Shown piece after piece: positions 1-64,000 of a stretch of 64,000 nucleotides of DNA. Below the pieces are notes generated by a model. That model made no database searches, was not told the origin of the DNA, and saw only the letters and a program-made list of their open reading frames with translations. Each line of letters opens with the position of its first letter. Position 1 is the stretch's first letter. The position numbers and the translations under genes are program-made. The stretch comes from Microcaldota archaeon (GTDB taxonomy: Archaea; Micrarchaeota; Micrarchaeia; Micrarchaeales; Micrarchaeaceae): positions 1-64,000 of the forward strand of contig JAKAWS010000002.1 of the NCBI GenBank assembly GCA_021816885.1, read 5' to 3'.

Positions 1-481
1 GCAATGCTACAGAGAGCGCGGCACTTGTGCCTCCAGCCCCCCTTATCGGCCCGGCGTACAGCGCAGCCACATAATCCGATCCATCAGAATTCTTATGCAT
101 CTCCACCCCTTGGAATCCCTCGGTCGGTGCCACAAGTATTCCTTCTGTAAGTATCGCAAGCCCTATCTTGACAGACATGTCCATGCGCCCTAGTTTCCCA
201 TCTGCCCTTATCGCTTTTGCTACCTCGTCATCCTTGCATATCCTGTTTACCATCCTGAACGCGAGATCCTGCCTGCTCTTCGAATCCTGCGATTCATCCC
301 TGATTATATCGGCTATCCCTTCTACCCCGATGATTCCTTCGACCCTAGACGCGAGGTCCGGTGCTGCAAGTATCTCAACCTTCTTGCTCGGATCGTAGCC
401 CTTGGCTCTCGCAGCCGAAGCTACGCGGTTCGCAGCCTCGAAACTTTTGTCGAGCCCATCAAAGTAATGCCCTATCTCCAT
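1..481 (-). CDS. polC: DNA polymerase II (family D) large subunit DP2, N-terminal fragment
   Basis: Catalytic large subunit of the archaeal replicative polymerase D, which works with the DP1 subunit encoded just upstream. Only the first 160 residues are inside the window; the gene runs off the left edge. I translated the minus strand by hand. The start MEIGHYFDGLDKSFEAANRV, the stretch RAKGYDPSKKVEI and the hallmark YAGPIRGAGGTSAAL near the edge are characteristic of the DP2 N-terminal domain. The ATG follows the DP1 stop by one base (TGAcATG), so the two are almost certainly translationally coupled in one operon, DP1 first. Confidence 0.93.
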   Translation of the reverse strand, partial: MEIGHYFDGLDKSFEAANRVASAARAKGYDPSKKVEILAAPDLASRVEGIIGVEGIADIIRDESQDSKSRQDLAFRMVNRICKDDEVAKAIRADGKLGRMDMSVKIGLAILTEGILVAPTEGFQGVEMHKNSDGSDYVAALYAGPIRGAGGTSAALSVAL

Positions 482-482
482 G

Positions 483-1979
483 TCAATTACCAAAATCGAT
501 ATAACTGAACTTATACTTCTTCATCTCCAGGACCGGCATAAGACAAGGGGTAGGTATGTGTCCCTGTTTTATCTGGAACTCGGTCCTTCCCTGCCAGGTT
601 CCGCTGTTTACTATGCTGACTCCATGATATGTCGACATCCCAACTTTGTGTATGTGTCCCATATGGAGTATGTCTGGCACTACGTCTATGACGAGATTAT
701 CCTTTTTGCTCGGCACCACTATATTCCCGCCATATATCGGAGATAGGTGCCTCCTTTTTAGTACCTCCTCCATTGCCTTCTCCGGCTTTGAGTAGCTGTT
801 GTTTGGTATCGACCTTATGACAGAGTCGAGCGAGGTTCCATGGTAAGATAACACGTCCAGGCCGTGTATGTTCATATAAGATGGGTTCGGTACAAAGTGC
901 ACGTTGTTCATCTTGAGGTCTATGAGCTCGACAGGGAAGCTGGGCTGCGGCTCTGCGCGCTGCACCGAGTCGTGGTTGCCCGGCAGAACGAATACCTGTA
1001 TGTAATCGGGGATAGCCTCCAGATAATCAGCAAGCACGTTATACTGCGCGTTCATGTCTTTTATGGCGAGGTCCTTTTCCTGTCCTGGATACACACCTAT
1101 TCCGTCAGCGACGTCTCCGCCTATTATCAGATACTTTACCTTCTCGGCAATTCTCTTGTCCTTGTCAATATTCCCATTAAGCCACGCCACCATGTTTCTG
1201 AATCCCTTATCCATGAAGTTCTTGCTGCCAAAATGCACATCGGAGATGAACGCAATCGCAAGGTCTTCATCTACCTGCTTATGCGTCTTTATGGGGATAT
1301 CGGGCCAGATCAGAGCGTTGGCGATTAGGAGAGCTCCGTATATCTTTCCGCGGACCGCGACTACTTCGTCATATACAAGCGAATATGCTTTGTCGTAGAG
1401 GTTCTCTTTGTTCTGAGGGGTGTTAGTGAAAACGACCTTTGCGCTGCCGCTCTCGTCCTCGAGTCCGACAAGCAGGTTGTTGTTTTTGGTGACCTGTTTG
1501 GATTTGATCATCCCTATTATGCATACTTCCTTCCCGTCATTGTACTCTTTTATCAGAGATATATCCTTGAGTGTGCCGGTAATCGTCTCTCTCTGCTTAA
1601 GTATGCCTTTTATCTTCGCAAGCCTGTCGTTGAAATAGCTCACAAAACCATCCACGTTGCCATCGGCGAATCCCAGGTCGTAATCCCTTATCGAAAAGAC
1701 AGGTCCAAGCTCTTTTGCGAGAGGTTTGTAATCAGAAGGCTTGGCTACCTCTATAGGGAACGGAATCTTGTCGCTCCTGATAGAGGATATGATATCGTCC
1801 AGCTCTTTTCTGGTCACAATGTGTATCCCATCGATATCGGCATTCCTCCGTATAAGGGCGCCAGCTACAGCATCCAGGTCGCCTTCATTTATACCGCTTA
1901 GGTCAAGCCCTGTCGGTACTATCGGTCCTTTGCCTGCTAACCTTTTTACCAGGCCTGACGCGACCTCTGTTATCTCCAT
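483..1979 (-). CDS. polB: DNA polymerase II (family D) small subunit DP1, 3'-5' exonuclease
   Basis: Proofreading small subunit of polymerase D, 498 aa. An OB-fold lies at about residues 133-225 (KEVCIIGMIKSKQV), followed by a calcineurin-like Mre11-type phosphodiesterase domain. Its metal-binding motifs are all present: DVH (247-249), GGDV (287-290), GNHD (334-337), H380 and GHIH (441-444), so the exonuclease is probably active. It is shorter than many euryarchaeal DP1 proteins (600-700 aa) because the N-terminal extension is small. It lies between a UPF0147 gene (start 2252) and DP2 (start 481) on the same strand, and the three are probably one operon. Confidence 0.95.
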   Translation of the reverse strand: MEITEVASGLVKRLAGKGPIVPTGLDLSGINEGDLDAVAGALIRRNADIDGIHIVTRKELDDIISSIRSDKIPFPIEVAKPSDYKPLAKELGPVFSIRDYDLGFADGNVDGFVSYFNDRLAKIKGILKQRETITGTLKDISLIKEYNDGKEVCIIGMIKSKQVTKNNNLLVGLEDESGSAKVVFTNTPQNKENLYDKAYSLVYDEVVAVRGKIYGALLIANALIWPDIPIKTHKQVDEDLAIAFISDVHFGSKNFMDKGFRNMVAWLNGNIDKDKRIAEKVKYLIIGGDVADGIGVYPGQEKDLAIKDMNAQYNVLADYLEAIPDYIQVFVLPGNHDSVQRAEPQPSFPVELIDLKMNNVHFVPNPSYMNIHGLDVLSYHGTSLDSVIRSIPNNSYSKPEKAMEEVLKRRHLSPIYGGNIVVPSKKDNLVIDVVPDILHMGHIHKVGMSTYHGVSIVNSGTWQGRTEFQIKQGHIPTPCLMPVLEMKKYKFSYIDFGN

Positions 1980-1985
1980 GAAGAC

Positions 1986-2252
1986 CTAACCCTTTATGGA
2001 TTCTAGAATGCTCAAAGCGCTCCATATCATTGTCCTTGCCTGCAACGGAAGATTCACATCGTTGCTCACGGAGTCAAGGCCGTATATAGCTGATGATATC
2101 CTTACGCTGTATTCGCCGTTCGAATTAAGCTTTTCCTTTGCCTGCACTATCGCGTTGCGCACGTTCTTCGGCACGCTCATATCGTTTATCAGCATCTCAA
2201 GCTGTCCGTTTATCTGGCTTATCTTCTGCTCTGTCTCTCCTTTGTCCGCCAT
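1986..2252 (-). CDS. UPF0147 family small protein
   Basis: An 88-aa archaeal protein of unknown function. The helical sequence with SVPKNVRNAI and LPLQARTMIWSALSILESI is typical of the UPF0147 family, whose members are about 85-95 aa. The frame is open further upstream, to 2327. I place the start at the ATG at 2252 because a strong GGAGGT ribosome-binding site precedes it and the product then matches the family length; the upstream part would be an implausible hydrophobic leader. It is the first gene before DP1 on the same strand. Confidence 0.85.
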   Translation of the reverse strand: MADKGETEQKISQINGQLEMLINDMSVPKNVRNAIVQAKEKLNSNGEYSVRISSAIYGLDSVSNDVNLPLQARTMIWSALSILESIKG

Positions 2253-2438
2253 AGGCACTACCTCCCACAAAAACCATATATTAATGTAACCGACTATTAT
2301 AAAAGTGGATTGGAAAAATACATGCAATTACGGAGTAAAAGGTCTTCATGCCTATCTTCAGGAGAGCTGCGATCATGCCGCAAGAAGCAGCCAAAATAAT
2401 AACACAAGTAAACTTTGTATAGGAAACAAGTGAACGAG

Positions 2439-3830
2439 ATGCGTATCGCAACCAAGCCAAAACGGCTGCCAGACAATCTAGCCGCAATCGGGATCGGCGT
2501 TTTATTCATCGTATCAATCTTCTTTTTAGCCGAACTATTCGCAAATGTCGGTATTGGTTGGGATTTTGCCGCACATTATCTAAACGGACTTGCACTTACT
2601 AATCCAAACTTCTACGTGTCCAGTGCCATGAAGCATGGCAATGTCATATCAAAGGGAATATATTTCGAGCCCTTTAGGGCCCCTCTTTCGTATTTCCTGA
2701 TGGCTACACTAATCATCATCAACAAAGGAACGGCCGAATACGCATACGCGCTGCTCACGCTCCTGTTCTTCTTCATAGGTGTGTTCTATGTATCGAAATG
2801 CATGGATATAGATCGATTGATGTTCATCTCGCTCACAATAACCCCGTTAGTTTTGGGTTTCATGCTCATCAACGGCGCGGACATACTTACCTTGGGGTTG
2901 ATTGTATTCGGAATCGGTTTTCTGCTGCGGAAGAGCAGATATTTTGGCCTATTCCTAGGCCTTGCATGCCTTGCCAAGTATACATCATTGATATTCTTAC
3001 CTATGCTATTTCTTCTTGAAAAGCCAAAGAAGATAGTTGGTGCATTCTTGTTATTTGCGATTGTAACCCTTCCCTGGATTGCCTTCAACGCCGTGTTTTT
3101 CAAGAGTCCCCTATACAGCTATACCACCGAGATGAACACCGCATTCAATTCCGTGAACATCGGAATAAACCCGATTGTGCTTGTCGTTTTTGCATATCCT
3201 GTGCTTGCTCTCATACTTTATGCATGGTTAAACAGACGGAGCTCCCGTGTGTATAATAAGTTAAAAGATGGCAATAAATGGCATTATCTCGTATTCTCCA
3301 TATTTCTGCTGCTTGCAATCGTCTCGTCTCTGCTAGTCTTGCCAAACCAGCCCAATCCGGCAAACCAGATGCGATTCACATTTCCCCTAAGCTTCGGTGC
3401 AGCCGCGCTTGTCAGTCTCTATATAGGCAAGGATGCTCCATATCTTAAAGTAAACAGATTAAAAATCGCCCTGCCTCTCATATTCCTTGCAATAACTGCA
3501 GCCGGATTCCTTGCCGCTCCATTATATCTTAACTACATCAAGGCAGGTCCGCCCGCAAGCAGCGAGATTCACAGCGCGATAAGCAACATGCAAAAGCTTG
3601 GGATAACTGGATGTGCCGTAGTTTCTAACGCATGGGTGTGGCTTAATTATTATAACATCACATCGTTCAGTCCGTTCTACTATAATACTGCTATTTCCCG
3701 TTATCCGATAATAATATTCAACAGCACTGGCGTCAGTAGTATGCCGGCCTGGCTGTCAGGTTCTGCGCTTGCGCTTAGGCGCAATGGAACATCGATATAC
3801 CTACCAAATAATTACGTATGTGCAAATTAG
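2439..3830 (+). CDS. Polytopic membrane protein, GT-C glycosyltransferase-like
   Basis: A 463-aa protein with roughly ten hydrophobic segments. A membrane-proximal acidic motif (GIGWDFAAHY) follows the first segment, an arrangement seen in GT-C-fold lipid-linked sugar transferases (ArnT/PMT/GT87-like). The C-terminal 80 residues are mostly outside the membrane (SSEIHSAISNMQKLGITGC), as in those enzymes. I use the ATG at 2439 rather than an in-frame TTG at 2415. It opens a block of surface-glycan genes (GT2 at 3948, large membrane protein at 4685, GT2 at 6731). The exact sugar, the lipid carrier and the family are not determined. A plain membrane protein with no transferase activity is the alternative. 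Confidence 0.6.
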   Translation: MRIATKPKRLPDNLAAIGIGVLFIVSIFFLAELFANVGIGWDFAAHYLNGLALTNPNFYVSSAMKHGNVISKGIYFEPFRAPLSYFLMATLIIINKGTAEYAYALLTLLFFFIGVFYVSKCMDIDRLMFISLTITPLVLGFMLINGADILTLGLIVFGIGFLLRKSRYFGLFLGLACLAKYTSLIFLPMLFLLEKPKKIVGAFLLFAIVTLPWIAFNAVFFKSPLYSYTTEMNTAFNSVNIGINPIVLVVFAYPVLALILYAWLNRRSSRVYNKLKDGNKWHYLVFSIFLLLAIVSSLLVLPNQPNPANQMRFTFPLSFGAAALVSLYIGKDAPYLKVNRLKIALPLIFLAITAAGFLAAPLYLNYIKAGPPASSEIHSAISNMQKLGITGCAVVSNAWVWLNYYNITSFSPFYYNTAISRYPIIIFNSTGVSSMPAWLSGSALALRRNGTSIYLPNNYVCAN

Positions 3831-3947
3831 TATCCTAACCAAAACCAATCCGATGCAGCTCATCCAAATCCCAACAATGACGACATATATAATTATCTGT
3901 CGGTCGTATTTGGTATGGTACCACAATAAACCGATATTGGCTTTGTA

Positions 3948-4667
3948 ATGCTATTCAAAAACACAGATTATCGAAAGAGTCTTTCAGTAATATTACCAGT
4001 GCATAACCAGGAGCTGCAGATAAGAAAAAATCTGGATAAGATGCTGGGCTATCTAGAGCGAATAGGCGCCGAGACAATAATAGTCGAGAACGGATCTACT
4101 GATTCCTCGATCGAGAAAATAAACGCAGCGCGCCAAACGCACAGATTCATTTTTATCAAGACAAGAGTGCCCGGGAGAGGACACGCGCTGAAGATGGGGG
4201 TGGCAGCGGCGCACGGAGGCATAATCGGTTATATGGACACGGACCTCGCAGTGTCCCTGCGCTACATACCAAAAGTTTTGCGCGAGATGTCCGATTACGA
4301 CATAGTTATAGGCAATAGGTACAAGAAAGGCGCAATCCCAAGAAGAAGCGCAGGGAGATACATAGAGAGCAAGCTATACATATGGCTGATACGATGCGCA
4401 TACGGCTCCAAAGTCGGAGACTTTCAGTGCGGTTTCAAGTTCTTCAGGGCAGATTTCCTAAAATCTAATATGCACAGGATAAAAGACGACAAATGGTTCT
4501 TCGACACAAAGATCGTCTTGCTTGCAGAGAAGGAAGGCAGAAGAATATTCGAACTGCCGGTAAATTTTACCGAGAGGAAAAAGTCGACAGTAAAGATAAG
4601 CGATCCGCTCTACTTCATAAAATCAGTTATTTCGGACAAGCTCTTCAGCGAGAGATATAAAAATTAG
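3948..4667 (+). CDS. Family 2 glycosyltransferase, dolichyl-phosphate sugar synthase type
   Basis: A 239-aa cytoplasmic GT-A enzyme predicted to transfer a sugar from a nucleotide donor to a polyprenyl/dolichyl phosphate. Features: N-terminal SVILPVHNQE, VENGSTDSS, the GHALKMGVAAAHG segment, a DTD metal-binding motif (MDTDLAV, about residues 97-100), and DFQCGFKFF followed by a C-terminal half with WFFDTKIVLLAEK. These resemble ALG5/DPM1-type synthases. There is no C-terminal membrane anchor. A TATA-like tatataatt lies about 60 nt upstream. It sits 17 bp before the large membrane protein at 4685, so the two are probably co-transcribed and the lipid-linked sugar made here may be used by the GT-C-like neighbours. 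Confidence 0.82.
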   Translation: MLFKNTDYRKSLSVILPVHNQELQIRKNLDKMLGYLERIGAETIIVENGSTDSSIEKINAARQTHRFIFIKTRVPGRGHALKMGVAAAHGGIIGYMDTDLAVSLRYIPKVLREMSDYDIVIGNRYKKGAIPRRSAGRYIESKLYIWLIRCAYGSKVGDFQCGFKFFRADFLKSNMHRIKDDKWFFDTKIVLLAEKEGRRIFELPVNFTERKKSTVKISDPLYFIKSVISDKLFSERYKN

Positions 4668-4684
4668 AGGGACAAAAGTCAGGT

Positions 4685-6730
4685 ATGGCGGACGTGTTCG
4701 GTCTGATTTTCGCAGTTGCAATGTTCCTAAGCAGCATTATTTTCGGGATATCGCTTTCCGAACTGTTTCTTTCAAAGAGCCTAAAACAGAAGATATACAT
4801 AATAGGCTCAGGTATACCCATCGGATTCGTAATATCGGCATACCTAATGATCTTATTGAGCGTCCCGTCAGGAAGATTTAACTTCCTCTCTATACCGGTC
4901 GTTGCAATAATAGAGCTTGTTGTATCTGCCATAATAATCATAAAGAAAAAAGATGGATGGCTGCGCAGCATCAGGGAGGAGTTCGGCAAGGAGAAACAGA
5001 TTTACGTATCGATAATAGCAATCGCGCTTGTGCTAATGCTCTTTCAGGCGCAGGGTATCTACTCATCGAAAGGTGCGATATGGTCAGGTTCGAACTACGC
5101 TACAGACTTCATGTTCCACATAGGGATTGGCACATCTGTTCTTTTCTCCAGCTTCCCGCCGCGATATCTATACCTGTATAACGCGACCAACGTGTTCCCG
5201 TTCATCGGGGATTTCTATACACAGGCGCTCTCGTACAGCGGCTTCGGAATAATACCATCGACCTACGCGGTAAACTTTATGCTCTGGTTTTCGCTAGTAG
5301 CTATGTTAATCATGTTTTTTGCAACGCTCGGAAAAGACAAAAAGGCTGCCGCTGTTGCAGTCATAATATTTTTATTTTTTAGTCTCGCGTTAAACTTTCT
5401 GATCATGTGGGCCTTCAATATCAGCCTACCTGGGTTTACCCTACAGACCCTGCATTCGATAACAAAACGTGGTACTTTCTCAGTGATAACATCCATGTAT
5501 TACAACTTCGATGCCCCATTCTACAATAACCTGATTATACAGCATGATCTGCTCTTTGGTTTTCCTCTCGCGTTGCTGATTATAACCTTCGTATACCTGA
5601 ACTTCATAGACGGAGAGAAGAAGTATACGGGCGGTGCAGGAAGCATGCTCTTTGTAGGGGCAATCTTCGGACTTCTGCCGCTTGTCAACCCGTTCTGCTT
5701 CATCTTTGTGTTCATATTTTCGGCGTTTGCATTCTTTTACTCGGTATTCAAATGGGCGAACCATTCCGAGAAAGATCCTCGCGCCAGCCTGTATAGTTGG
5801 ATGCAGTACGGTGCTTCAAGCTTCCTAATAGCGCTCCCGTCCATTCTGTATATCCAGTTCCAGCACAAGGCAAGCAGTTTTGCGGCCTTAATCCTAAAAG
5901 ATGGCGTCTGGTATTCCAATGGATATTCCATACTGGCAAGCGCGGCTGCCCATGTCTCATTCTGGTTCTGGTCGATCGGGATACTTTTTCCGGTAGGTCT
6001 TATCGGGATTGCATACCTGCCAAAGAAAGCAAAGATTGCATTCATTCCAGCACTCTTTACATTCCTTCTTATGAACATATATCGGTTCCAACCCAGCTTT
6101 GGTGACAACAACAAACTTACTATGTTCTTTTCTCTCTTTTTGGCGATGGGTGCGTCAGTTCTTATACTACGCCTATTTAAAGCGAAAGGTACCGGCCTCA
6201 AAAGGAAAGCTTATGGGGTCGCTGCCATATCTCTGTTCTTGCTTATGGTGGCGGGAGGAGTCGCATCAACATATTACATATTCTCTGGCCAGGGGTATAT
6301 AGTATCCGGAATAGAGCAGAGAGCCGGGGCATGGATAATAAACAATACCAGCCCAAACGCGGTATTCGAGTCAAACTGCTACAACTACACATTTGACTTC
6401 CTCCCGACTCTTGCCGGCAGGGATACCTTGCTCAGCATATATGTGTATTCGGGGACTGATGGAATAGTGCCAAAGAACTACAATCCCTTTATAGTGATGG
6501 GTCAAATGGGCTCATTCTTCCAATCCAAAAATCCCCCAAGTTCCCTTCTGCAGAGATACAATGTAAGTTACATAGTTCTTGAGAGAATAACTGGCAAGAA
6601 CACAATGCAGGCGTGTGCTCCGGCCAACTTTACCGCTTTCGAAGATTCACGAAACTTCACAGAAATATACAACGCAGTAAACCAAAGTGACAATGACAGG
6701 ATTGCAGTGTTCAAGGCGAATTTCGGCTAA
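4685..6730 (+). CDS. Large polytopic membrane protein, putative GT-C/oligosaccharide-handling protein
   Basis: A 681-aa protein with about 14 transmembrane segments and an approximately 140-residue C-terminal extracytoplasmic part (GAWIINNTSPNAVFESNCYN ... LAGRDTLLS). That part contains several N-glycosylation sequons (NNT, NYT, NVS, NFT). The overall shape, a long helical bundle ending in a soluble domain with a WI-N-NT-P-NAVF segment, resembles archaeal GT-C membrane transferases, but I cannot name the family. It is 17 bp downstream of the dolichyl-phosphate-sugar-type GT2. Its stop codon abuts the stop of the convergent GT2 at 6731 with no gap. Confidence 0.6.
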   Translation: MADVFGLIFAVAMFLSSIIFGISLSELFLSKSLKQKIYIIGSGIPIGFVISAYLMILLSVPSGRFNFLSIPVVAIIELVVSAIIIIKKKDGWLRSIREEFGKEKQIYVSIIAIALVLMLFQAQGIYSSKGAIWSGSNYATDFMFHIGIGTSVLFSSFPPRYLYLYNATNVFPFIGDFYTQALSYSGFGIIPSTYAVNFMLWFSLVAMLIMFFATLGKDKKAAAVAVIIFLFFSLALNFLIMWAFNISLPGFTLQTLHSITKRGTFSVITSMYYNFDAPFYNNLIIQHDLLFGFPLALLIITFVYLNFIDGEKKYTGGAGSMLFVGAIFGLLPLVNPFCFIFVFIFSAFAFFYSVFKWANHSEKDPRASLYSWMQYGASSFLIALPSILYIQFQHKASSFAALILKDGVWYSNGYSILASAAAHVSFWFWSIGILFPVGLIGIAYLPKKAKIAFIPALFTFLLMNIYRFQPSFGDNNKLTMFFSLFLAMGASVLILRLFKAKGTGLKRKAYGVAAISLFLLMVAGGVASTYYIFSGQGYIVSGIEQRAGAWIINNTSPNAVFESNCYNYTFDFLPTLAGRDTLLSIYVYSGTDGIVPKNYNPFIVMGQMGSFFQSKNPPSSLLQRYNVSYIVLERITGKNTMQACAPANFTAFEDSRNFTEIYNAVNQSDNDRIAVFKANFG

Positions 6731-7495
6731 TCAAAAATCGTGCATCCGTTCCCTCATAGACTTATAGAAGTCGGTCCTGTATAATCTGTACCACAATGTA
6801 TCCAAAACAGTATCTATTGCGTTATTGCACCTCATATGTGGATATTCTGCTTCAGGTTCAGTTCTGATATGCACTTCATCCAACTTCATGCCTGCAAGTT
6901 TCATTTCATAGATAAGGTTTAGGTCGAATCCCTCCCCTCTTATGACCGTCTTGTCGATCACTTTTTCCAGCGCATCCCTCTTGAAGACCTTTGCAGGGCA
7001 CTGTATGTCGGTATAGTCAAGCCCAAAAAACAGATTCGTCATCTTATTGTAGAACAAAGAGAAAAGATAGTTGGAAGTCTTCATCGCCTCCGGCTTCGTT
7101 GTCCGGTTGTATCTCTTCGATAACACTCCATCGATGCTTCCGCGTTCCAGTACGCCTATCATCTTTTCTAATTCAGAGCTCTTGAATCTCTTCTCCGGGC
7201 AAAGGAGCGCAATCACATCTCTATTTTTCGACATTCTTATTGAATATAAGATTCCTTTAAGTGCCGCTGAGCCTCTGCCGTATACTCCGGAATTCTTCAA
7301 GAGCCTTACTCTGCCCAAATCACGGGAAATCTCCAGAACCCTTTCACAAGTAGAGTCGGTGCTTCCATCTGAGACTACAACAAAATGCAAAGATCTGCCA
7401 TCCCCCATTTTAGAATACTCATACAGCGCATCGGATATGGTATTCTCGGCGTTCCCTGCAGGTATCACAATCCATACATTCACAGAATTACCCAT
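6731..7495 (-). CDS. Family 2 glycosyltransferase with degenerate DXD motif
   Basis: A 254-aa GT-A fold protein: NVWIVIPAGNAENTISDAL, VVVSDGSTDST, SAALKGILYSI, then DYTDIQCPAKVFKRDAL and GFDLNLIYEMK, which are the dolichyl-phosphate mannose/glucose synthase landmarks. Where family members have DXD (for example MDADL), this protein reads ALLCPEKRF, so the metal-binding aspartates are missing. It may be a divergent or non-catalytic member. I start at the ATG at 7495 (MGNSVN); the frame stays open to 7657, but that would overlap the upstream VIT1 gene (stop at 7498). Adjacent co-directional spacing suggests co-transcription with that gene. Confidence 0.75.
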   Translation of the reverse strand: MGNSVNVWIVIPAGNAENTISDALYEYSKMGDGRSLHFVVVSDGSTDSTCERVLEISRDLGRVRLLKNSGVYGRGSAALKGILYSIRMSKNRDVIALLCPEKRFKSSELEKMIGVLERGSIDGVLSKRYNRTTKPEAMKTSNYLFSLFYNKMTNLFFGLDYTDIQCPAKVFKRDALEKVIDKTVIRGEGFDLNLIYEMKLAGMKLDEVHIRTEPEAEYPHMRCNNAIDTVLDTLWYRLYRTDFYKSMRERMHDF

Positions 7496-7497
7496 AC

Positions 7498-8427
7498 TTA
7501 TATCACCAGATGCAAAACATACCTTGCATACGTGCCAAGCACTATCGTGACTGATGCTGCCGCAATGGATAATATTAGGGTCTTGACGATTCTGCGCGTT
7601 ATCCCAGTATCGCTTAAGACCGATATTATGGCTGAAGATACCGACAATGCGATGCACGTAAGTACCACGGATAGCACTATCCCCTCGGCACCATAAGCGC
7701 CAAGGGCGAATGGAAGTATTGGGAAGATAGAGCCAAAGATATAGAACATTCCCATATATACAGCGCTCGCCTTAGGGGTGGAAAGACTGCCATTTCTGGC
7801 CTTGATGCTCTTCTCGCTGTCTGTGGAAAGGTAAGCTCCCACTGTCATAGATATCGTACCGGATACTGCTACTATAATCCCCCCAAGTATGACAAGTTCC
7901 GGTTGCTGAAGAGCCGCAGCAAATCCGACTACGGCCGCCAAGACCTCGACCAGGCCATCATTCATTCCAAGTATGACGTCTTTTATATTGCTCAGTATCT
8001 TATCATACTGCACTATCTTGGTCTCGAGCGGCCCCATGCTCTCAAGATCATCGCGTTCTATCCTGCCTATCGACTTTTTCTCATTGACGGAGAGACCGGC
8101 ATCGTTCCCATGCGCATACAAATCACTGTAAATGTTGAACTCAATCCTCTCTACTATCTTTATTGCGAGCGCCGTTCCGAGGAGTTTTTGCATGAGCATT
8201 ATCTTCGATATCTCCGAGTTGACCGCTCTCTTGTCTTCTGCTCCGGATTTTCTTCCGAGCACTTTTTCCCATAAAGCGGCGTGCCTCCCTTCCAATATGG
8301 ATATCTCTCTAAGGGCTCTCTTTATCGCCGGATTCTTCTCCCCATCCATCATCCTCCTTGTCGCCTTGGAATGGGCTATCTCCTTGTTATATATGCGTAA
8401 GAGGATGTTCCTTGCTCTATCGTCCAA
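7498..8427 (-). CDS. Ferritin-like domain fused to VIT1/CCC1 metal transporter
   Basis: A 309-aa predicted iron/manganese transporter. An N-terminal rubrerythrin/ferritin-like helical domain (residues 1-130, with KEIAHSKATRRMMDGEKN and ISILEGRHAALWEK supplying Glu/His ligands) precedes a C-terminal VIT1 domain. That domain has the family signature ILGMNDGLVEVLAAVVGFA and about five membrane helices. The domain order matches the Erythrin-VIT1 (MbfA-type) family, which exports Fe2+ or Mn2+. The only reasonable start is TTG at 8427, four bases after the PolX stop; the next in-frame ATG would delete the first ferritin helix. It is probably co-transcribed with PolX and the GT2 downstream. Confidence 0.83.
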   Translation of the reverse strand: MDDRARNILLRIYNKEIAHSKATRRMMDGEKNPAIKRALREISILEGRHAALWEKVLGRKSGAEDKRAVNSEISKIMLMQKLLGTALAIKIVERIEFNIYSDLYAHGNDAGLSVNEKKSIGRIERDDLESMGPLETKIVQYDKILSNIKDVILGMNDGLVEVLAAVVGFAAALQQPELVILGGIIVAVSGTISMTVGAYLSTDSEKSIKARNGSLSTPKASAVYMGMFYIFGSIFPILPFALGAYGAEGIVLSVVLTCIALSVSSAIISVLSDTGITRRIVKTLILSIAAASVTIVLGTYARYVLHLVI

Positions 8428-8431
8428 AAGA

Positions 8432-10165
8432 TCATCTGCCTAAAATCTTCCTAAGCCTATTTAGCTCAAGCGCGTTTAATATCCTATCCTTTCCAAGCCA
8501 GCCTCTTCTGGCGGTTCCGACCCCATACCTCAAGTTCCCGAAATGGTTCACCGAATGCGCATCAGAGTCTATCGCAAACATTATCTTATAATCTGATATT
8601 TCTAATATGTTGGAATCGCTAATGTCAAGGCGATCTGGTGACGAATTTATCTCTATCGCGACACCGTTTGCCTCGGCAGCAGCAGCAACTTTATGGATAT
8701 CAAGACCATAGCCTTCACGTCCAAGAAGTATGCGTCCGGTCGGATGTCCAAGAATATGTATCATCCCGCTCTCCATCGCTTTTATCACGCGCTTTGTCAT
8801 CGCATCTTTATCCATATTGAAGTAGGAGTGCACGCTGCCTACTGCACAATCAAGCTCCTTTAGGGTCTTTGAACCGAGGTCAAGGTCGCCATTCTTAAGT
8901 ATGTCGACTTCGGCTCCCTTCAGCACGGTGAATCCATCCAATCCTTCATTGAGCTTATCCACATGCGCAAAATACCCATTCAGCCTTGCCTCGTCCATCC
9001 CATTCGCTATCTTGAGGCTTTTGGTATGGTTTGTGGTAGCTATGTAATCTAGACCTGCCTTCCTTGCAGCCACGACCATCTCTTCTATGCTGTTTGATCC
9101 ATCAGACTCCTTTGTATGGGTATGCATATCCCCAACCAAATCTTCCAGAGAAACAAGTCTATTTATCCTGCCGTTAATCGCAGCGTCTATCTCTCCTCTA
9201 TCCTCCCGCATCTCAGGAGGCATAGGATCCATTCCCAGTTTCTTGTATATCCATCCCTCATCCCTGCCGCTTACTACGTTGTTCCCTTTTTTGTCAAACA
9301 GGCCGTATTCGTTCAGTTTCAGTCTCTTCCTTATCGCGATTGTCCTGAGTTTTACGTTATGGAACTTGTTTCCAGTGAAATACTGGAGCGCAGCGCCGAA
9401 GCTCTTATCCTCTATCACCCTAAGATCGCAGTTTATTCCCATCTTCAACTTTACTGTGGTCTTGGTCTTGCCGCCGAGCATGACGCTCTCTACCTCTTCC
9501 ATCATGCCGAACAGTTCCATCACTTTCTCTGGATGCTCAGAAGTGGCAAGTATATCGATATCGCCTACCGTCTCTTTCATCCTACGTATAGAGCCGGCCA
9601 TCTCGGCACGTGTTACATATCCACTTTTGATCAGGGATCTTATTATCTTTTCAGCTTCGGGCATCGCATCCCCGAGGAGGACTCTTCCCTTGTTAGATTC
9701 CAAGCGTTCGATGCCGTTAAGTATAACTGCCTCGCTCTTCTTGCCAAAGCCCTCAATGGAGCTTATCTTATGCGCAGCCACGGCGCGGTTTAACCCATTC
9801 ACATCCTTTATGCCGAGTTTCTTGTAAAGGATTGCGACTCTCTTTGGCCCGAGTCCATCTATCTTAGTAAGGTTTTCAAAGTCTATGGGATAACGTTTCT
9901 TCAGTTTCTCATACTTCTTCATCTTTCCTGTCTTTATGTAATCGACTATCGATTTTGATATTCCTTCTCCGACCCCCTCTATCTCCATAAGGCCATCTGC
10001 GCCCTTTTCCCTGTATATCTCGGAGACATCCTCTTCCAGGGCATCTATGCTCAAGGCGGCGCGCCTATAAGCCCGTACCTCAAACTTTACGCTTCCCTCC
10101 TCATCTATGCTCAGTATGTCTGCTATGCGGTTGAGAATATCAGAGACAGGCTTGTTTATCCCCAT
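8432..10165 (-). CDS. polX: DNA polymerase X family protein with PHP phosphoesterase domain
   Basis: A 577-aa gap-filling repair polymerase of the bacterial/archaeal PolX type. Two helix-hairpin-helix regions (EIEGVGEGIS at 61-70, KIDGLGPKRVAILYKKLG at 101-118) are followed by the palm, with GSIRR-x6-GDIDIL (191-206, catalytic D202/D204) and NCDLRVI (D247). The C-terminal PHP domain (about 342-577) starts GDMHTHTKESDG and has TTNHTKSL, GSVHSYF, GHPTGR and DSDAHS metal-binding motifs, so both the polymerase and the 3'-5' exonuclease/phosphoesterase appear intact. A TATA box (tatatattttt) lies about 25 nt before the ATG. It leads a probable operon with the VIT1 and GT2 genes. Confidence 0.93.
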   Translation of the reverse strand: MGINKPVSDILNRIADILSIDEEGSVKFEVRAYRRAALSIDALEEDVSEIYREKGADGLMEIEGVGEGISKSIVDYIKTGKMKKYEKLKKRYPIDFENLTKIDGLGPKRVAILYKKLGIKDVNGLNRAVAAHKISSIEGFGKKSEAVILNGIERLESNKGRVLLGDAMPEAEKIIRSLIKSGYVTRAEMAGSIRRMKETVGDIDILATSEHPEKVMELFGMMEEVESVMLGGKTKTTVKLKMGINCDLRVIEDKSFGAALQYFTGNKFHNVKLRTIAIRKRLKLNEYGLFDKKGNNVVSGRDEGWIYKKLGMDPMPPEMREDRGEIDAAINGRINRLVSLEDLVGDMHTHTKESDGSNSIEEMVVAARKAGLDYIATTNHTKSLKIANGMDEARLNGYFAHVDKLNEGLDGFTVLKGAEVDILKNGDLDLGSKTLKELDCAVGSVHSYFNMDKDAMTKRVIKAMESGMIHILGHPTGRILLGREGYGLDIHKVAAAAEANGVAIEINSSPDRLDISDSNILEISDYKIMFAIDSDAHSVNHFGNLRYGVGTARRGWLGKDRILNALELNRLRKILGR

Positions 10166-10381
10166 CTCATCAAATTCTCATATCAAAAATATATACTTTG
10201 TGGGATATCCGAGCATGAGACAAAAGTCAACGATATCGTTTGGTTGGTTTATCACTTTGGTTATTGCCTATTCAGATATACTGTCCGGGCACGTCTCTTT
10301 TGAGAAGTATCTATCTAGGTCACGATTCTTTTCAAAACCATCCATCTCCCAAATAAAATGTCTGTATGCAAATGGGTGTTT

Positions 10382-10765
10382 CTACCTGCGTAGCCTATCC
10401 TTTGCAGGCGTTTTATCAAATTCGAGCACCCCTGCGTCGAAGTTGACATCTACCCCGGCACCATAAGTGGGCATCTTTGTGTAGTCAGGAACCAACACGC
10501 CGTCATAAACCCGCGCACGGCCCAAAATCATATCGCCGGCAGAAACCCATGCGTTTGAACGAAAATCAAGATTATCTTCCCTTTCTATAAATCCCCCTAT
10601 ATCACCTTTCTTAACCTTCCCGAAATCGTTAGTAGCCACTATTTGATGGAGCGTTTTGTCTCCTATCTGAACGGTTTTGCCGGTAAATCCATAATGCGTG
10701 TTCTCTTCGCTTATATGCTGAACTTGTTTTTGTGTCGTCTCCATATTATCACTAGTACTGTCCAT
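10382..10765 (-). CDS. YdcK-like hexapeptide-repeat-type protein, accessory
   Basis: A 127-aa protein. The core TLHQIVATNDFGKVKKGDIG followed by GFIEREDNLDFRSNAWV matches a motif common in phage, plasmid and island proteins of the YdcK / left-handed beta-helix kind (…KDFG-VK-GDLGG-IE-E-NLS--GNAWV…). Only one or two beta-helix rungs remain, so this copy is short. The role is unknown. A TATA-like ttttatatctgg about 15-25 nt upstream supports expression. The transposon at 10795 inserted only about 22 bp upstream of this gene, close to its promoter. The C-terminal third (YGAGVDVNFDAGVLEFDKT) is not recognisable. Confidence 0.55.
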   Translation of the reverse strand: MDSTSDNMETTQKQVQHISEENTHYGFTGKTVQIGDKTLHQIVATNDFGKVKKGDIGGFIEREDNLDFRSNAWVSAGDMILGRARVYDGVLVPDYTKMPTYGAGVDVNFDAGVLEFDKTPAKDRLRR

Positions 10766-10786
10766 TATCCAGATATAAAAACCTTG

Positions 10787-10794
10787 TCTAAAGC
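10787..10794. repeat. Target-site duplication, left copy (TCTAAAGC)
   Basis: The 8-bp sequence TCTAAAGC lies directly outside the left inverted repeat. It recurs in the same orientation at 15176-15183, outside the right inverted repeat. An 8-bp duplication is the size made by IS6-family (and also IS1/IS1595) transposases and marks the insertion site. Confidence 0.9.
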
Positions 10795-10843
10795 GGTATT
10801 GTCAACAAACTCGGCACCTATGATTAAATGTCGCATTCGGCAC
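10795..10843 (+). repeat. Left terminal inverted repeat of the transposon
   Basis: Begins GGTATTGTC, then a 7-bp spacer, TCGGCACC, and a 25-bp block (TATGATTAAATG… TTCGGCAC). The right end read on the other strand has the same blocks with a 6-bp spacer; the 25-bp block differs at one position. A GG start followed by a TGT-containing motif is typical of IS6-family ends. Confidence 0.88.
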
Positions 10844-10844
10844 T

Positions 10845-11309
10845 TTAATAGGGTGTGGTCGGCGTAGTGCTTGAATTATATGAGGTAAAAGCAAATAAGT
10901 AAAAGATAAGTGTTACTACAACAAAGATGATACTAAATGCGATTATGTAAGAGTATATATCTGCATCTTTCTTATCGAATAGCTTTTTGCAAGCCCAATA
11001 CAAACCATATCCAATTAGAAACCCGCCTGCACCTATAATTATTCCAGCTGAAAACTCCAACAACCTATGTCTGTTTTCTTTCATCGATTTATAAAGTAAA
11101 GATGCGACTATAGCTGTGAAAATTAATGCAACCAACATGGAGGCTATAAAAAGATAAACATAAGGGTGGTTAATGATAAAATTTGGAACCGAGAGTGCCA
11201 AACCACCTGCTACACCGTATGCCAATGAATATACAATTATAAAAGCAGTTATCATACCAAGAATAAAGAGAACTATTGATAACGCACCTATCTTATGATT
11301 GCGTATCAT
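10845..11309 (-). CDS. Four-helix membrane protein, transposon cargo
   Basis: A 154-aa protein with four predicted membrane segments: residues about 9-32, 46-71, 84-108 and 122-145. A short cytoplasmic loop KSMKENRHR and a charged KKLFDKKDAD loop separate them, and the tail is Ser/Thr/Pro-rich. I do not recognise a family. The stop codon lies 2 bp inside the left inverted repeat and its start is 9 bp from the transposase stop, so it is co-directional with and probably transcribed after the transposase. Because it is part of the mobile unit, a role in transposition, immunity or export is possible, but none is shown by the sequence. Confidence 0.6.
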   Translation of the reverse strand: MIRNHKIGALSIVLFILGMITAFIIVYSLAYGVAGGLALSVPNFIINHPYVYLFIASMLVALIFTAIVASLLYKSMKENRHRLLEFSAGIIIGAGGFLIGYGLYWACKKLFDKKDADIYSYIIAFSIIFVVVTLIFYLFAFTSYNSSTTPTTPY

Positions 11310-11317
11310 TCAATCAA

Positions 11318-12484
11318 TTATAGATGACTGCTAAGTTTTATTAAGCTTAGCCACCTGTTTCTTTCATTACCTATGCTGATGCCTGCTACTTGAGAGGGCG
11401 TTAGTCCGTTAAAGGTCATGTGCGGTTTAATGTAATTGTAGTAGGTCTTCCAATTATCTATATATCGCTCCGCTCCTTTCTCGTTCTTTTGACCTCTTAT
11501 TACCTTATCACGCTCCCTAAACGTTGCATGGTATCTTTCTATTAGCTGGTTGTCCATCTTGCTTGTAGCGTGCAGAAGGGTCTCGTCAGGTTCGCTGTAT
11601 GAATGTATCTTGTGCCAACCAGCCATGAACTCCCTGCGTATAGCCTTCTTGTAGAATTGACCTTTATCGGTTGCTATTTCTGTTGGTTTCTGCGATAGAT
11701 AGGGCTTAGTCTTCTGTATGATGCTCCTTGCATCAGAGATAAACCTCTTCTTTGTTATCTGATTGGCGAGCAGGAACCTCGTCTTGTTGTCAAGGACGTT
11801 CCAGCACCACTCATTAACACCCTTGACCTTTACTGCCTGCTCGTCTATGTGTATCCTCTCGCTTGTCTGAGGCTTTAAAGTATTTGTGTAATCGTTTATC
11901 CTTGACATGAAGCGGTTAATCCAGCGTCTTACTGTTTCGTGGTGAAGTTTCAGACCGAAGTTCTTGTAGAGCGTGTCCTGAATGTCCCTTAGCGAGTTGC
12001 CCTTGTAATACATGTCAAGGACGAGGCAGACCATACGAGCATTACCCTTGATGCCTTTTGCTGGGTCAAGGACGAAGAAGGCACAGCACTCTAAACACTT
12101 GTATTTCTGCTTGTCTCCTGACTTGTTCTTTCTCATGCCCTTCTGTATTAGCTTGTCGCTCTTGCAGTTAGGACATATCCTTTCATCAAGCACTTCATCA
12201 ACATCAAAAGCGTCCATCTCTACCTTGTTCTTTAGCTTATTAAATAGAATTATGGCGTCTATGTGCTTACAGTATAGACCCTTTTCCTTGCCTCTGAATT
12301 GGTAGTCAGGGCAGTCACAAGAGTAGGCGTCTATGTGGCTTACTGTGTATTTCTTGGTGCCATCAGAAGAAGGCACCAGATAGACACCACTGCTTACCGC
12401 TTCTGGAACCCTGTCGTTCAAGAGGGCAGATGCTCTCGCTTTCCTGTCATCAGACAGCTTCTTTAGGTCTGTGTTTGCGTTCAT
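11318..12484 (-). CDS. IS6/IS240-like DDE transposase with N-terminal SWIM zinc finger
   Basis: A 388-aa enzyme that would mobilise the surrounding element by DDE chemistry. Domains: a SWIM zinc finger (C56, C58, C72, H74), a zinc ribbon (CPNC at 104-107, CLEC at 130-133), a helix-turn-helix-like region (NSLRDIQDTLYKNFGLKLHH, about 163-182), and an RNase H-fold core with D214 (HIDEQAVKVKG), D273 (TDKGQFY) and E316 (LIERYHATFRERDK). The WCWNVLD and DEQAVKVKG segments resemble IS6-family transposases, which are usually about 230 aa. The extra N-terminal 90 residues with the SWIM finger are the main difference. RBS GGTG precedes the ATG. Confidence 0.9.
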   Translation of the reverse strand: MNANTDLKKLSDDRKARASALLNDRVPEAVSSGVYLVPSSDGTKKYTVSHIDAYSCDCPDYQFRGKEKGLYCKHIDAIILFNKLKNKVEMDAFDVDEVLDERICPNCKSDKLIQKGMRKNKSGDKQKYKCLECCAFFVLDPAKGIKGNARMVCLVLDMYYKGNSLRDIQDTLYKNFGLKLHHETVRRWINRFMSRINDYTNTLKPQTSERIHIDEQAVKVKGVNEWCWNVLDNKTRFLLANQITKKRFISDARSIIQKTKPYLSQKPTEIATDKGQFYKKAIRREFMAGWHKIHSYSEPDETLLHATSKMDNQLIERYHATFRERDKVIRGQKNEKGAERYIDNWKTYYNYIKPHMTFNGLTPSQVAGISIGNERNRWLSLIKLSSHL

Positions 12485-12569
12485 ATTTACACCTTCTTTG
12501 TTTCCTTCTGTTCTATATATAATATATAGAGCATATAGATATATATACTTATTGGTTCATTACTTAATC
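12485..12569. promoter_or_regulatory. Divergent promoter inside the transposon
   Basis: An 85-bp, very AT-rich gap between the transposase (leftward) and the cargo operon (rightward), with overlapping TATA-like runs (tatatataatatatagag and tatagatatatatac). One promoter region could serve both directions, tying transposase and restriction-modification expression together. Confidence 0.6.
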
Positions 12570-12731
12570 ATGGGTAAAACAAAGAAACCTGAGGATAAGG
12601 CGATAACTAAGTCCATTACTATTTTACCTCGCCATGAGGAATATATACAGTCTAATTTTATAAACCTGTCAAAGTTCGTGCAAGGCAAAATAGACGAGGA
12701 GATAAACAAAAAGAAAGGTGTTAAAAAATGA
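12570..12731 (+). CDS. Small basic protein (53 aa), probable regulator of the RM gene
   Basis: A lysine-rich 53-aa protein. The part KSITILPRHEEYIQSNFINL followed by SKFVQGKIDEEINK resembles the strand plus two helices of ribbon-helix-helix repressors or antitoxins. That assignment is by eye and tentative. I start at the ATG at 12570; the frame is open upstream, but that would run through the AT-rich promoter. It overlaps the next gene by ATGA, so the pair is translationally coupled. It may control the restriction-modification gene in the way C-proteins or antitoxins do. Confidence 0.6.
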   Translation: MGKTKKPEDKAITKSITILPRHEEYIQSNFINLSKFVQGKIDEEINKKKGVKK

Positions 12732-15118
12732 CCGAGGACACCGAAAAGAAGTCCGAGATGGACGTTATTTTCAAGCAGATTGCACCAGTGTTGGAAAAAC
12801 TGGGATACAGCGAGAAGGTCAAGGGAGAGATTGAGCATGAAAAGTCAATCCAGATAGGCAAGGGCAAATACGTTTATCCTGACATAGTAATCAGCATCAA
12901 AGGTGTCCCTGTAATTGCCCTTGACGGAAAGAACCCAAACGAGAATTTGGACTTATATGAAAGGCAAATACTCGCTTATGGTTTGCTGCTAAAAACGCCT
13001 TATTCCGTCCTATCAAACGGAAGCATAATCAGGGTTTATGAGACCCAAACAGAGAAAGTGGTATGGGAAAAGGCGATAGATAAGACGCCAACCTTCCTCT
13101 CCAAAGAAAATCTAATCAAGAAGATAAGCAAGACAATAGAGACAGTATCCGAGGAAAGACTGGAAGAGGCAAAGAAAACGCTACTCGTTTTTGAGGGGAT
13201 AAAGGAGTTCTCAAATATTCTGTCAAAATGTGAGGACACAATAAGGGACATAGACGGTCTGACTGGTGCTGACGCTTTTGACGAGATTAGTAAACTGCTT
13301 TTTACGAAAATGTATTTTGAGAAAAAGGCGATAGAAGGTGGGTCAAATCTATTCTCGCTCACAAACATAAAAAGTAATGGCGGCGCAAAGTATGTGCGAG
13401 AGTATCTTTTCAAGGCAGCGAAGGACAACAACAAGGACATATTCTTAGGGAACGAGACGATAAAACTGGAAGATGCGAGCATAGAAAAGATGGTCGGACT
13501 TTTGCAGGATTATACGCTCATACGAACAGATGTAGATGTCAAGGGCAAAGCATTTGAAATATTCTTAGGGAAGACCTTTACTGGCGATTTGGGTCAATTC
13601 TTTACACCAAGAACGATAGTTAGGTTTGCGGTGCTTTTCGCAGACCCAGAAATAAATTCGCCGATAGATGAGAAGGGCAAATCGCCTTATCTCGTTCTTG
13701 ACCCAGCGTGCGGTTCTGGCGGTTTCCTCATAGAAATCTTTAATGCAATACTGGAAAAAATAAAACGTCAGCCAGAGAGCAAACAAAGCGGACTATTTGA
13801 ACAGCTTAGAATGCAGCAAATCTTCGGGATAGACATTAATGAACGCTTGGTAAGAGTAGCAAAAATGAACATGGTGCTGCATGGAGACGGGCATGGTGGC
13901 ATCTACAAAGCGAATGGACTGGAAGGAACCGCTAACGTCAAAGACGGCACCTTTGACCTTGTTATCACAAATCCGCCTTTCGGCAACAAGGATACCAAGC
14001 CAGACCTGCTCAAGAATTTTGAACTGGGAAAACGAGACGGCGCACCCATGAAAGAGCAGCTAAGGGAGATACTTTTCGTTGAAAAGTGCATTAACCTCTT
14101 GAAAGCGGGGGGGGGCGAGCTTGCAATTCTACTGCCTGATGGGATACTGAACAACGAAAGAGGGACGTATGTAAGAGACTTCATAAAATCAAAGACCATA
14201 ATCAAGGCGGTTGTTAGTTTGCCAGATAGGGCATTCAAAGCTACTGGTGCAAACAGCAAGACAAGTCTGCTATTCCTCAAAAAGAAGTCTGAGGAAAATG
14301 AGCCGCAGCCACCGATATTCATGGCGGTTGCCGAGTATGTCGGTTATGAGACGAGGACAAAGGAAGCCAAGCAGATAGAGGATAACGACCTTCCTAAGAT
14401 ACTGGACACTTACAAGGAATACAAATCGGGTAAATTCTTTGAGAACGTGAAAACAAAGACAGATACGCTTGAGATTTTGCTGAACTCGCCCTCATGTTTC
14501 CTCATAGGCACCGATTTTGTAAAAGACAGAATAGATGCAACTTACTACTACGCAAAATATATCTTTGAACTGGAAAAGGAAGGTTGCATAATCAGCGACG
14601 TTGCGAGCAGGTCAGAAGTGATAGTCAATCCGCAGAAAGAACCAGCAAAAGCGATAAAATATATTCAATACAGCAACATAGAAAAGACCTTAGGCGACGT
14701 GATAAATTACTTTGACCTATTGGGAGAAGAAGCCCCATCACGGGCGAAGCTGTTTGTGAATGCTGGTGATGTTATCGCTGCTAAGGTCAAGGACAGCGAA
14801 GAAAACATAGCGATAATCCCTAAGGAACTGGAAGGGTCAATAGTCTCATCAGGGTTCGTGGTGGTCAAACCGATAAAACCCATGACTTCTGAGGCACTAT
14901 TCGTATTGATGAGGCTTAGAACCACAACTAATCAGGTCAGGTGGAAATCGTCAGGGACGATACTTCCAGCTATCTCCGATGAGGAATACATGACAATCAA
15001 GATACCCAAATTGACGGAAAAGGAGATAGAAAGGATAACAAAAGAGGTCAAGGAAGTCAATATCCAAAGAGCGATAATAAAAGACACTCTGAATAAGCTC
15101 TCAGTAGAATTCAAGTGA
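12728..15118 (+). CDS. Single-chain restriction-modification enzyme: HSDR_N-like nuclease + N6-adenine methylase + HsdS-like domain
   Basis: 796 aa with three parts. Residues 1-150 resemble the HsdR N-terminal nuclease: P51-D52, D66-x-K68 and Q80xxxY84 fit a PD-(D/E)xK plus QxxxY pattern, with Asp in place of the usual Glu. Residues 160-560 are an HsdM-type N6-adenine methylase: QFFTPR (290-295), DPACGSGG (325-332), NPPF (415-418) and LLPDGIL. Residues about 570-796 look like one HsdS target-recognition domain plus a helix (TEKEIERITKEVKEVNIQRA). R, M and S in one chain is the type IIG layout. A run of nine G (14107-14115) lies in the methylase part. Whether the nuclease cuts is untested; it could be methylase only. 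Confidence 0.85.
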   Translation: MTEDTEKKSEMDVIFKQIAPVLEKLGYSEKVKGEIEHEKSIQIGKGKYVYPDIVISIKGVPVIALDGKNPNENLDLYERQILAYGLLLKTPYSVLSNGSIIRVYETQTEKVVWEKAIDKTPTFLSKENLIKKISKTIETVSEERLEEAKKTLLVFEGIKEFSNILSKCEDTIRDIDGLTGADAFDEISKLLFTKMYFEKKAIEGGSNLFSLTNIKSNGGAKYVREYLFKAAKDNNKDIFLGNETIKLEDASIEKMVGLLQDYTLIRTDVDVKGKAFEIFLGKTFTGDLGQFFTPRTIVRFAVLFADPEINSPIDEKGKSPYLVLDPACGSGGFLIEIFNAILEKIKRQPESKQSGLFEQLRMQQIFGIDINERLVRVAKMNMVLHGDGHGGIYKANGLEGTANVKDGTFDLVITNPPFGNKDTKPDLLKNFELGKRDGAPMKEQLREILFVEKCINLLKAGGGELAILLPDGILNNERGTYVRDFIKSKTIIKAVVSLPDRAFKATGANSKTSLLFLKKKSEENEPQPPIFMAVAEYVGYETRTKEAKQIEDNDLPKILDTYKEYKSGKFFENVKTKTDTLEILLNSPSCFLIGTDFVKDRIDATYYYAKYIFELEKEGCIISDVASRSEVIVNPQKEPAKAIKYIQYSNIEKTLGDVINYFDLLGEEAPSRAKLFVNAGDVIAAKVKDSEENIAIIPKELEGSIVSSGFVVVKPIKPMTSEALFVLMRLRTTTNQVRWKSSGTILPAISDEEYMTIKIPKLTEKEIERITKEVKEVNIQRAIIKDTLNKLSVEFK
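14107..14115 (+). repeat. G9 homopolymer within the methylase reading frame
   Basis: Nine consecutive G encode the end of Ala plus Gly-Gly-Gly in LKAGGGELAIL, just after the NPPF motif. Gain or loss of one G would truncate the protein before the target-recognition domain. It is the longest G run I noticed in the window. Confidence 0.9.
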
Positions 15119-15126
15119 TTTTCTTA

Positions 15127-15175
15127 GGTGCCGAATGCGACATTTAATCACAGGTGCCGAAAATGCGACAATACC
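15127..15175 (-). repeat. Right terminal inverted repeat of the transposon
   Basis: Read on the minus strand it starts GGTATTGTC and contains two tandem copies of GTCGCATT(TT)CGGCACC separated by TGTGATTAAAT. It matches the left end except for the 6/7-bp spacer and one base in the 25-bp block. The doubled motif may be a pair of transposase-binding sites. Confidence 0.88.
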
Positions 15176-15183
15176 TCTAAAGC
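15176..15183. repeat. Target-site duplication, right copy (TCTAAAGC)
   Basis: Direct repeat of 10787-10794, immediately outside the right inverted repeat. Joining the two copies restores a continuous intergenic region between the divergent YdcK-like gene (10765) and the pilin-like gene (15252). Confidence 0.9.
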
Positions 15184-15251
15184 AGGTTTGTGTCAAAGCC
15201 TGGCTTACCCGATGCCCTATATTTTTATAGGTTAACATCCATTTACCACAG

Positions 15252-15707
15252 ATGAAGGCTCAATCTGCCATGGAGTACCTCACTACATACGGGTGGGCAA
15301 TCCTCATACTCGCAATTGTGGTTCTTGTTATAGTGAGCAGCGGATTTCTGACGCAGAAACCCGCCGACTTATGCTCCTTCCAGTACAACTTTACCTGCAC
15401 TTCCTACTATATAAACTCTAACGGCATACTCAATGTCTCAATAACGCAGCGTACCGGCTACAACATAACTGCTACTTACATTGGATGCGATTCAAATGTC
15501 TCATCGTCCGCCATACTGAAATCGATATCAATCAATGTCCCAAACTACGGCAACTTCTCCGAAACACTCCAATGCTACTATTCCGGTAAGGATTTCAATA
15601 GCACTATTGGTAGCTCATATAAGGGATACATCATATTTGAGTACACTAATTCTCTCAGCGGGTATGCACATACAATTGCAGGCAGGATAGTATACAACAT
15701 AAACTAA
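15252..15707 (+). CDS. Class III signal peptide / type IV pilin-like surface protein
   Basis: A 151-aa exported protein. The N-terminus MKA|QSAMEYLTTYGWAILIL is an archaeal class III signal: a short basic leader, a QSxxEY cleavage site processed by an EppA/FlaK-like prepilin peptidase, then one hydrophobic helix (about 15-31) used for filament assembly. The rest is a soluble domain with four cysteines (C38, C49, C79, C105 by eye) that could pair, and many N-x-S/T sequons. TATA box ctatatttttatag lies about 25-35 nt before the ATG. Similar proteins are frequent in DPANN archaea. The ends of the transposon lie 70 bp upstream. Confidence 0.85.
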   Translation: MKAQSAMEYLTTYGWAILILAIVVLVIVSSGFLTQKPADLCSFQYNFTCTSYYINSNGILNVSITQRTGYNITATYIGCDSNVSSSAILKSISINVPNYGNFSETLQCYYSGKDFNSTIGSSYKGYIIFEYTNSLSGYAHTIAGRIVYNIN

Positions 15708-15737
15708 TGCCAACCTTCAGGTAGGAACATCATGTTA

Positions 15738-16958
15738 TTAGAGATAAGCAGTTATTCTTCTCTGGAGGAACAGTTTCTTTAGAATAACGCTGTTTTTTGT
15801 CCACTCCTTCGCCGAGATATCAAACATCTTCGACACCAAGCCAAGTATATCGGACTCGTTCGCGACGATTGGCTGCCCCTCCAATGCCTCCCTGACGTGC
15901 TCTCTCACGTTCCAAACTCCTACCGGCATCACATAACCGTCGTGCACCTCCCTCAATATGAGCACCCGTCCCTGTACTTTTTTCTTAGAAAGCTTCTCCG
16001 CTACGGCAAGTCTTGCTGCATAATAGCAGCCCCCTATCTCGGCATAGCCCTTCTTCCCCTCAAATCCCTCTGCCGAAGAGAATATCGATACTTCATTCGG
16101 GTTTTCGTTCCATGTAGTGTTAGGATACCAAGCCTCTATCGATTCGTATTCCCATGTTCCGGGCATCACGATTATCATCCACCTGTTATCGAGTGATATG
16201 TGTCTGTAAATCTCTATATGGTCGATAGTGTCCATATATTTGACTCGGGAAAGAATGGATTTCGATACTGTGTCGTCCACAGCCGTTATGCTCCATCTAG
16301 TTGGAACGAGCCTTCTATGCTTCCCTGCGCCAAACATCCCTGCAGAGAGCGCTCTGCTTATCTTGGACACACTGACTCCTCTCCCATACAGATCTATGAC
16401 AGCGTCCGATGCATGCATGTCCGTATCCTCATACCTGCTCTCCAGCTTTCTATCGGTGCTCACATTGGATATCTGCATATCCGAAAGGATGCCGCTGAAG
16501 CCGAACGGTTCTACCACATCATGCTTGTCCTTTTTGTACTGGCTGACCTTTGCAAGTCTCATCTCAGAATCGACAGGATTGTCTGCCATTGCCAGCTCGG
16601 TTATGCTGTCCATTCTCCTATCCTCTCCAAACCTTTTCACGTCTGTCACGAACATCCCCCTCACTAGCTTGAATCTTATCGCGAAAATCTCAGATATGCT
16701 CATCGACCTCCACATTTCAGGAGAGCTAAGGAGGGAGGTATTCCCAAATTCTCTTGGTACCATAGGCCCCGCAAAAACCTTCGGATACCCGTATCTTCCT
16801 ATGAATATGTCGGTCGGAGATGCGCCTTCCACATCCCTGTAAGCGAGCATCCTTTCTGCGTTCATCTTGTAATATTTGGATATCATGCTGGAATCCCGCA
16901 TGTTTCTGTAGACATCCGTAGAGCGCCTGACCTTCACTATCTGAGAAACCCCATCCAT
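15738..16958 (-). CDS. nreA: DNA repair protein NreA with C-terminal PCNA-binding motif
   Basis: A 406-aa archaeal protein acting in DNA-damage repair through PCNA. Recognisable segments: FIGRYGYPKVFAGPMVP, MWRSMSISEIFAIRFKLVRG, VPTRWSITAVDDTVSKSI, MPGTWEYESIEAWYP and GGCYYAARLAVAEKL. The extreme C-terminus QRRITAYL fits a PIP box (Q-x-x-I-x-x-Y-L) and is a known feature of NreA proteins. A TATA box (atataaat) is about 25 nt upstream of the ATG on this strand. It is divergent from the M24 peptidase gene at 17046. Confidence 0.88.
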   Translation of the reverse strand: MDGVSQIVKVRRSTDVYRNMRDSSMISKYYKMNAERMLAYRDVEGASPTDIFIGRYGYPKVFAGPMVPREFGNTSLLSSPEMWRSMSISEIFAIRFKLVRGMFVTDVKRFGEDRRMDSITELAMADNPVDSEMRLAKVSQYKKDKHDVVEPFGFSGILSDMQISNVSTDRKLESRYEDTDMHASDAVIDLYGRGVSVSKISRALSAGMFGAGKHRRLVPTRWSITAVDDTVSKSILSRVKYMDTIDHIEIYRHISLDNRWMIIVMPGTWEYESIEAWYPNTTWNENPNEVSIFSSAEGFEGKKGYAEIGGCYYAARLAVAEKLSKKKVQGRVLILREVHDGYVMPVGVWNVREHVREALEGQPIVANESDILGLVSKMFDISAKEWTKNSVILKKLFLQRRITAYL

Positions 16959-17045
16959 AAAAGAAAATACGCAATCTGGTATTTATATGTTAACGCAAGT
17001 AAACCCCGATTTTCGGATCGTGGATGGATTGCACAGATATGCATT

Positions 17046-18158
17046 GTGGCAAGGTATAAAAATATGCAATTCACTGGCAATAACGGTGTCTACATCGGCA
17101 ATCTGAAGAGGAAGCTTCGTTCTGTATTCAAGGATGCGAGTTACGACACACTTCTTATAATGAACACAGGCCAGCAGGACAGCAACTTCAAATACCTGAC
17201 GGGTTTCACAAGCGGGATATTCGAACAGACGATTCTTATCGCTATGCCGGACAGGGCGGTCCTTCTCGTAAGCAGACTTGAAGAGGAGACCGCAAGGCTC
17301 CAGGCCGGCAATGCGATCGAGGTGATATGTGTCGACCGCAGGACCGAAGAGAAAGAACTCAAATCGCTCATCGGCAAGAAGCTCGGTATAAATGCCTCTT
17401 TTCTTCCAGTCTCGTATGCAAGACGCATATCCAAGATAATCGGCACAAAACGTCTGGTCGACGCTTCGCCTAACCTTCAAATTGCTCGTAGCATAAAGGA
17501 CGTTGACGAGGTAAATCTTATAAGAAAGGCGGTCAGCATTACTGAGCGAGCGATTGCCGATACCCTAAATGGCCTTGAAGAAGGGCAGACAGAAGCTGAA
17601 GTCGCTTCCATATTCGAATTCAACCAGGCAAAGCTAGGTGCGAAGCCATCGTTCCCGTCCATCGTGGCATTCGGTGCCAATGCCTCGATGCCGCACTACA
17701 TGCCCGGCAAGAAAAAGCTGGAGAGGAACACAGGCGTACTTCTCGATGTGGGCGGAGTCCACCAAAATTACTGTTCCGACATAAGCCGGACCATAATCTT
17801 TAAGCCAGACAAAAATTCAAAAAGTCATGCAAGATTATCCGAAATGATTGATGTAGTGAAAGAGTCCCAGATGCTTGCGCTTGCGGAAATGTACGCGGGA
17901 AACAGCGCAGCCGCGCCCCACGCCGCCGCAGCAAACCATATCGACTCATACAAAGGCGGCATATACAAAGGAAGGTTCATACACGCCCTCGGGCACAGTA
18001 TAGGAATAGATGTTCATGACGGCCAGACTATCCCTTCAGGCATAAAACTCGCGAAGAATATGGTGTTCAGCGATGAACCAGGAATTTACCTGCCGGGATT
18101 TGGCGGAGTAAGGTTCGAAGATGATGTGCTTATAGGGAAAACCGCCAGCTTCCTCTGA
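17046..18158 (+). CDS. M24 family metallopeptidase, Xaa-Pro aminopeptidase/dipeptidase type
   Basis: A 370-aa cytoplasmic enzyme likely removing N-terminal residues before proline or splitting Xaa-Pro dipeptides. It has an N-terminal creatinase-like domain (to about 145) and a pita-bread catalytic domain with the five metal ligands D234, D245 (CSDISRT), H317 (HALGHSIG), E344 (SDEPGIY) and E358 (VRFEDD), plus H217. The frame opens with GTG at 17046. An ATG seven codons later (17064) is an equally good start, and the TATA-like ggtataaaaat covers this stretch, so the true start may be the later one. The start was left at the longest frame. Confidence 0.88.
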   Translation: MARYKNMQFTGNNGVYIGNLKRKLRSVFKDASYDTLLIMNTGQQDSNFKYLTGFTSGIFEQTILIAMPDRAVLLVSRLEEETARLQAGNAIEVICVDRRTEEKELKSLIGKKLGINASFLPVSYARRISKIIGTKRLVDASPNLQIARSIKDVDEVNLIRKAVSITERAIADTLNGLEEGQTEAEVASIFEFNQAKLGAKPSFPSIVAFGANASMPHYMPGKKKLERNTGVLLDVGGVHQNYCSDISRTIIFKPDKNSKSHARLSEMIDVVKESQMLALAEMYAGNSAAAPHAAAANHIDSYKGGIYKGRFIHALGHSIGIDVHDGQTIPSGIKLAKNMVFSDEPGIYLPGFGGVRFEDDVLIGKTASFL

Positions 18159-19067
18159 TTATGTTGTAGCAATTATGCCATCTATAATTCCATTGACCCC
18201 GATTCCCCCTGTCGATCTTACCACTATCCTGTGACTGAGTATCGGCCTAGCCAGTTTCTTTATGTCGTCCATACTTACCTCATTTCTTCCCTCTATCATC
18301 GCCCTGGCCTTGCCTGCCTTTAGGAAGCTTATCTCCGCCCTAGGGCTTCCTCCCATAACAACATGTATATCTACCCTTGTCTGATTCACCACATTCGTTA
18401 TGTATTTAAGTATCTCTTCAGAGACCTTTATTTCAGATACCATCTTTTGCATCTCCAATATATCGCTTATCGAAAGTACGCGCTCTACATTTGCCTCCAC
18501 AGGTTTCTCCTTTATCCTAAGCATCTCTATCTCCTCTTCCACGCTGGGATATCCTACTTCTATTCTCATAAGAAAGCGGTCTGCGAGAACCTTTGGTATG
18601 GGTATCGTGCCTTCTACATTCAATGGGTTCTGTGTCGCAAAGGCTATGAACGGCCGCTTCAGCGGTATCGTCGAGTCCCCAAGAGTAACCTGCCTTTCCT
18701 CAAGCGCCTCCAGAAGCGCGCTTGCGGTCCTCTGCGGTGCTCTGTTGAGCTCGTCTATGAGCAGTATGTTCGTGAATATGGGACCTCTCTTCACCTGGAC
18801 CTGATGGTTGCTGTCTACGTAAGCGTATCCTACAATATCTTTGAATTCTAGGTCAGATGTTCCCTGCACCCTCCCGAAGTCCGCCTGCACTGCGTCAGCC
18901 ATGGCCTTTGCCATAGTTGTCTTAGCAACTCCAGGAACTCCCTCCAGCAGGGCATGTCCGTCCGCTACCAGAGATATGAACATGAGTTTAAGCACCTCTT
19001 CCTTTCCAGAGATTCTCTTCCTTACCTGTTCTATCACTGACTCATAAGCCCTTTTTGGATCAACCAT
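18159..19067 (-). CDS. MoxR family AAA+ ATPase
   Basis: A 302-aa chaperone-like ATPase. Walker A is GVPGVAKTTMAKAMA (about 38-52), Walker B LLIDELNRAP (about 105-114), then FIAFATQNPLNVEGTIPIP (sensor 1) and the C-terminal helical lid (RAEISFLKAGKARAMIEGR). MoxR proteins usually act with a VWA-domain partner and a DUF58 protein; neither is adjacent here. Its stop abuts the convergent M24 peptidase stop. It is divergent from rpoF. Confidence 0.92.
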   Translation of the reverse strand: MVDPKRAYESVIEQVRKRISGKEEVLKLMFISLVADGHALLEGVPGVAKTTMAKAMADAVQADFGRVQGTSDLEFKDIVGYAYVDSNHQVQVKRGPIFTNILLIDELNRAPQRTASALLEALEERQVTLGDSTIPLKRPFIAFATQNPLNVEGTIPIPKVLADRFLMRIEVGYPSVEEEIEMLRIKEKPVEANVERVLSISDILEMQKMVSEIKVSEEILKYITNVVNQTRVDIHVVMGGSPRAEISFLKAGKARAMIEGRNEVSMDDIKKLARPILSHRIVVRSTGGIGVNGIIDGIIATT

Positions 19068-19158
19068 GGAATATCCCCGATGCTTTTATATTAGTGGCTA
19101 CGGAAGGTATTTATAATCGCATTAGCAACTAATACTGATATATAATTCAAAACAAAGA

Positions 19159-19494
19159 ATGATGCATATGATAGGCAAGGAAGCTAAAGAGAAAGGGTAC
19201 GCCAATATAGAGGATGTCTACGATATACTCAAGTCAAGGAAGCCCGCCGAGCTAAAGTACGAGCAGCAGGTAGTGCTAGATTATGTCACAAAGTTCAAAG
19301 CCAACAAGAAGATGTACACAAAAGTGAGCTCTATACTTGAAGACACCGACCTCCCAGAATCGATAAAATCCAAGATTTTGGAAGTGCTTCCAAAGAGCGA
19401 ATCGCTGCTTAAACAGATACTCGCCAGTGAGAAAGTCTCGATGCCTGACGAGAAAAGAGCGGAACTCTTGAAAGCAATATCCGAGAATGCATAG
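19159..19494 (+). CDS. rpoF: DNA-directed RNA polymerase subunit F (Rpb4 homologue)
   Basis: A 111-aa subunit that forms the RNA polymerase stalk with subunit E' (Rpb7), whose gene is at 63291-63887. Rpb4-type sequence: ANIEDVYDILKSRKPAELKYEQQVVLDYV and the C-terminal helical part MPDEKRAELLKAISENA. TATA elements (atttataatc, gatatataattc) precede it. Given their distance, the third methionine (19168, MIGKEAK) could be the real leaderless start. It is followed 39 bp later by DUF655, the usual archaeal pairing. Confidence 0.9.
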   Translation: MMHMIGKEAKEKGYANIEDVYDILKSRKPAELKYEQQVVLDYVTKFKANKKMYTKVSSILEDTDLPESIKSKILEVLPKSESLLKQILASEKVSMPDEKRAELLKAISENA

Positions 19495-19533
19495 GTATAG
19501 TGTTTTGATGCTTGTAAAAGAGATGGTCTGGAA

Positions 19534-20118
19534 ATGTACGAGGAGAAGAAAGAGGAATACGCAATTGTGCTTGACTTCATGTCTACTGGGAAGTCTTTCT
19601 CTACGCGCGCAGACCCTATAGTGCAGGTAATAGGCGAGGACTTCTTTACACTTCTTGAGGCAGTCCCAAAGGAAGGAACCACGGTATCTATAGGAGAAAG
19701 GGTCTATATAGGGAAGGAGAACCGCGACAAGATATCGTTGATAAAGGCAAGAGTTCCATTCTCACAGCTCACAGAGACAGCCAAATCATCCCTGCCGGAT
19801 ACGCTTACCAGAATAATACGGGACCACGAGAAAAGATTCTCAGATTTCTTCAATGACGCAGGACCGTTGAACATACGCGAACACTCCCTAGAGTTGCTTC
19901 CCGGAATAGGTAAAAAGAACCTGAATGCGATAATCGTCGCAAGGAAACAGAAAAGGTTTGAAGACTTCGCAGACATCTCGGCACGCGTATCATTCATACA
20001 GGATCCGGCGAAGATGATATCGAGAAGGGTAATGGCAGAGCTTGAAGGCACGGAAAGATTCTACCTGTTCACAAAGCCGTATCAGCCAAGGCCGCAAGGC
20101 TACGGACACAGAATGTAG
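19534..20118 (+). CDS. DUF655 family nucleic-acid-binding protein
   Basis: A 194-aa protein. An N-terminal OB-like part (YAIVLDFMSTGKSF … VGERVYIGKENRDKI) is followed by a helix-hairpin-helix region (LLPGIGKKNLNAIIVARKQK, about 126-145) and an ISARVSFIQDPAKMI segment. DUF655 proteins are archaeal, mostly next to rpoF and L21e, and are thought to bind RNA or DNA in translation or transcription. Here L21e is 3 kb away across an AT-rich island. Confidence 0.9.
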   Translation: MYEEKKEEYAIVLDFMSTGKSFSTRADPIVQVIGEDFFTLLEAVPKEGTTVSIGERVYIGKENRDKISLIKARVPFSQLTETAKSSLPDTLTRIIRDHEKRFSDFFNDAGPLNIREHSLELLPGIGKKNLNAIIVARKQKRFEDFADISARVSFIQDPAKMISRRVMAELEGTERFYLFTKPYQPRPQGYGHRM

Positions 20119-20144
20119 AGCAACAGCAGTTCAAAACAGCAAAA

Positions 20145-20534
20145 TTATTTGTTAGGATGCAAACCTATGGGGTGTTTTTCCACCCCTCTAACTCTTTTAG
20201 ATAGGTGCACTAAACTGAAGTACAATTTCATTAACCTCACAAAAGCAATGTGCTCTTTGAGGGTGTTATTTGCCCTAAACTTACCTAAAATCATCATGCT
20301 CTTTGTTGCAGAGTTTGGACATACGGCATATGCGCTCTTTAGAATAGGATAAACGGCTTTGAAACCAGATTTGGTATCTATCCACCATTTTTCACTACTT
20401 TCCGGAATGGAAAAGATAAAATAGCTAAAGAATTTTGCGAGTTTAGATCCAACGATTCCTAAGTCTGTCACCGTACCTATACGTCTGATTGTTTTTGTAT
20501 CATTTATTTTCAAGGCAGCTACTAGCTCTTTCAT
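20145..20534 (-). CDS. Unknown protein with likely 5' frameshift
   Basis: A 129-aa basic protein with no family I recognise (FSIPESSEKWWIDTKSGFKA, VCPNSATKSMMILGKF). The annotated ATG has no convincing ribosome-binding site. The same frame stays open 78 bp further upstream (to 20612) and encodes a coherent extension, …KVFELLNKAIAVTPCPACKHE, with a CPxC pair, but that extension has no start codon. A GTG at 20620 lies just where a TATA box (20641-20650) would place a leaderless start, in the other frame. A single-base shift in the tcaaaacaaa run (20602-20611) would join them. It could be a frameshifted gene, a sequence error or real recoding. Confidence 0.5.
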   Translation of the reverse strand: MKELVAALKINDTKTIRRIGTVTDLGIVGSKLAKFFSYFIFSIPESSEKWWIDTKSGFKAVYPILKSAYAVCPNSATKSMMILGKFRANNTLKEHIAFVRLMKLYFSLVHLSKRVRGVEKHPIGLHPNK

Positions 20535-20653
20535 CTCATGCTTACATGCTGGGCAAGGCGTTACTGCGATCGCCTTGTTTAGCAGCTCAAAAACCTTTGG
20601 ATTTGTTTTGATCTAATCACCTTATCTAAATACGCGTTAAAATATATAAAAGC

Positions 20654-20679
20654 CTGCGACCCCGATTAAGGGGTCACAG
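20654..20679 (-). terminator. Stem-loop terminator after the 36-aa Cys-rich gene
   Basis: GACCCC-TTAATC-GGGGTC on the minus strand, with the stem extended by G-U, C-G, A-U and G-C pairs. It is followed by cTTTTATATATTTT. The stem plus U-rich run fits termination of the gene at 20684-20794. The T-rich part doubles as the TATA box of the next gene. Confidence 0.6.
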
Positions 20680-20683
20680 CTTT

Positions 20684-20794
20684 TCATTTCGATACAGGTG
20701 TACCAGATATCCCTGCACCATGACAGTCGTCGCATTCCTTGCCGCATTCCTGACAGCTGTCTTCTACCTTCCCTACTCTTTCTATGTTTTCCAT
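20684..20794 (-). CDS. 36-aa cysteine-rich microprotein
   Basis: Read directly from the minus strand: MENIERVGKVEDSCQECGKE followed by CDDCHGAG… ending VSK. Four cysteines in C14-x2-C17-x3-C21-x2-C24, plus H25, form a compact possible Zn- or Fe-S-binding knuckle. Support: a GGTGA ribosome-binding site 6 nt before the ATG, a TATA-like tttatagttat about 20-30 nt upstream, and a strong stem-loop terminator right after the stop. The CxxC pair also occurs in the possible N-terminal extension of the next gene. Function unknown. Confidence 0.55.
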   Translation of the reverse strand: MENIERVGKVEDSCQECGKECDDCHGAGISGTPVSK

Positions 20795-20938
20795 CTATTT
20801 CACCATTATAACTATAAAGACCTAATTATTTAAAGCTATTGCAAATAATTATATTAAAAGCATATTTTATTATAAAAAATATAAAACTATATAACAAAAT
20901 ATACAAATATTTATAAATATTTTTATATAATATTAAAT

Positions 20939-21994
20939 ATGGCAATGCAGACAGGGGACAGAGAAAGGGTGCAAAAGCGTCTCGCCGCAATTTTGTTTAA
21001 AAAACTATATTTAGATTCAAGAGAAACGATAAGCAAGATAGTAAAAGATACCGCGATATCCCATCATACAATATCAAAATATCTCAGAGAATATGAACAA
21101 AAATATGATTTATCCTATACTTTGGATATAGATCCCATCGCGCTCGGGTTTTCCGAAGAAAGAATACTTGCAATTAAATTTGACGATCCTCCAAAAATAG
21201 AACTACTAAAAAAGGTTTTAGGAAATGATATTTATGTACAAAATGCTTATTTATCAAACGGGGATTTTGATCTAATAATACATGTTTTAGGTCCAAACAC
21301 AATTGAATATGGCCATTGGGAATTTAAGCTTAGGGTTGGGTTTTCCAAATACAAACCAAAAATTAGCACCTCCGTTATAAATCATACTGTAGAAGGATTT
21401 TTACCTATAAAAAGTAAGATTATAAATAAAAGTAAGAATATAAATGCCACAGAAAAAACCGTGCTTGGTGCCCTGATTAAAAACTCCCGCACTAGACTTA
21501 AAGATCTTGAGAAGCTAACAAACCTCTCTCAGATGCAAGTATTATACACAATGAAAAAACTAAAAAAAGATGGCAAAATAAAAAAATTTAGTACTTTAGT
21601 ACAAAACACCAACAAAAAGATGTTTTTATTTTATGGTATTACTTACACGCCAAATATCAATCACCACAGACTAAGTCTATTGCCTTTTATGGATGGGGTA
21701 ATAAATGCCGAAAAAGAAAATGATATTACAACTGATTACTCTATTATCTGTGATACCTCAGGCCATTTCGATTCAGTCTATTTTTGTAATTTTGCAGACG
21801 GCCAAGCGCTAAATGAAAGAGGCGCATTGTTATTGAAGGAAACATGGAAAGCCGAACAACCAGAATTCAAGCAATGTATCTTAACCGAATTAGTTACCGG
21901 TAAGTGGCCTTTTAACAAGAATGGCTATTATAATTGGAAACGCGAAAGGGATAATATAATAAATAAACCAGTTAAATTTGATTTATATCAATAA
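20939..21994 (+). CDS. Lrp/AsnC-like transcription regulator with two HTH domains
   Basis: A 351-aa predicted DNA-binding protein. The N-terminal HTH (ISKIVKDTAISHHTISKYLR, about 33-52) is followed by an Lrp-like segment (YDLSYTLDIDPIALGFSEER …). A second HTH (LGALIKNSRTRLKDLEKLTN, about 175-194) and a C-terminal ligand-type domain follow. The same order (HTH, sensor, HTH, sensor) is found in the protein at 37148-38461, so they are divergent paralogues. Base composition is strikingly AT-rich, as is the 140-bp upstream region, unlike the flanking housekeeping genes. It is convergent with the gene at 22020. Confidence 0.7.
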   Translation: MAMQTGDRERVQKRLAAILFKKLYLDSRETISKIVKDTAISHHTISKYLREYEQKYDLSYTLDIDPIALGFSEERILAIKFDDPPKIELLKKVLGNDIYVQNAYLSNGDFDLIIHVLGPNTIEYGHWEFKLRVGFSKYKPKISTSVINHTVEGFLPIKSKIINKSKNINATEKTVLGALIKNSRTRLKDLEKLTNLSQMQVLYTMKKLKKDGKIKKFSTLVQNTNKKMFLFYGITYTPNINHHRLSLLPFMDGVINAEKENDITTDYSIICDTSGHFDSVYFCNFADGQALNERGALLLKETWKAEQPEFKQCILTELVTGKWPFNKNGYYNWKRERDNIINKPVKFDLYQ

Positions 21995-22019
21995 GTAGTA
22001 CCCTGCCTAGCACCTTATA

Positions 22020-22349
22020 CTATTTGCCTTTTTCTATATTATTGAGGTTCTTGCGTATGCTATCAATTGGGCTTTCTATAAATAAACTTAATACTGCACT
22101 TCTAGCATACTCATATGAATCTTTGATTTGTTCTATATTCTCTGTAGGCAGTGCTTTGTTGTTATCTTTAGAGGTATAAACAAAACCTATTTTAAACCAT
22201 AATTCATCTATTTTTTCTTTTGATAGATTGCGTATCCTAACAACCCAATCTTCTAATTCTTTACTAGATAATTTTTCGCGGTACTCATTTGTTCTAACAA
22301 TAAATCCCATACCTTCTTTGGTCTCTATATCATTTTTCTTCTTTTCCAT
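22020..22349 (-). CDS. Unknown protein of the IDELWF/KDNNKAL family (copy 1)
   Basis: 109 aa from the ATG at 22349; the frame is open to 22382. It shares with the protein at 27715-28089 the segments NE(Y/F)REKL, RIRxL, IDELWF, GFVY and KDNNKAL, and a similar helical C-terminus ending in L-x-x-IE. AT-rich like its neighbour. The start overlaps the end of the upstream gene (22330-22743) by 20 bp, so the two form an operon. No function is recognisable. A two-gene operon in an island is compatible with a toxin-antitoxin or defence pair, but nothing in the sequence proves it. Confidence 0.65.
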   Translation of the reverse strand: MEKKKNDIETKEGMGFIVRTNEYREKLSSKELEDWVVRIRNLSKEKIDELWFKIGFVYTSKDNNKALPTENIEQIKDSYEYARSAVLSLFIESPIDSIRKNLNNIEKGK

Positions 22350-22743
22350 TTTTATCCCATGTTCTAGAACTATAATCATCATAGATATGAGTTACCGATT
22401 CATCTGATTTATACTCCAAAGTCATATGGTCTTTATCATCGTCTGTGTGTCCGGGGGGAGATTTATGCCTATCTGTAAATTTGATATCATCATCATTAAT
22501 ATCGGCTAATAATAATGGTTTGCGCCTTAAGTATTCGTCAAAGTTTATCTGCTTTGCTAAAGGCTCTAAGGCTTCCTTTTGATTGTATAGCTTTATAGAT
22601 GCAGTAGACAGTCTTGGATCAGTGGGTTTTACTTTGTCGATATCAGACTTTGTAATCTCTGCATCGTATCTGATGAGAGATATTACAGATTGTTTTCCCC
22701 TTATTGTACTTTCCTGTACTTTGCTGAAAGAAACCTGTTCCAC
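22330..22743 (-). CDS. Unknown acidic/charged protein, partner of copy 1
   Basis: A 137-aa hydrophilic protein with two parts: a basic-neutral N-terminal 80 residues (TIRGKQSVISLIRYDAEI, FDEYLRRKPLLLADI) and a highly charged, probably disordered C-terminal 50 (KSPPGHTDDDKDHM, DDYSSRTWDKNGKEEK). No family is recognised. It overlaps the following gene and is AT-rich. The second unknown-family gene at 27715 has no such partner beside it. Confidence 0.55.
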   Translation of the reverse strand: MEQVSFSKVQESTIRGKQSVISLIRYDAEITKSDIDKVKPTDPRLSTASIKLYNQKEALEPLAKQINFDEYLRRKPLLLADINDDDIKFTDRHKSPPGHTDDDKDHMTLEYKSDESVTHIYDDYSSRTWDKNGKEEK

Positions 22744-23045
22744 TTAACCACCACTTAATAATTAAAGTAAGAGTTTAATAAACTTATAATAATCCGACTT
22801 TTTTTAGGAAGTTGACATTTATATCTTTATCATCGGAACACAATGCAGGGAGATTATGGTGTCTACTATACTCACAAAACAGAAGAATGATGTAAACGTT
22901 TCCGGCTTCATATAGAGAGGAATAATACAGCAAAATGTGAGTTCAGTCGGAAGCTAAATAGACACAAAGATTCTACATACTCACGGAACCGTATCGGCCA
23001 AGACCCTAAGGATGCGACCGCCTGATGCAGTAAATGCCAAAACAC
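22744..23045. other. Non-coding stretch between island and L21e, with a possible rightward promoter
   Basis: No reading frame of substance. A TATA-like catttatatc (22817-22826) on the plus strand would start a transcript near 22850 running toward the 3' end of L21e. A 15-codon frame follows, then stop codons. A C-box-like atgatgt occurs but no matching D box, so I do not call a C/D RNA. A small RNA or the scar of the island boundary are both possible. Confidence 0.3.
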
Positions 23046-23369
23046 TCACTTACGCATCTTGATTTTCTGTTTGGTTATCCCTGGTCCAACAGCCTCTATA
23101 TGCGAGGCATGGACTACTAGTTTTCTTTTTGCGCCCATGCTGACGACTTCAACTACATACCCTCTCTTCCTTTTTTCGGTTATGACGCCTATCTTTCCCT
23201 TGTAGCGCGGATGCGGTATATTTCTCATATTTCCCTTAGGCACAATTGCCACATGCTGCCCTATCTCTAGATACTTTATCACGTCGCGGACGCGCTGCGC
23301 TGATGGCCGATGATGCCTTGAAAGGTTCCTGCTCCTTTTTGCGAACAGTCCTTTAGAACGTTTTACCAT
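23046..23369 (-). CDS. rpl21e: 50S ribosomal protein L21e
   Basis: A 107-aa large-subunit protein. It has the typical basic N-terminus VKRSKGLFAKRSRNLSRH, then GQHVAIVPKGNMRNIPHPRY (about 57-76), KGKIGVITEKRKRGYVVEV and the basic end KQKIKMRK. The length is normal for archaeal L21e. In many archaea it precedes rpoF and DUF655; here it has been separated from them by the AT-rich island 20145-22743. It is divergent from the TBP gene. Confidence 0.95.
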   Translation of the reverse strand: MVKRSKGLFAKRSRNLSRHHRPSAQRVRDVIKYLEIGQHVAIVPKGNMRNIPHPRYKGKIGVITEKRKRGYVVEVVSMGAKRKLVVHASHIEAVGPGITKQKIKMRK

Positions 23370-23452
23370 ATGAAAACCTCAATATCCTATATCCTCTATG
23401 TGTCGGATGCAGATACATACCTATAGAAATATATTTATAGATTGGGTTATTA

Positions 23453-23803
23453 ATGTGGGTGGGAAAACCCCGGGATGTTTTTACGTCAAACGATAACGCC
23501 AAGAGAGCGGTCAAGCTGAAACCTACTTACCGCATAGTCAACATAGTGGTTAAGGCTAACCTAGCGACAGATTTGGACCTGTACCTTCTTGGCAAACTTT
23601 CATTCGACATAGACTATGAGCCGGAGCAGTTTCCAGGAGCGATATTCAGAGTGCACGACCCCAAATCGACCATACTGATATTCAAGAACGGCAAGATAAT
23701 ATGCACCGGCACAAAACGGATGGCTGACGTCAAGCGCTCAGTGCAGAACGCTGTGGATTTGGTCAATAAGTACCTTGCGCAGAACCCACGCGCCGCAAAG
23801 TAA
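23453..23803 (+). CDS. tbp: Half-length TATA-binding protein (single TBP repeat)
   Basis: 116 aa containing one TBP repeat, where archaeal TBP normally has two (about 180-190 aa). Landmarks: YRIVNIVVKANL, YEPEQFPGAIFRV and STILIFKNGKIICTGTK, with both DNA-intercalating phenylalanines kept (F60 in QFPG, F77 in LIF). The repeat looks complete (about 26-108) and there is no second repeat in any frame downstream. It would have to homodimerise to form the saddle, or be an accessory paralogue of a normal TBP elsewhere. TATA box tatttatag (23431-23439) lies 14-20 nt upstream, so the GTG at 23459 is a possible leaderless start. Confidence 0.85.
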   Translation: MWVGKPRDVFTSNDNAKRAVKLKPTYRIVNIVVKANLATDLDLYLLGKLSFDIDYEPEQFPGAIFRVHDPKSTILIFKNGKIICTGTKRMADVKRSVQNAVDLVNKYLAQNPRAAK

Positions 23804-23831
23804 CTTTCTGTAAAAGCAGGAAACCACAAGG

Positions 23832-23839
23832 TTTAAATA
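23832..23839 (+). promoter_or_regulatory. TATA box for a candidate small RNA
   Basis: tttaaata, preceded by an A/C/G-rich element (aaccacaagg) that could serve as BRE. It lies downstream of the TBP stop, pointing toward the two-hairpin stretch 23858-23940. Confidence 0.4.
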
Positions 23840-23857
23840 CGGTTATGCTTATTACAC

Positions 23858-23940
23858 TTACGTCCCCATATTGAAAAATATGGTCGACACCCTATTCTCA
23901 TCCACCCAGAGGCGTATCATGTATACGCCTCATATCTTTT
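23858..23940 (+). ncRNA. Candidate small non-coding RNA with two hairpins
   Basis: About 25 nt after the TATA box at 23832 a non-coding stretch begins. It folds into hairpin 1 (CCATATT-GAAA-AATATGG, 23866-23883) and hairpin 2 (GAGGCGTAT-CATGT-ATACGCCTC, 23909-23931, 9-bp perfect stem), followed by atatctttt. This looks like a promoter-transcript-terminator unit of about 80 nt. Alternatively hairpin 2 is only the shared terminator between the convergent TBP and TrmI genes. It overlaps the TrmI stop codon. Confidence 0.35.
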
Positions 23941-24511
23941 CCTTGTTCAATTTTCCAAAGACAAGATAAGCTGTATGCCAAATTCCTTTGGTGGAAGGTC
24001 TGACTCCAGCATCCCTGACAAGAATGTCTCTTACTATGACCTCGACGGTGTACACTCCGTCGAAATGATATTTTTCCATTTTCGAGACAAACGCCTTGAC
24101 CTGCTCCATGTGCGGCAGATATCCCACGAGCACGCCACCGCTCCTCAGCGCCTTGGCCGCATGCCTTACCACTTTATCCGAACCGGGCATATCCAGTACG
24201 ACAATGTCCACATCCCTCTCTCTGATTCCTTTTGTGACGTCAGCGTCCTTTATCTCGACGTTGTCCAGACCAAGCATCGCTATGTTTCTCTTAGCTATTG
24301 CGGCAAACTCGCTGCGTATCTCATAGCTGTATACCTTCTTTGCTACTCTCCCTAGGGAAACCGCAAGCCATCCGCTTCCCGTACCTGCATCTACGCATAT
24401 GCTATCCTTTCCGACTCCGGCATAACTTATTATTATTCCTATGTCTTTAGGTAGGATTATCTGCGGACCTCTCTTTAGTTTGCTATATATGCCAGGAAGT
24501 AACACATCCAT
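23930..24511 (-). CDS. trmI: tRNA (adenine-N1)-methyltransferase TrmI, short form
   Basis: A 193-aa SAM-dependent enzyme that makes m1A at positions 57/58 of tRNA. It has the Rossmann motif VDAGTGSGWLAVSLGRVAKKVYSYE (about 40-64), then NVEIKDADVT, VVLDMPGS (motif IV) and VRPSTKGIWHTAYLVF at the C-terminus. Family members are about 250 aa; this one lacks most of the N-terminal beta-barrel and begins close to GPQIILPKDIGIII. It follows the topoisomerase I gene by one base on the same strand (ATG 24511, topA stop 24512). Confidence 0.88.
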   Translation of the reverse strand: MDVLLPGIYSKLKRGPQIILPKDIGIIISYAGVGKDSICVDAGTGSGWLAVSLGRVAKKVYSYEIRSEFAAIAKRNIAMLGLDNVEIKDADVTKGIRERDVDIVVLDMPGSDKVVRHAAKALRSGGVLVGYLPHMEQVKAFVSKMEKYHFDGVYTVEVIVRDILVRDAGVRPSTKGIWHTAYLVFGKLNKEKI

Positions 24512-26671
24512 TCAATCCCCCACGATCCTCTTTTTGGTCCTGGCCCTCTTCACGGTTTCTTTCTTGCCGGTTTCCTTCTTAGAGTCCTTCGATACCTCTT
24601 TCTCCTTCTTTTTCTTCGCGTTCGGGAATATTATCGTGTGTTTTGTGCATGCAGGGTCAAGGTCCATGTCAAACGGCGGTTTGCCCTTCCTTATTATCCT
24701 TATCATAGGCGTGTTGCATCCATCGCAAACATTCTCCGTCGGCAGTATCTTCGCGTCTTGCGGGAGCGGGTAGGTGTTCGTGCAATTCGGATATCCGGAA
24801 CACGCAACGAACTGTTTTCCTATCTTGGACTTTCTTATGACGAGCTCTTTCCCGCACTTCGGGCACTTTCCGATCGCGTTGGCATCGATAAAGCTCGCAC
24901 CCATCTCCTTGGCTATCCTCTCCTTGTTGTTGTCGAACGTCTCTATTGCCTTTAAGAGTATCTCCTTCCCCTCTTTTATGACTTCGGCTTCGCTCTTCTT
25001 ACCTTTTGATATGAGGTCCATATCCTCCTCTAGCTGCCTTGTCGTGTCTATGCTCATTATCATACTGCAGTTCTTGGACAGCGCCTTGTATACAGTCATG
25101 CCGAACTTTGTGACGTTTATCGGATTCCCCTCGAGGTAGTTCCTTTTGAAAAGCGTGTCTATTATGCTCGCTCTCGTTGCCTTCGTTCCAAGGTTTATCC
25201 TCTCAAGCTCCGCAATAAGGCTGGCCTTTGTGAAACGCCTCTTCGGTTTTGTTTCCTGTTCATCAAGCTCTACGCTGCCATCAATTCTGCGGCGCTCGCC
25301 TTCCACGAAAGCTTCTATGCTTCCGTTCTTCTCTTCTCCTTTTACGAAATGATAAACGTCCATCCATCCTCTCTTCAAGATGGTTGTGCCTGACGCCGAA
25401 TAGCGTTCTTTTCCGATGTCTGCCTTTACCACAAACTTCACCATGTCAGCCGGCTCGCCAAAACAGGCTAGGAACCTTCTGGTGACTAGGTCGTATAGTG
25501 CGCTCTCATCCTTAGAGAGACTCTTCGGCTCGATCCCTGTAGGGAATATCGCAGGATGCGCCTCGTCCGTCTTTTTGCCCTGGATAGGCCTGAATGCCTT
25601 TCTTGCGATAATCGCCTCCGAATACTTCTTGTAGATGCCGTTCTTGCCTATCTCCTCTATTATCCGCTGCAGGCCTAGCGTTGGCGGAAGTTTCTGGGAG
25701 GCAGTCCTTGGGTAAGAAATGTAAGAGCGTTCGTAGAGAGACTGCGCCACAGAAAGAGTCACGGACGGATCCATCTTAAGAATCCTGCTTGCCTCTAACT
25801 GCAAGGATGTAAGGTCAAACGCAGGATACGGATATCTTTTTGTCTCCTCCCTGCCCACACTTTTTATGAGCACTGCCTCTTTATTCTGTTCAGACTCGTT
25901 CAGCGCGCTTTCTGCCTCTTTCTTATCGAATATCTCCCCCCGCTCGTTCACAAACCTGGTGCTGTTGACGTTCGCGTATAGCTTCCAATAAGGCTCGGGC
26001 TTGAAGTGCTCTATCTCTGCTTCTCTTTCTGCAAGGACGCTAAGGGTGGGTCCCTGCACCCTCCCGATGCTAAGCGCCTTTCCCTTCTCGTACTTTCTAA
26101 GCGCGCTTGTCAGTGCCCTGCTTAAGTTTATCCCCCAGAGCCAGTCTATTATGTGCCTTGCCTCGCCAGCATAGAAGTTATCTATATCTATTTCTCCCAC
26201 ATCCGAGTACGCGTTCAGCAAGTCGGGTGTGGTAGTAGTGGAGAATTTCATACGGCGGGATGCACTGCTGGCACGCACAGGCGCCCCTCCAGTCACATCC
26301 TTTATTATATTGGTGCCTATCACTGTTCCCTCAAGGTCGTAGTCGCAGGCGTTTATGAAGATGTCGCACTTCCTTCCCACATCCCTTATCACATCCAAAT
26401 AGCCTTTCGTGAAATACGACGACTGGTTTACTTTGTAAGAGGGCTCCCATTTGACATCAAGCACAGGGTAGTCATGGCTCCCGCCATTCTGGCTTATTGT
26501 AAAGAGATGTCCGACAGCCGCAACCACATAGATGTTCGCCTCCGGTCTCTCTACATAGTAATACCCAACTTTCCCGCTGCCGAGCCGCTTCGGGCTACCA
26601 TTGCTCAACGCTATGGCTATCCTAAGCGCCACACTCGGCTTTTCCGCTATAAGCAAAATGTTGTGCGACAT
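24512..26671 (-). CDS. topA: DNA topoisomerase I (type IA)
   Basis: A 719-aa enzyme that relaxes negative supercoils by single-strand passage. TOPRIM domain at the N-terminus (ILLIAEKPSVALRIA; NACDYDLEGTVIG with the DxD-E metal site, about 106-118), then the gate domains, the catalytic tyrosine in YISYPRTASQKLP (about 317) and the KLSIGRVQGPTLS-type helix (KALSIGRVQGPTL). The C-terminal third has one four-Cys zinc ribbon (CPKC … CSGYPNC), a second CxxC pair (CDGC, with C at DPAC) and a long lysine-rich tail. It overlaps neither neighbour and follows a small membrane protein gene by 3 bp. Confidence 0.94.
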   Translation of the reverse strand: MSHNILLIAEKPSVALRIAIALSNGSPKRLGSGKVGYYYVERPEANIYVVAAVGHLFTISQNGGSHDYPVLDVKWEPSYKVNQSSYFTKGYLDVIRDVGRKCDIFINACDYDLEGTVIGTNIIKDVTGGAPVRASSASRRMKFSTTTTPDLLNAYSDVGEIDIDNFYAGEARHIIDWLWGINLSRALTSALRKYEKGKALSIGRVQGPTLSVLAEREAEIEHFKPEPYWKLYANVNSTRFVNERGEIFDKKEAESALNESEQNKEAVLIKSVGREETKRYPYPAFDLTSLQLEASRILKMDPSVTLSVAQSLYERSYISYPRTASQKLPPTLGLQRIIEEIGKNGIYKKYSEAIIARKAFRPIQGKKTDEAHPAIFPTGIEPKSLSKDESALYDLVTRRFLACFGEPADMVKFVVKADIGKERYSASGTTILKRGWMDVYHFVKGEEKNGSIEAFVEGERRRIDGSVELDEQETKPKRRFTKASLIAELERINLGTKATRASIIDTLFKRNYLEGNPINVTKFGMTVYKALSKNCSMIMSIDTTRQLEEDMDLISKGKKSEAEVIKEGKEILLKAIETFDNNKERIAKEMGASFIDANAIGKCPKCGKELVIRKSKIGKQFVACSGYPNCTNTYPLPQDAKILPTENVCDGCNTPMIRIIRKGKPPFDMDLDPACTKHTIIFPNAKKKKEKEVSKDSKKETGKKETVKRARTKKRIVGD

Positions 26672-26674
26672 CCC

Positions 26675-26929
26675 TCATCTTCTCTTTCTCCTACTGTGTA
26701 CTTTTCTTGCTCCGAGGCCCAGCGGCGCCGCATCCCCAACGGACTTTGCCAGTGCATGTGGCTCTTTCGATATCATCCAGAAATTGACTATCCCGAAGAT
26801 AATAGCGACGACAGCAACCAAATAGAAGAGATAGCTTCCTCCTGTATATATAAATATTATCACAGCAACCAGTATCAGTGCCAAGGTTAATACTGAAAAA
26901 CGCAGCTGGTTTGTCATCTGAACCATCAT
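26675..26929 (-). CDS. Small two-helix membrane protein
   Basis: 84 aa (or 80 aa from the ATG at 26917). Two membrane helices (about 11-29 and 33-52) and a positively charged tail GARKVHSRRKRR that should face the cytoplasm. No family recognised. It is directly upstream of topA, 3 bp apart, in the same orientation. It starts only 13-25 bp from the divergent SMR gene; a TATA-like tgtatatatcc for this gene lies inside the first codons of that gene. Confidence 0.65.
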   Translation of the reverse strand: MMVQMTNQLRFSVLTLALILVAVIIFIYTGGSYLFYLVAVVAIIFGIVNFWMISKEPHALAKSVGDAAPLGLGARKVHSRRKRR

Positions 26930-26942
26930 ATCACGCGGTTAA

Positions 26943-27302
26943 ATGGATATATACATAATCATATTTATAACACTTATCGCTTCTCTAATCGTTTCTGCAT
27001 CGCAGATACTGTTCAAGAGGGGAGTGTCCGGGAAGAGATTCAGTCCAAGGAATATAATACCTACAATACTCAGATCAAGGCTGATGCTGATTGGGGCGCT
27101 GGGCTATTTCATAAGCCTCGTGATATACCTCTACGCGCTGAAAGCGGCTCCTCTTTCGGTGGTATACCCTATATTTGCGAGCAGTTTCATTTTCGTCACT
27201 ATATTCTCGGCGGCATTCCTGGGGGAGCGCCTATCAAAGGGGAGGGCGGCCGGCATACTCCTGATATTCCTTGGCATACTCATAATAGCGGTATCATACT
27301 GA
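26943..27302 (+). CDS. Small multidrug resistance (SMR/EamA-like) membrane protein, subunit 1
   Basis: A 119-aa four-helix transporter subunit. The first helix lacks the EmrE-type Glu and has SASQILFKRG instead, as in EamA-half/ArnE-F flippase-like proteins. The segment LKAAPLSVVYPIFASSFIFVTIFSA matches helix 3, and GERLSKGRAAGILLIFLGILIIA helix 4. It is followed after 4 bp by a second gene of the same type, so a heterodimer (ArnE/ArnF- or EbrA/B-like) is likely, exporting or flipping a small or lipid-linked substrate. Confidence 0.8.
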   Translation: MDIYIIIFITLIASLIVSASQILFKRGVSGKRFSPRNIIPTILRSRLMLIGALGYFISLVIYLYALKAAPLSVVYPIFASSFIFVTIFSAAFLGERLSKGRAAGILLIFLGILIIAVSY

Positions 27303-27306
27303 TTGT

Positions 27307-27627
27307 ATGTCAATAAAGTCTGCAAACATAGGTTTTCTGGCGCTTTCGACGCTGATGGGAGCGGCAGCGCAGCTTGTCTTCAAGATATCCTTATCAGATG
27401 GGATGCTAGATCTCTTAATCTTAGGGATTCTTACATACCTTGCCTCAAGCCTCCTCTATTTCTATGTGATATCGCGCGCACATCTGAGCTGGGCATACGG
27501 AGTGGGGGGACTAAGCTACATATTCGCGGTGGTGCTGGGAGCGTTGTTCATAGAGCAGGTGCCTGTAATCAGATGGGTAGGTGTGATGGCAATAACTGCG
27601 GGGGTGTTGGCGGTAGCGGTAAGCTGA
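27307..27627 (+). CDS. SMR/EamA-like membrane protein, subunit 2
   Basis: 106 aa with four helices: FLALSTLMGAAAQLVFKISL, LLILGILTYLASSLLYFYVI, SWAYGVGGLSYIFAVVLGAL and VGVMAITAGVLAVAVS. The YVISRAHLSWAYG part corresponds to the conserved helix 2-3 turn of SMR proteins. It starts 4 bp after subunit 1. Charges in the loops differ between the two subunits, as expected for a dual-topology heterodimer; this is inference. An inverted repeat (AGGCAG-T6-CTGCCT, 27663-27680) follows the stop. Confidence 0.8.
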   Translation: MSIKSANIGFLALSTLMGAAAQLVFKISLSDGMLDLLILGILTYLASSLLYFYVISRAHLSWAYGVGGLSYIFAVVLGALFIEQVPVIRWVGVMAITAGVLAVAVS

Positions 27628-27662
27628 AGTGGTCAGAAGTATTGTGACATCGCTGCCGATAG

Positions 27663-27680
27663 AGGCAGTTTTTTCTGCCT
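27663..27680. terminator. Inverted repeat AGGCAG-T6-CTGCCT
   Basis: Perfect 6-bp stem with a T6 loop, 36 bp after the SMR subunit 2 stop and 35 bp before the convergent gene stop at 27715. Probably separates the two convergent transcripts. Confidence 0.4.
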
Positions 27681-27714
27681 AAAAATAGCTGTAAAACTTT
27701 CAAGGAAAGCTATA

Positions 27715-28089
27715 TTATGTTTTTGATGTCTCTTCAATTTCTTTGAGTTTCGCATAAATTTTTTCTAAATGCGTTTCTTGAAATAAGGATTCAAAATATA
27801 ATTCTGCACTTTCCGGAGAATTTTTAATTTCTTTAATGTACTCATCTTTGAGTGCTTTATTATTATCTTTATCACTGTAGACAAAACCAACCCCGAACCA
27901 TAATTCGTCTATTTCGGTTCCGGTCAGTTTTCTTATTCTATTGACAATCTCGGTTTTTTCATTATATGTCAATTTTTCTCTGAACTCGTTGGTAATCATT
28001 TTACTGGTACTTTCTTCTGTTTTCATTATCTTCACTAAAACGGTAGGTTTCTCAGATCCCTCTGCCCTCTCCCTAAATAGACACGTCAT
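27715..28089 (-). CDS. Unknown protein of the IDELWF/KDNNKAL family (copy 2)
   Basis: 124 aa from the first ATG; 103 aa if it starts at the ATG at 28026, which gives a product aligning end-to-end with copy 1 at 22020-22349. Shared blocks: TNE-REKL, RIR-L, IDELWF, GFVY, KDNNKAL, SLF-E. A TATA-like aatttatatat overlaps the first ATG, which favours the later start. AT-rich. It stands alone here, between the SMR pair and the ATP synthase operon, with no homologue of the partner found beside copy 1. Confidence 0.65.
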   Translation of the reverse strand: MTCLFRERAEGSEKPTVLVKIMKTEESTSKMITNEFREKLTYNEKTEIVNRIRKLTGTEIDELWFGVGFVYSDKDNNKALKDEYIKEIKNSPESAELYFESLFQETHLEKIYAKLKEIEETSKT

Positions 28090-28135
28090 ATATAAATTCC
28101 TTTCACATATATATTACGAATCTTAGGTGTTGATT

Positions 28136-28366
28136 ATGGTAGTAGCGACTGTGAGTCCTTTGTATGCCGTAGCGGCCTCGATTGCGATCGCCGGCGGTCT
28201 TATAGGGACAGGAATGGCGCAGCAGGGAATAGGCGCTGCGGGTATGGGTATAATAGCGGAAAAGCCGGAAAAGTTCGGACAGGTCCTGTTCTTCTTTGTG
28301 ATACCGGAGACTCTGTGGATAATAGGATTCGTTCTGGGACTGATACTGCTGTTGCAGATACTGTGA
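28136..28366 (+). CDS. atpK: A-type ATP synthase subunit K (c-ring proteolipid)
   Basis: A 76-aa two-helix proteolipid forming the rotor ring. Helix 1 is LYAVAASIAIAGGLIGTGMA with a glycine-rich face; helix 2 is VLFFFVIPETLWIIGFVLGL with the ion-carrying glutamate (PET, near residue 62). A single hairpin, not a duplicated one. The frame opens with GTG at 28127, but the ATG at 28136 is preceded by aGGTGt at good spacing. First gene of the operon K-E-C-F-A-B-D-x-H-I. TATA-like runs lie at 28088-28116. Confidence 0.93.
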   Translation: MVVATVSPLYAVAASIAIAGGLIGTGMAQQGIGAAGMGIIAEKPEKFGQVLFFFVIPETLWIIGFVLGLILLLQIL

Positions 28367-28376
28367 GAGGGATTGG

Positions 28377-29018
28377 ATGGCTCTGGAGGACATAATAAAG
28401 AGCGTAGATATAGAGGCAAAACGAAAGGCCGAAGATATAATGCAACGCGGCTGCATTGAGTCAGAGAGGATTCTCGATGCTGCCAGACAGAAGGCAGAAA
28501 CCGACCTTGCCTCCGCATCAAAACAGGCTGCTCAAGACGCTGAATCCAGAAAATCGATCTCCCTCCTATCCAAACGGATGGATCTGCGGAGGGAGTATTA
28601 CAGTGAACTCAACAGAAGGATAAACGAAGGAAAGGAGCACATCCGCGACTCTTTCGCAGAGTTCAGAAACACCGAGACGTACAAAATGATGCTTCAGCTC
28701 TTGTACGACAAAGCGGTATCCAACTTGGGGGAGGAATGCTCGATGAGGATACGCGAAGCCGACATAAAATCAATAAAGGCGTCGCAGAAGACCAAAATCG
28801 TGACAGACAATACGTTCGAGGGCGGCATAGTGTGCACATCTTCGAATGGCTCATCTATGGTCGATTACTCTCTCTCAAGCATAATGGACGAGGTTGCCGT
28901 GAAGATAGAGCCTTCCTTTTCCGACCTGATATCCAATGGAGATAACGGAGCACAGCAACATAGCGCCTCCGCACGCGCACGGCACGCCGCTCAAAGCCGC
29001 ATGTCCAGTAAAAAGTGA
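28377..29018 (+). CDS. atpE: A-type ATP synthase subunit E (peripheral stalk)
   Basis: A 213-aa coiled-coil stator protein that pairs with subunit H. The N-terminal long helix (DIIKSVDIEAKRKAEDIMQR … ILDAARQKAETDLA) is followed by a globular C-terminal domain (ETYKMMLQLLYDKAVSNLG; GGIVCTSSNGSSMVDYSLSS). The C-terminal about 25 residues after DLISNGDNG are an unusual Ala/Ser/Arg-rich tail. It is 10 bp after atpK and 4 bp before atpC. Confidence 0.92.
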   Translation: MALEDIIKSVDIEAKRKAEDIMQRGCIESERILDAARQKAETDLASASKQAAQDAESRKSISLLSKRMDLRREYYSELNRRINEGKEHIRDSFAEFRNTETYKMMLQLLYDKAVSNLGEECSMRIREADIKSIKASQKTKIVTDNTFEGGIVCTSSNGSSMVDYSLSSIMDEVAVKIEPSFSDLISNGDNGAQQHSASARARHAAQSRMSSKK

Positions 29019-29022
29019 TGGG

Positions 29023-30078
29023 ATGGATAACACCTATACCGGGAAATACGGCGGCCTTCGCGCCGCCAGTCTGAACCTCCTCAGCGAAGAATTCATCGAA
29101 GACATTGCAAAAAGGGAAAGTTCCGACTTCATACCGACTCTATCGCAGACCGGCTATAAGGAAGAGATTGACCGTCTTATAAACGCGTATCCGATGCCTG
29201 ATTCTGTAGAGCTTATAATAAACAGCCATATGGTGGGGATGCTCTCCAAAGCGTACGCTGCGATGCCGCCGCTCGCAAGGGACTTCATATACGCTTACAC
29301 CAGGAAATGGGACATAGAGAACATAAAGGTAATACTCTCTGCGAAAGTATCCGGATATGAGATAGGGCAGACTGAGGCTTTCCTTGTAGTGCAGAAAGGA
29401 ATGCCGATATCTCCGATAAGCGGCACTATAACATCCCAACAGTACTCGGAGATAATCGGCCAGAGCGGAGTGGAGGAAATAATAAACTCTCTTGTGCGGT
29501 TCGGCTACGGTGCCGTGATGCTCAAGAGCATAGACGATTACAGGAGCACCCATGACCTCTCGTCAATACTTCTCTCTCTTGACATGTATTACTATCAGAA
29601 CCTGGTGGGTAGTCTAAGGTTTTATAACGGAGACGAGGGACAGGTGGCCGAATTCGTCCGGGAGCTGATAGACTGGAAGAACGTAATCTCTGTGATAAAA
29701 GCGATACAGTTCGGAAAACTAGACGCAAAGGGATTTTTCATAAGCGGCGGCAGCATAAATGAGTCGCAGATATATTCGATGCTGGGGAAGGAAATCGGGG
29801 CGCTAAAGGGAGAGATCCCTTTCGATATAGATTGGGCATTCGAAGCCTACAGGTCTGATCCGCTAATCACATACATAGATACCGCAATAAGGCGTAGCAT
29901 ATACCTCAAGTATCTTAAGCTGTTCGGATCATCCCCTTCCTCTCTCTCATATATAATGAGGTTCATACTAAGATGTGAGATAGAACGGGATGAGCTGCGT
30001 TCAATATGGCTGAGCAAGCATTACGGGATCACAGGGCAAAGAGCAGAATCCGCACTTATGACAAGACACATAAAGTGA
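29023..30078 (+). CDS. atpC: A-type ATP synthase subunit C
   Basis: A 351-aa V/A-ATPase subunit C/d protein that couples the central stalk to the c-ring. Helical throughout with NLLSEEFIEDIAKRES, RKWDIENIKVILSAKVSG (typical W-D-NIK motif), VVQKGMPISPI, REL-IDWKNVISVIKAI and IRRSIYLKYLKLF. The frame extends upstream to 28936 inside atpE; I use the ATG at 29023, which gives the family length and is 4 bp after the atpE stop. Confidence 0.92.
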   Translation: MDNTYTGKYGGLRAASLNLLSEEFIEDIAKRESSDFIPTLSQTGYKEEIDRLINAYPMPDSVELIINSHMVGMLSKAYAAMPPLARDFIYAYTRKWDIENIKVILSAKVSGYEIGQTEAFLVVQKGMPISPISGTITSQQYSEIIGQSGVEEIINSLVRFGYGAVMLKSIDDYRSTHDLSSILLSLDMYYYQNLVGSLRFYNGDEGQVAEFVRELIDWKNVISVIKAIQFGKLDAKGFFISGGSINESQIYSMLGKEIGALKGEIPFDIDWAFEAYRSDPLITYIDTAIRRSIYLKYLKLFGSSPSSLSYIMRFILRCEIERDELRSIWLSKHYGITGQRAESALMTRHIK

Positions 30079-30082
30079 ATCA

Positions 30083-30403
30083 ATGGATGGAAAAATTGCG
30101 ATTATCGCGGAAAGGTACATAAGTATGGGCTTTGAGCTTGTAGGCTTAAGGGACGTTTTTATAAAGAGCGGCGACGAGGCCGTATCAACGCTCGAAAAAC
30201 TTATTCCTGAAAAGGAATATGCCCTTATCGTGTGCGAAGAGAAGATTCAGGCAAAGATAGTTCCGGCAAGGCTTAGGGAGCTAGAAACCTCGATCGCCCC
30301 TCTTATAGTTTTTATCCCTTCCTCAAAGAACGAAGGCGGCGCAGAGACAGTAAGGCACATGGCCAAAAGGGTTCTCGGAGTTAACATAGGTGAGACCAAA
30401 TGA
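30083..30403 (+). CDS. atpF: A-type ATP synthase subunit F
   Basis: A 106-aa Rossmann-like central-stalk subunit. KIAIIAERYISMGFELVGLR and EYALIVCEEKIQAKI, then APLIVFIPSSK near the end of the core, all match subunit F. Its stop overlaps the atpA start by ATGA, and it follows atpC by 4 bp. Confidence 0.92.
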   Translation: MDGKIAIIAERYISMGFELVGLRDVFIKSGDEAVSTLEKLIPEKEYALIVCEEKIQAKIVPARLRELETSIAPLIVFIPSSKNEGGAETVRHMAKRVLGVNIGETK

Positions 30404-32145
30404 GCGAAGGAAAGATATATCGTGTATCGGGGCCGGTCGTGATAGCGCTCGGTCTCGATAATCCAAGCATGTACGACGTTGTCAAGGTTGGAAAATTAGG
30501 CCTTATCGGAGAGATAATAAAACTTGATGGCGACCAGGCGGTAATACAGGTATACGAGGACACTACAGGAATAAGGCCCGGGGAGTCCGTGGTAAACACA
30601 CATTTGCAGCTCTCAGTAGATCTTGGTCCGGGTCTTCTCGGTTCTATATACGATGGCATACAACGTCCTCTCGATAAGATAAAGGAGCAGAGCGGAGATT
30701 TCATAGAGCGGGGAGCGAGCGCTCCTTCTCTAGATCAAACTAAAGCTTGGCATTTCGTTCCGACGGCAAAGAACGGAAGCGAAGTTTCGTCCGGGAGCGT
30801 CATAGGGGAAGTCGCAGAGACAGAACTCGTTCTTCACAAGATAATGGTGCCGGCAGGCCTTGAAGGAAAGATAATGGGGCTCAGCGAAGGAGATTACACA
30901 ATAAATCAGAAGATAGGCGAGGTAGTCAAAGGGGAACTAAAGACTGCGATAACACTCTCACAAAGGTGGAATGTGAGGTCGCACAGGCCTGTGAGGGAGA
31001 AGATCGCGCCACACAAACCTCTGATTACAGGGCAGAGGGTGATAGATTCGCTGTTCCCTGTAGCGAAAGGAGGGACCGCAGCGGTCCCGGGTCCGTTCGG
31101 CTCCGGCAAGACCGTAATACAGCAGCAGCTGGCAAAATGGTCGGACGCAGATGTCATCGTGTATGTCGGCTGCGGCGAGCGGGGAAACGAGATGGCAGAC
31201 ATACTGATGAGCTTCCCAAAGCTGCTCGATCCGAAATCAGGCAAACCAATAATGGACAGGACGATACTGATAGCTAACACATCCAATATGCCTGTCGCAG
31301 CCAGAGAGGCAAGCATATACACAGGAATAACCATCGCAGAGTATTACAGGGACATGGGATACAGCGTAGCTCTCATGTCGGACAGCACCTCAAGATGGGC
31401 AGAGGCGCTGAGAGAGATATCCGGACGTTTAGAGGAGATGCCGGGAGAGGAGGGATATCCAGCCTACCTCGGAAGAAGAATTGCGGAGTTCTACGAGCGC
31501 GCTGGGATGTCGATTCTCCTTAACGGAGAGACAGGCTCTATCACGGTAATAGGGGCAGTATCTCCGCCAGGCGGAGATGTATCAGAACCGGTCTCCCAGA
31601 ATACCCTAAGGGCGACGAGGGTATTCTGGGCGCTAGATTCTGCGCTCGCAAACGCCCGCCACTTCCCAGCGATAAACTGGCTGAACAGCTATTCATTATA
31701 CACCGACGATCTCAAGGACTGGTACAGCAAGAACGTCGCTGAGGACTGGGAGTCGCTGTACAAGAGGTGCATGTCTATACTGCAGAAGGAGGCAGAGATA
31801 AAGGATGTAGTGCAGCTTGTGGGCTATGACGCGCTTCCGGAGGATGATAAGATAACCCTCTATACTGCGCAGTCCATAAGGGAAGACTTCCTGCAGCAGA
31901 GTGCGTTCGACGAGGTCGACACATACACAACGATAAAGAAGCAAGGTCTCATGCTAAGGACGATAATATCTCTAGATGACGCTTACCGATTTGCGCTGTC
32001 GCACGGCACTTCAGCAGAAGAGCTGCGGAAGAGCCCGATAAAACAGAGAATATCACGGATGAAGTTTGTGAAAGAGGATGAGATAGAGGGTTTCTGTTCC
32101 GAAACAGCGGCGGAGATTGCAGCCATCGGAAAAAAGAGGACTTGA
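30400..32145 (+). CDS. atpA: A-type ATP synthase catalytic subunit A
   Basis: A 581-aa catalytic subunit. Beta-barrel N-terminus ([16 protein letters not shown]), the A-type non-homologous insert (about 110-190), P-loop GPFGSGKTV (about 230-238), [13 protein letters not shown] with the catalytic Glu, [37 protein letters not shown] and [13 protein letters not shown]. No intein. Full length and apparently functional. Confidence 0.97.
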
Positions 32146-32158
32146 GGGGACTGAGCAT

Positions 32159-33556
32159 ATGGGAGACGTATATTACAAGACAATAAAAAAGATAACGAGC
32201 GTACTGCTTTTTGTGGAGGGGATAAAAGATGCCGCTTACGGGGAGATGGCGGATATAAAGCTGGAAGGAGGGAACATCGTCAGGGGCCAGGTCCTGGACA
32301 GCAGGAATGGCCTCTCTATAATACAGTCTTTCGGAGATACACGCAGCATGAACCTTAAAGAGACAAGCGTCAGGCTGACCGGCAGCGCAGCAACCCTGAA
32401 CGTCAGTACCAACATGCTTGGAAGGGTGTTCGACGGTCTGGGAAGGCCGCGAGACAATGGCCCGCCTATACGGAGCGACGAGCAGATCGAGATCAACGGT
32501 AGCGCGATAAACCCCTATTCCAGGGAAGAACCGTCCGAGTTCATACAGACCGGCATATCTACAATAGACTGCATGAACACCTTGGTCAGAGGACAGAAGC
32601 TTCCTATCTTCTCTGGAGCAGGCCTTCCGCATAACAAGCTGGCGGCGCAGATAGCAAGACAGGCCAAGCTGCGGAGCAACGATGAGGGATTTGCTGTTGT
32701 CTTCGGAGGGATGGGAATAAACAGCGAGGAGGCAAATTTCTTCAAGAGGGAGTTCGAGAGCACAGGAGCGCTCGAAAAGTCGATCATGTTCCTGAACCTA
32801 TCATCAGAGCCGTCTATGGAAAGGATAATACTTCCGCGTCTTGTGCTGACAACCGCGGAGTACCTGGCATACAACCAGGGGATGCACGTGCTTGCGATAC
32901 TCACCGACATGACAAACTACTGCGAGGCGCTGCGAGAGGTCTCTGCTGCAAGGGAGGAGGTGCCTGGCAGAAGGGGCTTTCCCGGATACATGTATACTGA
33001 TCTCTCAACGATATACGAGCGTGCAGGCAAGATCAAAGGCAGGAAGGGCTCGATAACGCAGATGCCGATACTCACAATGCCTAACGACGACATAACGCAT
33101 CCGATTCCCGACCTGACCGGATACATAACCGAGGGCCAAATAGTCCTGAGCCGCGAGCTATACAGGAAAGGGATATATCCGAACGTGAGCGTGCTTCCTT
33201 CGCTCTCAAGGCTGATGAATCAGGGAATCGGCAAGAGGTCCACAAGAGAAGACCACAGGAATGTCGCAGACCAGCTCTACGCTGCATATGCGCGCGGCAT
33301 AGAAGTCGGAAACCTGATAGAGATAGTCGGAGAGGAGGCGCTGACAGAGTCAGATAAGAAATACCTTAAGTTCTCAAGCGAGTTCGAAGGAAAGTTCGTC
33401 TCGCAGGGTTACTACGAGGACAGGGACATAGAGAAGACGCTCGAGCTGGGCTGGGACCTTTTCGGCGCGCTAGACACCGAAGAAATGAAGAGGCTCAAGC
33501 CAGAACAGATAAAGAAATATGGAAAGTGGAAGGATGCACAACGCGAAACTGACTAG
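32159..33556 (+). CDS. atpB: A-type ATP synthase regulatory subunit B
   Basis: A 465-aa non-catalytic nucleotide-binding subunit. [20 protein letters not shown] and [20 protein letters not shown] replace the P-loop as usual for [21 protein letters not shown] and [23 protein letters not shown] are diagnostic. The frame is open from 32117 inside atpA; the ATG at 32159 gives the family N-terminus ([16 protein letters not shown]). Confidence 0.96.
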
Positions 33557-34157
33557 GTTGGAGATGATGCGTACCAAATCAAAGATAAAGATAGCGGAGC
33601 GCGGCCTGGAACTCCTCAAGATGAAGAGAGCGAGCCTGGTGCTCGCATTCTTCAAGATGATAAACGAGATCAAATTGCTCAAGGTCGACCTTTATGGGAT
33701 CATATCAGATGCGGAAGACAGAATAAAGATAGCGGAGATATATTCGGGGAGGATAAGGCTGGAGAGGATAGCGATAGAACAGAGCAGGATAGGCGCGTCA
33801 GTCGAAGCGGAAAACATAATGGGGGTAAAGATACCGAACATAAGGCTCGGGGCGAAGGCAAGAGAGAATGTGCCATACGAGCTCATCTCGGTCCCGCCTC
33901 CTGTCCATGATGCGAAAGAGAGTTTCGAGAGGGCGTTCCGCATGCTCATAGAGATAGCGGAGAAAGAGAACTCGTTAAGGAAGCTGCTCAAAGAGATAGA
34001 TAAGCTTAACAGGAGGTCGAACGCGATAGAGAACATAGCGGTCCCGAGGATGGAAGAGATAGTGGAATACATAAGCCAAGGGCTGGAGGACATAGAGAGA
34101 GACCAGCTAGTCTCGCTCAAGTTCATAAAGGGTAAAATAAATGCCGAGGCAGGATAG
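33534..34157 (+). CDS. atpD: A-type ATP synthase subunit D (central stalk)
   Basis: A 207-aa long helical hairpin that forms the rotor shaft. The N-terminus [20 protein letters not shown] followed by [16 protein letters not shown] is the standard subunit D pattern, and the C-terminal return helix has [20 protein letters not shown] followed by [20 protein letters not shown]. The start I use (33534) overlaps the atpB 3' end by 23 bp; an earlier in-frame start at 33519 is less like the family. Confidence 0.93.
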
Positions 34158-34263
34158 CGCGGATGCGCTGAGGAGGTTCAGAATGATACGCACAGCATTC
34201 GCAGCGTTCAATATCGTTTGCTCGGTAGCATTGCTGCTGTTCTTCGCAGCGAGGTTGTTTTGA
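34141..34263 (+). CDS. 40-aa single-helix membrane protein in the ATP synthase operon
   Basis: Read directly: [20 protein letters not shown], then AAFNIVCSVALLLFFAARLF and stop. A basic amphipathic head (residues 1-17) precedes one membrane helix (about 18-39). It overlaps the 3' end of atpD by 17 bp and its stop overlaps the atpH start (TGATG), so it is built into the operon. Position just after atpD is that of ahaG in Methanosarcina, which also encodes a very small protein of unclear role, but I see no sequence proof of homology. A small membrane-sector or assembly subunit is possible. Confidence 0.6.
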   Translation: MPRQDSADALRRFRMIRTAFAAFNIVCSVALLLFFAARLF

Positions 34264-34580
34264 TGGACAACGTAGTAATCTTAGAAAGGATAAGGAAGGC
34301 AGAAGAATCCGCACAGTTAGTCGTAAGCAACGCTGAAGAGGAATACAGGCGGGAGTTAGATCACGCGAACAAACAGGCAGAAGAGATAACCGCAAAGGCG
34401 AAAATCAAGGCCGATGCCATAAGGGAATTCATCATCGCAAAGGCGAAGCTGGAAGAAGAGGAGGAAACAGCGAAGATGGAAGAGAAGCATAAGAGGGAGA
34501 TAAGTTCGATGGGACGTGTAGACAGGAATACCGCACTCACTGTATTCGAGTCTGCCGTAAGGGATCTCTTTGGTGTTTGA
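34263..34580 (+). CDS. atpH: A-type ATP synthase subunit H (peripheral stalk)
   Basis: A 105-aa coiled-coil protein that pairs with subunit E. The long charged helix ERIRKAEESAQLVVSNAEEE … RREISSM ends in a short C-terminal domain (NTALTVFESAVRDLFGV). The ATG at 34263 shares TGATG with the preceding 40-aa gene. Placing H and I at the end of the operon, rather than before K as in many archaea, is a rearrangement. Confidence 0.9.
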   Translation: MDNVVILERIRKAEESAQLVVSNAEEEYRRELDHANKQAEEITAKAKIKADAIREFIIAKAKLEEEEETAKMEEKHKREISSMGRVDRNTALTVFESAVRDLFGV

Positions 34581-36518
34581 ATGTTCTTGAGCGCGAAAAT
34601 GAGCAAGCTGACCATCACAACCACAAAGGACAATTATGATGCAGTGCTTTCAGCGCTGCACGACATAGGGCTCATGCAGATAGAACAGATCAGCCCATCG
34701 GCCGGGTTAAGGCAGGCAGAGAGCCTGTACTACCGCGACATGACAGAGCTAGCGCAGAGGTTCAGGAGCCTTTCGGGGATGCTGAAAAGGCAGCCTAACC
34801 CAAAGAGATACAGTTTCAATACCATAGAGGAGCTGATAGAGGCTTCTGGGCGGGTGTCTATCGATGAGAGAGTAATCTGGCTCAACAGGCAGATAGGGAA
34901 GACCGAAACGATAAAGGCAAATCTGGAGGAACGCCTTTCGACAATCGGGATGCTGAAAGGGTTCGCGCACGACATCTCGATACTCAATTCCCCTAGGATT
35001 GTCTCGTTCATCGTAGCCGACTACAAAAGAAAGGGAAAGGACGAGAAGGAATTCAACGATTGGATCAGAAAGCTGGAGTCCGAGAGCTTGACGACAAAGA
35101 TAGCTGGCGCCACGATAATAAGCATGGAGCGCTCGAAAGAGTCGCGGATCGGAGAAGCCGCCACGAAGACAAAATTGCAGATGATACCCGTGCCGAGAGA
35201 GTACGGGGTCGTGAATGATGCGTCAAAACGGATAAGGGAACGCATCGAGCTCGCAGAGCAGAGGCTCATAGAGCTGAATCAGGAGCTCGATGGCATATCA
35301 AAAGAGAACTATCCGATAGTGAGCGCAATAAAGGAGCAGTTGGAGCTTGAAGCAGCGAAACAGGATGTGACCACAAAACTGGGGCAGACGCAGTCCACCA
35401 TATCCATAGAGGGATGGGTCCCGACCAAAATGGTGCAAAGGCTGAAGCGTACACTATCGAAGATAACCTCGGAGAAGGTCAGCCTGACAGAGATTGACAC
35501 AAAAGAGATTGCGCCCACAAAGATGGAGAATCCGAGGTGGTCAAGGCTTTACGAGTTCTTCATAAGGTTTTATTCCCTCCCAAAAAGCAACGAGATAGAC
35601 CCAACAATGATATTTGCCGTGCTCTTTCCGGTTTTCTTCGGATTTATGGTAGGGGACTTCGGCTACGGCGCAGTGATGCTCGCCTTTTCCATATGGCTTT
35701 CCCACAGAATACAGCATCCGCCTAAACGCAGCCGCATACCAAAGAAGATCTCGTCGTTCGTCCACACGATAATAAGCGACAACGGACTTTTCTTCATATC
35801 AAGGGCGATAATGCCTGGCGCCGTAATAGCGATGGTTCTCGGCGCGGCCTTCGACAACTATTTCGGGTTTGCTCTTCCGTACTATACTGCGCTGTTTAAC
35901 GTCCAGACCGGGCTCAGCAAACTCCTTCTTGTGTCGGGATGGATAGGCGTCGGCGTGATCTCTTTCGGCCTTGTGCTCGGTTTTGTAAATAACATGCGCG
36001 TCAGGAACAGGAAGCACGCATACGCGAAACTGGGCTGGCTTATGACTGCATGGGGGATAGTACTCACAGGCCTTCTCGTATTGCACAGACAGAGCATCGG
36101 TTTCTCGAATCCGGTCTCCATCATCTATATAATAAGCATACTTGCCGGGATAGCGGTATTCCTTGCGGGAGAGGGAGTGCAGTCCCTTATGGAGCTTCCC
36201 TCCATAGTGAGCCACATACTCTCTTACACGAGACTGGTCGGAATACTTCTGGCATCTTTCATACTCGCCGAGGTGATAGACCTCGTGTTTACAAGCAGCA
36301 TACATTCATCACTACCTATTGCCATATTCGGGATTGTGATATTGGTAGTAGGCCAGCTCTTCAACCTCGTCATCGCGGTCTTTGAGCCGGGAATACAAGG
36401 TGCAAGGCTGATATATGTGGAGATGTTTTCGAAGTTCTTTTCAGGAAACGGGCAGGAGTTTAGGCCCTTCAAAAACGAGAGAAGGCACACAATCAGCCGC
36501 TTTTCCATAGAGAAATAG
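34581..36518 (+). CDS. atpI: A-type ATP synthase subunit I (membrane a-subunit)
   Basis: A 645-aa stator subunit. The N-terminal half (about 1-330) is cytoplasmic with the SKLTITTTKDNYDAVLSALH opening, two long helices and SIEGWVPTKMVQRLK. The C-terminal half has about eight membrane helices (PVFFGFMVGDFGYGAVMLAF, PSIVSHILSYTRLVGILLAS with the ion-channel Arg, GQLFNLVIAVFEPGIQGARL followed by IYVEMFSKFF). It starts immediately after the atpH stop. Last gene of the operon; its end faces the convergent Alba gene 5 bp away. Confidence 0.94.
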   Translation: MFLSAKMSKLTITTTKDNYDAVLSALHDIGLMQIEQISPSAGLRQAESLYYRDMTELAQRFRSLSGMLKRQPNPKRYSFNTIEELIEASGRVSIDERVIWLNRQIGKTETIKANLEERLSTIGMLKGFAHDISILNSPRIVSFIVADYKRKGKDEKEFNDWIRKLESESLTTKIAGATIISMERSKESRIGEAATKTKLQMIPVPREYGVVNDASKRIRERIELAEQRLIELNQELDGISKENYPIVSAIKEQLELEAAKQDVTTKLGQTQSTISIEGWVPTKMVQRLKRTLSKITSEKVSLTEIDTKEIAPTKMENPRWSRLYEFFIRFYSLPKSNEIDPTMIFAVLFPVFFGFMVGDFGYGAVMLAFSIWLSHRIQHPPKRSRIPKKISSFVHTIISDNGLFFISRAIMPGAVIAMVLGAAFDNYFGFALPYYTALFNVQTGLSKLLLVSGWIGVGVISFGLVLGFVNNMRVRNRKHAYAKLGWLMTAWGIVLTGLLVLHRQSIGFSNPVSIIYIISILAGIAVFLAGEGVQSLMELPSIVSHILSYTRLVGILLASFILAEVIDLVFTSSIHSSLPIAIFGIVILVVGQLFNLVIAVFEPGIQGARLIYVEMFSKFFSGNGQEFRPFKNERRHTISRFSIEK

Positions 36519-36523
36519 GGAAT

Positions 36524-36832
36524 CTAAGATACCATCTTTATCTGTATCGCGCTGACCTTTGTCTTTGTGCCGTCCTCGTTGGTAAGTTCCTCTGAAGATG
36601 TTCGTATCTCCTTGTCCTTTACGTTGTTCAGGTAACGGTTCTTTACTATCTCGGACACGTCGACCGCCTTAGATATCGCTAGCCCTCTTGCCTTTATCGT
36701 GACCTCTCCGGCGCCGCCGTTGAACTGCGTGACGACAGCCAGAACGTAGTTTATGGTCGGCTTCTTCCCTATGTATATCACATTCTCCTCTTTTCCTGCG
36801 CTTACTGCTTGTGTCTTGTTCTCTTCGTCCAT
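36524..36832 (-). CDS. albA: DNA/RNA-binding chromatin protein Alba
   Basis: A 102-aa nucleoid protein. [20 protein letters not shown] and [20 protein letters not shown], with [10 protein letters not shown] after it, are the Alba core, including the K in the G-K-K-P loop used for DNA contact. The N-terminal 17 residues are an acidic leader. Possible operator: the inverted repeat TTCTACG-c-CGTAGAA (36893-36907) about 60 nt upstream of the start. Confidence 0.93.
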
Positions 36833-37147
36833 AAAATTACCTGGTTATTCTACATTAGGTATTTGCTGTAAGCGATAATACTGCAGTCTCGCTTCTACGC
36901 CGTAGAACCAGATTTATTATGCGGATAAGCTCTTTATATCTTTAGGAATGTAAGCGAGAAACTCCACGCCATTTATGGATGAAGCGAAAGCGAACTGTGG
37001 TTGGTTATTGAGTATACGAAGCTCCAGACAACCTTTTTAAACGTTCTCAGACATGTCTGTTTAGTGGTATAGATGTTTGATGGACCTGCTGGAGTAAGCA
37101 CAGGAACAAGCGGCTTTGGCGGACGCTAAGTGGTATATCGTTTATTT
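36833..37147. other. 315-bp intergenic region: Alba promoter side, palindrome and tiny open frames
   Basis: Contains a 15-nt inverted repeat TTCTACGcCGTAGAA (36893-36907). AAGCGA-type hexamers recur several times in both orientations between 36870 and 36990. Two TATA-like boxes point right: tttatatct near 36930 and cttttttaaacg near 37030. The second is followed by an 18-codon frame at 37071-37127 (MFDGPAGVSTGTSGFGGR), then a T-rich run. No clear gene. A small RNA or microprotein is possible. Confidence 0.3.
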
Positions 37148-38461
37148 TTAAGTTGGGAGCTGTCTCCCAATCTCTTTTAGTTTTTCATAACTATAAGTCT
37201 GCTCTTTGTCGAACCTTCTGTAACACAGTGAGCCTAATACAACATTCGATACCATAAGTTCTTTGATTTTGAGTCCTTTTATATTCGTTTTTATCTCCCG
37301 TATTTTATTCTCAAACTCACCACCTCTAAATATAGGCATTATAAATAAGGTACTAATAGGAAATGCAACGTCGTTGACAAGTGTATATAAATCATTTATA
37401 TTTGAAGATTCCCTTATCATCTCCGAAAGGTACACTTTTTCTGACGAAAAGAAATCCTTACCATTAACAATTTCCATCAAAAAAATTGCGATATGTTTTA
37501 TAGGCAGTTTTGTGAGGTTTATAGTGGGCCTGATAATTATCCCCTTTTTTATCAACTTATTATAGGCATATCGTGATGCCCCGTACTCAAAGCCGTTGTT
37601 TTTGTCTATATCGGAAAAGTTCGCAGCTCCGTTAGAACTTAAACTCTTCAATACAGCGTATTCTGTGTTTGTTATGTTCCAACTTTCTGGTCTTGGGGTA
37701 TCTTTGGTTCTATGCCATACGATTTTTTCCAATAGTCTAAAGAACTCCGCCCTGGTTGGCAAAGTGCCAAAATCATTTAGGTGAGGAGCCACATACCATT
37801 CGGAATCATAATCCTTAACTTGCGTCTTTTCTTTGATGTATCTCGTCATATAAAAAACCGTAGTGTTGTTCATCGAATAGAAATATATCACAAGATGGTA
37901 TTCTCCGCTTGTCATCATTACCAGTTGTATCTCTGGGATATCTTCCAATGCTTTTTTGATAATCTCCAACTGCGGCACTTCGTTTGTGAACTTTACAAAG
38001 GCGATAAAGCTCTGAAACCCCAATTTCAAAAAGTCTATTTCTAGGAGATACTCGATTCCATATTTTTCCTCTGCTTTCTTTATCTGGTAAGCCGCTGCCG
38101 AAGTGCTCAACCCTATCTTCTTTGCTATCTCCGGTATCGTGGCACGCCCGTCCATGCTCAATATCTTTACTATCTCAAGATCATGCCTTGATATTTCTGC
38201 CTGCGTGCCGTTTTCTTCCTCTTTGTGTCTCTCTTTGTGCTCCTTCGGCCTTCTTCTTGTCGGTATCAGGATTCCGTCTTCTGTTATCGTACCTATGTAC
38301 ACAGAACTTCTGAAATCCCTCTCTGATCTTTTGCTGTGTCTGCTTATGTACTCGTATAAAAGGTATTTCCCCGCTTTTGATACTGCTATGTGGAGGTACG
38401 GACTATACTCTATCCTCAATCTTTCTACTAGCGCCGTTACCTTTTCCGGAAACTTCCGCAT
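37148..38461 (-). CDS. Lrp/AsnC-like regulator with N-terminal extra domain and two HTH domains
   Basis: 437 aa. An N-terminal about 95-residue basic domain (KVTALVERLRIEYSPYLHIA; SVYIGTITEDGIL) is followed by an AsnC-type HTH (LEIVKILSMDGRATIPEIAK followed by KIGLSTSAAAYQIKKAE) and an Lrp-like sensor (YLLEIDFLKLGFQSFIAFVK). A second HTH (YAVLKSLSSNGAANFSDIDK) and a second sensor region follow. The order parallels the 351-aa protein at 20939-21994, which lacks the N-terminal domain. AT-rich. Possibly a lineage-specific regulator family. Confidence 0.7.
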   Translation of the reverse strand: MRKFPEKVTALVERLRIEYSPYLHIAVSKAGKYLLYEYISRHSKRSERDFRSSVYIGTITEDGILIPTRRRPKEHKERHKEEENGTQAEISRHDLEIVKILSMDGRATIPEIAKKIGLSTSAAAYQIKKAEEKYGIEYLLEIDFLKLGFQSFIAFVKFTNEVPQLEIIKKALEDIPEIQLVMMTSGEYHLVIYFYSMNNTTVFYMTRYIKEKTQVKDYDSEWYVAPHLNDFGTLPTRAEFFRLLEKIVWHRTKDTPRPESWNITNTEYAVLKSLSSNGAANFSDIDKNNGFEYGASRYAYNKLIKKGIIIRPTINLTKLPIKHIAIFLMEIVNGKDFFSSEKVYLSEMIRESSNINDLYTLVNDVAFPISTLFIMPIFRGGEFENKIREIKTNIKGLKIKELMVSNVVLGSLCYRRFDKEQTYSYEKLKEIGRQLPT

Positions 38462-38853
38462 ATAATATTTTTACTTTTAATATATATAAAAGCATTTCTC
38501 TTTTTAGTTTTTGATATTTTCTACTAAATTTTATGATTTTTAGTAATAAAATTAAAAATATGCCATTTCTTTTTTATTATAAATACCCATTTTGGCGGTT
38601 TAGTTCCATGGTGCTTATATACAGGCTCGCTCAAAATAATATTGGTTGGATGGGAAGGAATGTTTCGGATAATGAGCCGGCATCAGTGCCTACTTTTTAC
38701 CTGTGCTATCCTTATCTATCTATCCAAGCCCTGTGTACAAAGAACGACACATGGTTCCACGCCCATACCCATTGCAGACAACGTTTGTTGTCTGCGTCCT
38801 CTTTCTCCCTTTTGTACTTCCTGCTTTGCTTCTAAATAATCTTATGTTTAGGG
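38462..38853. other. 392-bp gap with promoter-like and hairpin signals
   Basis: AT-rich from 38462 to about 38590 (promoter side of the regulator gene), then a TATA-like gcttatatacag near 38615 pointing right. A perfect hairpin GCAGACAAC-GTTT-GTTGTCTGC (38774-38795) is followed by a T/C-rich stretch. Short open frames here are not convincing as proteins. A transcript of about 150 nt ending at the hairpin is possible. Confidence 0.3.
38774..38795 (+). terminator. Perfect 9-bp hairpin, possible terminator
   Basis: GCAGACAAC, loop GTTT, GTTGTCTGC, followed by gtcctctttctccctttt. It lies 59 bp before the gene at 38854. Confidence 0.45.
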
Positions 38854-39222
38854 ATGACTATGGATGAGAAAAAAATATCTTTCCTGAAAGCGTATGTCAG
38901 GATGAAAATAAGGACAGACCCGAACGCCCGCAGTTTTTTGGAGGATGGGACTGTCACTATGGATGGCAAGTGTTACCATCAGTATTTCTTCTTGGATCCC
39001 CATGATGCAGATCCTCCGCGTCTTGCCAATCTGGTTTACCTTAATGGTGAGTCTGTCGAAAACGTTTATACTGAGAAGTCAAAGAATGGTATACGCGTGA
39101 GAGTGAGCTTCTTTGGTCCCAAGCCCAAAAGGTTTGACTCCGGCCTAAAGAAGATTGACAAGCGTTACGGTAAGCTGATAACTTATAAGGATTGTCGGTT
39201 TTCTGGAAAGGACCTTCTCTGA
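38854..39222 (+). CDS. Unknown basic protein (122 aa)
   Basis: A soluble, basic protein with no recognised family: FLKAYVRMKIRTDPNARSFL, VTMDGKCYHQYFFLDP, VRVSFFGPKPKRFDSGLKKI. The alternation of charged and hydrophobic residues suggests a small alpha/beta fold. The second methionine (38860) is an alternative start. It stands alone between the hairpin at 38774 and the convergent ferritin-like gene. Confidence 0.55.
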   Translation: MTMDEKKISFLKAYVRMKIRTDPNARSFLEDGTVTMDGKCYHQYFFLDPHDADPPRLANLVYLNGESVENVYTEKSKNGIRVRVSFFGPKPKRFDSGLKKIDKRYGKLITYKDCRFSGKDLL

Positions 39223-39335
39223 TTTTTGGCACTTTCTGCCCTTTTCAGGCGCTTTCAATTCTGTGAATGCGGGATATGGATGCATGAGAAGTTCCCATGC
39301 TTTAGCAGTAGGGTGATGTCACAATATCTCCTGTC

Positions 39336-40232
39336 TCATCTGCGGTCTCTGTGCTTCTCATTCTTCCTTTCTCTGAAAAGCTTTCCCATCTTTGCCACTT
39401 CGCCTTTGACATCAATATCCAGCCCCTCTTCCTTGAAAACAGTCAGTGGATATGCTATCGATATTGAACAGAGGAGCTCTATCTCTCTCTCTATTTTTGC
39501 TTTCTTCGCTATATGCACCTCTGCAATTACCGACCTGATTATGGGTTCCATAAGTCCCTCAAAGAGGCGTATCGCATCATCGCCCGAGTATCCATTCCTC
39601 AGTATCTCTCTGGTCGCGTTCTCTCCATGCTGAGCAATCTCAGTGGTGCCCTGGAAAGCCTTCCCGAACGTGCGCATGTACTCTGGCATCACAAAGTAGA
39701 ACGCTTTATAGAACGCGACTCCAAACACCACGCCATAAGAATATCTTATTATTATATTGGTGCTTATCATCCTCTCTTTCCAGTCCTCTATGCTCTCTAA
39801 CTGGTCAAAGACAGCCACAGCCTCTTCAGAAGGCGCATCAGGCTTGTGTCCAATCCCTTCTATAAGATTCTTTATTGCCCGCGCGTGCCTTTCTGCCGTC
39901 CCCGCCATCTCGGCATAGAACTCCTGGTACTCTTTTTTGTCCGGGACGGGCTCCCTTGCCCATTTATTGTATATATGAGCCGCCCGGCCCTCTCCATAAT
40001 AAAATAGGCTGAGGATGTGGACGACACTCTCTTTGTCGAACTCGACCCCGTTCGGAAGCTTTACATAGGAGCCGGTAACCTCTCCCTTCTTCCTCTTTAC
40101 TTCTATGAAACTTGTCGCGTATCTTATCGCAGCGGCGGGATTCTTCTTTATGTAGTCATAGACGTACGGCTTTACCCAAGCAGGTATATCATACCTCTCT
40201 AAGATGGAATCAACAAGATTCTTCCCCACCAT
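39336..40232 (-). CDS. Ferritin-like (di-iron) superfamily protein
   Basis: A 298-aa mostly helical protein. Two helix pairs carry E/H patterns typical of di-iron or ferritin-like bundles: FYYGEGRAAHIYNKWAREPV and MAGTAERHARAIKNLI, then FGKAFQGTTEIAQHGENATR with E-x-x-H. A middle hydrophobic stretch (YSYGVVFGVAFYKAFYFVMP) packs as a helix. The N-terminal 70 residues (PAWVKPYVYDYIKKNPAAAI) are a separate small domain. The metal and reaction are not evident; oxidative-stress or iron handling is a guess. The stop is followed by a convergent unknown gene. Confidence 0.55.
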   Translation of the reverse strand: MVGKNLVDSILERYDIPAWVKPYVYDYIKKNPAAAIRYATSFIEVKRKKGEVTGSYVKLPNGVEFDKESVVHILSLFYYGEGRAAHIYNKWAREPVPDKKEYQEFYAEMAGTAERHARAIKNLIEGIGHKPDAPSEEAVAVFDQLESIEDWKERMISTNIIIRYSYGVVFGVAFYKAFYFVMPEYMRTFGKAFQGTTEIAQHGENATREILRNGYSGDDAIRLFEGLMEPIIRSVIAEVHIAKKAKIEREIELLCSISIAYPLTVFKEEGLDIDVKGEVAKMGKLFRERKNEKHRDRR

Positions 40233-40272
40233 TGCATCAACTACTAACTCCTACTATTTATCTTGCATCCTC

Positions 40273-41895
40273 TTATCCCTTCTCTTTCTCTTTCTTTTTA
40301 GCCTGCTGCTTGGCAGAATGCCGTTTCTTCCTGTAGAATCTGTAACCTACAACTCCGACAGCTCCGACTACCACTGCCTCTATTATCAGCCCGGCTGTAT
40401 TGCCCTTCTTTGCCTGCCCTACGACATCTATATAGTAAGAGGTAGAACCAGAGTATTGTTGGTTGGCATTCCCGTTCGGCTGCCTCCACTGCTCATATAT
40501 GGTAGCCGGGTACTGGCCTGCTGCGCCTTTCTGCGCGACGTCGACATAGAAGGTCACGTTAGCAGTGCCTCCAGCAGATATGTTAACTATGTATGCAGTC
40601 GAGTCTGCAGGAGTTATCGGATATATCGACTGGAGCGTCAGGCTGAGCTGTTCAGCATTTTCGTTCCCTGTGTTCTTTATAGTAAACACTACCGGCTCGT
40701 ATGTGCCGCCGACAGTCGCATTGCTTTTGGCAGCCGTGACCTCAAACACAGAAGACGGAGCTACGCTTATCGGGAGGCCTATCGTCGAATTATATTTGTC
40801 CCTGTAGTTGGAGCCGTAGTAGCTTGCATATATCGGGAAGGAAGAGCCGCTGCCTCCGCTGCTGTTCGCGTCGATGGTGAATACCTCTGTCGTCGCGTTG
40901 CCCGGAGATAGCGAACCTATGAACAGGTGTGTTGCCGAGGAGCTCGGGAAGAGGTAACTGTTGCCTATGAGGTCGAGCGAGACGTTCTTCGCTGTTCCGG
41001 TGCCTATGTTCTGCACCAGCATAGTCACAGTCTGGTTGGAGCCCGTGTACAGCTGTGTGGGATTGGAGCTCAGCACGCTCAATGCTATCCTTGGCCTATT
41101 GAGCACTATGCCTATCGGCACTTGGACATTTTTGCTCAGGTTCTTCCCTGTCCCGCTCTGGTACGCTAAGGTTATGTTGACCATGTTGGTCCCGCCTGTT
41201 ATATTCTGCATGGCCTCCAGGCTTATCTGCTGGGATGAGCTCGCACCTCCACCGATGTTCCCGAACACGACCCTATCCTGCCCTATCGGCACAAATGTAG
41301 AGTTGTTTATGTAAGCTGTAGTATTGTAAGAGGTTCCGCTTCCGTAATTGACAAGCGTCAGCTCGGCAGAGAACGGCACCCCTGGCACGATGTTCTGATT
41401 CGGAGCTACATTTATTCCCATGTTGGGATTTCCGTATACATATATGAATACGGGCATTATAGACGAGCCAGCCACATCCTGTCCGGACTGCGAGGTCTGA
41501 TAAGTCGCAGTAACGTTTATTACGTACAGACCCTGCTGAAGGTTGGACGGCACATGCACCTTAAAAACGAACGGGTTTATGAAACCCTGGTACATTCCTT
41601 CTCCTATCGCCTGTGTCACATAGGAGAACGCCGGCGATACGTTTATTATCGGATTAGAGGCCGTAAGTCCCAGGTCCACGTTGTCCAGAGACGACGTGTA
41701 CGAGTTATAAAGGTTGAACGATATAGTCACATTCTCTCCAGAGACGACGGGATGCGGCGCCACGTTCAGGTTCATTATGCTCAGCGCTCCATTAGCGTTG
41801 GACGTCACTGCAGCTCCAGAATATGCCGCAATGCCGGCGAGCATCACAAAGCCCATCAATACCAACAACATACTCCTTTCTATTTTTGTTTCCAT
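40273..41895 (-). CDS. Secreted, membrane-anchored CARDB/COG1361-type surface protein
   Basis: A 540-aa exported protein. Signal peptide/anchor at residues about 8-30 (MLLVLMGFVMLAGIAAYSGA), then four to five Ig-like/CARDB repeats (for example HPVVSGENVTISFNLYNSYT, NQNIVPGVPFSAELTLVNYG, STVEVFT-type blocks) rich in N-x-S/T sequons. A C-terminal helix (LIIEAVVVGAVGVVGYRFY) is followed by a basic tail KKRHSAKQQAKKKEKEKG. It is the last gene of the cluster PadR – ABC ATPase – ABC permease – this. Proteins of this type next to ABC-2 exporters may help export or bind the substrate. Confidence 0.75.
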   Translation of the reverse strand: METKIERSMLLVLMGFVMLAGIAAYSGAAVTSNANGALSIMNLNVAPHPVVSGENVTISFNLYNSYTSSLDNVDLGLTASNPIINVSPAFSYVTQAIGEGMYQGFINPFVFKVHVPSNLQQGLYVINVTATYQTSQSGQDVAGSSIMPVFIYVYGNPNMGINVAPNQNIVPGVPFSAELTLVNYGSGTSYNTTAYINNSTFVPIGQDRVVFGNIGGGASSSQQISLEAMQNITGGTNMVNITLAYQSGTGKNLSKNVQVPIGIVLNRPRIALSVLSSNPTQLYTGSNQTVTMLVQNIGTGTAKNVSLDLIGNSYLFPSSSATHLFIGSLSPGNATTEVFTIDANSSGGSGSSFPIYASYYGSNYRDKYNSTIGLPISVAPSSVFEVTAAKSNATVGGTYEPVVFTIKNTGNENAEQLSLTLQSIYPITPADSTAYIVNISAGGTANVTFYVDVAQKGAAGQYPATIYEQWRQPNGNANQQYSGSTSYYIDVVGQAKKGNTAGLIIEAVVVGAVGVVGYRFYRKKRHSAKQQAKKKEKEKG

Positions 41896-41903
41896 TTTTA
41901 CAC

Positions 41904-43034
41904 CTATATTGTCTTTTTGAACAGTTTGACGGCCAAGAAGACCGCAACAACGGTAAACAGTATTAAGACACCAAAGTCGGTAAGAATTGCGTTTATTGGG
42001 AAATACCCGTCAAGCATCACATACCTTATCCCGCTTACTGCATAAGTTAACGGGTCGATGCTGCTGATGATTTGCATCCAAGCGGGGTCGGCCGATGCTG
42101 GGAAGAACGCGCCGCTCAGGAACCAGAGCGGAAGGACTATCGCGTTCGCTATTATCGTATATACCTCAAATTTCTTTATCTTGTCTGCGAGGATAAGGGC
42201 GACACCGCTGAGCCCCATTGATATTACCACGACTATTGCCAGTATCCACGCAAGTCCGGCAATCCCCATCGCTATCTTCGCTCCCATAATCGTTGCTATC
42301 CCAAGCGCGACCACCACATATATCAACGCGGCGACAGTGCCGTAAATGGTCTTGCCGAGTATCACGGCCGTGCCGCTTATCGGTGTTACAAGAAACATCT
42401 TGAGGTTGCCTAGCTGCCTGTCTGTTATGAGAGAAACGCCCCCTCCGAATATCGTTCCGAACGCCGCGACCATTGCTATCACTCCCCCGACAAGGAAATC
42501 CAGATAGCTTATGGAAACGGCGGATGTGGAGACCAGCTTTACCTGGGACGATGGAGGGGCTGGCTCGTTAAGCCCTAGTGTTGAGCTGCCCCCTACTTTG
42601 GCATCGAACTCTGAGGCCACGCTAGTTATGTATGAGACACCTGCCCCTATTGTATTAAGGTTGGAATTGCTGTAATAGACATATATGCTGTCAGTGTTTG
42701 CCGATGATGGGAAATTAGGGAGTATGACTACGAGCGCGCTTACAGTGCCGTTCTGCAACATAGCCAACCCTGTGCTCTCAGACACAAGCCCCTTGACTAC
42801 CAGGGATTTTTGGTTTCCAAGGGCGTTTATGAAACTTATCGACTGCGGATTATTCGCCAGGTTCGTCACAGCAATAGGCGAACTGAATGTTCCGTTGCCG
42901 ATGTTCCCGAAGAAAAGGAGTATGACCACCGGGAATATTATCGACCTTATTATGTTGGACTTCCAGTTCGCCCTGAATATTATCATCTCCCTCTTGAAGA
43001 TGGTAAGCGCGTCCTCTATAACATTCCAGTCCAT
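41904..43034 (-). CDS. ABC-2 type transporter permease
   Basis: A 376-aa membrane protein: one N-terminal helix (about 27-45), a large extracytoplasmic domain (about 50-175), then five helices (FLVGGVIAMVAAFGTIFGGG through VLILFTVVAVFLAVKLF). The block LITDRQLGNLKMFLVTPISG is the ABC-2 signature. Its start overlaps the ATPase stop by one base. With the ATPase it should form an exporter (drug, lipid or polysaccharide). Regulated probably by the PadR protein upstream. Confidence 0.88.
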   Translation of the reverse strand: MDWNVIEDALTIFKREMIIFRANWKSNIIRSIIFPVVILLFFGNIGNGTFSSPIAVTNLANNPQSISFINALGNQKSLVVKGLVSESTGLAMLQNGTVSALVVILPNFPSSANTDSIYVYYSNSNLNTIGAGVSYITSVASEFDAKVGGSSTLGLNEPAPPSSQVKLVSTSAVSISYLDFLVGGVIAMVAAFGTIFGGGVSLITDRQLGNLKMFLVTPISGTAVILGKTIYGTVAALIYVVVALGIATIMGAKIAMGIAGLAWILAIVVVISMGLSGVALILADKIKKFEVYTIIANAIVLPLWFLSGAFFPASADPAWMQIISSIDPLTYAVSGIRYVMLDGYFPINAILTDFGVLILFTVVAVFLAVKLFKKTI

Positions 43035-44011
43035 TATCTCATCCTTATCGTCTTTGTGTTGTCGCCAAGCGTGTCTCTCAAAGTCGAACCTGTCAGTTTT
43101 ATGAACACATCGTCAAGGGTTGGAAGGTGAAGCCCCACTGAATTGACCGGTATCTTCTCTTTGTCCAGCTCCGCAGATATCTTCGAGAGCATAAGCGTCG
43201 CGTTCTTCTCAATCACGCAAGTCACCTTATCGGAAGCGTTCTCGCTCTCCAGCCTGAATTTCGACTTCAGCATCTTGCGTATCCGCTCTATCTGGTCAAC
43301 CTTCGCAGATATCTCAAGCACGTTCCCGTTCCCCACCATCCGCTTGAGCTCTGCCGGGGTGCCGTGCGCGATTATCTTGCCATGGTCTATTATCGATATC
43401 CTGTCGCACAAGGCATCCGCCTCTTCGAGGTACTGCGTTGTAAGTATGACTGTCAAGCCGCTATCGTTCAGCTCCTTTATTTTCTTCCACATAGAGACCC
43501 TGTTCTGTACATCGAGTCCAGTAGTGGGCTCGTCAAGTATGAGTATCTTGGGATTATGCATCATTGATCTAACCAGGTTCAGCCTCCTTTGCATCCCTCC
43601 AGAGAACGTCCCTGCCTTCACATTTCTGAACTTCTCCAGCCCGGATTCCCTTAGCGCCTCGTCTATATCTCTTCTGAGCTCTTCCTCATCTATATGGTAC
43701 AGCCGGCCTGTTATCTCAAGGTTTTCCTCTGCCGTAAGGTCCTGATCGACTACCGTTTCCTGGGTCATAAATCCTATCATCATCTTTATCTTGCCGAGCT
43801 CTTTTCTGGTGTCAAGCCCGTTTATGGTTATCTTCCCGGATGTCTGCTCAAGCAGCCCGAGTATCATGTTTATGGCGGTGGTCTTGCCGGCACCATTCGG
43901 GCCAAGGATGCCGTATATCTCTTTTCTCTGTATTCCTATGTCAATTCCATCTACGGCGACAAAGTCTCCGAATCGCATCACAACACCTTTGAGGTCGACA
44001 ATGTTATCCAT
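43034..44011 (-). CDS. ABC transporter ATP-binding protein (DrrA/CcmA type)
   Basis: 325 aa. Walker A GPNGAGKTT (about 38-46), Q-loop MTQETVVDQDLT, signature FSGGMQRRLNLVRSM, Walker B ILILDEPTTGLD and H-loop STTQYLEEADALCDR (reading LTTQYLEEAD). The C-terminal about 90 residues (NVLEISAKVDQIERIRKMLK …) are the usual DrrA tail. Partner of the ABC-2 permease. Confidence 0.93.
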   Translation of the reverse strand: MDNIVDLKGVVMRFGDFVAVDGIDIGIQRKEIYGILGPNGAGKTTAINMILGLLEQTSGKITINGLDTRKELGKIKMMIGFMTQETVVDQDLTAEENLEITGRLYHIDEEELRRDIDEALRESGLEKFRNVKAGTFSGGMQRRLNLVRSMMHNPKILILDEPTTGLDVQNRVSMWKKIKELNDSGLTVILTTQYLEEADALCDRISIIDHGKIIAHGTPAELKRMVGNGNVLEISAKVDQIERIRKMLKSKFRLESENASDKVTCVIEKNATLMLSKISAELDKEKIPVNSVGLHLPTLDDVFIKLTGSTLRDTLGDNTKTIRMR

Positions 44012-44012
44012 A

Positions 44013-44360
44013 TTATCTCTCCAGTATGCCTTTCAGCTCTTTGAAGATGGGAACCATCAATCGGTCCGCTTCCTGCAGCGCGCCTCTGCCGTTTCTCGTA
44101 AGCGAGTAATATCTGCGCCGCCCGCCATGTCCGGCCGCTTTTATCAAACCATCCTTCTCAAGCGAGGATATAGTATTATATACGTCATTTTTTATTTCGC
44201 CCTCGCCTTTTGTCACGAATCTCGACATCGCGATATCCTGCATATCCTTTATTATCTTGTAAGAGTATTCTTTTCCTTTGGCAAGTTTCTTGAGTATTAT
44301 CAGCTTCATTATTATGTGCTTGAAATCCTTGCTCATGTGCATCTGTTTGCATGCCATCAA
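44013..44360 (-). CDS. PadR family transcription regulator
   Basis: A 115-aa winged-helix protein: MKLIILKKLAKGKEYSYKII, KNDVYNTISSLEKDGLIKAA, GRRRYYSLTRNGRGALQEAD. PadR repressors usually control an adjacent transporter; here it is one base before the ABC ATPase gene and should autoregulate this operon. The N-terminal ACKQMHMSKDFKH segment is extra relative to minimal PadR. Confidence 0.88.
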   Translation of the reverse strand: MMACKQMHMSKDFKHIIMKLIILKKLAKGKEYSYKIIKDMQDIAMSRFVTKGEGEIKNDVYNTISSLEKDGLIKAAGHGGRRRYYSLTRNGRGALQEADRLMVPIFKELKGILER

Positions 44361-44438
44361 TAAACCACTGGTAGTTTGATTTTAAACTATCTGATATGGT
44401 AAAAAGGATTATAAACATGATGCTCGCAGAACGGGAGC

Positions 44439-45908
44439 TCAGAGCGTCCCGTTCTCAGAGGCAAAGAGGAAGAGGCCTTCATGTTTCCTAGTTATCTCGC
44501 TAGGCCTCACTCCGTATACTGCCTTTATACCTTTTTTGCTGGCAGTGTCTGTGAGCCTCTGGGTTATTATGCCATCGAAGACGATTGCATGCACATTATC
44601 CATTCCTTCAACAGTATGGATAAGCTCGCGCACCGGCACCTCCGCTAGGACGCTTCCGTCCTTGGCGTATAGTCTGCCCCTGAGGGTGCTCTTGAGCTCG
44701 TCCAGCGCATCGGTATACTTATTCTCTGGACCAGGGGTGGGGGAAGAAGCTGCCCCTGTGTCTTCCGCTCCAAAATCCACGCTTTCAACGCTATCAGAAT
44801 CGATATCTTCTATACCTGCGCCTGCATTGTGAGCCCGATCTTCGCGCTCAGTCGGCGCACGCCTTTCCCTCTGCTTTCCTCTAAGATTCTCGACTATCTG
44901 CATCGGGCTGGATATTCGTTCCTGTTGTTCGCGCACTTGCTCGTGAGTATGTTCGACATGCTCTCCCATGAGCTCCCTGTCGCGCTCCCTTTCTTTGGAC
45001 TCCTCCCTTTCCCTAAATTGATTCCTTCCGTTCCTTGCGCCTTTCGAGTAGATATCTTCTTTCCTTGCCCTTGCAGCCGCGGCAGCCTGGTCTGCCGGAA
45101 CTCTAAACCTCATAGACCTTATTATCTCCTTTCTTGTAAGCTCCTCTACTTCCTTTCCATCGGGAGCCCTGCACACGAAGTCTATCTCGGCGTCCATCGC
45201 CACGAGCCCATTCAGTATCATGTCGCCGCCCCTATCTCCGTCGAGGAAGACGGTCACGTCTTTCTGTTTGCACAACTCTATTATGCTTCTGGGGATATGT
45301 CCAGAAGCGCCGCCAATCGCTATGCAGTTCGTTATGTCGTTTCTCAGCAGGTTTATCACATCCGCCCGACCCTCTACTAGTATTACCTCATCGCTCTTCG
45401 CGATGTCGGGTCCTGCCGGAAGCTTGTCCTCCCCGTATATACCAACTGTGCTGGATTTTACCTCAGCTTCGACTATCTCGCTTATCTCTTTGCTGTCGGG
45501 GATTGTCGTGTTAAGCATCTTCTTGACAAGTTCCTTAGCCCTGTTTATGACTCTGTTCCTCTTCTCGTTTCTTGTATCGTCTATCTTGAGCACATTGAAG
45601 GAGGTTTCAAACGGTCCGACTCTGTCTACTGCTTCTATCGCAGCTGCGAGTATGCATGTCTCTACCCTTCCCAGTGAAGAGGGCAGTATCAAAGTGCCGG
45701 ATGTCTTGTTCTTGCTTGTAGAGACGTCTATCTCTATCCTTCCTATCTTCCCGTTCTTCTGGAGTTCTCTAAGGTCCAGGTCGGCCCCAAGAAGTCCTTC
45801 TGTCTGCCCGAATACTGCTCCTATTATGTCTGGTTTCTCCACAACCCCAGAAATCTCAAATCTCGCTTCTACCATGTATTTAACTATGTCAATGTATGTC
45901 TTTGCCAT
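44439..45908 (-). CDS. dnaG: Archaeal DnaG-type primase
   Basis: 489 aa. The archaeal DnaG N-terminal domain (IDIVKYMVEARFEISGVVEK … FGQTEGLLGADLDLRELQK) is followed by the TOPRIM domain (EVILVEGRADVINLLRNDI, about 174-192; IAIGGASG; FLDGDRGGD with the DxD site, about 221-229). A charged, low-complexity linker rich in Arg/Glu and repeated RERE blocks (about 285-385) precedes a C-terminal domain (LKSTLRGRLYAKDGSVLAEV). Archaeal DnaG also binds the exosome. RBS-like GGTGTAA before the ATG. Confidence 0.94.
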   Translation of the reverse strand: MAKTYIDIVKYMVEARFEISGVVEKPDIIGAVFGQTEGLLGADLDLRELQKNGKIGRIEIDVSTSKNKTSGTLILPSSLGRVETCILAAAIEAVDRVGPFETSFNVLKIDDTRNEKRNRVINRAKELVKKMLNTTIPDSKEISEIVEAEVKSSTVGIYGEDKLPAGPDIAKSDEVILVEGRADVINLLRNDITNCIAIGGASGHIPRSIIELCKQKDVTVFLDGDRGGDMILNGLVAMDAEIDFVCRAPDGKEVEELTRKEIIRSMRFRVPADQAAAAARARKEDIYSKGARNGRNQFREREESKERERDRELMGEHVEHTHEQVREQQERISSPMQIVENLRGKQRERRAPTEREDRAHNAGAGIEDIDSDSVESVDFGAEDTGAASSPTPGPENKYTDALDELKSTLRGRLYAKDGSVLAEVPVRELIHTVEGMDNVHAIVFDGIITQRLTDTASKKGIKAVYGVRPSEITRKHEGLFLFASENGTL

Positions 45909-46125
45909 TGTTACACCTAACGGACGGGCAAATGCCTTGAAGGAATAGTACGCTTAAGTCTCCGTTATCCGGATATGGCTATCGCTGGTGAATATGCCTG
46001 TAAAAGAATACTTAACAAACTAGCATTTTTCATGCATAACATATTAACACGGTAACTCTGCTTAAACCTACTACCTACATCCAATATTACTACCAGAAAT
46101 AAGTATAAAAGGCTTCTCTTTACCT

Positions 46126-46515
46126 CTATTTCAGGACTATGGTCTCGAACCTTCTGTTGAGCTCTACTGCGCTCTTCATTGTGACAGTATAGTTCATCTC
46201 TTTCCGCTCCATCTCTTCAAGCCTCACGAAGAACCAGCCCCCCCTCTTTACCCTCCATGCGATGAACGTCTCCATGGAGGTGTTCTCTTTCCATCTCATC
46301 AGGCACTCAAACTTCTCTATGTCTATGCTCAGGCTGCCCCTGTCCCAGGCCTTGCACTCAAACGCAAATCCCTTTCCATTCTTGTATGATATTATGTCAG
46401 GGCTTATCGAATTGACTCCAGAGCCAGCAGAGCGCATAACAGAATATCCATTCTGGAGGAACATGCCTATAAGTTCCCGTTCGCTGCGAGCTCCCTTCAC
46501 ATACCTATTCAACAA
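46126..46515 (-). CDS. hjc: Holliday junction resolvase Hjc
   Basis: A 129-aa endonuclease that cuts four-way junctions symmetrically. KGARSERELIGMFLQNGYSV and MRSAGSG match the Hjc core; active-site residues E12, D40 (SPDI) and E53-x-K55 (FECKAW) are present. It lies 43 bp downstream of the Hef-type helicase gene on the same strand, so recombination-repair functions are probably co-expressed. Confidence 0.92.
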   Translation of the reverse strand: MLNRYVKGARSERELIGMFLQNGYSVMRSAGSGVNSISPDIISYKNGKGFAFECKAWDRGSLSIDIEKFECLMRWKENTSMETFIAWRVKRGGWFFVRLEEMERKEMNYTVTMKSAVELNRRFETIVLK

Positions 46516-46558
46516 GACACCGGATAACTAGGTCGGAAAAAGAATAAATACCCGAATG

Positions 46559-48109
46559 TCAGATAAGCCTGGACTGCCGGCTCTCAACAGAATCGTTCCG
46601 GTCCAGCTTGTATTTCATCTCCTCTAATATTTCCATCATCTTCTTCTCCCTCATCCGCGACACCATCAAATACGTCTCGTCTTTTGTGCCCCGCGTGACT
46701 AACACCACCACGTCGCCGAACCTGATTCTGCCAGTCCTGCCCTTCCGCTGTATGTTCCTGATCGCGCTGGGAACGGGCTCATAGAATATGACCGCATCGA
46801 CAATCGGTATGTCAAGCCCTTCTTCTCCTATCGATGTGGAGACGAGCACATCGAACTTCCCGTTCCTGAAGTCGGAGATAGTGGCGTTCTGCTGGCTGAC
46901 AGTCACGCCATCTTTCTTCCCTATGAAAGCCTCCGCCAGTATCCCGCTGTTCTTCAGCACATCTGTTATCTTCTTTATAGTGGAGCGGTACTGTGCGAAT
47001 ATTATTGCGCGCTTCCCGGCAAAATCATTTTTTAGGATATCCACAAGCATATGTATCTTCGGATGCTCTTCACCGGAAGAGAGCGCAGACTTCGCATCTT
47101 CTACGCATTTTGATATCTCCTCGTTGTTCAATATGCTTGCTACTCCCTTGCTCTTCTTCTCGCGCGCCGCAAGGGAGTCCATATAGCTGCAAAACGGGAA
47201 GAGCCCTTCGGTAGTGAGCAGGTCAAGCGCATGCGAGAGGTTCAGCACATAGACGTAATTGAACACAGCGCCGAACTTGTAGTTTTTTGCCTCTATCCTG
47301 TCTATCGCCCTTCCCATCTCGATAAGCCTTCCTTTCGGCATTCCATCAAAACCCTTGAACTGGCTTATGCCTATTTGGTATAGTTTCATCAGATGCTTAT
47401 CCACATCCGGCTTTATCACTCGCTCTATCCTGCTTATCGTATCTCCCTTGTCTACGTATATAGTGCGCATCCTCTTTCCTTTTATATACGGAGCTACATC
47501 AAGATCAGAGCTGGTCCTTGCCTCTATGGTCCGTATCCCCAATATGCTGATAAGTTCCTTTATCTTCTTTCTGTCGCTTCCCGGAGAAGCGGTAAGCCCA
47601 ATTATCTGTATCCCCAAGAGCTTGCATCCCTCTGCCACGTATGTATACGCGTACCTTCCTATCGACCTATGGCACTCATCGAAGATCACAAGGCCTACTC
47701 CGTCAAGAGAGACGTTCCCGGATTTGAGGTCGTTGGCCATGGTCTGGGGAGTCGCAACTATTACCATAGAATCCTCCCAAATCTGCTTGCGCCTGGCCGA
47801 CCTGACTTCTCCTGTAAGGAGTGCGATAGTCCCAGATTCCACGTCAAGGAAAGAACTTATCGAAGAGAAGTGTTGTTCGCTAAGGGGTTTGGTGGGCGCG
47901 AGGAAGACCACCTTCTTTTCGGAATAAAGGATGCGCGCAGCAGCGAATACCGCAATCAGTGTCTTTCCGAGGCCGGTAGGCAGCACCACAAGCGTGTTCT
48001 TTCCTGAAGATATCGTCTTTATTATGTTTGCCTGGTAATCTCTAACTTCGAGTCCCTCTGTCTTGACGAGTCTTGCATAGTCTCCGAGCTCGTCCCATCT
48101 CTCAAGCAT
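46559..48109 (-). CDS. Hef/FANCM-type DEAH helicase without nuclease domain
   Basis: 516 aa, SF2 helicase. Walker A VVLPTGLGKTLIAVFAA (about 38-54), motif II IFDECHRSIGRYAYT, motif III LTASPGSD, and the Hef/FANCM thumb-like insert (about 230-340, MLKLYQIGISQFKGFD-type region). Motifs V-VI are VLVSTSIGEEGLDIPIVDAV and QRKGRTGR. Euryarchaeal Hef is about 750-800 aa with a C-terminal XPF nuclease plus HhH; here the protein ends after the helicase. Hjc directly downstream may supply the nuclease function. It shares a TATA-rich promoter zone (48137-48147) with tRNA-Phe. Confidence 0.88.
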   Translation of the reverse strand: MLERWDELGDYARLVKTEGLEVRDYQANIIKTISSGKNTLVVLPTGLGKTLIAVFAAARILYSEKKVVFLAPTKPLSEQHFSSISSFLDVESGTIALLTGEVRSARRKQIWEDSMVIVATPQTMANDLKSGNVSLDGVGLVIFDECHRSIGRYAYTYVAEGCKLLGIQIIGLTASPGSDRKKIKELISILGIRTIEARTSSDLDVAPYIKGKRMRTIYVDKGDTISRIERVIKPDVDKHLMKLYQIGISQFKGFDGMPKGRLIEMGRAIDRIEAKNYKFGAVFNYVYVLNLSHALDLLTTEGLFPFCSYMDSLAAREKKSKGVASILNNEEISKCVEDAKSALSSGEEHPKIHMLVDILKNDFAGKRAIIFAQYRSTIKKITDVLKNSGILAEAFIGKKDGVTVSQQNATISDFRNGKFDVLVSTSIGEEGLDIPIVDAVIFYEPVPSAIRNIQRKGRTGRIRFGDVVVLVTRGTKDETYLMVSRMREKKMMEILEEMKYKLDRNDSVESRQSRLI

Positions 48110-48136
48110 TAAAATCCTAATAAAACCTCTCGGAAA

Positions 48137-48147
48137 GTATAAAAAGG
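48137..48147. promoter_or_regulatory. TATA box shared between tRNA-Phe (+) and helicase (-)
   Basis: gtataaaaagg on the plus strand lies 22-32 nt before the mature tRNA-Phe 5' end. Its complement (cctttttatac) lies 28-38 nt before the helicase ATG, so one element could serve both directions. Confidence 0.5.
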
Positions 48148-48168
48148 GGCATCAACAATCAGTATTGC

Positions 48169-48255
48169 GCCGCAATAGCTCAGTGGGAGAGCGTCCGGCT
48201 GAAGCGCTTATGCTCAGATACCGGAATGTCGCAGGTTCAAATCCTGCTTGCGGCA
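48169..48255 (+). tRNA. tRNA-Phe (GAA) with a 15-nt intron
   Basis: Acceptor GCCGCAA/TTGCGGC, D-arm GCTC-GAGC, anticodon stem TCCGG/CCGGA, T-arm GCAGG-TTCAAAT-CCTGC, discriminator A, no encoded CCA. The anticodon loop is 22 nt instead of 7. Removing 48205-48219 leaves CTGAAGA with anticodon GAA (48201-48203). The junction folds into a canonical bulge-helix-bulge: CTGA pairs with TCAG, and both 3-nt bulges (AGC and ATA) are cut between the second and third base. The mature tRNA is 72 nt. Confidence 0.95.
48205..48219 (+). other. tRNA-Phe intron (15 nt, position 37/38)
   Basis: Intron CGCTTATGCTCAGAT at the canonical 37/38 site. It has a 2-bp internal stem (GC/GC) with a TTAT loop. Spliced by the archaeal tRNA endonuclease. 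Confidence 0.9.
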
Positions 48256-48599
48256 TCGGGTTTCTATGATGTCAAACCGATAGCAGGCTAAACTAGGTAC
48301 ATGCATTCTACTAAATTTAAAGTCTACTTATAATTTAGTAAGGTTAAATACATCATTGATTTATAATTTATAAGTAGAAACACGCCATATAGCGTATATA
48401 CTTCGATATAACGCTGTGAACCATTGCACACCGAACAATGTAAATCTGGCAGGCAACTTTGTGTCGAGATCCTGGCTGTGGTATGGCTCTTAATAATAAA
48501 ACGATACGCCCCATCGGTCGTTTCAAATTACATGCCGCTTCCGGGCAGAATTGGCTTTATAAGCAAAGTCGCTACCTGCAAAACACTTAAATACCTCAG
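48256..48599. other. 344-bp intergenic region with competing inverted repeats
   Basis: Just after the tRNA, ATCGGgTTT…AAACCGAT forms an imperfect hairpin (48254-48281). Further on, TACTAAATT (48309-48317) pairs with AATTTAGTA (48332-48340). CTACTTATAA (48324-48333) pairs with TTATAAGTAG (48368-48377). These two helices share bases 48332-48333 and would compete. A TATA-like cacttaaatacc (48583-48594) precedes the next gene. No convincing protein. Confidence 0.35.
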
Positions 48600-49094
48600 A
48601 TGGGTAATAACTATGTTGGTATGGGTGCTGCTGTAAGCAACGGGCGATACGATTCGACTACCGAATCTATACTCAATACTTCTAGAGCTATAGTCAATCG
48701 GATATCTGAGATATCCATGCAAGTACTTACAAATGAACTGGAAGAACTTCTAGAATGCAAAGATGTAAACGAGAACATACCGAATGGGGTTATGCTCTAC
48801 ATCCATGTTGCTACATTCCTGAACTTTTCGGCTAGGCCGATAAACAAGGAGAACATCTCAAATGTCGTCAAGAGCCTCGGAGTCGAGCCGAACGAGAAAA
48901 TGATAAGAGTACTGGTAGATAATAACATGCGCAGCCATCTCATTTACGTCTATGCTACATATCTGCTCTTAGCTGTGGGAATAATGCCAGAAAAGGAGAG
49001 CATAAAAAAGGTCGTCGAGGCCATAGGCGAGTCTGTCGATGACAAGGCAGCCAGAGAGGCAAAATACCTTATCGAAACCATACAGAACATATAG
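48600..49094 (+). CDS. Protein with two tandem L12/P1-like dimerisation domains
   Basis: 164 aa. Residues 65-109 (MLYIHVATFLNFSARPINKE …) and 114-160 (LIYVYATYLLLAVGIMPEKE …) each resemble the N-terminal dimerisation domain of archaeal ribosomal stalk protein L12/P1 (pattern MEYIYAALLL-sA-kEit-e-vk-vl-aaGvE-de-r-kaLv). The 64-residue N-terminal part is helical and unrelated. The Ala-rich hinge and acidic factor-binding tail of L12 are absent. An internal duplication is therefore likely. It might interact with the stalk base (P0) or simply use the fold. The eighth codon (48621) is an alternative leaderless start. Confidence 0.6.
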   Translation: MGNNYVGMGAAVSNGRYDSTTESILNTSRAIVNRISEISMQVLTNELEELLECKDVNENIPNGVMLYIHVATFLNFSARPINKENISNVVKSLGVEPNEKMIRVLVDNNMRSHLIYVYATYLLLAVGIMPEKESIKKVVEAIGESVDDKAAREAKYLIETIQNI

Positions 49095-49156
49095 CCATTA
49101 TCAGTTGCTCAGAACCTATCTACATTATCAATCATCCGTTCCGGCTCTTTCTTTGA

Positions 49157-50164
49157 TTATTTTTCGAACTTGAGAATGCGGTTCTCAGCAGCGTCTCTGT
49201 CTGAGCAGAGAAGCGCCACCTTGCTGTTTTTGTCATATTCCGTTAATATATATCCGGAAAGCGCAGCAACCCGCTCCGCGAACGCAAGTATCTCATCCTT
49301 TACTGGCATTTGGTCATATGATAGGTTCCGCTTCGGATTTCTTGCGCCCCCTACGTATACGAAGCCCTTGAGCTCCACATAGTGAGGCTTTCCCCTCCTT
49401 ATCAGCTCTGCATACCCATCCTCGCCGATCAGATTTAATCCCTTTATAAGGGTCAGGCGGAATACTCTTCTGGTATCCATACTAGAGAACACATCAAGGA
49501 ACCTGTTGAATCCATCCCAGGACGCGTTGAGCGACTTCGGCCTTGTGATCCTGTCATAAAGCTCCTTGTTTGGAGCTTGCACAGACACGTAAAGCTGAGT
49601 TGGCATTACTGTAAGCTTCTTTAGCGCGTTGAGCATTGTCCCGTTAGTGACAAGGAAAGTGCTTATCTTCCTTCTATGGAATTCCGATAGCAATTCATTC
49701 ATCTTTGGATAAAAGAGGGGCTCGCCGGTAAGGCCGAGCGCGACGTGTGCCGGTTCGTCAGATTCCTTCCATCTATCCATATTGACCTTTTTGTTTCCTT
49801 TATATCCGCTCACGATGCGCCTGTGCTCCTCCACAAGCCCGTCCACTATTGCAACGGGCTCGTCCCACTCTCCTGCATTCATCTCATTCCATCTGTATCC
49901 TTCCTCCTCTGGGATTATTCTCCAGCAGAAGGAACAGGCAAGGTTGCAGCCTATGGCGCTCGTCGCCTGTATGCACCTCCAGCTCCTGATTCCGTAGAAT
50001 GTGTTCTTGTAGCATGCATGCCCTCCAAGCATGCTGCTTTTCGTATAACCGCATATCTTTGTAGCGGAGTGCCTACCGACAAAATGGTAGCCCTGCTTTC
50101 TCATCTTTGCGGCAAGCTCTTCCGGGACGCGAACTCTCTCCTCGGTAATAGCCAAATCGGGCAT
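49157..50164 (-). CDS. taw1: Taw1, radical-SAM tRNA-4-demethylwyosine synthase
   Basis: A 335-aa enzyme that makes the tricyclic ring of wyosine at position 37 of tRNA-Phe from m1G and pyruvate. Radical-SAM cluster cysteines C73, C77, C80 (CNLACSFC) and the second [4Fe-4S] cluster C38, C51, C64 are present. SLVTNGTM-type (FLVTNGTMLN), SVQAPNKELYDRI, and VELKGFVYVG near the C-terminus match TYW1. Its tRNA-Phe substrate gene lies 1 kb away; here that tRNA carries G37. It starts 10 bp after the coiled-coil gene (stop at 50174) on the same strand. Confidence 0.94.
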   Translation of the reverse strand: MPDLAITEERVRVPEELAAKMRKQGYHFVGRHSATKICGYTKSSMLGGHACYKNTFYGIRSWRCIQATSAIGCNLACSFCWRIIPEEEGYRWNEMNAGEWDEPVAIVDGLVEEHRRIVSGYKGNKKVNMDRWKESDEPAHVALGLTGEPLFYPKMNELLSEFHRRKISTFLVTNGTMLNALKKLTVMPTQLYVSVQAPNKELYDRITRPKSLNASWDGFNRFLDVFSSMDTRRVFRLTLIKGLNLIGEDGYAELIRRGKPHYVELKGFVYVGGARNPKRNLSYDQMPVKDEILAFAERVAALSGYILTEYDKNSKVALLCSDRDAAENRILKFEK

Positions 50165-50173
50165 AATCGCGCC

Positions 50174-51382
50174 TCAGTGATCTGTTAGTATCTTTATCCT
50201 TCTTTTATAAGACTTCCCGTACGCATTCTCTATCGCAGAGCTGATTGTAGCAATCTCCTCAGACACGCTTCTGATTTCCTGCTGAAGGCCCTTCTTTCTC
50301 TCTATCTCTACAGCGTTTTCCATGGACTTTGCGGTCTCTTTGTCAAGTTCTGCCTCCGCGCTTAGAAGCCTCTGTTCCATCCGCGTCCTTTCATTTTCCA
50401 TCTTTTTCGTCTTTAGTACCTTTTCGACAAGGCCAGGGTCGCATATCTTCGCTATATTGCCAAGGACGTCATCCTTGTTCTTAAGCTCTATCTCTCCTTT
50501 TCTTATTGCCTCGTCCATTGAGAGTAGGTCTTCCCTCAATCGTTGGTAACTCTCGACACCGGATACTGTGTCTATGGGCCTTTCTATCGCATCACTAAGC
50601 TTGTTCTTTTTTCCGGTTACATGATCGTATTTTCTTGCAGGCCGCTCGAGCGGCAGGAATAACGCCAATATCTCGGTCGTCGGACCCTCTATAGATTCTG
50701 ATAGATGAGACAGTTCGTCACGTATCTTTCTTGCCTCTTCCTTTGCCGCGGTCTCTGCTGTGTCATCTCTTTCATGTTTATCTATCCCCCTCTCTTCCAT
50801 CTTTGCCTCTTCCAACATCCTTACCAAATCAGACAGCCTAAAGGCAGAGTCTATCATGCGCTTATACTCCTCATAGGAATCCTTCTCTCTCTCCAGTTCG
50901 TACTCCAACTTAGATATCGCCCTGTCAAGTTCAAGCGAAGCCTCTTTGAATCTCTCAAGGTGTTTCGCATAAGCCATAAAGACGCCTCTGAACGTGCCAT
51001 TCGTCTTGAGCACCTTGTCTCTCTGCGCCTTGGCGGCGCCGAGTACTGCAGTATTACTTTCGTAAGTGTTGCGCGCCAAAGCAGGGCTGCCGGAATCGAC
51101 TATGCCCCTAAGTGCTTTGATATAATTGGCTTTCTGCGATTCTATCAGGGAAGGGTCGACCTTCGAGTAGTAGTACTCCCTGTCTATATCTGGCTTTACG
51201 TTAATCTTCTCAAAGCTGCTGCACGCTTCCAAAAACATCTTCTGCGATCTATCTATTTTGGAGACCGCTTGCCTACACCTTTCAGAGAAGCCCGCCATTC
51301 TCGATTCGAAATCAGAGTTTAACATATCAGCGAGCTCAGAAAAGTGAACCTCCCTTACCTTATCCTTACCTCCAAATATCAC
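50174..51382 (-). CDS. Coiled-coil protein of unknown function
   Basis: A 402-aa, almost wholly helical protein with long heptad-like stretches (LERFKEASLELDRAISKLEY; KTKKMENERTRMEQRLLSAE; IRSVSEEIATISSAIENAYG). There is no membrane segment and no nucleotide-binding motif. The opening MIFGGKDKVREVHFSELADM is conserved-looking but not assigned. It is 10 bp from taw1 and may be co-transcribed. Possibly a structural or chromosome/cell-division-related protein; there is no evidence beyond the coiled coil. Confidence 0.65.
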   Translation of the reverse strand: MIFGGKDKVREVHFSELADMLNSDFESRMAGFSERCRQAVSKIDRSQKMFLEACSSFEKINVKPDIDREYYYSKVDPSLIESQKANYIKALRGIVDSGSPALARNTYESNTAVLGAAKAQRDKVLKTNGTFRGVFMAYAKHLERFKEASLELDRAISKLEYELEREKDSYEEYKRMIDSAFRLSDLVRMLEEAKMEERGIDKHERDDTAETAAKEEARKIRDELSHLSESIEGPTTEILALFLPLERPARKYDHVTGKKNKLSDAIERPIDTVSGVESYQRLREDLLSMDEAIRKGEIELKNKDDVLGNIAKICDPGLVEKVLKTKKMENERTRMEQRLLSAEAELDKETAKSMENAVEIERKKGLQQEIRSVSEEIATISSAIENAYGKSYKRRIKILTDH

Positions 51383-51677
51383 AGAAATTCCTCATCTGGA
51401 AACCGCAAAAAAGCCACACACGAAACGGCCAACAGTTAAAAAATATATTTTCCTACCGCAATAGCTACATCCTCCAACGACTGAATGCCGTTGGCTTACA
51501 ATGACATTCATTGCACAGTCAAAGTTCATATATCTTTGTTTCTGCATTTGCTTCCATCCTATCTTTAAAAGAGCGGTGTTTCCCCGCTATGCATTTACAA
51601 CGATAAAATACATATACTCTACGCGGCCGGCATACAGAAAGTATTAAATTACGATTGCGGAATAATTATCTGCATTT
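51383..51677. other. 295-bp gap with two adjacent small hairpins
   Basis: Holds the promoter side of the coiled-coil gene (TATA-like aaaaaatatattttc near 51440). Two neighbouring inverted repeats follow: CCAACG…CGTTGG (51475-51495) and CAATGA-CAT-TCATTG (about 51500-51515). The tRNA-Gly promoter area (agtattaaatta near 51640) is at the right end. No open frame of note. Confidence 0.3.
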
Positions 51678-51753
51678 GCGATCGTAGTCTAGCCTGGTAG
51701 GACATCGCCTTGCCAAGGCGGTAACCCGGGTCCAAATCCCGGCGGTCGCACCA
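51678..51753 (+). tRNA. tRNA-Gly (GCC), CCA encoded
   Basis: Acceptor GCGATCG pairs with CGGTCGC (one U-G pair), D-arm GTCTAGCCTGGTAGGAC, anticodon stem-loop TCGCC-TTGCCAA-GGCGG with anticodon GCC (51712-51714), T-arm CCGGG-TCCAAAT-CCCGG, discriminator A at 51750 and CCA at 51751-51753. No intron. A short ORF follows after 11 bp. Confidence 0.95.
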
Positions 51754-51764
51754 ACGGTGATACA

Positions 51765-52022
51765 TTGAATTCTGAAAAACGACTCGGGATAAAGGGGTCT
51801 AGCGGCGCCGAAGTGCCATCTTTTACGACGACCGTAAAGATAAAATCTCAGATAAAGAAGTACTTCGGGACGAAGGCGTACGGTCAGACTTTCTTCCACA
51901 AGCCATCCAAAGACGGAAGCATCAACGCACTGCTTAGGAAACACGAACGCCACGAAGAGCCGCTGCCTCCCATACCATACTGCAACTCCATCAGTCGGAA
52001 TATATCGATGCGATCCCTTTGA
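51765..52022 (+). CDS. Possible small basic protein downstream of tRNA-Gly
   Basis: 85 aa from a TTG codon preceded by GGTGAT. The reading frame uses the codons typical of genes here (AAG, ATA, AGG, GGA), and the product is basic (SFTTTVKIKSQIKKYFGTKA, ALLRKHERHEEPLPP). No family. It overlaps the pelota 3' end by 32 bp in convergent orientation. No TATA is evident apart from the tRNA promoter, so it may be read through from the tRNA. The opposite-strand frame here includes antisense tRNA and is discounted. Confidence 0.4.
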   Translation: MNSEKRLGIKGSSGAEVPSFTTTVKIKSQIKKYFGTKAYGQTFFHKPSKDGSINALLRKHERHEEPLPPIPYCNSISRNISMRSL

Positions 52023-53016
52023 ACGAGTTTAGCTGCTGTCCTACCTCGTCCATTGAGTTGAATACCTCTATGTGTATTCTCTTCGATTCTGCGATGTCGA
52101 GTATTCTCCTTATATCGTTATCGCCCAGCTCGCTGTCATTTACCAATATTGTGGAAGCTTCATAATCTTTTATCGCAGCATTTACGCCGTTTTTTCCGTA
52201 GCGTGACGCGCCGCCGCTCAGTCCCTTCAAAAACTCCTCCATATACACGAACTCCTTTCTTATCTTCTCTTTGCCCAAGAGCGCCGCCGTCTTTTTGCTC
52301 TTTATAACCTCATAAACCCCCGTACGTTCTGCGTTGCTGGCATACTCATAGATCAGATCCTTCCCAACAACCGTTTTCTTATTCCTACCTATGTAATCTC
52401 GAACATCGTCCTTTGCGAAGCCCGGCCCTGCGATCACGACCGTTCCAACCTCTATGGCGTTCGCCTCCTCGGCTATCTCTCTATAATATTTCTCCTGCTG
52501 TATCTTGAAGTCTTTCTGGCTCATCCTCTTGCTCAGCCCGCTGTATATCTCTCTCCTGAACTTTACTCCATATCCGAGAAGCACTGCCGATGTGGCCTTT
52601 TCATCGTCTGCTGTGATTATTCCTAGTCTCGGTCTTGATGTGTCCGAGACAGCATCCTTTATCACTTTGAGCATATAATCGCTCCATGACTCTTTAGATA
52701 TCTCGAGCTCGTATTTTGGAGGTATGTTTATTGTGTGATGGCTTCTGAGCTGCACATACTCGATAGGATGGCCATCCATTATTATGCCCGAAATCCGAAG
52801 CCTTGAAGCGTCGGTATCAAACTCCGTCTTCTCTACCCTTAAAGTGACAATGACATCTTTTCTCTCTGCTTTGTCATCTTCGGTAGGCCTAAACTTGCGT
52901 TCGCTACGACCTTTTACAACATCGCCAGGGAATATGACCCGCTGCGCTCCCCAAAGGTCTTCTACGGTCTCTATCCTTATCCGTACGGTCTGCGGATCGT
53001 GTCTTAAGATTCTCAT
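51991..53016 (-). CDS. pelA: Pelota, mRNA surveillance/ribosome rescue factor
   Basis: 341 aa, eRF1-related without the GGQ motif. It acts with archaeal EF1A-like protein to split stalled ribosomes. The N-terminal Sm-like domain (MRILRHDPQTVRIRIETVED) is followed by the central domain (RPRLGIITADDEKATSAVLL; VIAGPGFAKDDVRDYI) and the C-terminal domain (AIKDYEASTILVNDSELG; IEVFNSMDEVGQQLNSFKGI). Normal length. Confidence 0.95.
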   Translation of the reverse strand: MRILRHDPQTVRIRIETVEDLWGAQRVIFPGDVVKGRSERKFRPTEDDKAERKDVIVTLRVEKTEFDTDASRLRISGIIMDGHPIEYVQLRSHHTINIPPKYELEISKESWSDYMLKVIKDAVSDTSRPRLGIITADDEKATSAVLLGYGVKFRREIYSGLSKRMSQKDFKIQQEKYYREIAEEANAIEVGTVVIAGPGFAKDDVRDYIGRNKKTVVGKDLIYEYASNAERTGVYEVIKSKKTAALLGKEKIRKEFVYMEEFLKGLSGGASRYGKNGVNAAIKDYEASTILVNDSELGDNDIRRILDIAESKRIHIEVFNSMDEVGQQLNSFKGIASIYSD

Positions 53017-53117
53017 GGTAATCGATTTCCCATTCCTAGATTCAATATTGGCCGATTCTTTATATTTCTTTGCAGAAAAAAGCGACTCCTTATAAAAGTG
53101 AGCGGGAAAACTGTATC

Positions 53118-53711
53118 ATGTCTATTCTGGTGTCCTTGGCAGCCATTGCGGTAAAGCTGGTCCAAGAGTATGGATATCCCATGCTTTTCCTCCTTATGTT
53201 CCTAGAGAGTTCCAGCATACCTGTGCCAAGCGAGGTGGTGCTGCCTCTCGCAGGAGTGCTTGCATTTCGCAACCTCCTTCATTTCTGGCCGGCGTTTGCC
53301 GTGACTTTGGCCGGCAGCGCGCTGGGCTTGGCTCTTGATTATTACATAGGCTTCATTCTGGGAAAGGATGTTGTATACAGGCACCTGCACTTCTTCCATC
53401 TGAAAAAGGAGAGCATAAATCGCTTCGACTCGTGGTTCAACAGGAACGCAGTAGCCGCTGTGTTCTTCTCACGACTGCTCCCAGTGGTAAGGACTATCAT
53501 GAGTTTTCCTGCGGGCTTTGCAAGGATGCCGGCCAAGCGGTTCTTCTTGTATTCGATAACCGGTGCCGCGATATGGGACATGATTCTGATGCTCTTCGGT
53601 TTCTATGCGCTCAGCACCAACAGTGCTGTGGTCTGGATGGGGGCGATAGGCGGTCTCGCAATCGCGCTCTTCGTAGCATACAAGGTAGGGATGCGCCGCT
53701 TACGCCGGTGA
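53118..53711 (+). CDS. DedA family membrane protein
   Basis: A 197-aa protein from the SNARE-associated/VTT family, thought to act as a lipid scramblase or flippase. MLFLLMFLESSSIPVPSEVV (about 22-41) is the DedA E-x(n)-PxP signature; FNRNAVAAVFFSRLLPVVRT and SFPAGFARMPAKRFF are the second motif, with the conserved Arg and G. About four membrane helices. I place the start at 53118 (MSILVS) because a TATA box (cttataaaag, 53089-53098) lies 20-29 nt before it. The frame is open upstream. Confidence 0.88.
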   Translation: MSILVSLAAIAVKLVQEYGYPMLFLLMFLESSSIPVPSEVVLPLAGVLAFRNLLHFWPAFAVTLAGSALGLALDYYIGFILGKDVVYRHLHFFHLKKESINRFDSWFNRNAVAAVFFSRLLPVVRTIMSFPAGFARMPAKRFFLYSITGAAIWDMILMLFGFYALSTNSAVVWMGAIGGLAIALFVAYKVGMRRLRR

Positions 53712-55925
53712 CCTTTTCTGTTTTTTCCTGTATTGCGATACAGGCAGCACGAACAGGAACCTTGTCCCTTTCCCGAGCTCTGATTCTACGCTTATCCTTC
53801 CGCCATGCAGCTTTATTATGCTCTGCGTTATCGCGAGTCCGAGTCCTGTGCCCTCGTTGTTCCTTCTTGCGAGTTCCTTTCTCTGCGACTGATAGAACCT
53901 CCTGAAGAGCTTCTTTCTGTCTTCATCGCTTATTCCGGCCCCAGTGTCTGCCACCTCGCAGCAAACCTTCCTCGCGCTCTTCATGTATATGTGCACGCCT
54001 ATGCTGCCGTGTTCTGTAAATTTTATGGAGTTTCCTATGAGGTTCACAAAGACCTGTATTGTCTTGTTTGGATCTATCTGCACAGCCGGAACATTGTAAT
54101 CTACTTTCCATGAAAAGGCAAGACCCTTTGCGCGCACCGCCTCCTCCAACGCCTTTATGCTCGGGCTGTTTCCCATCTCCGCGAGATTGACATCATGTAT
54201 CTCGAGGCTCACCTTGTTCGCATCGAGCTTGTTCGCATCCAATATTTGTTTTATTATTAGGGAGAGCCTGTTTGATTCGTCGAAGATTATCCTCAGGTTC
54301 TCCTTCTGAGACTCGTTCATCTCCCCGAACTCTCCGTCTATTAGGAACTTGGAATATCCGGTTATGCTGGTGAGCGGGGTCTTCAATTCATGCGCTATGT
54401 TGCTTATGAAGTCGGATTTCGCCTCGTTCTCGTTCTCGATTCTCTTCGCCCAGTTCGCCCTTTTCTTCAGCTCGGCTTCTAGGTCAGAGATGGTCCTGGA
54501 GCTTTCAAGCTCGTTTATAAGTATCGTAAATTCTGCCTGTCCATCCCTGAATGCCACCCTTATGTTGTGCGTGCAAGGCAGAAGGGAGCCGTCCTTTTTC
54601 TTTAGGTTGGTGTAAGTTCCGTTTATCTTCGTTCCCTTCTTGGCGTAGGCAAGGTCCCTGTCAAGTGCACCACTGTCCGTATACAGATCGCCGACGTTTC
54701 TGCCTACGAGTTCCTGTCTTTTGTATCCCAGGTATTTTTCTACCGGCATATTACAAGAGGTTATGTAACCCAAATTGTTAACAATCAGCACTATATCGGA
54801 CATGTTGGATATCATGTCCTGCGTTATATCCTCTGTCTCGCGCATCCTTGCCTCCATGGACCGTTCCTGCATGACCAAGGTATAGCCATACAAGCCCCGT
54901 AACGCGTAGAAGCGTAGCGGTATTCTCTCTGACTCCTGCAGCATCTCGAACTCTCCAGACTGTACGCTCTTCTCCGCGTTGGAGAGCGCAGACAACAGCG
55001 CATCCTTGTCTGCAGGGTTCACCAGGTCATATATGTACCTGTTAGAAACGAGTTCGCTTATGGAGGTGCCGCCCATCTTACCGTAAAGGTTTCTTACCTT
55101 CATATCATGATCAAGATATAGCAGATAAGCGTCGGGGATGCTTTCGAATATTCTCGAGATAGTGCTATGCAGCTCGGCATAGGTAACATTGTTTACAGTG
55201 AGGTGTATGAGTCCATCGCTGACTCTGGTGGGAGACACTTCTGCGACCAGATGTCCTGAAGTGCCGTTGAGGAGCAGGCTCTCCGGTCTGCCGGTGTGCG
55301 CCTGCAGCTCAGCGAATCCCTTCCCAAGCACGGGGGCGCATCTCAGCCCATCCGTGGTGTACACTCCGAAGGTCTTGCAGAAGGCCTTGTTCGCCTTTAT
55401 TATGGAGTCGTTGGACGATACGAGCGCTTGCGGCACCGGGGAATTGAACGAGGAATCGAAATAAGCTGCCAGTTTCCTGTTTATCTCTATGTCCGACCTG
55501 TTGACAAGATAGAGCCCTATTAGGTCAGCAGAGTAAGAGAGCGCGTCCACCACCCCCTTTGTGAACCTGTTCTCCGCATATGCATACAGGCTAAGTATCC
55601 CGACTATGTTCCCGTTCACTATGCACGGTACGAAGGCGCAGCTCTTATAGCCTTTTGCGTTCATCTCTACAGTCTCAGAGAACTCAGAGAACTCGCTGGA
55701 CGAATTATCTACATATGGTTTTCTGGTGTTCGATACATACCTGAAATACTGCGTGTCCGGCGGCCTTTTGTTGTACGTCTGCACTATCTGGATTTTGTCT
55801 ATACCGAAGAACGAGGACAGCGAAGTGCCGAACGCCGCGACCATCTCGGCATCATTCGTACTATTGCGCGCGCTGTCCATTATGTCCGATATGAGCTTTA
55901 TGAGAAATTGGTTGTCTGGCATACG
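53700..55925 (-). CDS. Sensor histidine kinase with GAF and PAS domains
   Basis: A 741-aa soluble protein. The N-terminal GAF (about 5-160, FVPCIVNGNIVGILSLYAYA) is followed by about three PAS-like regions (ALVSSNDSIIKANKAFCKTF; IPDAYLLYLDHDMKVRNLYG; DIVLIVNNLGYITSCNMPVE). Then come HisKA with the phospho-acceptor in NIAHELKTPLTSI (about 515) and the ATPase domain with N-box NLIGNSIKFTEHG, DTGAGISDED and EGTGLGLAITQSI. No transmembrane helix or receiver domain and no response regulator beside it. The start at 55925 follows a TATA box (atatatatttt) by about 30 nt. The frame is open to 55949. Its 3' end overlaps dedA by 12 bp. Confidence 0.9.
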   Translation of the reverse strand, partial: RMPDNQFLIKLISDIMDSARNSTNDAEMVAAFGTSLSSFFGIDKIQIVQTYNKRPPDTQYFRYVSNTRKPYVDNSSSEFSEFSETVEMNAKGYKSCAFVPCIVNGNIVGILSLYAYAENRFTKGVVDALSYSADLIGLYLVNRSDIEINRKLAAYFDSSFNSPVPQALVSSNDSIIKANKAFCKTFGVYTTDGLRCAPVLGKGFAELQAHTGRPESLLLNGTSGHLVAEVSPTRVSDGLIHLTVNNVTYAELHSTISRIFESIPDAYLLYLDHDMKVRNLYGKMGGTSISELVSNRYIYDLVNPADKDALLSALSNAEKSVQSGEFEMLQESERIPLRFYALRGLYGYTLVMQERSMEARMRETEDITQDMISNMSDIVLIVNNLGYITSCNMPVEKYLGYKRQELVGRNVGDLYTDSGALDRDLAYAKKGTKINGTYTNLKKKDGSLLPCTHNIRVAFRDGQAEFTILINELESSRTISDLEAELKKRANWAKRIENENEAKSDFISNIAHELKTPLTSITGYSKFLIDGEFGEMNESQKENLRIIFDESNRLSLIIKQILDANKLDANKVSLEIHDVNLAEMGNSPSIKALEEAVRAKGLAFSWKVDYNVPAVQIDPNKTIQVFVNLIGNSIKFTEHGSIGVHIYMKSARKVCCEVADTGAGISDEDRKKLFRRFYQSQRKELARRNNEGTGLGLAITQSIIKLHGGRISVESELGKGTRFLFVLPVSQYRKKQKRSPA

Positions 55926-55985
55926 GTCGCCATAATGAATCTCCAACAAAAATATATATTCCTAATGTGTTATTAGAGGGAGTGC

Positions 55986-56645
55986 ATGCAGATAGAGACT
56001 ATATTCGATGGGGTCTATAAGTTGGACGGAAAGCTCTGCACGGAAAGCCTAGTGCAGGGTAAGAAGGTCTACGGAGAGGAGCATAAGGAGTTCGGAGGCA
56101 AGGAGTATAGGATGTGGAATCCTTACAGGAGCAAGCTCGCCGCAGCGATACTCAACGGCCTCAAGAATGAGCATATAAGAAGGTCGGACAGCGTGCTATA
56201 TCTTGGAGCTGCCACCGGCACTACGACCAGCCACGTCAGTGATATGATAGGAAAGGAAGGCCTGCTCTACTGCGTAGAGCTTTCAGAGCGCAACATGCGA
56301 GACCTTCTCACCGTATGCGAAAGCAGGACAAATATGCTTCCAATTCTTGCAGATGCAAGATATACGGAGAGATATGAACTGATGCTCAAGCAATGCGATA
56401 TAATATACCAGGATGTGTCATCCCCGGAGCAGGTAGGCATACTGCTCAGCAACTCAAGGTTCTTGAAGAAGGGAGGATACGCCTATTTTGCGATAAAGTC
56501 CCAGAGCATAGATATAAAGAAAAGTCCGGAACATACGTTTAGGAAGGCGTTGGCCGAGCTAAGTCGGGTGTTTGAGGTGGTGGAAGAGGTAAGAATCGAG
56601 CCGTACCACAAGCTGCACCTCTTCGCGGTATTGAGGAAGATATGA
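55986..56645 (+). CDS. flpA: Fibrillarin-like rRNA/tRNA 2'-O-methyltransferase
   Basis: 219-aa catalytic subunit of C/D-box RNPs. YRMWNPYRSKLAAAILNGL and LYLGAATGTTTSHVSDMIG (SAM motif I), CVELSERNMRDLL, ILADARYTERYELM and IIYQDVSSPEQVGIL match fibrillarin, with K in FAIKSQSIDI and E in VEEVRIEPYHK completing the catalytic set. RBS gaGGGAGTGc before the ATG. Nop5, its usual partner, is not adjacent. The stop overlaps the start of the next gene (ATATGATGG). Confidence 0.95.
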   Translation: MQIETIFDGVYKLDGKLCTESLVQGKKVYGEEHKEFGGKEYRMWNPYRSKLAAAILNGLKNEHIRRSDSVLYLGAATGTTTSHVSDMIGKEGLLYCVELSERNMRDLLTVCESRTNMLPILADARYTERYELMLKQCDIIYQDVSSPEQVGILLSNSRFLKKGGYAYFAIKSQSIDIKKSPEHTFRKALAELSRVFEVVEEVRIEPYHKLHLFAVLRKI

Positions 56646-57451
56646 TGGACAGAAGGATAACTAAGGCTCTGACGCGCCAGAAAAAGGCGCGGTGCGCCTA
56701 CTGTTTCTGCGAATTTCAGTCGATATCAGAAAGAGAGTTCTGTCCGTTCTGCGAACTACCGCTGTTTGGCGGCACCGAATCAGCGCACATAATAAACAGC
56801 CAGATAAATGGGATCGGTACAGAATTCAGAAGAAAACTCGATGCCGGGGACTATGATGGAGCAGAGTCAGACCTTATCAAGCTCATGGCACAGTCAGGCA
56901 ATCCCATACTCAACTACGTCTATGGAACATTTTGCATAATGAGCTCAAACGCGGAGATCTCGAAAATAAGGTACGACCTGGAAGGATTTATGGAGAGAAA
57001 CACCATGTTCCGCGACTCTGCTGCGAAAGGGTACGCAAGGGCGCGCGCAGCGATGCATTCCTACCTTTACATCTACGAAACCGCACCGGCAAAAGACTTG
57101 TACGCTACATATGCAGCGTTCCTAGCATATTCTAAACTCGGGATGGAGAGGCCAGCGTCGCTGACATTAGAAAGCATAAAAAATGCAGACAAACCTGGAC
57201 ATGTGTACAGATATGCGAGGATGTTGAGGCATTCGTACTCGAAGATGTACAAGGAGCTGCTCACGGCGGCGAAAAAAATGACAACCGAAGAGCCAAACCA
57301 CAACTCGCTCTTCTATATGGCGTTTGCGCTTCTCAAAACAAAGAAGGCCTCAGAAGCGCTAAAAATAGCGGAATACGCCGCGCAGAGCCTCAAAGATAAG
57401 CGATTCCTTGACATAGCAAACGACGCGAAGGCTGCACTGTCGACAGACTGA
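56642..57451 (+). CDS. Zinc-ribbon plus helical-repeat protein, unknown
   Basis: 269 aa. The N-terminal zinc ribbon C18xxC21 … CPFC (RCAYCFCEF; EFCPFCELPLF) is followed by a helical part with TPR/SEL1-like character (LDAGDYDGAESDLIKLMAQS; GYARARAAMHSYLYIYETAP; SLFYMAFALLKTKKASEALK). It overlaps the flpA stop by 4 bp (a second ATG 3 bp later is equally possible), so it is coupled to flpA. A role near RNA or RNP assembly is only a guess from context. Confidence 0.6.
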   Translation: MMDRRITKALTRQKKARCAYCFCEFQSISEREFCPFCELPLFGGTESAHIINSQINGIGTEFRRKLDAGDYDGAESDLIKLMAQSGNPILNYVYGTFCIMSSNAEISKIRYDLEGFMERNTMFRDSAAKGYARARAAMHSYLYIYETAPAKDLYATYAAFLAYSKLGMERPASLTLESIKNADKPGHVYRYARMLRHSYSKMYKELLTAAKKMTTEEPNHNSLFYMAFALLKTKKASEALKIAEYAAQSLKDKRFLDIANDAKAALSTD

Positions 57452-57524
57452 GTGACGGTCACGGCCTCAATGCCGCCGCTCCACAACCTTTTTATATGAA
57501 AAGTGCAGCAACCGCTTTGATACT

Positions 57525-57920
57525 ATGCCTGACTCGACGGACAAAACAAGGGACAAAAGGAACAAATTCGCAACAGCTATTGCCTCGGCGATATTTGGGG
57601 CAAGTCTGACTCTGACCGTTACCAGCATGTTCACTAGCAACCATGCAGACAGAGAGATAACGAACATCAATGATATGAGCAAGATTGAGGTAAACCTCGT
57701 CCGGATACAGATACAGAACATAGAGAGCAATACTGGAAGAGTGTCAAATAGCGCTTGCAATTACCTGAGGTCAGCGCCGAGCGAGCTCGCAAAAGACGGG
57801 AAGGTACTCAGTGCCAATACAGAGGACAATGTACTTGCCGGAGACCTGCTTGAGAAGGCTGCACAGACACTGCGCGTATTGAAGCGCGAAGCGCCAGAAT
57901 GTGTCGCTGTACACAACTAA
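57525..57920 (+). CDS. Small single-helix protein, unknown
   Basis: 131 aa with a basic N-terminus (DSTDKTRDKRNKFATAI), one hydrophobic segment (about 17-36, IASAIFGASLTLTVTSMF) and a soluble, mostly helical remainder (MSKIEVNLVRIQIQNIESNT; LLEKAAQTLRVLKREA). Two cysteines could pair (C78, C126). A TATA box (tttttatatg, 57488-57497) lies about 30 nt before the ATG. It is convergent with gltX, 6 bp apart. No family recognised. Confidence 0.6.
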   Translation: MPDSTDKTRDKRNKFATAIASAIFGASLTLTVTSMFTSNHADREITNINDMSKIEVNLVRIQIQNIESNTGRVSNSACNYLRSAPSELAKDGKVLSANTEDNVLAGDLLEKAAQTLRVLKREAPECVAVHN

Positions 57921-57926
57921 ATCCCG

Positions 57927-59129
57927 TCAGCCCAGTTTTCTTCCGAGTGCGGAGAGCTTAGCCATATCCAAGTAAGAAGGGTTCTTTCCTGTTCCCGAGC
58001 TTACGACATAATTGCGTATCGCTTTCGGCGGTATCCCGTTGTTCCTAAATCCCGCAATAGTCGGAGTTCTAGGGTCGTCCCATCCGCTCAGCTCCCCGGA
58101 CTTTATCGCCTTTATTATGTCAGACTTGTGGGCGAGCATCCCCTTCACCTTCAATACCCCAACTTCTATCGTGTGGGGCTGCGCCTCGCCTATCGCCGAA
58201 TATAAGTATGCCTGCTTTACCCCGTTCACCTCGTGCTCGATTCCCCTTATCACAAGGTTTATCCCCATCTCATGGTCGTCAATCGCCGACGCGAAGTTGT
58301 ACAGCGGCCACGCCCTATATCTCCCTTTCGTTATGGGGTGCTCGGCCTCTATGACCCTCATCATTATCCAGTCCCTTACAGAAGGGTTTGGATGGCTCAT
58401 ATCAGTCTTAAGTCTAAGCACTGCTTCACCTTCCTTATACGAGGATAGCATCTTCTCCCACAGCTCGGTGTTTACTGCAGTGCTGTTCGACCTGCACGCG
58501 CAGGCTCTTCCCTCGGCCCGGTTCCTCCTCATTATCTCAGAATCGCATGTGCATACATAAGCATGTCCATCGAGGATGAGCCTCTTTGCATACTTGTAGT
58601 AAAGTTCCATCCGCTCGCTCTGCCGGAAGATTCCGCTTATACTGCAGCCCAGCCAGTTCAGATCGTCTATGATTGCCTTGTACGCTTCCGGTATAGGGGG
58701 TTTGGTCTTTGGATCGGTATCCTCGAACCTGACAAAGAACGAGCCATTGTACATTTTAGCGTACTCATCGCAGAGTATAGCGACCTTCGCATGGCCGATA
58801 TGGAGAAAACCGCTAGGGTTTGGAGCGAACCTCGTGTTTACTTTTATAGACTCGGTAACCCAAGAGAGTTTGGGAAGCCCGGTCCTCTCCGCCTTTTCCG
58901 GATAGACATAATGTGCAGATTCTTCCTCCAACTCTTCCTTGGTCAGAGAGTTCACTTCTGCTACTACTGTCCCAACCATCTTTCTGATTCTGTCGGATCC
59001 AATCTCCTTTGAAGCAAACTCCGCAAAGAGCTTGTTCATTACGTTCTCTGGCACTGCCTTGCCATAATCAAGCGCGTTCTTGACCGCAAACTTCCTTGCG
59101 GCCTTTCTTATTAACTCGTCATCAAGCAT
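57927..59129 (-). CDS. gltX: Glutamyl-tRNA synthetase, truncated (no anticodon-binding domain)
   Basis: A 400-aa class I synthetase. It has the archaeal N-terminal helical domain (ELIRKAARKFAVKNALDYGK), catalytic core with HIGH (110-113 in APNPSGFLHIGHAK), FVRFEDTDPKTKPP, KRLILDGHAYVCTCD, LRLKTDMSHPNPSVRDWIM, WPLYNFASAIDDHEMGI, and SGWDDPRTPTIAGFRNNGI after an LAHKSDI sequence in the KMSKS position. Archaeal GluRS is about 550-570 aa with a C-terminal beta-barrel anticodon domain. Here the protein stops about 40 residues after the DDPRTPT motif. No remainder is visible in the next 400 bp. It may be a split or minimal enzyme. Confidence 0.88.
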   Translation of the reverse strand: MLDDELIRKAARKFAVKNALDYGKAVPENVMNKLFAEFASKEIGSDRIRKMVGTVVAEVNSLTKEELEEESAHYVYPEKAERTGLPKLSWVTESIKVNTRFAPNPSGFLHIGHAKVAILCDEYAKMYNGSFFVRFEDTDPKTKPPIPEAYKAIIDDLNWLGCSISGIFRQSERMELYYKYAKRLILDGHAYVCTCDSEIMRRNRAEGRACACRSNSTAVNTELWEKMLSSYKEGEAVLRLKTDMSHPNPSVRDWIMMRVIEAEHPITKGRYRAWPLYNFASAIDDHEMGINLVIRGIEHEVNGVKQAYLYSAIGEAQPHTIEVGVLKVKGMLAHKSDIIKAIKSGELSGWDDPRTPTIAGFRNNGIPPKAIRNYVVSSGTGKNPSYLDMAKLSALGRKLG

Positions 59130-59139
59130 TATATTACCG

Positions 59140-59712
59140 CTATCCGAGCTCAGCCAATCTCAGCTGGTTCTGGTAAAGGGTGCCCTGTTCTGTGACTATC
59201 GCCTGCACAGATACCGGCACAGTGCTTCCAACATCCAAGATATTAGATATGCGGAGCGGGTAGGTAGAATTCCCAATATCTATTCTGACTAGGCTACCAG
59301 AGTATCTCAGCATCACCGGATTGGGAAGTTTTATGTACGCAGTGGTGTTAAAGGCAAGGCCGGTGCTGTAGCCCACGATGGAGTTGTATACTAAGTACGA
59401 AGAGAAATTACTTCCGTTGACGTCTATCTGGTTCCCGACCTTGGTATAGCTGTTTATGTTGCCCTCTTTCTGAAGGATTCCAAGTTCGTTAAGCAGCGAG
59501 TTGGATGGCTGCCCGTAAAGGACCATATTCCTAGAATAGCCTTGGATAACTGCGTTGGCAGTACCGGTCACGAGCAGCGTTGGGGTAATGGTTGTAGTCG
59601 TGCCCTTGGTCGGCGGCGAGGAGTTGCTACCGGCAACATTACCAAGGACGAACATGACTGATAGTATTATCACGGCAGCTATCATCAATATGCTTTTTGT
59701 CTTTTTCTCCAT
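59140..59712 (-). CDS. Membrane-anchored extracytoplasmic protein, unknown
   Basis: 190 aa. One N-terminal hydrophobic segment (about 7-26, ILMIAAVIILSVMFVLGNVA) then a Ser/Thr/Pro-rich linker (SSPPTKGTTTTITPT) and a soluble beta-rich domain with several N-x-S/T sites and no cysteines. It ends 10 bp before the gltX start (59129) and is co-directional. No recognisable family. Confidence 0.6.
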   Translation of the reverse strand: MEKKTKSILMIAAVIILSVMFVLGNVAGSNSSPPTKGTTTTITPTLLVTGTANAVIQGYSRNMVLYGQPSNSLLNELGILQKEGNINSYTKVGNQIDVNGSNFSSYLVYNSIVGYSTGLAFNTTAYIKLPNPVMLRYSGSLVRIDIGNSTYPLRISNILDVGSTVPVSVQAIVTEQGTLYQNQLRLAELG

Positions 59713-59777
59713 ATAATCACTTTCTAATCTGTCATAAACAATGGTGGGGTCTATTATATTCGGGAGAAACCTTTATT

Positions 59778-60194
59778 ATGGTTTTCAGAGAGGAGCTAAA
59801 TAAACACATTACAAGTCTTACGCAAATCAGAAGAAGCCTGATACAAATGCTACACGAAATGAAATTGAATTCCATCCCATTCGAGAAAATCCAAACAGGG
59901 CAGAAGATTATAGAAGTCCGCCTGTATGATGAAAAGAGACGGATGGTGAAGATCGGCGACATCATAGTCTTCGCCAAGTTGCCAGATAAGACGGAGAAAA
60001 TCAGAGTAGAGGTAATTGGACTTTCTATTTTCAAATCTTTTCGGGATTTGTTCTCCAATTTCGATAAGTCAAAATTTGGGCACGATCAAATCTTAAGCTT
60101 AGAAGAGCAGATCGAACTACAACGTGAGCACTATACAGAAGGCGAAGAAAAAACTAGTGGTGTTATCGGTATCCATATCAAGTTGATTAAATAA
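59778..60194 (+). CDS. ASCH domain protein
   Basis: 138 aa. The C-terminal 110 residues carry the ASCH fold: MKLNSIPFEKIQTGQKIIEV and RLYDEKRRMVKIGDIIVF, then KIRVEVIGLSIFKSFRDLFS. ASCH proteins bind RNA or nucleotides. The N-terminal 28 residues (REELNKHITSLTQIRRSLIQ) are a helical extension. A TATA-like tattatattcgg (59751-59762) places a leaderless start at the ATG at 59778; the frame is open upstream inside the divergent gene. More AT-rich than neighbours. Confidence 0.75.
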   Translation: MVFREELNKHITSLTQIRRSLIQMLHEMKLNSIPFEKIQTGQKIIEVRLYDEKRRMVKIGDIIVFAKLPDKTEKIRVEVIGLSIFKSFRDLFSNFDKSKFGHDQILSLEEQIELQREHYTEGEEKTSGVIGIHIKLIK

Positions 60195-60289
60195 TACCCA
60201 CGCAGATAGGCAGATATGGCAAATACCTATACATATAGCTTTCCTCGAAAGTCTTACAATCCCGCGCGCCCACCGCGCACGAGATAGAG

Positions 60290-61180
60290 CTATCCATTCC
60301 GATCGAATCTCTTAAGGAATGAAGGTATCGCTTCTGCGACATCTACAGCTATTATATGCGTTCCTTTCTTCTTGTACAGCCTATCCCCTATCCTCGAATG
60401 GACGTACGCCCCCGCTACCGCCGCTCTGAACGAGTCGGCTCCGCATGCCATGTACCCGGATATGATTCCAGACAGCACATCCCCAGTTCCCATCGTTGCC
60501 AATGCAGAAGACTCTGACCTTATCACTTTTATCTCCTCCCCATCAGTGACTACTGTCTCATGCCCTTTTAGAAGTATGCAGCATCCGATCTTTTTGGACA
60601 TCCTCACGGCCGCCTGAATCCTATCTTCCAAGGAACGTGCCTTGAGCTCTTTGCCGTAAATCTTCCCGAACTCCCTGAGGTGCGGGGTCAGAACAACGTT
60701 TTTGTCGAACCGTCGCACATTCCCTACAGAGTATATCGCATCTGCGTCAACGACAACTTTCTTCTTGGAGGCAACAGCGTAATCTATTATGGATGCAGCT
60801 TTCATCATGGTTGCCTTGCCCCTGCCTATCCCCATCCCTATCGCCACAGCTTCAGCCTTGTCTATCCCCAACTTTGCGATGCTTATCTCCCCCTCTCTGA
60901 TATTCTTCTTCCCGAACTCCCTTACTATTATATTCGGAGAGAGCGACCTTACCCTGCCTATTATGGCCTTCGGCACATACAGCTGTGCATATCCTGTTCC
61001 TACCCTCAACGCCGCAATGGCGCTGTAGGCTGCCCTTGCCGCGAGGACTGGGGCTCCATGATAATCAGAGCTGCCAGCGAAGAGCACCACGGCCCCGTTT
61101 TCCCATTTCCCGCCATCAATTTTTCTCGGCACTGTCGCGGCTCTGATATCCTCATCAGATGCGATGGTAGTGTGCAACAT
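60290..61180 (-). CDS. nnrD: ADP/ATP-dependent NAD(P)H-hydrate dehydratase
   Basis: A 296-aa ribokinase-like enzyme that repairs damaged NAD(P)H hydrates. WENGAVVLFAGSSDYHGAPV, AARAAYSAIAALRVGTGYAQ, VVVDADAIYSVG, VLTPHLREFGKIYG and ATMGTGDVLSGIISGYMACG (GTGD anion hole) are the YjeF C-terminal-domain landmarks. The epimerase half (NnrE), often fused in front, is missing here and must be elsewhere or absent. Confidence 0.9.
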   Translation of the reverse strand: MLHTTIASDEDIRAATVPRKIDGGKWENGAVVLFAGSSDYHGAPVLAARAAYSAIAALRVGTGYAQLYVPKAIIGRVRSLSPNIIVREFGKKNIREGEISIAKLGIDKAEAVAIGMGIGRGKATMMKAASIIDYAVASKKKVVVDADAIYSVGNVRRFDKNVVLTPHLREFGKIYGKELKARSLEDRIQAAVRMSKKIGCCILLKGHETVVTDGEEIKVIRSESSALATMGTGDVLSGIISGYMACGADSFRAAVAGAYVHSRIGDRLYKKKGTHIIAVDVAEAIPSFLKRFDRNG

Positions 61181-61334
61181 GGTTAGATATGCCCAGCAAC
61201 ATTTTTACGTTTTAGTATCGAGAGTCAGTCCTCTGCGCGAAAGCGCCCGCCAATACATTTTATAAGACGTTTTTTAGGATTGCTCTTTTAAGCGTTTTGA
61301 TAGATTTATAGGCATTGTTGAAAGGTCGAATAGA

Positions 61335-61748
61335 ATGATCAAACAAACTCGAACTAGAGAGGTGCAGAGCCAGATAAGGAAGATTCTCGGAAAACACGTA
61401 TATGGGAACATGTACGGACTCAGCGAAGCACAGATAACTAACATCGACTTTTTGACGAAGACAGTACTAGGCTCTGCAAAAGTCGGCAATATGCACATAA
61501 TAGAGCTGGTAACCAAGAAATTCCCGGGCTACAACGGCATAGAGGGAGGGGTATCCATAATTGCCCTGATAGAGGAGAGCCACATTGCCCTGCATACATG
61601 GCCTGAAAGCAGTTATGCGACTGTCGACATATATTCATGCGGAGATCACAGCAGGCCAGAACTTGCATACAAGCATATCCTAGAGAGACTTACTCCGAAA
61701 AAGCACAAATTTTTCAGTGCCGACAGAGGAAACATGACCGTCTCTTAG
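61335..61748 (+). CDS. speD: S-adenosylmethionine decarboxylase proenzyme (SpeD)
   Basis: A 137-aa pyruvoyl-dependent enzyme of polyamine synthesis. It self-cleaves between E81 and S82 in EESHIALHTWPE to make the pyruvoyl group. GKHVYGNMYG near the start and C102 (SCGDHSRPELAY) are conserved. In some archaea the same family has become arginine decarboxylase, so the substrate is not certain. No other polyamine gene is adjacent. Confidence 0.92.
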   Translation: MIKQTRTREVQSQIRKILGKHVYGNMYGLSEAQITNIDFLTKTVLGSAKVGNMHIIELVTKKFPGYNGIEGGVSIIALIEESHIALHTWPESSYATVDIYSCGDHSRPELAYKHILERLTPKKHKFFSADRGNMTVS

Positions 61749-61832
61749 GCGGTCGCACCGATTCCGCGTTCCGATATTTCCTCTCAGAAAAACATTTAAT
61801 TATCTTTGCGAGAGAACAAGTGTGGTGAAAAT

Positions 61833-62564
61833 ATGCCATTTAAAGAAGGAGACTTCATAGAGATAGAGTACACGGCCAAGAATGACGAAGACGGCGCGTT
61901 GCTCGCCACTACAAATCCGGAGACCGCGAAGGCGTCAGATGCCTATGACGAGCACGTAAAGTACGGACCGGTGCTTGTAGTCCTTGGTTCTAATGCTGTG
62001 GTTAGAGGCCTAGAAAAGGAGCTGGAGAAGATGAACCCCGGCGAGAGCAAAACGTTCGTCCTCGAGGCTGAAGAAGCTTTCGGAAGAAGGGACGAGAGCC
62101 TCGTGAGGGTGATGAAGGAGTCGGAATTCAAGGCACATAACCTGAAGCCCTATCCTGGGATGAGGGTCAACATAGACAATGCTCCCGCCACAGTAAAAAG
62201 TACGGGGTCGGGAAGGGTCGTTATAGACATGAACCATCCGGATTCCGGAAAGAGGATAAGGTACGAAGTAAAGGTGTCAAGGAAGATAGAGAAGGAGGAG
62301 GAAAAAATAGCGAAGCTTGTAGATACATACGGGCTGAATCCAACGAGCATAAAGAACGACAGGGAGGGCGCGGAGGTATTCTTTGACAACAAGGTAAGGA
62401 AGGACTCAGACTACTTCATAAACAAGGCGAGCTCCCTTGCAGCGATATTTACCTACATGAAGGATATAAAGAGGATAGTCGTAAAAGAGGAGTACATCAA
62501 TGAAGCAGCCGGGAAACAGGAAGAGACAATGCAGAAAGACTCAGTCCGACCGTCTGACGAGTAA
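61833..62564 (+). CDS. FKBP-type peptidyl-prolyl isomerase (SlyD-like, archaeal long form)
   Basis: 243 aa. FKBP domain with inserted IF chaperone flap: FKEGDFIEIEYTAKNDEDGA, YGPVLVVLGSNAVVRGLEKE, LEAEEAFGRRDESLVRVMKE, PGMRVNIDNAPATVKSTGSG, NHPDSGKRIRYEVKV. A C-terminal about 90-residue extension (IAKLVDTYGLNPTSIKNDRE …) is typical of archaeal long FKBPs. The ATG at 61833 is used because GGTGaaaat precedes it; the frame is open to 61806. It overlaps the convergent gene at 62541 by 24 bp. Confidence 0.9.
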   Translation: MPFKEGDFIEIEYTAKNDEDGALLATTNPETAKASDAYDEHVKYGPVLVVLGSNAVVRGLEKELEKMNPGESKTFVLEAEEAFGRRDESLVRVMKESEFKAHNLKPYPGMRVNIDNAPATVKSTGSGRVVIDMNHPDSGKRIRYEVKVSRKIEKEEEKIAKLVDTYGLNPTSIKNDREGAEVFFDNKVRKDSDYFINKASSLAAIFTYMKDIKRIVVKEEYINEAAGKQEETMQKDSVRPSDE

Positions 62565-63068
62565 TATCCCGAGCAGCACTACCCATATCATCAGCGGAAA
62601 GAGCGCAACGCGCTCTGCGATTCCGTTGCCAACACCCCCAGCAAAGAGCATCCACCCCGAAACCGATAATCCGGCAAGTGCGAGAGATGCTATCCTAAAG
62701 GTTCCCCTTTTGTTGAACATCAGGATAGCTGATATCCCAAACGCGGCGAACGCCGCCGTAATAAATATATGGAGAATCCCGTATGTAAGGTTGAATATGC
62801 TTATCAAGAAAGCGCACAAAGCTGCACCGATGAGCGGATACTGTGAATTTCCTATCCTATTTCTTCCAGCAACCGTGCCGAGCAGCACTGCAAAGCCAAC
62901 AATGCCCTCCGATATGTCTGCATACACGCTCTTGTAAAGGATGTAGCTTACCGTCAGGTTAGCTGAATATCCCGAATAAGCCGAGACAAGAAAAAATACA
63001 GCCACAAATTGCAATATCCCAAGTACGAGCAGAATTCCAGCCAATCTATTTCTGGTTCTCAATGGCAT
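62541..63068 (-). CDS. Six-helix membrane protein, DUF998-like
   Basis: 175 aa with about six hydrophobic helices (LAGILLVLGILQFVAVFFLV; ISEGIVGFAVLLGTVAGR; YPLIGAALCAFLISIFNLTY; FITAAFAAFGISAILMF; IASLALAGLSVSGWMLFAGG; LFPLMIWVVLLGILLV). The N-terminal …SANLTVSYILYKSVYADISEGIV resembles DUF998 proteins. Function unknown. It is downstream of spt4 on the same strand, 16 bp apart. Confidence 0.65.
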   Translation of the reverse strand: MPLRTRNRLAGILLVLGILQFVAVFFLVSAYSGYSANLTVSYILYKSVYADISEGIVGFAVLLGTVAGRNRIGNSQYPLIGAALCAFLISIFNLTYGILHIFITAAFAAFGISAILMFNKRGTFRIASLALAGLSVSGWMLFAGGVGNGIAERVALFPLMIWVVLLGILLVRRSD

Positions 63069-63084
63069 ATTAGCATCTGCCGGT

Positions 63085-63276
63085 CTAACCTTTTATGTTA
63101 AGCGCAAAAGTGCTGTTTATGTTTATGTTAAGTTTCTTTGCTATCTCAGACTTCTCGCAGTCGAGCATTATTATATAGCCACTTATCTTGTTGGTTATGT
63201 CGGCAGAGCCGCATATCGGACATCTGTTTCCGCTCTTTATTATTATCCTGCATTTTTTGCATGCTGTCTCATCCAT
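63085..63276 (-). CDS. spt4: Transcription elongation factor Spt4 (RpoE'')
   Basis: A 63-aa zinc-ribbon protein that partners Spt5. ACKKCRIIIKSGNRCPICGS has the two CxxC pairs; KISGYIIMLDCEKSEIAKKL completes the Spt4 fold. Usual archaeal position right after rpoE', 14 bp apart. Confidence 0.93.
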   Translation of the reverse strand: MDETACKKCRIIIKSGNRCPICGSADITNKISGYIIMLDCEKSEIAKKLNININSTFALNIKG

Positions 63277-63290
63277 TATATCACTTACTT

Positions 63291-63887
63291 TTATTTCTTA
63301 GATTTTCCTCCCTTCCCCTTCTGTGAAGATTTGCCCTGGCTGGATCTAGCCGCAGCGGCAACCCACTCGAGTTTGCCAAGCCCTTCGGGCCTCATCGTGA
63401 GCGCGATCCTCGATTCCCTCATATTCTTGTTCTTTATGCTGACGGTGGAAATTTTAGCATATACTATGTCTCCTTTCTTTAGCGACTTGCCACCTTTTTT
63501 GGAGACAAACGTCGAACTCTTCTTATCCATAGATATGAAGTCGTCGGTTATCTGAGAGACATGCACAAGGCCATCGATAGGTCCAATCCTAACGAAAGCG
63601 CCGAAGTCCATCAGCTCAGTCACCTCGCCTACAACAATCTCTTCCACCTTCGGGTAGTATGCGAGCGCATCAAAGTCCACGCTATGCCTGGTGGACGGAT
63701 CTCCCGGAAAGATGAATCCATCGCTTATGTTCCTAACGTTGTATACCGCTATTATCACGCCCATATCCTTGTCTATGGTTCCCTCATACTTTTCACGGAG
63801 GGTCTTATCGGCTACTGCAGTTATATCCTTGCCAAAATTGTCAGGCGTCATTTTGAAAGTGTCGTTAACTTCGTATATTTTATACAT
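63291..63887 (-). CDS. rpoE1: DNA-directed RNA polymerase subunit E' (Rpb7 homologue)
   Basis: 198 aa, the other half of the stalk module with RpoF. The N-terminal RNP-like domain (MYKIYEVNDTFKMTPDNFGK) is followed by an S1/OB domain (VGEVTELMDFGAFVRIGPID; GLVHVSQI; KGDIVYAKISTVSI) and a lysine/serine-rich tail (SSQGKSSQKGKGGKSKK). TATA box ttttataaatata on the minus strand at about 63941-63953, roughly 55-65 nt upstream of the ATG. Confidence 0.95.
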   Translation of the reverse strand: MYKIYEVNDTFKMTPDNFGKDITAVADKTLREKYEGTIDKDMGVIIAVYNVRNISDGFIFPGDPSTRHSVDFDALAYYPKVEEIVVGEVTELMDFGAFVRIGPIDGLVHVSQITDDFISMDKKSSTFVSKKGGKSLKKGDIVYAKISTVSIKNKNMRESRIALTMRPEGLGKLEWVAAAARSSQGKSSQKGKGGKSKK

Positions 63888-64000
63888 TCGCTCATCCAGT
63901 ATAATCAGAGTGCCAAAAGCACAACTCTATTTCTCCACCTATATTTATAAAATTTGCTATTGTCGGTGCTTTGAGACTTTGTTAACCCATAGGTACCCTA

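Follow-up and report, generated by a model that had tools for sequence, protein, structure and literature searches.

Members of the IS6 family of insertion sequences are mostly 700-890 bp long, with a simple single-transposase organisation and ~14-bp, generally perfect inverted repeats (PMC7986276). Insertion sequences with passenger genes are termed tIS, and the same review lists a single passenger-carrying IS6 member, ISDsp3 (PMC7986276). Tn7-like elements also carry defence genes, and a survey of these reported no Tn7-like transposase in archaea (PMC8649781). We analysed a stretch of 64,000 nucleotides from a Microcaldota archaeon (contig JAKAWS010000002.1, positions 1 to 64,000; hereafter the window), in which the ORF list and repeat analysis delimited a transposon of 4381 bp and four genes at 10795-15175. 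We interpret this segment as a single transposon, belonging to a Micrarchaeota family that is IS6-related and apparently undescribed and whose members carry passengers between one pair of ends, and give this reading, including the mechanism proposed below, a probability of about 0.85. No literature description of this Micrarchaeota transposon family was found.

The boundaries are sharply defined. Identical 8-bp target duplications, TCTAAAGC, lie at 10787-10794 and 15176-15183, exactly as an earlier, sequence-only reading of this DNA had described. That reading also placed imperfect inverted repeats of ~49 bp at 10795-10843 and 15127-15175; the positions were correct, but each end resolved into two half-sites instead of a single repeat. 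The left end, on the transposase-downstream side (10795-10844, forward strand), comprises the outer site GGTATTGTCAACAAACTCGGCACC and the inner site TGTCGCATTCGGCACT (10829-10844), and the right end (15127-15175, reverse strand) comprises the outer site GGTATTGTCGCATTTTCGGCACC (15153-15175) and the inner site TGTCGCATTCGGCACC (15127-15142). The outermost 9 nt, GGTATTGTC, are the same at both ends, and the inner 33 nt (10811-10843 and 15128-15160) are 97% complementary, forming the strongest inverted repeat of the region. The left end is of the 'ACAAA' type and has this motif where the right end, of the 'GCA' type, has GCA, so that the register between the ends is offset by one base. The ends are compound: an element-specific box occurs twice in each. 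Outer and inner boxes within an end agreed at 106 of 120 positions; permutation gave 69 on average, and 2 of 100,000 permutations did as well. The genes are packed tightly between the ends, the gaps to the outer genes measuring 1-2 nt and 8 nt, in line with the 2-8 bp given before. In the same genome, matches with 0-1 mismatch were this element's two ends only, with no further copies or MITEs. A composite transposon built from two IS copies was rejected, given the single transposase and the single copy in the genome.

The largest gene (12728-15118, forward strand) encodes a single-chain enzyme of 796 aa. Its central part (residues 269-571) is an N6-adenine methylase (N6_Mtase, 148.5 bits, cut-off 20.4; motifs DPACGSGGF and NPPF), followed by a single recognition domain of the type I S kind (633-781), in which residues 634-775 match the S subunits 5ybb_D and 3okg_A at 1e-19. 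An HSDR_N-like segment lies at the N-terminus (~42-109). Here the pattern PD...DGK...QILAY has the PD...DGK and QxxxY spacing, and HSDR_N and HSDR_N_2 match over the catalytic region with 21.5 and 19.2 bits (E = 2e-4 and 1e-3), below the Pfam cut-offs of 25.1 and 25. Because both matches fall short, the nuclease activity, and hence the term restriction-modification (RM), stays inferred. Of the fused RM-type enzyme seen in the sequence-only reading, the methylase and the recognition domain therefore stand, whereas the nuclease part is putative. The most serious competing explanation is that the cargo is not a complete RM system, the protein serving only in orphan or epigenetic methylation or as one component of a larger defence system. 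Besides the sub-threshold HSDR_N scores, this would fit the best NCBIfam match, which is MAD2, the methylase subunit of the multi-gene MADS system, at 262 bits (cut-off 720), together with a weak MAD5 match in the S-like part. None of the ORFs in the element is another MADS gene. However, the nuclease-like motif segment is matched by both HSDR_N profiles, a nuclease-methylase-recognition fusion suits single-chain enzymes (the best PDB match is RM.BsaXI), and sister elements carry fusions of a methylase with an Mrr nuclease. On balance we judge this explanation unlikely, and the 796-aa enzyme probably also cuts DNA. The complete enzyme was found in one element only; its nearest relative, in the genome G031, is encoded by an M gene and an S gene that are separate, without a matched transposase.

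The transposase (388 aa; 11318-12484, reverse strand) was identified by profile matches and invariant columns. DDE_Tnp_IS240 (PF13610) scored 60.7 bits (cut-off 27) and SWIM 22.3 bits (cut-off 19.6), and the NCBIfam IS6 model NF033587 was the best-scoring family at 112 bits, below its cut-off of 125; the same model matches all seven family members. The SWIM finger and DDE core proposed earlier were therefore borne out, but in view of this score and the additional SWIM finger and zinc ribbon, the 'IS6-like' assignment is weakened to IS6-related. Conserved columns place the SWIM finger at C56, C58, C72 and H74, the zinc ribbon at C104, C107, C130 and C133, and the catalytic triad at D214, D273 and E316, with R323 at +7; the K/R seven residues after E is invariant in 7/7 aligned transposases. 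The predicted structure (mean pLDDT 43) was too poor for use. A role of the hypervariable D273-E316 loop in determining the end box was considered and dismissed, since variation in the loop does not follow the box.

These features bear on a second rival, in which the element has decayed to a remnant that can no longer move, its cargo being kept as an ordinary host defence gene. The element is present in one copy in its genome, which therefore gives no direct indication of a recent jump, and the one-base asymmetry between the ends could also be taken as decay. Against this, the transposase frame is uninterrupted over its full length and keeps every catalytic and zinc residue, the target duplication is perfect, and the end asymmetry is common to most intact relatives; we regard a remnant as improbable. 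A nucleotide-exact empty site for the window element was not found; the one same-genus genome is collinear at the syntenic place and has no element. Joining the flanks of related elements likewise gave no exact empty site in either the genus of G004 or that of G100, the flanks being too divergent. A transposase fragment in a genome of another family (G116) is 94% identical in amino acids and 86% in nucleotides, while the host protein Nre is 49% identical. A fragment so much closer than the host protein indicates that the element family moves horizontally between host families. Viral and plasmid origins were rejected: there was no phage match, the pattern taken from the single sequence matched nothing in viral contigs, and among the matches listed plasmids give only 21-27% IS6 relatives.

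The two remaining genes are small. A four-helix membrane protein of 154 aa (10845-11309, reverse strand; from the ORF list) is a variable passenger on the transposase-downstream side. It matched nothing in Pfam above cut-off, and the equivalent slot holds different membrane proteins in several relative elements. The 53-aa gene (12570-12731, forward strand) is divergent from the transposase gene, and the intervening promoter region contains a palindrome, TGTTCTATATAT-A-ATATATAGAGCA (12509-12533), a candidate operator. The protein is tentatively a probable ribbon-helix-helix (RHH) regulator; its relatives match CcdA weakly, and a search for the RHH fold gave no match. Its gene had been read as coupled to the enzyme, and the two do share 4 nt (ATGA), but it is not an RM partner: homologs, 48-58% identical, occupy the equivalent position in five other elements and stand ahead of other cargo, so that it belongs to the transposon backbone.

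Other Micrarchaeota encode homologous transposases that are 65-79% identical. A further seven intact elements have an equivalent end layout and perfect, differing 8-bp duplications (CCTGGACA, CTTCAATC, GTCTTTTT, ACAGAACG, CTCAGCGC, GCATGCGG and CTAAAAAT), as does one element split over two contigs (CTGAAAAG); with the window element, nine insertion sites are thus resolved. The end pattern occurred ~30 times in 301 Micrarchaeota genomes, and a reversed-pattern control occurred twice. The elements are 2.2-4.4 kb long with several passengers, and their sites are varied and mostly intergenic. In place of the fused HsdR_N/N6-methylase/S-type enzyme of the window, sister elements carry an N6/N4-methylase-Mrr nuclease fusion or the PADLOC candidates PDC-M24A/B, and in a decayed element a TOPRIM-like protein accompanies an AAA_15 ATPase; many small membrane proteins recur as cargo. 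Among 148 genomes, the close homologs of the methylase-Mrr fusion (in G100, G094, G090 and G124) all lay inside an element end, at ~50 bp, or ~320 bp in G094, where one extra small gene intervenes. Ends around a bare transposase were not found among the related elements. The proposed search for shared ends with different cargo was thus positive, and these observations support the earlier suggestion that the cargo travels with the ends as one unit. Separately, a TIR protein adjoins a decayed end in G092, a tentative case in which no second end was found.

That an RM gene landed by chance in or beside an ordinary IS6-like element whose ends do not mobilise it would agree with most described IS6-family elements being transposase only (PMC7986276) and with the complete 796-aa gene being seen in one element, but is very improbable, as the duplication directly flanks the two outermost ends, with the entire cargo between them, the RM gene lies 8 nt from an end and overlaps the backbone 53-aa gene, all relatives have cargo inside their ends, and each of the four close methylase-Mrr homologs sits just within an end.

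In the transposon reading that we prefer, the transposase would bind two sites per end, each a TGTC core with an element-specific box (here CGGCACC), and would insert the whole element at target cuts staggered by 8 bp. The divergently transcribed small gene, in this element RHH-like, may repress the transposase and head the cargo operon. As a type IIG-like RM enzyme in a single chain, the 796-aa protein would methylate adenine and cleave invading DNA that lacks the modification, an activity that could both protect the host and retain the element. Because relatives with similar ends carry other cargo, the family appears to be a compact archaeal vehicle through which genes for defence and for membrane proteins are exchanged. 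More broadly, it is about an even bet that a separate class of compact cargo transposons with a single transposase exists in DPANN archaea. In these, a modular slot for passengers would follow a small, exchangeable DNA-binding regulator, and the elements would serve as dedicated carriers of defence genes (RM, methylase-Mrr, PDC-M24, ATPase-TOPRIM), a convergent miniature parallel to Tn7-like defence carriers, with element-specific boxes, repeated at each end, that would keep co-existing elements apart. Micrarchaeota have very small genomes, and a self-contained 2-4.4-kb element moving cargo between host families offers a concrete route by which they could gain defence genes. The ends can serve defence-gene discovery, any content enclosed by two such ends and flanked by an 8-bp duplication being a candidate, and with the repeated variable boxes the end-specificity of the transposase can be tested directly. 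The IS6 family is also widened, given the one passenger-carrying member in its main review (PMC7986276).

Compared with known systems, the cargo enzyme resembles type IIG and type I-like RM enzymes (RM.BsaXI, HsdM+HsdS) and MAD2 in its N6-adenine methylase core, S-type domain and putative N-terminal HSDR_N-like segment. It differs from the RM enzymes in uniting all of these in one chain of 796 aa, with only one recognition domain and no separate HsdR translocase, and from MADS in its low MAD2 score (262 vs 720) and its setting without other MAD genes. Like Tn7-like defence carriers (PMC8649781), the element holds its cargo within defined ends that contain repeated, putative transposase-binding sites, the cargo includes RM and OLD-type genes, and it is exchanged between relatives; unlike them, it is much smaller, has one IS6-type transposase gene with no TnsA/C/D/E-like genes seen, and belongs to a family at varied, mostly intergenic sites. 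With the IS6 (IS26) family it shares the DDE_Tnp_IS240 catalytic domain, 8-bp target duplications and ends starting GG...TGT, with clades h/i a zinc finger ahead of the HTH-DDE part (PMC7986276), and with ISDsp3 the presence of a passenger in an IS6 member (PMC7986276); its domain order resembles the published description of clade i (zinc finger plus supplementary N-terminal extension; PMC7986276). The Micrarchaeota elements depart from that family in their length (2.2-4.4 kb with several passengers vs mostly 700-890 bp), their ends (~49-60 nt with two sites each vs 14-bp repeats, only 9 bp being identical at the tips here), the SWIM finger, the sub-cut-off NF033587 score and the divergent small regulator gene. 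As in a tIS, an IS-type transposase and passengers lie inside one pair of ends, but here the passenger slot is modular, defence genes recur in it, and the place of a small regulator gene is conserved.

The finding is real: the 4381-bp element at 10795-15175 is a single cargo transposon in a family with interchangeable cargo. The strongest inverted repeat within 10600-15400 pairs 10811-10843 with 15128-15160 (33 nt, 97%), the tips are identical on both sides (GGTATTGTC), and so are the flanking octamers at 10787-10794 and 15176-15183 (TCTAAAGC). Inside lie four genes, encoding a 154-aa membrane protein and a 388-aa transposase (- strand) and, on the + strand, a 53-aa protein followed by a 796-aa enzyme; the two outer genes stop 1-2 and 8 nt short of the ends. 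A palindrome at 12509-12533, in the intergenic region between the transposase and 53-aa genes, is a candidate operator. The repeats, 8-bp duplications, gene content and packing described in the sequence-only reading were thereby borne out. One full copy is present in the host genome (795-kb assembly), whose relatives are Micrarchaeota MAGs.

The surroundings of related transposases revealed seven further intact elements, plus an eighth that is divided between two contigs. Homologous ends and a perfect 8-bp duplication, different each time, mark all of them: G021 (3224 bp, CCTGGACA), G100 (3913 bp, CTTCAATC), G111 (2175 bp, GTCTTTTT), G107 (2501 bp, ACAGAACG), G004 (2704 bp, CTCAGCGC), G076 (2642 bp, GCATGCGG), G088 (2740 bp, CTAAAAAT) and G094 (CTGAAAAG). 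Similar ends with varied passengers were thus found at eight further insertion sites, and the earlier interpretation that cargo and ends form one unit was largely right. In 301 Micrarchaeota genomes, an end-derived pattern occurred ~30 times, against 2 for a reversed control. An end pair of 488 bp in G103 (L095 5464-5951) encloses a single 100-aa membrane ORF, its duplication matching at 7/8 bases, and is possibly a non-autonomous, cargo-only form. In G092 (L096 7644-9436), a transposase remnant near a single element end is flanked by a 255-aa membrane protein and by one with a TIR domain; no second end was found.

The ends share the layout GGTnnTGTC-(GCA or ACAAA)-TC-box-spacer-TGTCGCATTC-box, with the ACAAA type usually on the transposase-downstream side. 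The box is CGGCACC in the window element, G021, G100, G094 and G116, CGTCAGT or CGTCATC in G111, G107 and G088, CATTACC in G004 and G076, and CGGTTGT in G090. Within an end, the outer and inner boxes matched at 106 of 120 positions, whereas permutation gave an expectation of 69 (2 of 100,000 permutations as high), an indicative result given that the ten elements are related and not independent, and that their boxes were entered by hand, with the G088 inner box moved one base to fit. In the CATTACC class the spacing exceeds that of the others by 10 nt, or roughly one turn of the helix, as would fit two transposase sites on one DNA face.

In the window transposase, an IS240-type DDE domain is accompanied by a SWIM finger and a zinc ribbon. 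Its best match is the NCBIfam IS6 model (112 bits, below the cut-off of 125), which matches all seven family members. Across seven relatives, D214, D273, E316 and R323 are invariant, as are the CxC...CxH SWIM ligands and both CxxC pairs. Transposases 65-79% identical were found only in Micrarchaeota (148 related genomes and GTDB contigs searched). A more distant SWIM transposase (35% identical) lies on an IMG/VR contig (L190 127-2974). The element around it measures 2848 bp, has GGGCTTGTC ends that each contain two sites, holds other small genes and comes with a 9-bp repeat, TCTATTATC. Many Micrarchaeota genomes also have a ~400-aa protein whose only similarity to the window transposase is in the SWIM region (G000:C8:7964-8089, L002).

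In the elements whose transposase 5' side is readable, a small gene diverges from the transposase. Its product is RHH-like and 52-53 aa long in six elements, the window element among them (48-58% identical), a zinc ribbon of 46-55 aa in G021, G094, G017 and G100, and a different protein of 54-55 aa in G004 and G076. The 53-aa gene, seen earlier as a coupled protein, is therefore transposon backbone, with varied cargo downstream. It is followed by the 796-aa enzyme in the window element, by membrane proteins in G107, G088 and G090, and by no cargo in G111. In G040, a decayed element of which one end was recognised, an AAA_15 ATPase accompanied by a TOPRIM-like protein comes next.

Another cargo type, an N6_N4_Mtase-Mrr_cat fusion, occurs in G100, G094, G090 and G124, and a more distant one in G067. 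Its close homologs (57-74%) in 148 genomes all lie just inside an element end (4/4), ~50 bp from it in G100, G090 and G124 and ~320 bp in G094, with one more small gene between. G094 also carries DUF6978 and DUF1828, matching PADLOC PDC-M24A/B; for several passengers "defence" is a label taken from family names. Small membrane proteins to which no function is assigned make up many of the passengers. In G009 (L162 5305-8000) and G005 (L163), more distant methylase-Mrr-type proteins adjoin what resembles part of a tyrosine recombinase; other mobile elements may therefore carry this cargo type as well.

The 796-aa protein is best read, from its domains, as a putative single-chain, type IIG-like RM enzyme. 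Its methylase motifs are clear, type I S subunits are matched by residues 634-775 (1e-19), and the best PDB match is RM.BsaXI. The HSDR_N-like N-terminus, in which PD...DGK...QxxxY is seen, scores below Pfam cut-offs. The main rival is an orphan methylase. The nearest relative of the putative RM enzyme (G031, L165 4195-7354) consists of separate 593-aa (methylase) and 479-aa (S-type) genes and lacks the transposon, which suggests that the genes fused before or during capture.

The G116 genome, from another family, has a transposase fragment that shares 94% identity at the protein level and 86% at the DNA level with the window transposase, against 49% for the host protein Nre; the same comparison gave about 87% and 78% against 53% for G003 and G021. 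G001, the one genome of the same genus that could be compared, keeps the gene order across the site (DNA polymerase X, pilin, Nre) and lacks the element. Extra pilin-like genes occupy the interval (L127 8979-10532) where the window has a 127-aa gene and the transposon, so the element is missing from the syntenic place, which falls short of an exact empty site; the locus is a variable spot. Joined-flank searches found no exact empty sites for the G004 and G100 elements.

IS6-family elements make 8-bp duplications, have 14-bp repeats and mostly measure 700-890 bp; they include clades h and i, which have a zinc finger, and a single member with a passenger, ISDsp3 (PMC7986276). Cargo of RM and OLD type is also carried by Tn7-like transposons, of which the survey in PMC8649781 found none in archaea. 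No description of the present Micrarchaeota family was found in the open-access papers searched. Other Micrarchaeota families have units of 2.2-2.4 kb with non-SWIM IS6-like transposases, 8-9-bp repeats and a small MazE/AbrB-like gene beside the transposase, with an HNH-repeat endonuclease as passenger in G248 (L193 2683-5073) and an FMN reductase and ArsR-like regulator in G212 (L192 2868-5110). Since these less related IS6-like elements seem to carry passengers too, the habit may extend beyond the window element's family. Taken together, the window element is a passenger-carrying IS6-related element with putative transposition and restriction activities.
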